A model generated the notes under the pieces. The model was not told the origin of the DNA and did no database searches. It was given only the letters and a program-made list of their open reading frames with translations. The position numbers were made by a program, and so were the translations under genes. This document shows, piece after piece, positions 1-22,039 of a stretch of 22,039 nucleotides of DNA. The stretch comes from a virus. Location: IMG/VR virus record IMGVR_UViG_3300030328_002951, positions 1 to 22,039 of that record; one strand, 5' to 3'. Each line of letters starts with the position of its first letter. Positions within the stretch are counted from its first letter, which is position 1.

Positions 1-1212
1 GAACTTTGGAGCCCTGTATTGAGCATGGAACAGATTTTCATCAGATACAACCAACATTGTTTTGTTGTAAGTCTGACGTAAAACTGGAGTTGGAATTAAC
101 TGCAAAGCACCGTGAGGTGTTTCAAGAATTCTGTAGTTAAATCCTAAGGCATCTCTTTTCATATCTCCTAGGGAAACTGTCCATCCAGAGTTACCTGCAA
201 ATCCAGAAGAACCCGCCATCTTAGACCAGTAGCTTAACGCTCCTTGTCCACAGAAAGCACGTTTCATACCCGCTTCAGGAACGTATTGGAATACTTTTTC
301 CATATCGTCTACAAAGTCATTATAAGAATAACTTGCTTCGGTTATTGAAAAACGACTCTGATCGTCTCCACTACTTGCTCCGTGCTTTTCAATTGCTGGA
401 ATAATTCCCATTGTTGAACGAACCACGTTGCTATTAGCATCAGATAGAGAATTGTCATCAAATCCACCGCTAGTGTTGATAGGAGAACGACCAAATAAGA
501 AAGCTCTTTCTTTTTGAATCTTGTGTTCTTGAGACTTCTGATCACGCAATCTTGCCAATTCAGATGATTCACCTCTTAAAGCAGATGCCAATAAAGTACC
601 TGTTATTTGTAAAGGTGTTTTAAAGATCTGACATTGGTTGTAAACGACTGCAAGTTCGTCTGCCCAAGCGGTTCCAGCTACGGTACCTTCACCGTATGCA
701 CTACCTACGACAATCAAATAATCACCATCTGCCGGAGTAATTGTAGCGTCACCCATGTTTTTAACACTAAAATTTCCACTAGCTCCACTACTTGCTACCG
801 CAGTAATTAAGACCACACCTTTTTTAGTAGCTCCCGGTGTTAAGGCTGTCCAAACTTCACACTCAAGTCCAATCCAACTGTTGTACGCATTTCCAGCACC
901 TTCGCCTTCCATTCCGACAACTGAAGTGCCTTTTACAGTCCATGTGTCTGCTCCGTTATCGGCTGCAACTGCTTGAGTAGTAGATTGTTGAAAATACTGC
1001 CTTGCCCAAGGATTACGATGTTCAAACATCTTAAACTGTGGATCAGCCATACCTGTTACGGTGTTTTTATTAGCAATAACTGTTGTAAATGGTGTTACAT
1101 CAGTCCAAAGCTCTTTTACTACATTAGGACGAATGTAAAAATCTCGTCTGTCTGTATATAATACCCCACTTGATGTTAGGTTATTATGTAGATTTTTGGC
1201 GTTACTAGCCAT
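1..1212 (-). CDS. Major capsid protein, SU10/DUF5309-like (C-terminus off the left edge)
   Basis: Open reading frame of 404 codons with no stop before the window edge, so the C-terminus is missing. The ATG at 1212 follows a strong AGGAGGG ribosome site about 7 nt away. The segment at residues 222-241 (a charged helix with an EHKIQKERAFLFG core) matches the pattern seen in SU10-like HK97-fold major capsid proteins. The N-terminal part (FYIRPNVVKELW, PFTTVIANKN, then a W-A-R-Q-YF stretch) is also typical. It would form the icosahedral shell of the head. It is the last gene seen in the leftward order terminase-portal-scaffold-capsid, as expected for a tailed phage. The family call comes from remembered motifs; HK97-type capsid is near certain from context, the exact family less so. 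Confidence 0.85.
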   Translation of the reverse strand, partial: MASNAKNLHNNLTSSGVLYTDRRDFYIRPNVVKELWTDVTPFTTVIANKNTVTGMADPQFKMFEHRNPWARQYFQQSTTQAVAADNGADTWTVKGTSVVGMEGEGAGNAYNSWIGLECEVWTALTPGATKKGVVLITAVASSGASGNFSVKNMGDATITPADGDYLIVVGSAYGEGTVAGTAWADELAVVYNQCQIFKTPLQITGTLLASALRGESSELARLRDQKSQEHKIQKERAFLFGRSPINTSGGFDDNSLSDANSNVVRSTMGIIPAIEKHGASSGDDQSRFSITEASYSYNDFVDDMEKVFQYVPEAGMKRAFCGQGALSYWSKMAGSSGFAGNSGWTVSLGDMKRDALGFNYRILETPHGALQLIPTPVLRQTYNKTMLVVSDENLFHAQYRAPKF

Positions 1213-1228
1213 TGTTGTTACCCTCCTA

Positions 1229-1244
1229 GACCCCCCTCAGGGTC
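1229..1244 (-). other. G-rich hairpin just before the capsid ribosome site
   Basis: GACCC and GGGTC pair around a 6-nt loop in the 38-nt gap between the scaffold stop and the capsid start, ending only a few bases before the capsid ribosome site. There is no U-run, so it does not look like a terminator. It could protect or mark the 5' end of a processed capsid message. A similar G-run hairpin occurs at 12740-12758. Confidence 0.45.
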
Positions 1245-1250
1245 GTTTGA

Positions 1251-2159
1251 TTAAACCGTTCTTTTATTTTGCATTAAAGCCAAATTGAACAAATCTTCAT
1301 CTGTGTACTGTGGTTGATTTTCTCCACCTCCAACACTTGCTGGTGGGGGAACGGCAACCCGTTGTTGACGATTCTTCATCATTTCAGCTTTTTGCCTTGT
1401 CTCCACTTCTGCGGTACTTGGAGCATTCCGTATTCGGTCTAAAGCAACTAAATTGTCTAGAGAGATGCTATCTGGAGAAGAATAATACTTCATAAATTCC
1501 GTAGCTTTTTCGGGTGTATACCCATACTGCTCTGTTAAATTGCGAACCATTGCTTGTTGTTCTTGTTTTTGCATGGCTTCTTGTTGTTGCTTTTGTTGTA
1601 TCTCGTATTGTCTTGCATTTTGTTGTTCTTGATAGTTCAACTTCTGCTCTTGGTAGTTCACCAAATCCTCTCGATATGTGTCTAGAGAATCACGATACTT
1701 GAAACTAACCGATTCCGGATCCATGTATGCTTCAGATGGATCATAATTGCTTGGCTTACTTGGACGCTGGGGTTTCTTTGGTAATCCTTGCGATTCGGGT
1801 TGACCGGCAACCACAGGGGTATCACCAGAGAGTGATTTTGCAACATTGTCTAAAACCCAAGGATTGTCTTTAATGTGCCTTGCGATAGGCTCGACATTTT
1901 CTAATTCCTTGATACGTTGTTCCATTGAGTTGAACTCACTCGCCTTCTGATCGTATTTACTTTGCCAATATTCGTAACGCTCCTCTTGAGGTTTCTCAAC
2001 AGGGGCTACAGGAGGTGTTTCCACTTCCTTAGGTTCGTCCATATACATACCTGTTTTTGTATCTAAACTGGCATCAAATGGCTCTAGTCCGTCAGTTTGA
2101 TCTACTGAGACGTTATTTGAGGTATCCTCAGCAATAATGTCTTGAACTTGTTCTTCCAT
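1251..2159 (-). CDS. Probable scaffolding / head-assembly protein
   Basis: 302 aa from the ATG at 2159, which follows GGAAGGAGAT at good spacing; an upstream TTG at 2174 is rejected because it lies on that ribosome site. The N-terminal ~60 residues are acidic. A charged region follows, then a strongly glutamine-rich predicted coiled coil at about residues 165-205, and a basic C-terminal region with a PPPASVGGG stretch. No catalytic motif is visible. An elongated, charged, Q-rich protein encoded directly between portal and major capsid is the usual position and character of an internal scaffold that guides procapsid assembly. The function is inferred from position and composition, since scaffold sequences are poorly conserved. 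Confidence 0.7.
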   Translation of the reverse strand: MEEQVQDIIAEDTSNNVSVDQTDGLEPFDASLDTKTGMYMDEPKEVETPPVAPVEKPQEERYEYWQSKYDQKASEFNSMEQRIKELENVEPIARHIKDNPWVLDNVAKSLSGDTPVVAGQPESQGLPKKPQRPSKPSNYDPSEAYMDPESVSFKYRDSLDTYREDLVNYQEQKLNYQEQQNARQYEIQQKQQQEAMQKQEQQAMVRNLTEQYGYTPEKATEFMKYYSSPDSISLDNLVALDRIRNAPSTAEVETRQKAEMMKNRQQRVAVPPPASVGGGENQPQYTDEDLFNLALMQNKRTV

Positions 2160-2179
2160 ATTATCTCCTTCCAATTTGT

Positions 2180-4312
2180 CTAAGTGACAGCAACTGGTGT
2201 TTGAGGTTCTGCTTCCGTTTCCCGTTCCATTTTCAGTTGATCGCCTAATCGAGCCTCAAACAATTCAACGGCTTTTGCCGTTTTATCGTTAGCTCTTCCC
2301 AACTGACGTTTAAATTTTTCAATCTCAACACGTTTTTTATCGTGAACACTTTCTCTTTCCGAGGTTTGTAAGTCACCTTGTACACGCTTGAGTTCTTCTT
2401 GTAATTGTTGTATCGTTTGTTGTTGCTGAGATATAATAGCGGTTCTTTCTAAGACGCCTTCTGTGTCCGCAACTTCCGTTTGTTCTAAGATTTCAACTTG
2501 ATCGATAATTCCAGCTGAATAGAGTTGCATATAATATTCAAATCTTGCCCAACGATTCGATGGTAGCGTGGAACCGCTTACGACAATAAGATCGTATTTA
2601 CCAATAGTAACATCGTTAACCCGTCCTACGATCTCTCCAGTAAAATCATCATATACTGGGCGATTTAACATAGCTTCATCTGTGTAGGTTTGCTGAATGA
2701 GTTGAACCACAGATCGAGCGACTTGATTCAACATTTCGTCAATATCGTCTAGCTTAGATTTAATACGACGTTGGGCATATTCATCGACTGCAACCGTACC
2801 TTTGTATGTAGAGGGTGCAGCACTAGGATCTCCTTGAGATAAAGGATGAATCCCTAATATTTGATAGATACTGCCTTTAGCATCTTCTTTATTTTTATAC
2901 AATTCATTGGGTAAAGGAATCGGACCCGCTACAATCGGTTGACCTAGTTCTGGATCGTATTCAATGACTCCTGTTCCCGCTCTGCTCCATTCAGATTCCA
3001 ATTGTTTGCGATCCATTGATCCTCTTGGAATTAATAATTTTGTATTGGTAGAACTTGAAGCGTGAGCAATAATTAAAGAGGTTAGTTTATTGATGTATTC
3101 TTGAATTGGCTTAACAAATCGAACATCGCTCATTGGATAAGGATTTCTGTTGTGACGATTCATTAAAGGCACAATGGGATAATCTTCAATATCCATAATG
3201 CTTTGATCGATCAAGACACCCCCTACCGACATTATTCTCATAATGCGATCTACAATAACTCGATTCATTACCACCACTTCCTGTTCAACCATTTCTAGTT
3301 TAGTAACCACATTAATCCGTGTTGTGGTATTTGGAATGGCGTTATCACCTTCTTCACCCGGCATCATTGTAGGTTGACCCGTTTGAGGATCTTGAATCAT
3401 GTGGTAAACTCCACCTGTGGCTTCAGCTACTTGCAACAATTCTCGTACAGCCTTGTCTTCGGTTACAGGCTGAATACCTTGTGCCGTTTCCATGATAATA
3501 GCGGGTTCTTGCTGATACGCATCAAACCCTTCTTCATTCATAATATTTTCTTCACCCGTAAGTGTGTCGAGCAAATGAAAGTAGTTTAATTTTACTTTTT
3601 CATATCGATCTATAATCTCATAATGACGGTAGTATCCATCGTCATCTTCTGTCGGTCCAATTTGCTGATCTTCAGATCCATCTCTCATAGTAGTTGGATA
3701 CCGATTGTTGCTACTTGCCGTTTGCATATTGTCTATCTGATCAACAATCATAGGATAGGCAACTTTGATCTGTTCACCTGTGATTCGTTTTGCAATAATC
3801 ATACACGCTGAATCACGCCCAAAGGTGTCTTTTGAATTGGGATCAAGGTATAAATCAAGAGGGTCTACGCTTTTAACCCGAATCTCTCCTCTGCCGAAAT
3901 CTGCCATTCCATCTACATAGGTTTGCATCACTCCCATGCCTTTTACGTAGTAATCGTCTACTACTTGCTTTAATTCGACATTTCCGTTTGAATTATCCCA
4001 TATATACGCCATTATATCGGAAAAAAGTTTTCCCACTTTATTGTCAGAATCGTCTCGACCCGCTGATTGAAATTTTGGTTTGTTTGCCGTAAGTAAGGCT
4101 TTAGCTTGTTCTACGGCTGGATATATGATGTTATCCACGATAGGAACTTGTGAACGCTCTGCTAATACATTTTTGTGTTCACGTTTCCATTGTTGATTGT
4201 TACGAAACTCATCGTCTTCCATTGCTTGGGTTGCCCACGTAGCTCTGGCTTCATGATAGTTATCTAATAAACGTTCTGACTTGGTGACTTCGGGGTGCTT
4301 TTCGGTTGCCAT
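2180..4312 (-). CDS. Portal protein (head-tail connector)
   Basis: 710 aa from the ATG at 4312, preceded by GAAAGAG; an in-frame TTG at 4339 would add nine residues but has no clear ribosome site. The N-terminal 200 residues (RNNQQWKRE, VDNIIYPAVEQAKALL, DYYVKGMGVMQTYVDG, VDPLDLYLDP) follow the pattern of large P22-like or podovirus-type portals: an early W-K-R motif, a conserved GMG segment, and a D-P-x-D-L-Y-x-D-P motif. The middle contains YPIVPLMNRHNRNPYP and a GIHPLSQGDPSAAPS segment. The C-terminal ~80 residues are a long charged, Q-rich coiled coil. Twelve copies would form the ring through which DNA is packaged. It lies directly downstream of the large terminase with a ~80-nt gap, the classical order. 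Confidence 0.88.
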   Translation of the reverse strand: MATEKHPEVTKSERLLDNYHEARATWATQAMEDDEFRNNQQWKREHKNVLAERSQVPIVDNIIYPAVEQAKALLTANKPKFQSAGRDDSDNKVGKLFSDIMAYIWDNSNGNVELKQVVDDYYVKGMGVMQTYVDGMADFGRGEIRVKSVDPLDLYLDPNSKDTFGRDSACMIIAKRITGEQIKVAYPMIVDQIDNMQTASSNNRYPTTMRDGSEDQQIGPTEDDDGYYRHYEIIDRYEKVKLNYFHLLDTLTGEENIMNEEGFDAYQQEPAIIMETAQGIQPVTEDKAVRELLQVAEATGGVYHMIQDPQTGQPTMMPGEEGDNAIPNTTTRINVVTKLEMVEQEVVVMNRVIVDRIMRIMSVGGVLIDQSIMDIEDYPIVPLMNRHNRNPYPMSDVRFVKPIQEYINKLTSLIIAHASSSTNTKLLIPRGSMDRKQLESEWSRAGTGVIEYDPELGQPIVAGPIPLPNELYKNKEDAKGSIYQILGIHPLSQGDPSAAPSTYKGTVAVDEYAQRRIKSKLDDIDEMLNQVARSVVQLIQQTYTDEAMLNRPVYDDFTGEIVGRVNDVTIGKYDLIVVSGSTLPSNRWARFEYYMQLYSAGIIDQVEILEQTEVADTEGVLERTAIISQQQQTIQQLQEELKRVQGDLQTSERESVHDKKRVEIEKFKRQLGRANDKTAKAVELFEARLGDQLKMERETEAEPQTPVAVT

Positions 4313-4392
4313 TAACTCTTTCGTTAAATTTGGTGGCAATATTATTCAGAGGACGACCCGATCCTCAACAGCCAGTTCTGTTAACCCCTTTG

Positions 4393-5889
4393 TTAAGCCA
4401 ACTGCCAATCGCTAAATATTGTTCGTTTTTTCTTAGTTAATAAAGGTACATCGTCTACGGTATGATAGGGAGCAAACGACCCTTTGTTTGCATAATACAA
4501 CCCATCCAATATGTCATCGTGCTTTCCTCTTGGAAATAAGAGCAGTTCATCCATAAGGTCTTGTTGATCTTGATGAATGTACATTTGACGCTTGGCAAAG
4601 ATCGGTTGTAAGGACTCCAATCGGTTGGATTTAGAGTTGCGGGGGTTTTCTTTTATATTGAGACCTGGAATAAATAAATTTTCTTCCCGAGATCGTTTTA
4701 GGACGTATTCTCTTAACATTTCTTGATACCCTACAGACTCAATACGGGTCTTTTCTGAATGATAACGCCTAAAATTATCTACAATGGCTTCAGCTAAATC
4801 CAAAGGTTTGGCGTGTTTTCTGTAATAAGGTAACGAATATCTATTTTCTTCATCATCTACCGCAAGATTGTAAATAACGGAATAATCTGCCCCTCTTTTA
4901 ACACTTGAAGCTGGATCCACGCCTGTAAATACGTTTATAGGCACTATTTTATCGCACGGAACCCCATCTAAAGAGGTTAGTTTTAAATAATTTTTATTAT
5001 TTTTGCGATAGAAGTCGCCTTCAAAAAATCTAAAGTCTTCAGCTTTAAACAGTTGATCTTCATCTCCTACAATTTCACAAGCGTATTCCCTGTAAAACAC
5101 CGATAAGCGATTAATAGACTCCAATTCTTTCTTTTTTTCTAATAATTTTTTAATGCTCCACCAATTTTCCCATAAAGCGATGTTCTTTTCAAAATCGGGT
5201 TTAAAAGTCATATTATCCCATCCGTGCATCCCTTTTAAGGTTTCCACTAAACACCGTTGATGCTGAGGGGTTCCAATAATAACAATACGCCCTTTTCGTG
5301 GATCTACGGAAGGAACCGCACTTTGCAATAACCAACGTAAATTGGTTTCCATAGCTTCAGCCGTTTTGGTGTTGTTTTCATCTTCAGGATCATCTACAAT
5401 AATTAAGGTAGGTCGTTGATTTCCTACTTTAATACCACGTAACTGCTGACCTGTACCTTTGCAAATAACCACCGATCCATCTTTTAACTCTATTTCTGAC
5501 TTAGACCACGATTTAGCACTATGAGATCCCCAATACCCAAAGATAGATCTAAACTGATCTGAGAAATCCATCGTGTCTTTTAACAATCCAAGCAATTTAA
5601 CTGCATGATCTTGAGTTCTAGACACCAACACAATTAATTTTTTTCCTTCCCCAAACATCAAATGGTGTAAAGGAAAGACTCCCGCAACAATAGAAGATTT
5701 TGCATGACCTCTAGGAGCCACAATGTTCATCTGCTTTATATCGGGATTCAGTAGTTTTTCAGCAATGGTATAGTGAAACTTGGGAGACTCTACTGCAAAC
5801 ATATTTGGCATACACACTTTCCCAAACAACATCATATCGTGTTTTAACTTTTGCAGTATAACGGTCTTATCTTCCTCCTTTCTAGGCAT
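4393..5889 (-). CDS. terL: Terminase large subunit (packaging ATPase/nuclease)
   Basis: 498 aa, a full-length family member. The ATPase has a Walker A-like APRGHAKSS at residues 58-66, Walker B LIIVDD at 162-167 and a GTP coupling motif at 206-208. The C-terminal RNase H-fold nuclease shows GVDPAS (D325), an E at about 384 in RIESVGY, and KHDDILDGL (D458/D459), which fit the metal-binding acidic triad. The protein would pump DNA into the procapsid through the portal and cut the concatemer. The ATG at 5889 overlaps the TAA of the preceding 52-aa gene (TAATG), implying translational coupling. A purine-rich AAAGGAGGA falls inside codons 3-6 and has no start codon at proper distance, so it is treated as incidental. 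Confidence 0.96.
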   Translation of the reverse strand: MPRKEEDKTVILQKLKHDMMLFGKVCMPNMFAVESPKFHYTIAEKLLNPDIKQMNIVAPRGHAKSSIVAGVFPLHHLMFGEGKKLIVLVSRTQDHAVKLLGLLKDTMDFSDQFRSIFGYWGSHSAKSWSKSEIELKDGSVVICKGTGQQLRGIKVGNQRPTLIIVDDPEDENNTKTAEAMETNLRWLLQSAVPSVDPRKGRIVIIGTPQHQRCLVETLKGMHGWDNMTFKPDFEKNIALWENWWSIKKLLEKKKELESINRLSVFYREYACEIVGDEDQLFKAEDFRFFEGDFYRKNNKNYLKLTSLDGVPCDKIVPINVFTGVDPASSVKRGADYSVIYNLAVDDEENRYSLPYYRKHAKPLDLAEAIVDNFRRYHSEKTRIESVGYQEMLREYVLKRSREENLFIPGLNIKENPRNSKSNRLESLQPIFAKRQMYIHQDQQDLMDELLLFPRGKHDDILDGLYYANKGSFAPYHTVDDVPLLTKKKRTIFSDWQLA

Positions 5890-6047
5890 TAATAATCCAT
5901 TCCCATAGCCATTTCTGTTTCTCCGTCTTCTACTTGTAACCCCATATCTCCCGCTACGTCTTTTAATACTTGCATAAATGAGATCAACTTTTCTCGATCT
6001 TCAGATTGTATAATTACAATTTTTTTATGCTTTTGAGGTTTCTTCAT
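5889..6047 (-). CDS. Small 52-aa protein between the terminase subunits
   Basis: The ORF starts at the ATG at 6047 with AAGGAAA about 7 nt upstream. It overlaps the 3' end of the probable small terminase by 23 nt and shares one base with the large-terminase start. The product has a basic N-terminus (MKKPQKHKK), a hydrophobic IVII stretch, a central helix and an acidic, Met-rich C-terminus ending MGMDY. No family is recognised. Tight coupling on both sides argues that it is translated and may act with the packaging enzymes. It is easily missed because it is short. Confidence 0.7.
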   Translation of the reverse strand: MKKPQKHKKIVIIQSEDREKLISFMQVLKDVAGDMGLQVEDGETEMAMGMDY

Positions 6048-6801
6048 AGGGAATTTCCTTTTTTTGAGACATTGTTAAGCTCTTTTTTTCTTCTTTAGCA
6101 ATTTTATCCAATATGGTGCTAGTCATATCAATTTGTACGGCATCGGTTTGCATGGTCTTTTTAGGCAACATATCCATAATCCGTATAAACTGTTCAGCCC
6201 CTCTAAGTATATTAGAAGGATCTTCCTTTTCTTTGGCTATTTTAATGGCATCTAACAACATATCTAGCACATCACCTTGCGTAAGATTCCGCTCGGTTAA
6301 AGCTTTTTGTATTTGTTCATCTAGCATTTTCTGTATACTTTCCTTTTTAAATAATCTTTTTGCCGTTAAATCGGGTCGTTCTTGATCGCTACGATAGACT
6401 TTTCCCACCAATTCCCAATCGATGTTGTCTCCATTTAACATCATCTCTGCGTACACTTTTACGGCATTTTTTGTACGAGTTTTCTTAGACTCTTGCTCAT
6501 CCCAAGATCGAGTGCCTATCTGCGAATATTGACCCGAAAGTTTGTGTGGCAGATACTCTAAATTAGACTGACCTATCCATTGACGCCCAAACGGAAAGGT
6601 TACCTGTTCTTTTGCTTTATATTGCTTTCTATAAATGCATTCAGAAACAAACCCATCATCGCTTAAACCATAGCCACCTACCTGACACTCCCTCCAAGAC
6701 GTGTATTCTAATTCTCTATTATCTGCTTCTTGTTTAGTAAAGATCGGATAGGTGACTTTTTGATATTTATTTTTTTTAAATTTTCGAGTGATAAAGTCCA
6801 T
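6025..6801 (-). CDS. Probable terminase small subunit
   Basis: 258 aa encoded immediately upstream of the large terminase. The N-terminal half (a basic start, then WRECQ, YGLSDDGFVSEC and a PFGRQWIG segment) is not recognised. The C-terminal half, from about residue 140, is helical: DLTAKRLFKKESIQKMLDEQ, then ALTERNLTQGDVLDMLLDAI and a helix ending in RIMDM. This is the pattern of small terminase subunits, in which a DNA-recognition part is followed by helices for ring assembly and Asn/Thr-x-x-x-V/I-L-D-x-L repeats. It would recognise the packaging site and load the large subunit. The ATG at 6801 has no strong ribosome site, and the AT-rich repeat block lies directly upstream. The call rests on position and the C-terminal pattern. 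Confidence 0.65.
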   Translation of the reverse strand: MDFITRKFKKNKYQKVTYPIFTKQEADNRELEYTSWRECQVGGYGLSDDGFVSECIYRKQYKAKEQVTFPFGRQWIGQSNLEYLPHKLSGQYSQIGTRSWDEQESKKTRTKNAVKVYAEMMLNGDNIDWELVGKVYRSDQERPDLTAKRLFKKESIQKMLDEQIQKALTERNLTQGDVLDMLLDAIKIAKEKEDPSNILRGAEQFIRIMDMLPKKTMQTDAVQIDMTSTILDKIAKEEKKSLTMSQKKEIPYEETSKA

Positions 6802-6930
6802 ACAGTAATATTACCTTAACTATTATATTATAAACTGTTGCTATATATAACTTGTTACTATATATTAACAGTTATATATATAACAGTAGTATTAATACAG
6901 TTATATATATATAACAGTTAATCCATGCGT
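6802..6930. repeat. AT-rich block of CAGT/TA-palindrome repeats
   Basis: This 129-nt gap is almost entirely A/T. It contains tandem related units: ACAG followed by a TTATATATATAA core and then CAGT, at 6868-6887 and again, two bases longer, at 6897-6918. Degenerate relatives (GCTATATATAAC, ACTATATATTAAC) lie at 6840-6869. The cores are perfect palindromes. The block sits upstream of the packaging operon. It could hold late promoters and operators, a DNA-unwinding element of an origin, or a packaging (pac/cos) recognition region; the sequence alone does not decide. Confidence 0.7.
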
Positions 6931-7131
6931 TTAGTTGTATTCGATATGATACAACCCCTCTTCACCGCTCATCCACTTATGCATCTTAACTGTTCTTTCC
7001 ATTACTTTTTCTTCTGCCGTAAAGACGCTAATAATTCTCCATGCCTTATCGCTTAACATAGGGTCTAGAGGCTCAAATTCATCTGTTTTCGGGTTAATTA
7101 CTTCAAGTTGAGGTGTATCTTCGTATTTCAT
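6931..7131 (-). CDS. Hypothetical 66-aa acidic protein
   Basis: A small acidic protein with plausible coding composition: an acidic, proline-rich N-terminus (EVINPKTDEFEPLDP), a central helix (KAWRIISVFTAEEKVMERTVKMHKWM) and a short tail ending HIEYN. No family is recognised. No good Shine-Dalgarno precedes the ATG at 7131; the start lies inside the 3' end of the ORF at 7103-7300, so it may depend on coupling. It lies upstream of the repeat block and the terminase genes in the same direction. Confidence 0.6.
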   Translation of the reverse strand: MKYEDTPQLEVINPKTDEFEPLDPMLSDKAWRIISVFTAEEKVMERTVKMHKWMSGEEGLYHIEYN

Positions 7132-7300
7132 AAACGGAAGGTAATAAAAAGGGTTTAAGATCCTCTACTGCCAGTTTTTGAAAAATAGGTGTAGAATGGG
7201 TGTGTGGGATATATGGGATACCGCCCCCCCTCCAATGAGGTTGCACTGGGGTCTGTTTTCGTTGAAAAAGTCTGTTGAGTTCTATACAGTACAACCCCAT
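7103..7300 (-). CDS. Doubtful 65-aa ORF at the head of the leftward block
   Basis: The ATG at 7300 follows GAGGG at a usable distance, and the frame overlaps the next gene by 29 nt. The composition (many Pro, Arg, Thr and a WRGGGIPYIPHTH stretch) is not convincing as a folded protein, and a plus-strand promoter candidate for the gene at 7353 may lie inside it. It could instead be the 5' leader of the leftward message. Kept as a low-confidence call. Confidence 0.3.
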   Translation of the reverse strand: MGLYCIELNRLFQRKQTPVQPHWRGGGIPYIPHTHSTPIFQKLAVEDLKPFLLPSVYEIRRYTST

Positions 7301-7352
7301 TGTCGACCCTCGTTAGGTGTGCATTCATTTAATAATAACTAAAGGATAAATA
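7262..7352 (+). promoter_or_regulatory. Candidate promoter and leader for the rightward operon
   Basis: TTGAAA at 7262-7267 is followed 15 nt later by TATACA at 7283-7288, a fair but short-spaced sigma70-like pair. The leader then runs to the AAAGGATAA ribosome site before the ATG at 7353. This is the point where leftward late genes and rightward early genes diverge, so a promoter is expected nearby. The match is weak. Confidence 0.3.
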
Positions 7353-7730
7353 ATGATTAACAATATACTTGATACTTTAAAGCTCAACTTCTCAGCTTAC
7401 AATGAACGTAAGCAAGACTTTGATAAGATTCTTCCAGAGAAATCTCTTGACGAGCTAACTGATGATGATCTCCTTCATATCACAGATACCGCTACTTCGG
7501 CTTCTTGTTTTGTTGACAATGAAACAGATATACCGAAAGTTATGGATTACATGAAAGAGATTTATCAGATGTTGGAATGGAAAGGCGATGTTAAGCCTAG
7601 CCCTAGTCAATATAAGCATAAGAAGACTAATGAAACTGTTCACGGCTTCGTCGTCTCTATGTCTAGGGAACCTTCACGAGCGATTGGTTTAACATCTCTA
7701 AAGGATCGTTTAGCAAGAATCTCACGATAA
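7353..7730 (+). CDS. Hypothetical 125-aa protein, first gene of the rightward block
   Basis: The ATG at 7353 has AAAGGAT 6-7 nt upstream. The N-terminal ~80 residues are acidic and helical (DILDTLKL-type start, SLDELTDDDLLHITDTA, IPKVMDYMKEIYQML). The C-terminus is basic (KPSPSQYKHKK, then SREPSRAIGLTSLKDRLARISR). No family is recognised. It is monocistronic or the first gene of a message, and a stem-loop follows 20 nt after its stop. Confidence 0.75.
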   Translation: MINNILDTLKLNFSAYNERKQDFDKILPEKSLDELTDDDLLHITDTATSASCFVDNETDIPKVMDYMKEIYQMLEWKGDVKPSPSQYKHKKTNETVHGFVVSMSREPSRAIGLTSLKDRLARISR

Positions 7731-7749
7731 TCCTAGTTCTTACTTCTGT

Positions 7750-7777
7750 TGTTAGGGGGATTAATTTCCCCTTAACA
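7750..7777 (+). terminator. Strong stem-loop after the 7353-7730 gene
   Basis: Eleven pairs (TGTTAGGGGGA with TCCCCTTAACA, one G-U) close a 6-nt loop. No T-run follows on the plus strand, so it may be a processing or stabilising hairpin rather than a classic rho-independent terminator. The rest of the gap up to 7903 shows only a short GTAG/CTAC repeat and no gene. Confidence 0.5.
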
Positions 7778-7903
7778 GCCATGTGTAGTTGGACAACACT
7801 ACCCGTTTCTCCCTATCTGTATCTCGACCCATCACATTATTTAAATCCCTGCTCAAATTAAAACGCACTTATTAAAACAAGACTTTAACTAAAAGGAGAT
7901 ACT

Positions 7904-8044
7904 ATGGTTTATCTATTAAAACAAAGCCGTAAATATTGGCATTTCGCTACAATATTCGGTGGCATTATTGAGGTACGTAAATTACCTAATACAAGCTTTA
8001 TACAGGCTATGGCGAGAGCAAGAGAAAAGGCGATTGGTCAGTGA
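7904..8044 (+). CDS. Small basic 46-aa protein
   Basis: The ATG at 7904 has an excellent AAAAGGAGAT site 3-4 nt upstream. The product starts MVYLLKQSRKYWHFATIF, contains GGIIEVRKLPN and ends in a basic helix (QAMARAREKAIGQ). No family is recognised. The stop overlaps the GTG start of the next tiny ORF (GTGA), so the two may be translated together. Confidence 0.65.
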   Translation: MVYLLKQSRKYWHFATIFGGIIEVRKLPNTSFIQAMARAREKAIGQ

Positions 8045-8124
8045 TCACATTCCTTGCAATATGTATATATGTACTCATCGGGTTCACACTTTATAATGAA
8101 CTCTATGACATCTTCAAAAGCTGA
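8041..8124 (+). CDS. 27-aa single-span membrane micropeptide candidate
   Basis: The GTG at 8041 overlaps the stop of the gene before it and has AAAAGG about 9 nt upstream. Residues 1-19 (MITFLAICIYVLIGFTLYN) are a continuous hydrophobic stretch fit for one membrane span, followed by a short charged tail (ELYDIFKS). The size is at the lower limit of what can be called. The gene overlap and the clean membrane segment support it. Confidence 0.45.
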   Translation: MITFLAICIYVLIGFTLYNELYDIFKS

Positions 8125-8320
8125 CGTTTCTACCCAATAAGTGTAAGTCGATGCACTATAAATACAAAGCGTTCCAGAGTTAATAGGTTCACTTATCCAT
8201 GCAAACTGGTAAAAGACCTAGAGTTGCTAGATCTCTTTCAAAACTAGCAAATAATTAAACTACATATATGTAATGTATGTTATATTAAACAATACAAAAT
8301 AAACAAAAACGGAGATATAA
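8125..8320 (+). promoter_or_regulatory. Intergenic region with inverted repeats upstream of the 8321 gene
   Basis: There is no convincing gene here; reading frames of 10 and 19 codons lack ribosome sites. TTGCTAG at 8224-8230 pairs with CTAGCAA at 8244-8250 around a 13-nt loop. TACATATATGTA at 8261-8272 is a perfect 12-bp palindrome next to an AT-rich stretch that could hold a promoter or operator. The 8321 gene follows with its own CGGAGAT ribosome site. Confidence 0.4.
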
Positions 8321-8791
8321 ATGCATAAACTTAAAATAGGAGATATTAAACCACCTACTAAAAAAAAGTTAGGATATGGAGATATGCCTACATTAAAAAT
8401 TCAGTTCGATAGAATACAACGCAGATTAATTGATATCATTAAAAGTTGGAGATTAATGGAAACCCATGAAAGTTATTTTCATGAAGAAACTATGGAAGAA
8501 GTTCGAACCATAGAAAACAGTATGGATGAAATATTAGAAGATCATGAAAAACAACTTGGTAAAGTAGCTTTGGTGTGTATTCAACAAATCATCAAATTAA
8601 AATTCTTTAAAGCAAAAGCAGTTTGGAATAGTAGTTCCTTTTGCCCCGCTTTTCTTATGGACGGTAACGCTGATAATTACCATGAATATAATAAAATTGG
8701 AAAAGATAATCCTGTATTAAGAGATGATTTGGCATCTGATAAAGATTGGTTATTAAATACTGCTAAACGCTTACTTAGATACGGCAGTTGA
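8321..8791 (+). CDS. Hypothetical 156-aa protein
   Basis: The ATG at 8321 has CGGAGAT just upstream. The N-terminus is basic (KPPTKKKLGYGDMP). Residues 28-95 are predicted helical and alternately charged (IQRRLIDIIKSWRLME, EETMEEVRTIENSMDEILEDHEKQL). The C-terminus contains NSSSFCPAFLMDGNADNYHEYNK-type polar sequence and ends with a basic helix. No family is recognised. The stop TGA overlaps the next ATG (TGATG). Confidence 0.8.
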   Translation: MHKLKIGDIKPPTKKKLGYGDMPTLKIQFDRIQRRLIDIIKSWRLMETHESYFHEETMEEVRTIENSMDEILEDHEKQLGKVALVCIQQIIKLKFFKAKAVWNSSSFCPAFLMDGNADNYHEYNKIGKDNPVLRDDLASDKDWLLNTAKRLLRYGS

Positions 8792-8940
8792 TGATTGATT
8801 TAACAGAGCGATTTAAAAAGAATAGAGAAAAGTACATAGGTATATCAAGAAATCTTGTAAGAAAGTCTTATTGGCAACTTTACAAGATAGGAGAAAAGTT
8901 TTTTATGCCTATGTACGTTAAAGATAAAAAGGAGAAATAA
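8791..8940 (+). CDS. Small basic 49-aa protein
   Basis: The ATG at 8791 shares bases with the preceding stop (TGATG), so it is probably translated by coupling. The product is very basic, with MIDLTERFKKNREKYIG, then SRNLVRKSYWQLYKIGEKFF and a KDKKEK end. It could bind nucleic acid, but no motif proves this. The 3' end of the gene supplies the AAGGAG ribosome site for the next ATG at 8941. Confidence 0.65.
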   Translation: MIDLTERFKKNREKYIGISRNLVRKSYWQLYKIGEKFFMPMYVKDKKEK

Positions 8941-9027
8941 ATGCTTTATTCCCTTAGTAGTAGAGGTTGCCTCATATTACCTCGCATATATTATAAAACC
9001 TCTGCTACGGGAATATTAAGTGCTTAA
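8941..9027 (+). CDS. 28-codon ORF over a large hairpin (leader peptide or gene relic)
   Basis: The ATG directly follows the previous TAA and has a strong AAGGAG site 7 nt upstream. The peptide (MLYSLSSRG, then ILPRIYYKTSATG, ending ILSA) spans a long hairpin (8947-9015). In the same frame, after the TAA, come codons for STPYIASILK, nearly matching the STPYIANNLR end of the protein at 21282-21575. It may therefore be a decayed relative of that gene, or a leader peptide. Confidence 0.35.
   Translation: MLYSLSSRGCLILPRIYYKTSATGILSA
8947..9015 (+). ncRNA. Long imperfect hairpin (19 bp with one bulge)
   Basis: TATTCCC at 8947-8953 and GTAGTAGAGGTT at 8957-8968, separated by a 3-nt bulge, pair with the continuous arm at 8997-9015. 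That gives 19 pairs including one G-U, with a 28-nt loop. It could be a structured RNA, an attenuator under the 28-codon ORF, or the DNA trace of an inverted duplication. Confidence 0.5.
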
Positions 9028-9044
9028 AGTACCCCATATATCGC
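9022..9044 (+). repeat. Copy 1 of a 23-nt direct repeat (19 nt exact)
   Basis: AAAGTACCCCATATATCGC at 9026-9044 is identical to 21538-21556. Extending three more bases (GCT) plus one mismatch gives 22 of 23. In-frame translation of both copies gives STPYIA, which favours a shared coding origin, although a site-specific recombination role cannot be excluded because copy 2 is beside the integrase. Confidence 0.8.
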
Positions 9045-9074
9045 TAGTATTTTAAAAATTAAAAGGAGAATTAA

Positions 9075-9347
9075 ATGAAAGATTCATTAATTGAAATATA
9101 TACAAAGTTGTTAAATGATGTTAATGTAGCTTATTCAATTGCACAAAGAAAAGCGACAGGTGCAAACATACATACATTACGTAATAAAGTCTTTACTTTA
9201 AGAAATATATTGCAAGGTAGTATTGAATATGGAGAAGATTATTGGTTTAATACAATATTCAAAGGCGATCTTGATAGATATGAAAGAATGATTGCAGTCG
9301 ATACTGCTAAAGTTGAAGAATTTGAATCATTTATTAATAGCTTATAA
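9075..9347 (+). CDS. Hypothetical 90-aa helical protein
   Basis: The ATG at 9075 is preceded by AAAAGGAGAAT. The sequence is mostly helical and mixed-charge (SLIEIYTKLLNDVNVAYSIAQ, IHTLRNKVFTLRNILQG, DLDRYERMIAVDTAKVEEFESF). No domain is recognised. It is the first of five closely spaced genes (9075-10453), each with its own strong ribosome site except the last. Confidence 0.75.
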   Translation: MKDSLIEIYTKLLNDVNVAYSIAQRKATGANIHTLRNKVFTLRNILQGSIEYGEDYWFNTIFKGDLDRYERMIAVDTAKVEEFESFINSL

Positions 9348-9362
9348 TTAAAGGAGTCTTAA

Positions 9363-9641
9363 ATGAAAAGAAGAAAAGTCTATCCTCATTTATGGGGAAA
9401 AAGTAGACCTGTAACACTTGACTATATTAAACCCTTTAGTCATTCAATAAGCAGAGTTCCTTTAGAACCGGGAATGAGAAATCGTTACCTAGATAAATGG
9501 GATCGGTCAGATTCAATTTCGGTATCCACGCTTAATGCAATACGGAATTCTGAAAGATATATAAAAGTAAAAGACAGATATTATGATAACAACGATCCAA
9601 GAAGTTGTGATCAAAGAATAGAATCTTGGAAAATAAAATAA
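9363..9641 (+). CDS. Hypothetical 92-aa basic protein
   Basis: The ATG at 9363 is preceded by AAAGGAGTC. The protein is basic and rich in Arg, Tyr and Asp (MKRRKVYPHLWGKSRP, RNRYLDKWDRSDS, RYIKVKDRYYDNNDPRSCDQR). No family is recognised. It lies 15 nt after the previous gene and 9 nt before the next. Confidence 0.7.
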   Translation: MKRRKVYPHLWGKSRPVTLDYIKPFSHSISRVPLEPGMRNRYLDKWDRSDSISVSTLNAIRNSERYIKVKDRYYDNNDPRSCDQRIESWKIK

Positions 9642-9650
9642 GGAGTAAAA

Positions 9651-9746
9651 ATGACCTATTCAAGATGTTGTAGTGCAATCGTATATGATGACACAGATAT
9701 TTGCTCAAAGTGTTTAGAGCATTGTGATGTGTACAAGGAGGATTAA
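9651..9746 (+). CDS. 31-aa zinc-ribbon-like microprotein
   Basis: The ATG at 9651 has AAGGAG about 5 nt upstream. The peptide carries C6-C7, then C18-x-x-C21 and H24-C25 in an order (CC-SAIV, DTDICSKCLEHC) recurrent in very small phage proteins that start with a CCG/CCS motif and end in CxxCxEHC. It probably binds one zinc ion. Its role is unknown. Its last codons supply the AAGGAGG ribosome site of the next gene, whose ATG follows immediately. Confidence 0.7.
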   Translation: MTYSRCCSAIVYDDTDICSKCLEHCDVYKED

Positions 9747-10220
9747 ATGGGATTAGATATGTATTTGACCGCTAAGTATTATTACGGAGGTCAATGGATA
9801 GAAGGAAGTGATCAAGAACATACTTTAGAAATAGACGGTGATTTTGTAAAGAATAATGAACTTGATGTCAATAACATAACCGACATCAGTACACAAGTTG
9901 CTTCTTGGCGTAAAGCTAATCATATTCACAGATGGTTCGTGCATAATATTCAAAAAGGTCAAGACGATTGTAAAGAATATTTTGTTTCTAGAGACTCTTT
10001 AGAATTGTTAGCAGAAACCTGTAAAGCCGCTATAAGAGCTTATAAAGACAACGATCACGAAAAGGTAAAACATTTATTACCTCCAGGTAAAGGATTTTTC
10101 TTTGGAAATACAGAAATAGATCAATGGTATTTAAAAGACACAGAATACACTTTAGACGTCTGTTATAAACTATTAGAAAGCAAAGACAATGCTGATTATT
10201 ACTACAGAGCAAGTTGGTAA
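9747..10220 (+). CDS. Conserved phage protein of the MGLDMYL family, function unknown
   Basis: 157 aa starting MGLDMYLTAKYY, an opening seen in a widespread family of uncharacterised phage proteins. Other family-like features are SWRKANHIHRWFVHNIQ at about residues 53-69, a D-D-C-K-E-Y-F-V-S segment and LLAETCKAA at 88-96. The near-invariant WRKAN.IH.WF and the C-x-x-Y-x-V-S stretch suggest a conserved fold with a possible active or binding site, but no function is established. The ATG at 9747 has AAGGAGG 6 nt upstream. Confidence 0.85.
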   Translation: MGLDMYLTAKYYYGGQWIEGSDQEHTLEIDGDFVKNNELDVNNITDISTQVASWRKANHIHRWFVHNIQKGQDDCKEYFVSRDSLELLAETCKAAIRAYKDNDHEKVKHLLPPGKGFFFGNTEIDQWYLKDTEYTLDVCYKLLESKDNADYYYRASW

Positions 10221-10222
10221 AT

Positions 10223-10453
10223 ATGTTGTTGACTACACCTATGATTATTCAATTTCTAGGAGGCGACGCTGTAACAGATCCTTCTCCTAAAGAAGCTGTT
10301 GAGATTATAAAATCAATCGCCAATAGCAGATATACGAACGAGTACACACCTGAAACTTTGTACCGTGACATAAAAGAACAGTATGATGAATTGCAGTACA
10401 ATCAAAGTCGTATTGCTTTACACATAGATCGTTTAATTAAACCCTATAAATAA
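10223..10453 (+). CDS. Hypothetical 76-aa protein
   Basis: The start is uncertain: ATG at 10223 lies 2 nt after the previous stop with no clear ribosome site; TTG at 10214 and ATG at 10241 are also possible. The opening is MLLTTPMIIQFLGG, followed by a polar helical region (KEAVEIIKSIANS, ETLYRDIKEQYDELQYNQSRIALHIDRLIKPYK). Nothing is recognised. The ParB-like gene begins 8 nt after the stop. Confidence 0.65.
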   Translation: MLLTTPMIIQFLGGDAVTDPSPKEAVEIIKSIANSRYTNEYTPETLYRDIKEQYDELQYNQSRIALHIDRLIKPYK

Positions 10454-10461
10454 GGAACCGA

Positions 10462-12117
10462 ATGAATACAACTGTAAACATTCAAGACATTCACGTTAAA
10501 GAGAATGTTCGTAAACACATCGATATAAATAGTGATGCATTTAATTCATTAAAAGAAAGCATCAGAGTTAAAAGTTTAATTCAACCTCTTACCGTTTATA
10601 AAGACAAAGATAAACTTTATCTAGTAGCTGGACATCGTAGACTTAAAGCTTTGCAATTATTAAAAGCAAAAAAAGCAAGTATCTATGAAGTTCCCGCACC
10701 AAATGGAGATTTGTCAGCTTATCAAATTGATGAAAATACATTAAGAGAAGGTTTGTCATTGTTTGAAGAAGTAAGTGCTTTTAGACAAATGTTTAATGAA
10801 AGCAATACTATTCAAAAAATAAAAGACAAGTTTCCTCATTCAAATAAGTACATTAAAGACAGATTGCAATTGTCAAACTTAAATAAATTGGTGCTTAAAG
10901 CAGAGTATTTTGACGGAGATAAGTTTGATATTGAAACAATGTTAGCTGTTGCTAAAACCTCTCAAGAGAATCAATTAAAGGCTATTGATAAGGTTCGTGG
11001 AAAACTTAGTCGTAAAGCGTATTTAGATAAATACTTTAGCGAATGGGTTCGTGCAGATCAAGATTGGACTAGACGCCACGAATTGACTCACAATAAACCT
11101 AGTTTTGAAACAATGGTTGAGTTGTGTGGTAGTGAAGAAAAGTTAATGGAATTGCAAAAAGGAATGGGTTATAAACAAAAGAAAACTCTTAGAATGTTTA
11201 CAGAGTTATCTGAAGATTATTTAGCCGATTCTGATTTTGTAGATTACATTTTACTTTCAGAGCATCCAGAAATTCACGATTGGATTAGGAAGATTCCTAT
11301 CAATACCAAATTAAATTCATTTGATGATGATACTGCGAGTTCTCCTCATATAGCCGAAGCAATGTTAAGTTTTATTAACACTCCAGAGTATCGTGATAAA
11401 GTAAAATCTTGGAAAGGTTGGTCTGACGGTCAAGTGATCTTTCAATACAAATCTAAAAAGAAAACAGCCTCAGGCAACACTTCTATTGAACGAACAGATT
11501 ATTACGGTCAAACCAAAAAGTTCGCAAAGGTTATTACTCCTCGTTATCTTAGCTACTTTAAAGACGCTTTGTTTGTAAGTCAAAAGAAAGGTTGTGTAGA
11601 TAAATACCATTACGGACTATCCTCTAGTATTGTAGAAAAGTGGTCAATTAAACAATTTACAGAATTAAAAGACATTTCTGTTGCAGATCATTTAGAAGGA
11701 TACAATATTGAGCGTATTCGTAAAATCTGTAAAGACTCTGATAAAAATGTCATGGAAGGTATTTACCGTGCTTTGTTGATTGAAGGTATAAATCAATCTT
11801 CAATTAGTAGTTTAAATAAACTAGCTAAGTCTCTTAAAATGTTAGATTTAAAAGGTTGGTTTAAACAAGAATGGTTAAAGAACGACTCTGAATTTCAACG
11901 AGAAGTTTACAACTGTTTTACAACAAAAAATCTGAATAAAATATCTACAGGAAAGAAAAAAGATATTGTGGAATATGCTGTTACTAATAAAGTAAAATTC
12001 CCATTTATATCTATTTTCTCTAGTAAGGAAGCGGATTGGTTTAATTTAATGTTTAAAGGGAATTACATTCACAAGAATGATCTCTACAGTAATTTAGGTA
12101 ATTCTTTATACCTTTAA
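10462..12117 (+). CDS. Large ParB/Srx-domain protein with CTP-binding-type motifs
   Basis: 551 aa. Residues 1-110 form a ParB N-terminal (Srx-fold) domain: IQDIHVKENVRKHI, SIRVKSLIQPLTVY, LVAGHRRLKAL (GHRR at 57-60, equivalent to the GERR C-motif) and ENTLREGLSLFEEVSAF (91-107, equivalent to the EN-x-x-R-x-x-L-x-x-x-E P-motif). A helix-turn-helix-like region follows at about 112-145 (FPHSNKYIKDRLQLSNL). The remaining ~400 residues are unrecognised, helical and rich in Lys. Chromosomal ParB proteins are roughly half this length. In the family these motifs bind CTP and let the protein slide on DNA as a clamp; in phages such proteins may instead regulate transcription or modify DNA. No ParA-like ATPase is seen in the window. 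The AAGGAACCG ribosome site supports the ATG at 10462. Confidence 0.85.
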   Translation: MNTTVNIQDIHVKENVRKHIDINSDAFNSLKESIRVKSLIQPLTVYKDKDKLYLVAGHRRLKALQLLKAKKASIYEVPAPNGDLSAYQIDENTLREGLSLFEEVSAFRQMFNESNTIQKIKDKFPHSNKYIKDRLQLSNLNKLVLKAEYFDGDKFDIETMLAVAKTSQENQLKAIDKVRGKLSRKAYLDKYFSEWVRADQDWTRRHELTHNKPSFETMVELCGSEEKLMELQKGMGYKQKKTLRMFTELSEDYLADSDFVDYILLSEHPEIHDWIRKIPINTKLNSFDDDTASSPHIAEAMLSFINTPEYRDKVKSWKGWSDGQVIFQYKSKKKTASGNTSIERTDYYGQTKKFAKVITPRYLSYFKDALFVSQKKGCVDKYHYGLSSSIVEKWSIKQFTELKDISVADHLEGYNIERIRKICKDSDKNVMEGIYRALLIEGINQSSISSLNKLAKSLKMLDLKGWFKQEWLKNDSEFQREVYNCFTTKNLNKISTGKKKDIVEYAVTNKVKFPFISIFSSKEADWFNLMFKGNYIHKNDLYSNLGNSLYL

Positions 12118-12141
12118 GTATAAGTGTTAATTAGATCAATC

Positions 12142-12177
12142 TCAATAAAGGGTGGTTTTATTGCCACCCTTTATTGA
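12142..12177. terminator. Bidirectional terminator hairpin
   Basis: A perfect 14-bp stem (TCAATAAAGGGTGG with its complement) closes an 8-nt loop. It starts 24 nt after the ParB-like stop and ends 35 nt before the stop of the leftward gene at 12213. The flanking A/T pairs give a short U-rich end on both strands. Its place between converging genes fits a shared terminator. Confidence 0.85.
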
Positions 12178-12212
12178 AACTGCAGAACTGCAATAGGGGT
12201 TACGCTAAATAT

Positions 12213-12734
12213 TTAATCCGTAAGAAACTTAACTTTAGCAACGACTTTCATATCTACCCATTCAACCTTATTGTAGCTGATTGCTCCTATATTTGTGCCA
12301 TTTTTATGTTTATATATGATCGGCTGTGGAATGTAGTGACTACCTACTACTGTTTTCATTGCATCAAATATAATTGGAAGTGTACCAATCTGTTTCTGAA
12401 TCGCTTTTTGAGTTTCAGCGTTGATAATAGCTTCGATAGGGTGATCTTGCATTTTAAGATGTTTTTTACCAATATCCCAAAAAGATTCGATTTCTTTTGA
12501 TGAATACCCTAATGTTTTAGCTTGTTTATCTAGATCAGTAACAGAATCAATGATTCTCCCAAATCTAAATCCCTCTCGATACAAAGTCACATTGCAAATA
12601 AAATCATATTCTAATGCTTCCCAGTGAGTGGACTCAGCTTGTTTTTTATTCACAATTTCTTTTAAAGATTTGATCTCTTTTTCTTGATAGTTAATTAACC
12701 TCTCTTGATTATCTATTATTCTTTGAGCTTCCAT
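12213..12734 (-). CDS. Hypothetical 173-aa protein co-transcribed with the HTH repressor
   Basis: The start is set at ATG 12734, 4 nt after the stop of the HTH gene, with a G-run about 10 nt upstream as a poor ribosome site; a TTG at 12752 would lie inside the hairpin and upstream gene. Residues 1-35 (RIIDNQERLINYQEKEIKSLKEIVNKK) are a coiled coil. A central part contains REGFRFGRIIDSVTDLDKQAKTLG and KHLKMQDHPIEAIINAETQ, and the C-terminus is beta-rich. No family is recognised. Its place in the repressor operon suggests a role in the lysogeny decision or in host interaction, but this is inference. Confidence 0.75.
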   Translation of the reverse strand: MEAQRIIDNQERLINYQEKEIKSLKEIVNKKQAESTHWEALEYDFICNVTLYREGFRFGRIIDSVTDLDKQAKTLGYSSKEIESFWDIGKKHLKMQDHPIEAIINAETQKAIQKQIGTLPIIFDAMKTVVGSHYIPQPIIYKHKNGTNIGAISYNKVEWVDMKVVAKVKFLTD

Positions 12735-12738
12735 GTGT

Positions 12739-12966
12739 TTAGACCCCCCCAAGGTCTATATTTTTTGAGTTTAAATTAATTGACTCATTGTATAAGGTTA
12801 TTTCCGTAGAATATCCTTTTACAACCTTCTCCATGTTCCGCTTCCGAATAGGTCCTCCTTCCATCCATTTATAAAGCGTAGACCTACTTACCCCTGTTTT
12901 TTTTGATATTTTACTTAAAGGAATCTCAGTTCTTTTAAGCCACAATAAAAAATTTTCTTGATTCAT
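12739..12966 (-). CDS. Small HTH (Cro/CI-type) repressor candidate
   Basis: 75 aa from the ATG at 12966, preceded by a GGGG element; the reading frame extends 15 codons further up to a TTG-type start that is less likely. A helix-turn-helix lies at residues 17-36 (LSKISKKTGVSRSTLYKWMEGG), with a second-helix pattern K-T-G-V-S and recognition helix SRSTLYKW typical of the XRE/Cro family. Only a short C-terminal tail follows, so it lacks the peptidase-type C-domain of lambda CI. It is divergent from the rightward early genes across a 112-nt gap and lies in one operon with the 173-aa gene. A lysogeny or early-gene repressor role is inferred from this arrangement. Confidence 0.8.
   Translation of the reverse strand: MNQENFLLWLKRTEIPLSKISKKTGVSRSTLYKWMEGGPIRKRNMEKVVKGYSTEITLYNESINLNSKNIDLGGV
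12740..12758. other. G-run hairpin at the end of the HTH gene
   Basis: TAGACC and GGTCTA pair around a 7-nt loop covering the last codons and stop of the HTH gene. On the plus strand it is followed by TATTTTTT, so it would act as a rho-independent terminator for transcripts running rightward against the repressor gene. On the minus strand it overlaps the gene junction. Confidence 0.45.
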
Positions 12967-13078
12967 ATTCCATACCCCTATGGTGTAATGAAATTTAATA
13001 ATACAATACAAACTCTACAATAATTTTATTTAATACTGGACATTAATGTAGTGTTTGATTAGCTTAAAGGAGAATAAA
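12967..13078. promoter_or_regulatory. Divergent control region with operator-like dyads
   Basis: The 112-nt A/T-rich gap separates the leftward HTH gene from rightward genes. TACCCC-TAT-GGTGTA at 12973-12987 is a 15-bp dyad with one mismatch, overlapping the HTH gene ribosome site, a natural position for autoregulation. ACATTAATGT at 13040-13049 is a perfect 10-bp palindrome 30 nt before the rightward start. No convincing -35/-10 pair was found by eye. Confidence 0.5.
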
Positions 13079-13390
13079 ATGCTAATAAATGATCTTTTAA
13101 ACCTCGAAACCCGTCAAAAACTGATTCAATTCAGTATTTGGTCAAACGCTACAAAAGTGGATCGCCAAAGAAAAATAGTAAAAGGCAATTCATTTGCAGA
13201 AGAAGTCATACAGATACGGCTTATGACCAAAAGACAACTGTCTAAATATCTTCGTGAAATTGACAACAATAAAGCTGTTAAAGTCGCTAGGAAAATTAAG
13301 GACAGAACGATATACAATCAATTTGATAAAGGCATACGCAATAAAATAGAATTGTACAGTTACGCTTTTAATCGAAAACTATCTCTTTAA
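13079..13390 (+). CDS. Hypothetical 103-aa basic protein, first gene opposite the repressor
   Basis: The ATG at 13079 has a strong AAAGGAGAAT; an upstream in-frame TTG at 13055 would include that site and is rejected. The protein is basic and helical (LINDLLNLETRQKLIQFSIW, KVDRQRKIVKGN, MTKRQLSKYLREIDNNKAVKVARKIKD). No clear HTH is seen. It takes the position of a cro or early-regulator gene, but its sequence is not recognised. Confidence 0.7.
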   Translation: MLINDLLNLETRQKLIQFSIWSNATKVDRQRKIVKGNSFAEEVIQIRLMTKRQLSKYLREIDNNKAVKVARKIKDRTIYNQFDKGIRNKIELYSYAFNRKLSL

Positions 13391-13395
13391 TCATT

Positions 13396-13462
13396 GAATA
13401 GGCTCTTGGCAATTACTCACGCTTCCTTACCCCTTCCGAATACTGAAGCTGAGAGCTTATTC
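13396..13462 (+). ncRNA. Nested stem-loop leader before 13483
   Basis: GAATAGGCTCT at 13396-13406 pairs with AGAGCTTATTC at 13452-13462 (11 bp, one G-U). Inside, GCTTC at 13421-13425 pairs with GAAGC at 13445-13449. The structure begins just after the 13390 stop and ends 20 nt before the next ATG. It is a possible processed or regulated leader; no known riboswitch is recognised. Confidence 0.5.
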
Positions 13463-13482
13463 TTTATCCCTAAAGGATAATA

Positions 13483-13713
13483 ATGTCTGTTAAAAACCTA
13501 AATGAAGTTCGAGATAAATGGATAGCAATGTTTGAGCATATTGATGATATGGTTGAACTCGTCTCTAAGAAATATCCAGAATTTCGAGATCAATACGATA
13601 TAAACATCATTCAAGATGCAGTAAAGGTAACGTCAAGATTGGATAAAATTCTTGAACAAGCCATTGTAAATGCGGATAAAAACCAAGAGGAAATGTTTAA
13701 TGACGCTAACTGA
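13483..13713 (+). CDS. Hypothetical 76-aa helical protein
   Basis: The ATG at 13483 has AAAGGAT at good spacing. The protein is helical and acidic (VRDKWIAMFEHIDDMVELVSKKYPEF, IIQDAVKVTSRLDKILEQAIVNAD). No family is recognised. The next gene overlaps its 3' end by 14 nt. Confidence 0.7.
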   Translation: MSVKNLNEVRDKWIAMFEHIDDMVELVSKKYPEFRDQYDINIIQDAVKVTSRLDKILEQAIVNADKNQEEMFNDAN

Positions 13714-13960
13714 ACTCGACTTAATTGTTGACAACGCTTCTGAAACCGCTTTCCCTTATTTATATGAGTTAGACAATTCTAATGAATATACAGATATAGA
13801 ACTTAAAGATGCTCTAGCAGAGGAATATGGATATTCCGATATGATAGCAGCACGAATTGTTGATGCGTGGATGTGTGAACGCAACGAAAAACTGAATCAT
13901 GCAATAAAAGAAACTCCTCAAGTTTTTCAAAAATCATTAAAGGAGATTGTTCATGGGTAA
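13700..13960 (+). CDS. Hypothetical 86-aa acidic protein
   Basis: The ATG at 13700 has GAGGAAA 7 nt upstream, inside the previous gene. The protein is acidic (TELDLIVDNASETAFPYLYELD, IELKDALAEEYGYSD, IVDAWMCERNEKLNH). No family is recognised. It overlaps both neighbours, by 14 and 8 nt, so it is probably expressed with the DUF932 gene that follows. Confidence 0.7.
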   Translation: MTLTELDLIVDNASETAFPYLYELDNSNEYTDIELKDALAEEYGYSDMIAARIVDAWMCERNEKLNHAIKETPQVFQKSLKEIVHG

Positions 13961-14693
13961 TCTAATGTTAAGTGGAGGGCGATTAGTAAATCTTGCAGAA
14001 TTGCAAGGAGTTGCTTTGCCTGAAGCTACCCCTACATATACCCCTGTAAGCTTTTCTGATCTAATGAAAAATACTCAAGACATTGCCGATAAAATACTTG
14101 GTTATGAAGGTTGGGTATTTGATGAAAGTCAAATTGGTTTGGCTCGAAACGATCAGAGAATGTTTGCAACCTTACGATATAAAAAAGAAACTGAATCTAC
14201 AGAACATGAAAACGAATTAGGATTTTCTCTTGGTATACGATCTAGTTACGATAAATCTATGTCAAATGGATTTTGTGCGGGAGCCCAAGTCTTTGTGTGT
14301 AGCAACCTTATGTTTACAGGTGACATAACCTACATGAGAAAGCACACTAAAAATGTTTACAACGATTTAGAACAAAACATCCTTCAAATACTGTATAAAT
14401 CTCAACAAAAGTTTGACGATATACAGAAAGATAAAAACGTCATGGAAAACGTTGATTTAAAAAGAAGAAACGCCTACCAATTACTGGGTGAATTAATGGG
14501 GTATAAAGTCCTTCAAGCACGACAAGCTAAGAAAGCTTATAAGCATTGGGATGATCCACCTCATAATGAATTTGCACCTAGAAATATGTGGTCTTTCTAC
14601 AACTCTTGTACAGAGGCTTTAAAATCAACTCAACCTAATAAAATTATAGAGAACCATATTCAATTGCATGATTTTACTATGAATATGTGTTAA
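13953..14693 (+). CDS. DUF932-family protein
   Basis: 246 aa from the ATG at 13953, which has AAAGGAGATT upstream; TTG at 13947 is rejected. Residues 90-140 hold the family pattern: GFSLGIRSSYDKSMSNGFCAGAQVFVC, then SNLMFTG and RKHTKNVYNDL. Near the C-terminus, MWSFYNSCTEALK matches the family's W-x-x-Y-N-x-x-T-E-A motif. DUF932 proteins are common in plasmids and phages, often next to recombination genes; the molecular role is not established. Here it lies two genes ahead of a DUF1071 annealing protein, in keeping with a job in replication or recombination. The motif match is recalled, not searched. Confidence 0.85.
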   Translation: MGNLMLSGGRLVNLAELQGVALPEATPTYTPVSFSDLMKNTQDIADKILGYEGWVFDESQIGLARNDQRMFATLRYKKETESTEHENELGFSLGIRSSYDKSMSNGFCAGAQVFVCSNLMFTGDITYMRKHTKNVYNDLEQNILQILYKSQQKFDDIQKDKNVMENVDLKRRNAYQLLGELMGYKVLQARQAKKAYKHWDDPPHNEFAPRNMWSFYNSCTEALKSTQPNKIIENHIQLHDFTMNMC

Positions 14694-14705
14694 TTAACTT
14701 CTCCT

Positions 14706-14745
14706 AGGGGGTCAGTTTACTCCGCATTTCTCCGGCTGATCCCCT
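14706..14745 (+). terminator. Hairpin between the DUF932 and annealing-protein genes
   Basis: AGGGGGTCAG and CTGATCCCCT form ten pairs with one G-U around a 20-nt loop that contains a small CCG/CGG stem. It is followed by TTTAAAATTAAAGG, a weak U-run leading into the next ribosome site. It may partly attenuate transcription or cap the 5' end of a processed message. Confidence 0.55.
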
Positions 14746-14765
14746 TTAAAATTAAAGGAACCACT

Positions 14766-15602
14766 ATGGATTTAGAAAACATAAAAGCGTATGAAATTCT
14801 TCGAAATGAAGAATATGAAAAATATACAGAAAAGAAAGGAAACTTTGATTATTTATCTTGGGCAGTTGCTTGGGATAAGGTTAAAAAGAACTTTCAAGAA
14901 GTCACGTACAAAACTCATGAATACAAAACAATCATTAACGGAAACGAATTAACCCTTCCGTATATGATAGCACCCAATCAAACTGCAATGGTTAAAGTAG
15001 ACATTGCTATTGTAGACAACAATAATGAAGAAATGACAACTACAATGGAATTAGCCGTTAGAGACAATAGAATGCAAGCCGTCGTAGATCCTCCTATGAC
15101 ATTGGTAGAAAACACCATACGTCGTTGTTTAGCTAAAGGTATTTCAACTTTAACGGGGTTTGGTATTGAACTCTGGTTTGGTGAAGACATTAAAGGTTTG
15201 GATCACAATGATCGTCTTCCTACACATTTGTGTGGCTCTAAGATTGTTATTGGACAAACCACTCAAAAGCAAAGTCTTGAACTAGACCGATTGATGAGAG
15301 ATCCAAATTGTTTAGTATCCGATCAAGATCGAATTAAGAAAGTAAAGCTATCTGCTTGGAACATTACAGAAGCTGAAGCTCAAATTCTTATTGCAGATGT
15401 TAAACAAGGTATTGTGAACAATAAAAAGCCTACTAGAACGGCTTTAAATAAAATTGAGAAGATGTTGGATTCTCTAGATATAGACACGGAAAAGAAAACC
15501 AAACACAAGAAATGGTTATCCTCAGGTATTACAAATAAACAACTTGAGGCATTTAAAGTGAAATTGGAAAATTTTAAACCTAAAGAAACAGCGAGTAATT
15601 AA
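14766..15602 (+). CDS. DUF1071 / Sak3-type single-strand annealing protein
   Basis: 278 aa with AAAGGAACC before the ATG. Residues 28-145 show the family pattern: YLSWAVAWDKVKKNFQEVTYK, an extended beta region with PYMIAP, then ELAVRDNRMQAVVDPP, NTIRRCLAKGI and the GFGIELWFGED end. The C-terminal ~130 residues are helical and basic. Sak3 proteins belong to the Rad52/Redbeta-like group of phage annealing proteins: they bind single-stranded DNA and promote annealing-based recombination. Neighbours with a putative ssDNA-binding protein, primase-helicase and resolvase match this role. The start of the next gene follows the stop directly (TAA then ATG). Confidence 0.85.
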   Translation: MDLENIKAYEILRNEEYEKYTEKKGNFDYLSWAVAWDKVKKNFQEVTYKTHEYKTIINGNELTLPYMIAPNQTAMVKVDIAIVDNNNEEMTTTMELAVRDNRMQAVVDPPMTLVENTIRRCLAKGISTLTGFGIELWFGEDIKGLDHNDRLPTHLCGSKIVIGQTTQKQSLELDRLMRDPNCLVSDQDRIKKVKLSAWNITEAEAQILIADVKQGIVNNKKPTRTALNKIEKMLDSLDIDTEKKTKHKKWLSSGITNKQLEAFKVKLENFKPKETASN

Positions 15603-16211
15603 ATGGGATTTAATATAGGATCTAGCGTCAGCAATGGAGCTGGTAACGATTGGCCTAAGGGCGTATACATAGATAAGGTTAAAATAGTTAACATTGAAAA
15701 TAAAGAAGATAAATACGATAACGATATTTCTATTTGCATTGAAGGAAAACCTCAAAACAGTAAATCAAAATACAATGTTGTGTGGTACATGAACGGTAAT
15801 CACGCTAAAGATAAAGGCGTGTCTTCAGATTGGGGTTCTACAAAATCAGAACCTCCTGTAAAGAACGGCTCATGGAAGATTAGACATTTTCTTCAAGAAT
15901 TAGGTGTTGAAAATAAAACACCTATGACAGAAGATTATAAAGGTCTTAGCGAAGAATGTATTCGTGACTGTATTGACAGAGAAGTTTATATCTTACGTTA
16001 TGAAATAACCGATAAAACACAAACGGGTAACTTTAAACGTAGAGTGTGGTTTTGGTATGCAAGTAAAGACAAAGGAATTAAATCTTTATTAGATAAGTGG
16101 AATTCTTTTAAAGATAAGCCAAAGAACTACAACGCCGCACCCGCAGAAAAGATGAAAAGTATGTGGGATAATAGCCCCGTTGAAGATGACGATACTCCGG
16201 ATCTAAACTAA
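15603..16211 (+). CDS. Putative single-stranded DNA-binding protein
   Basis: 202 aa. The N-terminus (GNDWPKGVYIDKVKIVNIENK) and middle look beta-rich, with YNVVWYMNGNH, SWKIRHFLQELG and DREVYILRYEITDK, then RRVWFWYASKDKGI. The C-terminus is acidic, ending SPVEDDDTPDLN, like the acidic tip of SSB proteins. It directly follows the annealing protein without its own good ribosome site, so the pair is probably coupled. The SSB-like role is inferred from composition and context; no OB-fold signature can be proven by eye. A further possibility is a general recombination accessory protein. Confidence 0.55.
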   Translation: MGFNIGSSVSNGAGNDWPKGVYIDKVKIVNIENKEDKYDNDISICIEGKPQNSKSKYNVVWYMNGNHAKDKGVSSDWGSTKSEPPVKNGSWKIRHFLQELGVENKTPMTEDYKGLSEECIRDCIDREVYILRYEITDKTQTGNFKRRVWFWYASKDKGIKSLLDKWNSFKDKPKNYNAAPAEKMKSMWDNSPVEDDDTPDLN

Positions 16212-16525
16212 TGAGTGTATTTAAAAGTAGTCTTGGAATGTCTAAATCCGCTCCAAGAAAAAAATACAACAGTGAGGATTTAATTGTAGAGTGGTTATCC
16301 ATGATACCTCATCAATCTGTAATAGGATCGCATCATATTCAAATGGATGTGGCTCAATGGATTAAGTCAACGTATGGAGTCTTTTTCAATCCCGATACAC
16401 TTATGCGAAAATTCAGAGGGATAAAGAATGAGAAACAATATATGTTGAAAGATGCGGGTGTAATTCTAAAACGAGTTAAGACACAAGGAAAGGAAAAATC
16501 TTGGGAAGTTCTGAACGCTTCGTAG
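16211..16525 (+). CDS. Hypothetical 104-aa basic protein, possibly winged-helix
   Basis: The ATG at 16211 overlaps the preceding stop (TAATG). The product is basic and has a pattern SEDLIVEWLSMIPHQSVIG, then VAQWIKSTYGVFFNPDTLMRKFRGI, which could form a winged helix, followed by a basic KRVKTQGKEKSWEVL end. Its C-terminal codons hold the AAAGGAAAA ribosome site of the primase-helicase, whose TTG start lies inside this gene (25-nt overlap). No function is assigned. Confidence 0.65.
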   Translation: MSVFKSSLGMSKSAPRKKYNSEDLIVEWLSMIPHQSVIGSHHIQMDVAQWIKSTYGVFFNPDTLMRKFRGIKNEKQYMLKDAGVILKRVKTQGKEKSWEVLNAS

Positions 16526-18306
16526 AAATTGCTTCGGGTCACATAACTAATAGAGGTCGGGCAGATTTAATAAAGAATCTGCCTAACCTTATTGGCAAAA
16601 CAGAGAATGAGCATGAGTTGTATCACAGTTGGTATTCATTTGATAGTGAACTCAATCGTCATCTCAATGCTAAGAAAACTATTAGTTCATTTCGAGGTTC
16701 TTACTATATAGATAAAATTATCTTAGATATAGACAAGCAAAGTTTATCCGATACCGAGTTTTTAAGTTTTATTCGGTATTTTGTTAATGAAACATTGCAA
16801 AATGATTTTCAAATTAAAGAAGATCATATTCAAGTGTGGTTTAGTGGAACTGGATTTCACATTGTACTTCCTAATTTATTTGGATTTAAACCTTCTTTAG
16901 ATCTTCCTATGACGGTTAAAAGCACGTTAGTTGATGTGTTCCCTGATTGTGATAGTATTTATGATGGAGCAAGGTTGATTAGAGCCCCTTTCAGTTTTAA
17001 TAAAAAAAGTGGTTTATTTAAAATACCACTTACATTAAAAGAGTTGTATAAACTGTCTTTTGATGACATTAAAAAGAAAGCCTCTACCCTTCCAAAGAAA
17101 ATTGATTTTGCAAAATACGATTTTGAAGAAGTTGATCCGTATTTAAATCGATTCTTAAAGTTGTACGTTCCTAAACCTATACAAAATCAAGAAACCAGTC
17201 GTTCTGCTTTTGACATGGATCCAAGTACCGTAGTCACTTGTATGCAAACTGTATTGTCTAAATCTCCTGTACATGGAGAAACCAATGATACAATGATGCG
17301 ATTAGCGGGTTGGATGAGACGAAACGGAATGCCTAGAGAAATTGTGTATCGTACTTTATCAGAGTGGTCTGGAAACGATAAGGAAGCACAATCTACTACC
17401 AATAGTGAGTTTGATAAAGGATATAACTATTGGTGTGACGATCCTATTATGGCAAAGCATTGTGATCCTAAATGTATCCACTTTAAACGTAAAGATTATT
17501 CTATGGCAATTAAGAGTGCTAAAACACTTGCTGAGAATTATGCAAAATTTCTTAGAGATGGTATCTCTGAAAAAGCGTTTAATTACAAAGATCTGTATGG
17601 ATTGAATAACGACTCCTGGGCGATGCCGGGTGAGTTGATTATTATCCTTGGAGACACCGGTATGGGTAAGTCTACTTATATCTCTAACTTAGCTATTCAG
17701 TTAAATAAACATCGTATTATGTATTTGTCATTAGAAAATAATGAACACTTAACCATAAAACGTATGTCTCAAATGGCTGAAGGGTATACGCAAAGAGAAA
17801 TCAATAAGCACTACGCAGAATTAAAAGATCCTAAAAATCTTTATTCTCATTTAGAGCATATTCAATTTGCACATATTCCTCCCGAAATAGATAAGCTTCA
17901 AGAACAAGTAGCGTATATGAAACCTCATATCGTTATTGTAGATCCTACTGATGAAATTCATGTGAAAGGTTCTCAAAATGATTTTGATCGTATGAATAAA
18001 ATTATTGGAAAACTGAAAGAGATTGCTAATAACCAAGAATGCATTGTTATTGCAGTTCATCACATTAATAAAGATTCAGGTCGTAGTGGATACGTAGATA
18101 TACACTCAGCAAAAGGAACGAGTAACGTAGTTCAGAAAGCTGATAAAGTTTTTACAATTAACGGTAAAGGTACGGAAAGTGGTCGAATGCTTTATACCGA
18201 AAAGAATAGAGACGGTGGGCGTTGGAAAGTAATGTTTGAATTTGATAAACAAAAAATGTTATTTATTCCATTACCTCCTCCTTCTCTTGGAGATTACAGT
18301 AAATGA
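16501..18306 (+). CDS. PrimPol primase-helicase fusion
   Basis: 601 aa. Residues 68-170 are an archaeo-eukaryotic primase (PrimPol) domain: D76-x-D78 (IILDIDKQ), S115-G-T-G-F-H120, and DGARLIRAPFSFNKKSGL with R158, R161, S165 and K169. A linker with NDTMMRLAGWMRRNGMPRE and a Cys/His set (C312, C321, C325, H328) follows. From 378 comes a SF4/RecA-like helicase: Walker A GDTGMGKST at 384-392, Walker B IVIVD at 477-481 and HHIN at 520-523. It would prime and unwind phage DNA. The start is TTG at 16501 with AAAGGAAAA upstream, inside the previous gene; no in-frame ATG precedes residue 137. Confidence 0.93.
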   Translation: MGSSERFVEIASGHITNRGRADLIKNLPNLIGKTENEHELYHSWYSFDSELNRHLNAKKTISSFRGSYYIDKIILDIDKQSLSDTEFLSFIRYFVNETLQNDFQIKEDHIQVWFSGTGFHIVLPNLFGFKPSLDLPMTVKSTLVDVFPDCDSIYDGARLIRAPFSFNKKSGLFKIPLTLKELYKLSFDDIKKKASTLPKKIDFAKYDFEEVDPYLNRFLKLYVPKPIQNQETSRSAFDMDPSTVVTCMQTVLSKSPVHGETNDTMMRLAGWMRRNGMPREIVYRTLSEWSGNDKEAQSTTNSEFDKGYNYWCDDPIMAKHCDPKCIHFKRKDYSMAIKSAKTLAENYAKFLRDGISEKAFNYKDLYGLNNDSWAMPGELIIILGDTGMGKSTYISNLAIQLNKHRIMYLSLENNEHLTIKRMSQMAEGYTQREINKHYAELKDPKNLYSHLEHIQFAHIPPEIDKLQEQVAYMKPHIVIVDPTDEIHVKGSQNDFDRMNKIIGKLKEIANNQECIVIAVHHINKDSGRSGYVDIHSAKGTSNVVQKADKVFTINGKGTESGRMLYTEKNRDGGRWKVMFEFDKQKMLFIPLPPPSLGDYSK

Positions 18307-18494
18307 AATACGTAATAAGAGTTCAGACTCAAAACAATGCTGAAGGTGTTGGCTTGAGAATGATTTTGTTAAGCATTATAAATATGTTTATAGGGATCCA
18401 TTCTATAAACGGAGAACACGTCAATTTAGGCTTGGGTTTTGGACCGCTTGAAATGAGTGTGACTTTACATAGATGGACTAGGTGGTTACCTTGA
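18303..18494 (+). CDS. Hypothetical 63-aa protein with a hydrophobic segment
   Basis: The ATG at 18303 overlaps the helicase stop (ATGA) and GGAGAT lies 9 nt upstream. The first 15 residues are polar-to-mixed, and residues 16-33 (VGLRMILLSIINMFIGIH) are hydrophobic, perhaps one membrane-associated segment. The rest is Gly-rich with a WTRWLP end. The stop overlaps the TTG start of the resolvase gene. Moderate confidence because the sequence is short and unrecognised. Confidence 0.5.
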   Translation: MKYVIRVQTQNNAEGVGLRMILLSIINMFIGIHSINGEHVNLGLGFGPLEMSVTLHRWTRWLP

Positions 18495-18793
18495 GTCACC
18501 CTAGTAAGATAAAAGGCAATAAGTTTGAACGTGAATTGGTAGACCTCGCCAAAGCGTGGGGTCTATCAGCTAAAAGAGCGTGGGGTAGTAATGGCCGCTC
18601 TCTTGGAATGCACGATGAAGTGGATTGTATTATTGATGATTTAACAGTTCAAGCAAAAAGAAGAAAGAGTATCGCTTCATTTTTAAAATGTGAGCATACT
18701 GACATAGTAGCTTTTAGAGAAGATAGAGGAGATACGTATGTTCTAATGAAATATGAAAAGTTACTTGATATAATAAAGAAATTCAGAGGATAA
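18491..18793 (+). CDS. PD-(D/E)xK nuclease, Holliday-junction-resolvase-like
   Basis: 100 aa when started at TTG 18491, preceded by AGGTGG at 5 nt and overlapping the previous stop (TTGA); GTG at 18482 would add three residues and is also possible. The core is KGNKFERELVDLAKAWGL (active-site E13/E15), then a W-G-S-N-G segment, MHDEVDCIIDD (D45 in this numbering) and VQAKRRKS (Q54-x-K56). This matches the E...D...(E/Q)-x-K pattern of the restriction-endonuclease fold, close to archaeal-type Hjc resolvases. It would resolve branched recombination intermediates before packaging. Neighbours (helicase upstream, annealing protein further up) fit. Confidence 0.8.
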   Translation: MSHPSKIKGNKFERELVDLAKAWGLSAKRAWGSNGRSLGMHDEVDCIIDDLTVQAKRRKSIASFLKCEHTDIVAFREDRGDTYVLMKYEKLLDIIKKFRG

Positions 18794-18794
18794 C

Positions 18795-19013
18795 ATGAAA
18801 ATAGAATTTGTAAAGCCAGTATTTCACATAGATAAGTTTTTTAAAATAGCTGATCATTTACTTAGGGCAGATGACTATGAGTTGGTTGAAATGGGTCGTG
18901 CTATGAGAAAAGCTTATGAGAATCAAATGGTTGAGGTTGAAGAAAAACCACATGATGATTTAGGAAAAGGTATCTACGCTCCCGATAAATGTGAAACTGG
19001 AACGTGTGATTAA
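18795..19013 (+). CDS. Hypothetical 72-aa acidic protein
   Basis: The ATG at 18795 has AGAGGAT 4 nt upstream and starts 1 nt after the resolvase stop. It is amphipathic and acidic (MKIEFVKPVFHIDKFFKIADHLLRADDYELVEMGRAMRKAYENQ as the helical core), ending in a C-x-x-x-x-C pair (CETGTCD). It may be a small regulatory or DNA-metabolism protein. Not recognised. Confidence 0.7.
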   Translation: MKIEFVKPVFHIDKFFKIADHLLRADDYELVEMGRAMRKAYENQMVEVEEKPHDDLGKGIYAPDKCETGTCD

Positions 19014-19019
19014 AGCTTA

Positions 19020-19093
19020 TGGGGGTAGTTGCTATAAATAAGGCTCCAACTATAGAGTATTTATACAGCGAATTAACGTCTACGCTGCCCCCA
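19020..19093 (+). ncRNA. Structured RNA candidate closed by a GGGGG/CCCCC stem
   Basis: TGGGGGTAG (19020-19028) pairs with CTGCCCCCA (19085-19093), nine pairs with one G-U. Inside, TATAAATA at 19033-19040 pairs with TATTTATA at 19058-19065, which in turn encloses CTC (19044-19046) and GAG (19055-19057). CAGCG/CGCTG can pair in an alternative fold. The 72-nt size and 7-bp end stem resemble a tRNA, but D-, anticodon- and T-arms do not fit. A second hairpin, GTAAACG/CGTTTAC, lies at 19143-19170. An ORF across this stretch (19019-19207) has no ribosome site. Confidence 0.5.
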
Positions 19094-19281
19094 ATTAAAC
19101 ATTTGAGTTCCTGTAGACATAAAAGAATTTCTCAAACTAAACGTAAACGTGGAATATATAAAGCGTTTACACATATTTATGAATATAAAAATATTATTTG
19201 TAATTAGTTCTGAGATTAATTATGGCAAATATGGTTTGGCGATCAATTACGGGAACTCAATAAACTTAAAAGGAGACTTAT

Positions 19282-19425
19282 ATGATATTAGTAATAAGCT
19301 TTTTATTGATAGGTATTTTTATTTTAACAGTCGGGTTTATCGATAGAAAAATAACCGAAAACCAAGACAGACTTTTTTATGAAAATGAAGAACTTTTAAA
19401 TCAAGAGTCTAAAGGAAATATTTAA
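19282..19425 (+). CDS. 47-aa membrane-anchored coiled-coil micropeptide
   Basis: The ATG at 19282 has an excellent AAAAGGAGACT upstream. Residues 1-18 (MILVISFLLIGIFILTVG) are a membrane segment; the rest (DRKITENQDRLFYENEELLNQESKG) is a charged helix. This gives a type-II-like or signal-anchor topology. The stop overlaps the next ATG (TAATG), coupling it to the MazG-like gene. Phage micropeptides with this shape include superinfection-exclusion and anti-host factors, but the assignment here is open. Confidence 0.75.
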   Translation: MILVISFLLIGIFILTVGFIDRKITENQDRLFYENEELLNQESKGNI

Positions 19426-19652
19426 TGCTAAATAAAGGATATAATTTAGAAATCGTTGCAAAAGTAATTGAAAGACTTGAAAAAGGTAAACGTGAATACG
19501 CTCAAGAAGTAGACATTCATGACGGTAGAGAATGGATACAGGAAACCATTGAAGAAGTTCTTGATGCTTTAGTCTATCTTTCTGCCAAATTGCTTATGAT
19601 TCAAGAAAAAGACAAGGAACATAATAAATCGGATGTTCCAAAGGACAGGTAA
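19425..19652 (+). CDS. MazG-like nucleotide pyrophosphohydrolase (short)
   Basis: 75 aa with AAAGGAAA upstream of the ATG, which overlaps the previous stop. The segment HDGREWIQETIEEVLDALVYLSAKLL carries E40, E43-E44 and D47, the EExxD-type metal-binding set of the MazG/all-alpha NTP pyrophosphohydrolase superfamily. The gene is shorter than a complete single-domain MazG (about 100 residues) and lacks an obvious second metal-site helix after position 60, so it may be a minimal phage version needing dimerisation. In phages, such proteins are thought to remove abnormal nucleotides or alarmones. Confidence 0.7.
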   Translation: MLNKGYNLEIVAKVIERLEKGKREYAQEVDIHDGREWIQETIEEVLDALVYLSAKLLMIQEKDKEHNKSDVPKDR

Positions 19653-19653
19653 A

Positions 19654-19884
19654 ATGGAATGGGTGATAAAGCGTTTAATGGTAAATGCTCAACAAAAAAA
19701 TGCATACATAACTAAAACACCTAGAAGTATTTCTAAAAGCGATTCTAATAGACTTAGATATTGCATAGAATGTAAAAATGTGTATGAAAAAACAAGATAT
19801 AATAACAATATAGTTATGCATGGGAAACACATCCCTACTTTGGGAAAAGAAAGAGAACTTTGTAAATACTGTGAGGATAAATAA
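19654..19884 (+). CDS. 76-aa zinc-finger-like protein
   Basis: The ATG at 19654 is preceded by AAAGGACAGG; an upstream in-frame start at 19633 lies inside the MazG-like gene. It is basic at the N-terminus (VIKRLMVNAQQKN, RSISKSDSNRLR), then has a C-x-x-C pair (CIEC) and a second pair near the end (CKYC), fitting one zinc site. Its TAA overlaps the next ATG. DNA or protein binding is possible; no family is recognised. Confidence 0.7.
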   Translation: MEWVIKRLMVNAQQKNAYITKTPRSISKSDSNRLRYCIECKNVYEKTRYNNNIVMHGKHIPTLGKERELCKYCEDK

Positions 19885-20051
19885 TGATTATTGCTGATAT
19901 TGCAGATTGGTTAGTTGATTTTTTTATATTTAGTCTTTCGTTGTTTTTTACTTCGATAGGCATTTTTACCACAATGGGTATTTTATTATTAATACTGTAC
20001 TATTATAAAGAATGGAAAGTATTTAAAACAAAAAGGAGGACATCTAGCTAA
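19884..20051 (+). CDS. 55-aa integral membrane micropeptide (A)
   Basis: The ATG at 19884 shares bases with the preceding stop (TAATG). A short polar start (MIIADIADWLVD) is followed by about 30 hydrophobic residues that could form one long or two short membrane spans (FFIFSLSLFFTSIGIF, then TTMGILLLILYYY), with a basic C-terminus (KEWKVFKTKRRTSS). It is directly followed, again by TAATG, by a second membrane peptide. The pair could be a small membrane complex; a holin-type function is conceivable, but no lysin gene is nearby. Confidence 0.7.
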   Translation: MIIADIADWLVDFFIFSLSLFFTSIGIFTTMGILLLILYYYKEWKVFKTKRRTSS

Positions 20052-20218
20052 TGTTACCTTACTATATATATGAAGTGGCAATTACAGGGGTTATGGATAA
20101 TCTATTCCTCTGTTTTTGTATGATTGTGTTTTATTTTATGAATAAATATTGGCTGTTTCCTATATTGAAAGATATAGACAATAAGCTGACAATAATCATG
20201 GAGAAACTGCGTGGGTGA
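20051..20218 (+). CDS. 55-aa integral membrane micropeptide (B)
   Basis: The ATG at 20051 overlaps the stop of peptide A; AAAAGGAGGA lies 11 nt upstream, at the end of peptide A. An N-terminal MLPYYIYEVAITG is followed by a membrane segment (NLFLCFCMIVFYFM, with two Cys) and a charged C-terminus (ILKDIDNKLTIIMEKLRG). Its 3' end overlaps the GTG start of the next gene by 8 nt. It has the same length as peptide A but shows no clear sequence similarity to it. Confidence 0.7.
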   Translation: MLPYYIYEVAITGVMDNLFLCFCMIVFYFMNKYWLFPILKDIDNKLTIIMEKLRG

Positions 20219-20429
20219 TATTTACGAAAGCACCATACCTCAGTCTTTTTATGAATCTGAAATGCATCGCTTATCTGAAGCTGTAATGACTCAAGAAGTT
20301 GCTATAGAGGAGTCTTTAAAGATTCTAAAGCGTGTTAAAAGCAAATTGGTTTATATAAAAGAACATGAGGATCTCGTTCCTGATGCTGAACTGCAAAGCA
20401 TCATTGATATAATTAAAAAGGTTGTATAG
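20211..20429 (+). CDS. Hypothetical 72-aa coiled-coil protein
   Basis: The GTG at 20211 has TGGAGAAA about 6 nt upstream and starts within the 3' end of peptide B. The sequence is helical throughout (SEMHRLSEAVMTQEVAIEE, LKILKRVKSKLVYIKEHEDL, ELQSIIDIIKKVV). A soluble partner of the membrane peptides is a possibility from the coupling. No family is recognised. Confidence 0.65.
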   Translation: MGDIYESTIPQSFYESEMHRLSEAVMTQEVAIEESLKILKRVKSKLVYIKEHEDLVPDAELQSIIDIIKKVV

Positions 20430-20472
20430 ATATAATTAGGTAAGGGTAAGGAAGTCTAATGGAGATAATCCA

Positions 20473-20775
20473 ATGGCTTCCAGAGACAATGAAGAATACC
20501 GTAATAAAAAATGGGCAAGAATATATGATTTAAAATACTACTTCGGCAAACAAGCTGATGAGTGGATTGATCTCTTGCTAGTAGCAGAAGATAAGGCTCT
20601 TAACAGTTGGCGTGGTAAAAAACCAACTGAATACCCTCCTTATCTCTGCTTACAATGTAACCGATACTGGTCTTATGCGTTAAATAGTAGAAAAAAGAAG
20701 ATACAAATCTATTTACTAAATAGCGTATTTAAAGGGATCTTGTGTCAAAAACAAACTTGTAAAAATTGTAAGTAA
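20473..20775 (+). CDS. 100-aa zinc-ribbon-like protein
   Basis: The ATG at 20473 has TGGAGATAAT upstream. The N-terminal part (RNKKWARIYDLKYYFGKQADEWIDLLLVAEDKALN) is helical. The C-terminal part has C-x-x-C (CLQCNRYW) at about 78-81 and C...C-x-x-C (CQKQTCKNC) at the end, likely one zinc ion. The central basic helix (SRKKKIQIYLL) could contact nucleic acid. It is followed by the structured non-coding region at 20781-20888. Confidence 0.7.
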   Translation: MASRDNEEYRNKKWARIYDLKYYFGKQADEWIDLLLVAEDKALNSWRGKKPTEYPPYLCLQCNRYWSYALNSRKKKIQIYLLNSVFKGILCQKQTCKNCK

Positions 20776-20780
20776 GAGTA

Positions 20781-20888
20781 TTCAAGAGTAAAAAAAAAGT
20801 AACGTTTGGTAATATTATTAGCTCTTGAAACCCAAGTCTTTCAAAAGGAAAGCGGGTGTTTGTGGTCATCGCTGACTAAAACCACAAA
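20781..20888 (+). ncRNA. Three-hairpin intergenic RNA candidate
   Basis: Three consecutive stems fill this gap. P1: TTCAAGAG (20781-20788) with CTCTTGAA (20822-20829), perfect, enclosing a 33-nt A-rich segment. P2: ACCC (20830-20833) and CTTTC (20838-20842) with GAAAG (20848-20852) and GGGT (20854-20857). P3: TTTGTGGT (20859-20866) with ACCACAAA (20881-20888), with an alternative inner GTCA/TGAC helix. P1, P2 and P3 are directly adjacent. No reading frame explains it. It lies before the AAGGAGAG ribosome site of the 60-aa gene at 20913, so it may be a leader, a small RNA or an attenuator. No known class is recognised. Confidence 0.6.
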
Positions 20889-20912
20889 ATTTAAATAATT
20901 AAGGAGAGTTAA

Positions 20913-21095
20913 ATGACAGTTGAAGAGCTTATTAAAGCATTAAAAGATATAAAAGATCAAACCTTACCTATTAGAGTAATAGATAATGATTTTTGGGAAA
21001 ACAATAAATGGGTTACAGGAATTGGATCCATTAATAACACAGGAGACTCTGGGTATGAAGAATCTGGAGAAGTCGTGTTACTTATTGATGAATAA
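20913..21095 (+). CDS. Small 60-aa conserved-type phage protein
   Basis: The ATG at 20913 follows AAGGAGAG. The opening MTVEELIKALKDIKDQTLPIRV is a frequent pattern in short phage proteins (M-T-V-x-E-L-I-x-x-L), followed by IDNDFWENNKWVTGIG and an acidic end (ESGEVVLLIDE). No function is known. It is the first gene after the structured region. Confidence 0.7.
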   Translation: MTVEELIKALKDIKDQTLPIRVIDNDFWENNKWVTGIGSINNTGDSGYEESGEVVLLIDE

Positions 21096-21105
21096 GGATA
21101 TTATA

Positions 21106-21279
21106 ATGACAAAAAGGTTTAAACATTTAAGCAATCAAGAGTTAGTAAATAAAATAAATCAACGATATTTAAATGGTCAAAATGACGATGATTATGTAGC
21201 TGAATTATTTTATAGAAGAAGTGTTCAAGGTTTTAAAGTTATTCCTAAATGGAATACTTATGAAATAAAGGAGGATTAA
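21106..21279 (+). CDS. Hypothetical 57-aa protein
   Basis: The ATG at 21106 has AAGGAT 8 nt upstream. The frame is open upstream into the previous gene, but that extension has no ribosome site and is rejected. The sequence is MTKRFKHLSNQELVNKINQRY, then NDDDYVAELFYRRSV and a WNTYEIKED end. No family is recognised. The AAGGAGG at its 3' end serves the next gene. Confidence 0.65.
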   Translation: MTKRFKHLSNQELVNKINQRYLNGQNDDDYVAELFYRRSVQGFKVIPKWNTYEIKED

Positions 21280-21281
21280 AT

Positions 21282-21575
21282 GTGACCTATACATATATGT
21301 GGAGGGAATATCCGTTTATTCGTGGTGACAAATGTTATCGGTATCAAACTAGCGATCCCCATATACATAAAAAGATGAGACAACGTAAAGATTTCTCATT
21401 AGTTATGTGGGGATTAAACCGAAATATATGGGTGTATGTTTCAAAGAAAAATAACCTCGAGAAAGCCAAAAGAACTCTACGTAACCTTACACATAGTTCC
21501 GTAAAAAAACACACCGCTAGTAGCGTATTTTTAGCTCAAAGTACCCCATATATCGCCAACAATTTAAGACCTTAA
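21282..21575 (+). CDS. Hypothetical 97-aa basic protein
   Basis: GTG start at 21282, 3 nt after the previous stop, with AAGGAGG upstream; an ATG two bases earlier is immediately followed by TGA, so GTG is the usable start. The protein is basic and aromatic (YTYMWREYPFIRGDKCYRYQ, HKKMRQRKDFSLVMWGLNRNIWVYVSKK) and ends in AQSTPYIANNLRP, the stretch encoded by copy 2 of the 23-nt repeat. It converges on the integrase gene with stop codons 1 nt apart. Not recognised. Confidence 0.65.
   Translation: MTYTYMWREYPFIRGDKCYRYQTSDPHIHKKMRQRKDFSLVMWGLNRNIWVYVSKKNNLEKAKRTLRNLTHSSVKKHTASSVFLAQSTPYIANNLRP
21534..21556 (+). repeat. Copy 2 of the 23-nt direct repeat, beside the integrase
   Basis: 22 of 23 bases match 9022-9044, with 19 exact. 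It lies inside the 3' end of the 97-aa gene and 20 nt from the integrase stop, where an attachment site is often found. It does not look like a tRNA 3' end. Coding origin is the simpler reading. Confidence 0.7.
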
Positions 21576-22039
21576 CTATAACATAAAGTCTTCTACGTCT
21601 GTAACCAATAAAGGAGCGTAATGTTTCTCGGTTGTGCTTACAGATTTATGTCCTAACAGTTTACTGACTTTATAAATAGGTACGTTATGTTTAGCAATTA
21701 AATTGTATCCAAAAGTTCTGCGTAGGTCATGGAAACGTCCATCTTTAATTTCCATCCTACGTAGATTCTTTTTAAAGCGTTTACTAATATACTCTCCTTT
21801 ATATGTCCACATTCCCTCTTTATTACTTAACACCGTTCTAGCTTGTTTATTTAATCGTATTAAACGTCTTCCTGTCTTGCCATGTGTTTCAAAGTAAAGA
21901 GATTTGAATTTATGAACTTCCATATTCTCTAACTCCCCTCTCCTTGCTCCTGTATAATAAGCAAACTGAACAAAGCTTCTAAAGTCTTCATCTAAAGTAT
22001 CGTTTAAAATAAGATTCATTTCAGCTTCATTAAAAACTC
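21576..22039 (-). CDS. int: Tyrosine recombinase / phage integrase, catalytic domain (N-terminus off the right edge)
   Basis: The frame is open to the window edge; an internal ATG at 22019 is not the true start because the upstream codons (V-F-N-E-A-E) continue the usual beginning of the catalytic domain. Numbering from that ATG, the active-site set is complete: R26 in TGARRGEL, K48 in HGKTG, H97-x-x-R100 in HDLRRT, H124 in LLGHKS and Y134 in EKHYAPL. It would integrate and excise the phage at specific attachment sites, showing a temperate life cycle. The arm-binding and core-binding N-terminal domains lie outside the window. It is transcribed leftward, convergent with the early operon. Confidence 0.93.
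   Translation of the reverse strand, partial: VFNEAEMNLILNDTLDEDFRSFVQFAYYTGARRGELENMEVHKFKSLYFETHGKTGRRLIRLNKQARTVLSNKEGMWTYKGEYISKRFKKNLRRMEIKDGRFHDLRRTFGYNLIAKHNVPIYKVSKLLGHKSVSTTEKHYAPLLVTDVEDFML

Follow-up and report, generated by a model that had tools for sequence, protein, structure and literature searches.

The gap at 20776-20912 of the window (the whole stretch of viral DNA that was analysed, 22,039 nt) contains a conserved structured non-coding element, a view supported by its recurrence in a second phage, L010, with the stems kept and without a shared reading frame. The best explanation, to which we give about an even chance, is that this accessory intergenic element is the 5' leader of a small-gene cassette open to exchange. 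This reading follows from the non-coding character of the element, its presence in the same orientation beside different genes in two otherwise largely dissimilar phages, the retention of its three inner stems, and its start at a mosaic breakpoint. The element might act on the mRNA of whichever small genes follow, e.g., by shielding, processing, or tuning the transcript upstream of the ribosome-binding site (RBS).

Three hairpins (P1, P2, and P3) almost abut within the gap, which is located on the plus strand and flanked by genes of 100 and 60 aa. The preliminary description had proposed a gap of 137 nt, two perfect 8-bp stems, and a small gene with its own ribosome site, all of which were confirmed; the gap lacks a conserved open reading frame (ORF), and the individual features are as follows.

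20780 to 20912, plus strand: whole element common to phage L010 (4559-4695 there, minus strand), extending as far as the RBS and start codon of the gene that follows
20781 to 20829, plus strand: P1 hairpin, a perfect 8-bp stem of TTCAAGAG (20781-20788) and CTCTTGAA (20822-20829) with an AT-rich loop of 33 nt
20809 to 20828, plus strand: part of P1 left over from the 3' end of an MTV-family gene
20836 to 20853, plus strand: P2 hairpin, a perfect 5-bp stem of CTTTC (20838-20842) and GAAAG (20848-20852), plus the pair G20836-C20853
20859 to 20888, plus strand: P3 hairpin, a perfect 8-bp stem of TTTGTGGT (20859-20866) and ACCACAAA (20881-20888)
20865 to 20868 with 20873 to 20876, plus strand: alternative inner helix in P3 (GTCA/TGAC)
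20901 to 20906, plus strand: RBS AAGGAG, preceding the start of the 60-aa gene at 20913
20913 to 21095, plus strand: MTV-family small gene (MTVEELIKAL), 60 aa, in the swapped cassette, with 80% DNA identity to the L010 copy

Four patterns, each for a different part of the element and catching near-exact copies only, were scanned against IMG/VR and revealed one true further copy, on the minus strand of IMGVR_UViG_3300030104_005811 (L010). Both copies derive from metagenome contigs, and the two elements are 86.5% identical over 141 columns (blastn). L010 is otherwise mostly dissimilar to the window; outside the element, the two have in common only the downstream MTV gene and 66 nt of a small zinc-ribbon gene. 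This zinc-ribbon gene of the window (9651-9746; MTYSRCCSAIVYDDTDICSKCLEHCDVYKED) matches a portion of L010 3807-4028 at 85% DNA identity. In L010, the element has a different upstream gene and is followed first by another gene (MSGSTIDQ...) and then by the MTV gene; the orientation of the element relative to the next gene is the same as in the window. P3 is followed there by GGAGAG, at a spacing similar to that of the window RBS and ahead of another gene.

Of the 137 aligned columns, 24 differ between the two elements, and they leave an identical 45-nt run (20845-20889) that comprises the 3' side of P2, CGGGTG, and the whole of P3 (P = 0.0005 if the differing columns are placed at random). Over the span of the hairpins, 1 of 44 stem columns changed versus 12 of 66 unpaired ones (window versus L010; Fisher p = 0.014), and the sole stem difference replaces a U-A pair of P1 by U-G. 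There are no two-sided stem changes between the copies, and two sequences are too few for covariation. In L010, all of the 5-nt linker that separates P1 from P2 is altered, so the outer P2 helix (ACCC 20830-20833/GGGT 20854-20857) is lost. Of the two-part P2 proposed earlier, the inner 5-bp stem is perfect and conserved, whereas the outer 4-bp stem is broken in the sole homologue. The identical core adjoins unalignable linkers, and the MTV gene next to the element has a pS of 0.29 and a pN of 0.16; an invariant non-coding core beside a gene with such a pS implies constraint or a younger transfer. Identical loops in both copies indicate that the sequence has been kept as well as the structure. 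The conservation pattern suggests a constraint on P2-P3 that, with two sequences, fits an RNA as well as a DNA function. Sequence conservation of P2-P3, loops included, speaks against the leader reading insofar as a role at the DNA level would explain it equally well.

The comparison with L008, the 51-kb record of a near-identical phage, provides the genomic context of the element. Blastn blocks between L008 and the window extend over 17473-20780 (96%) and 21260-22039 (98%) and delimit the following feature.

20781 to 21259, no strand assigned: segment replaced relative to L008, the 5' edge of the element being the mosaic breakpoint at 20780

Between the blocks, L008 carries another MTV-family gene that directly abuts the upstream gene, and the element is absent from the whole L008 record. 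A tRNA gene (L008 5113-5185; Rfam) immediately precedes the start of the integrase gene and is a possible attachment site. The MTV-family gap count comprised 54 loci, 52 of them with a visible upstream gene, which abuts or lies within 15 nt of the MTV relative in 49 of the 52. The element is therefore not the standard leader of the MTV family. A leader role for the MTVEELIKAL family, as suggested beforehand, has to be given up in view of these short gaps, the lack of the element in L008, and the other next gene in L010. In L030, a 208-nt gap (2290-2500) precedes the MTV-family gene and contains a 10-bp long-range pairing (GTAAGGTTGC/GCAACCTTAC); this gap is unrelated to the window element and has no Rfam match.

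The hairpin stems are beyond chance, and the overall stability is within chance. Of 5000 dinucleotide shuffles of the region, 0.02% contained two non-overlapping perfect 8-bp stems, and the window has no second place of this kind; the statistic (at least two G-C, 131 nt) was picked after the stems were seen. CTTTC-N5-GAAAG occurs once in the window versus an expectation of 0.02. The folding energy of the region is -24.3 kcal/mol (z = -2.27; exact gap, z = -1.54), the minus strand of the gap folds equally well (z -2.87), and 34% of the 131-nt stretches of the window are at least as stable. A stronger coding-strand z than that of the hairpin gap was obtained for the same-strand gaps 8941-9074, 13391-13482, and 14694-14765. 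The claimed rarity of packed perfect stems accordingly holds for the stems themselves, but the folding energy is unexceptional and not strand-specific.

The first of these gaps is a second spacer of note.

8941 to 9074, plus strand: another structured gap, in which an RBS follows a long hairpin (8946-9016)

Its fold has a z of -3.4 to -3.8, and it is 94% identical in the sister phage G002 (C1:47531-47666), where two extra genes precede the counterpart and a different gene follows. A 34-nt repeat (85%) connects positions 9022-9055 of this gap, before the gene at 9075, with 21534-21567 at the 3' end of the 97-aa gene 21282-21575; the copy in the gap is apparently a gene-end remnant. Two structured spacers that are unlike in sequence thus behave alike, i.e., they are kept while the small genes on either side are exchanged. 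Significant coding-strand folds were also seen in 13391-13482 and 14694-14765 (z -3.4 and -2.7, respectively). A strong palindrome in the gap 12118-12212 between convergent genes (z -4.2 on one strand and -5.9 on the other) is probably a two-way terminator.

Searches of the window, L010, and L008 with Rfam 15 yielded no matches at the gathering score and chance-level matches only at E <= 10, as anticipated from the lack of a recognisable riboswitch or ribozyme. The cores of hammerhead, twister, and pistol ribozymes, inspected only visually, are covered by Rfam, which gave no match; no tRNA was found in the tRNA search. A match to a coding frame, named at the outset as an observation that would speak against the element, was looked for on both strands in the two copies and is absent, there being no conserved reading frame common to both. 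The 46-aa minus-strand ORF 20729-20869 was rejected (L010 has a stop after nine codons), as were the plus-strand frames, which are broken by indels and stops. A covariance model detected no additional copy in 38 whole virus records and none in 398 Pseudomonadota genomes; the latter scan alone shows little. Annotated phages and plasmids returned chance pieces only. A P2-P3 pattern match in an alphaproteobacterium (L015), with apparent covariation in P3, was rejected because the stretch joins two diverged repeats in its genome and a paralogue is without the motif. Five IMG/VR matches to the P2 pattern (L021-L025) are without P1 and P3, and their number is as expected by chance. Two short matches were likewise attributed to chance: that in L006 belongs to a hairpin whose opposite strand has a T-run, and that in L047 represents a terminator and gene end. 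The element was also rejected as an attP site, since L008 has the same integrase yet no element.

P1 holds the debris of a lost gene, since the best match of the element to MTV-family 3' ends has a score that was reached by none of 400 shuffles and none of 276 genomic controls. The L010 stretch GGTAATATTATTAACTCTTGAGTAA in P1 matches the 3' end of the MTV-family gene of L069 with the stop codon in register: L010 reads GTA ATA TTA TTA ACT CTT GAG TAA (VILLTLE-stop) and L069 VILLTSE-stop. A remnant of an MTV gene start in the 5' half of P1 was rejected as not significant (17% of controls). The debris agrees with the rather unlikely alternative that the entire gap is a leftover of a small-gene deletion with incidental hairpins, its similarity to L010 being due to a fairly recent transfer. 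The 85% match of the gap 8941-9074 to the 3' end of the gene 21282-21575, the dispensability of the element (absent from L008), and the possibility that the pairing of the P1 arms is a coincidence point in the same direction. However, neutral debris would not be expected to leave 45 nt identical beside linkers that have strongly diverged when the neighbouring gene has a pS of 0.29, and the stems are kept in L010. The element is unlikely to represent a new kind of phage RNA, in which three mobile hairpins, as a leader or a small RNA, would accompany small accessory genes and control how whichever gene lies behind them is transcribed or translated. The compact structured core, in the same orientation next to differing neighbours, would suit a unit that does not depend on the following gene. 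A phage small RNA standing on its own (about 110 nt) is nevertheless quite unlikely, given an RBS and start codon within 25 nt, the lack of a terminator-like site in 17000-22039 and hence past P3, and promoter-like matches at chance level. The leader reading also draws on a TATTAT hexamer resembling a -10 box, which both copies carry in the conserved P1 loop and which recurs in the second element (8941-9074); against that reading, the match, with a weak -35, reaches 8 to 9 of 12 in AT-rich DNA, where the number of promoter-like sites is at chance level.

Both copies consist of CTCTTGA, a 9-nt linker of constant length and varying sequence, a 5-bp hairpin, and the GT-rich GGGTGTTTGTGG, which brings to mind a cis-acting antitermination site that modifies RNA polymerase. 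In lambdoid nut sites, boxA is followed by boxB (PMC6614801), and the put RNA of HK022, about 70 nt with two stem-loops, requires no protein (PMC9378689). Leader-borne hairpins in phage operons are common to these systems and the element; the boxA-boxB-like order is a superficial likeness. Such a function is very unlikely: CTCTTGA sits inside P1 and partly within the gene-end remnant, the site is near the end rather than the start of the plus-strand gene block, and there are three hairpins instead of one or two. The boxB loop of nut is GNRA-like, and the P2 loop (AAAAG or AATAAG) is unlike it. A DNA-level element without RNA function, i.e., either a patch for recombination or a mobile sequence ending in hairpins (IS200/IS605-like ends), would be in line with the 5' edge at the mosaic breakpoint, the about equal folding of the two DNA strands, and the fact that removal of 20774-20902 would nearly recreate the L008 junction. 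We regard it as highly improbable, as there is one copy per phage record, none in the 398 genomes, and no transposase nearby, and the RBS region beyond the hairpins is also common to L010.

Regarding known systems, the leader reading has its closest context in the PeSL (promoter early stem-loop) cassettes of T4-type phages, which were reportedly described by Arbiol et al. in 2010 and Comeau et al. in 2014. PeSLs are mobile regulatory cassettes of T4-type phages at the borders of shuffled genes (PMC4503421). The likeness consists in a non-coding hairpin sequence between small genes that is kept as the flanking genes vary, at the edge of a shuffled module; the element indeed lies between small genes shuffled among relatives (window versus L008 and L010), as does the gap 8941-9074 (window versus G002). 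It differs in the terminator-type stem-loop, stem-loops being present without a terminator-like site in 17000-22039, and in motif density, with one copy per record and another sequence in the gap 8941-9074. Only weak promoter-like matches were found in the window element, and the comparison with PeSLs is one of descriptions rather than sequences. The terminase of the window phage has distant relatives only (22 to 26% identity, in phages of many hosts), and as far as it shows, it does not point to a T4-type phage. Since the terminator and multi-copy features fail, the element was not filed as a PeSL; by analogy, it may work like one in its context, and its kept sequence could double as a homology patch for swapping small genes in and out, as in PeSL cassettes. 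The uncharacterised phage intergenic RNAs of the Rfam type resemble the element in being compact, structured, and non-coding within an AT-rich phage genome, but the element matches no Rfam family, and a family could not be defined from two copies.

Phages constantly exchange small accessory genes. How swap borders are marked and incoming genes expressed is, to our knowledge, known mainly from T4-type phages. As a lead only, taken from two element copies, the presence of two independent conserved structured spacers at swap borders of an uncultured non-model phage suggests hairpin leaders as a possible general means of fitting new genes into phage operons.
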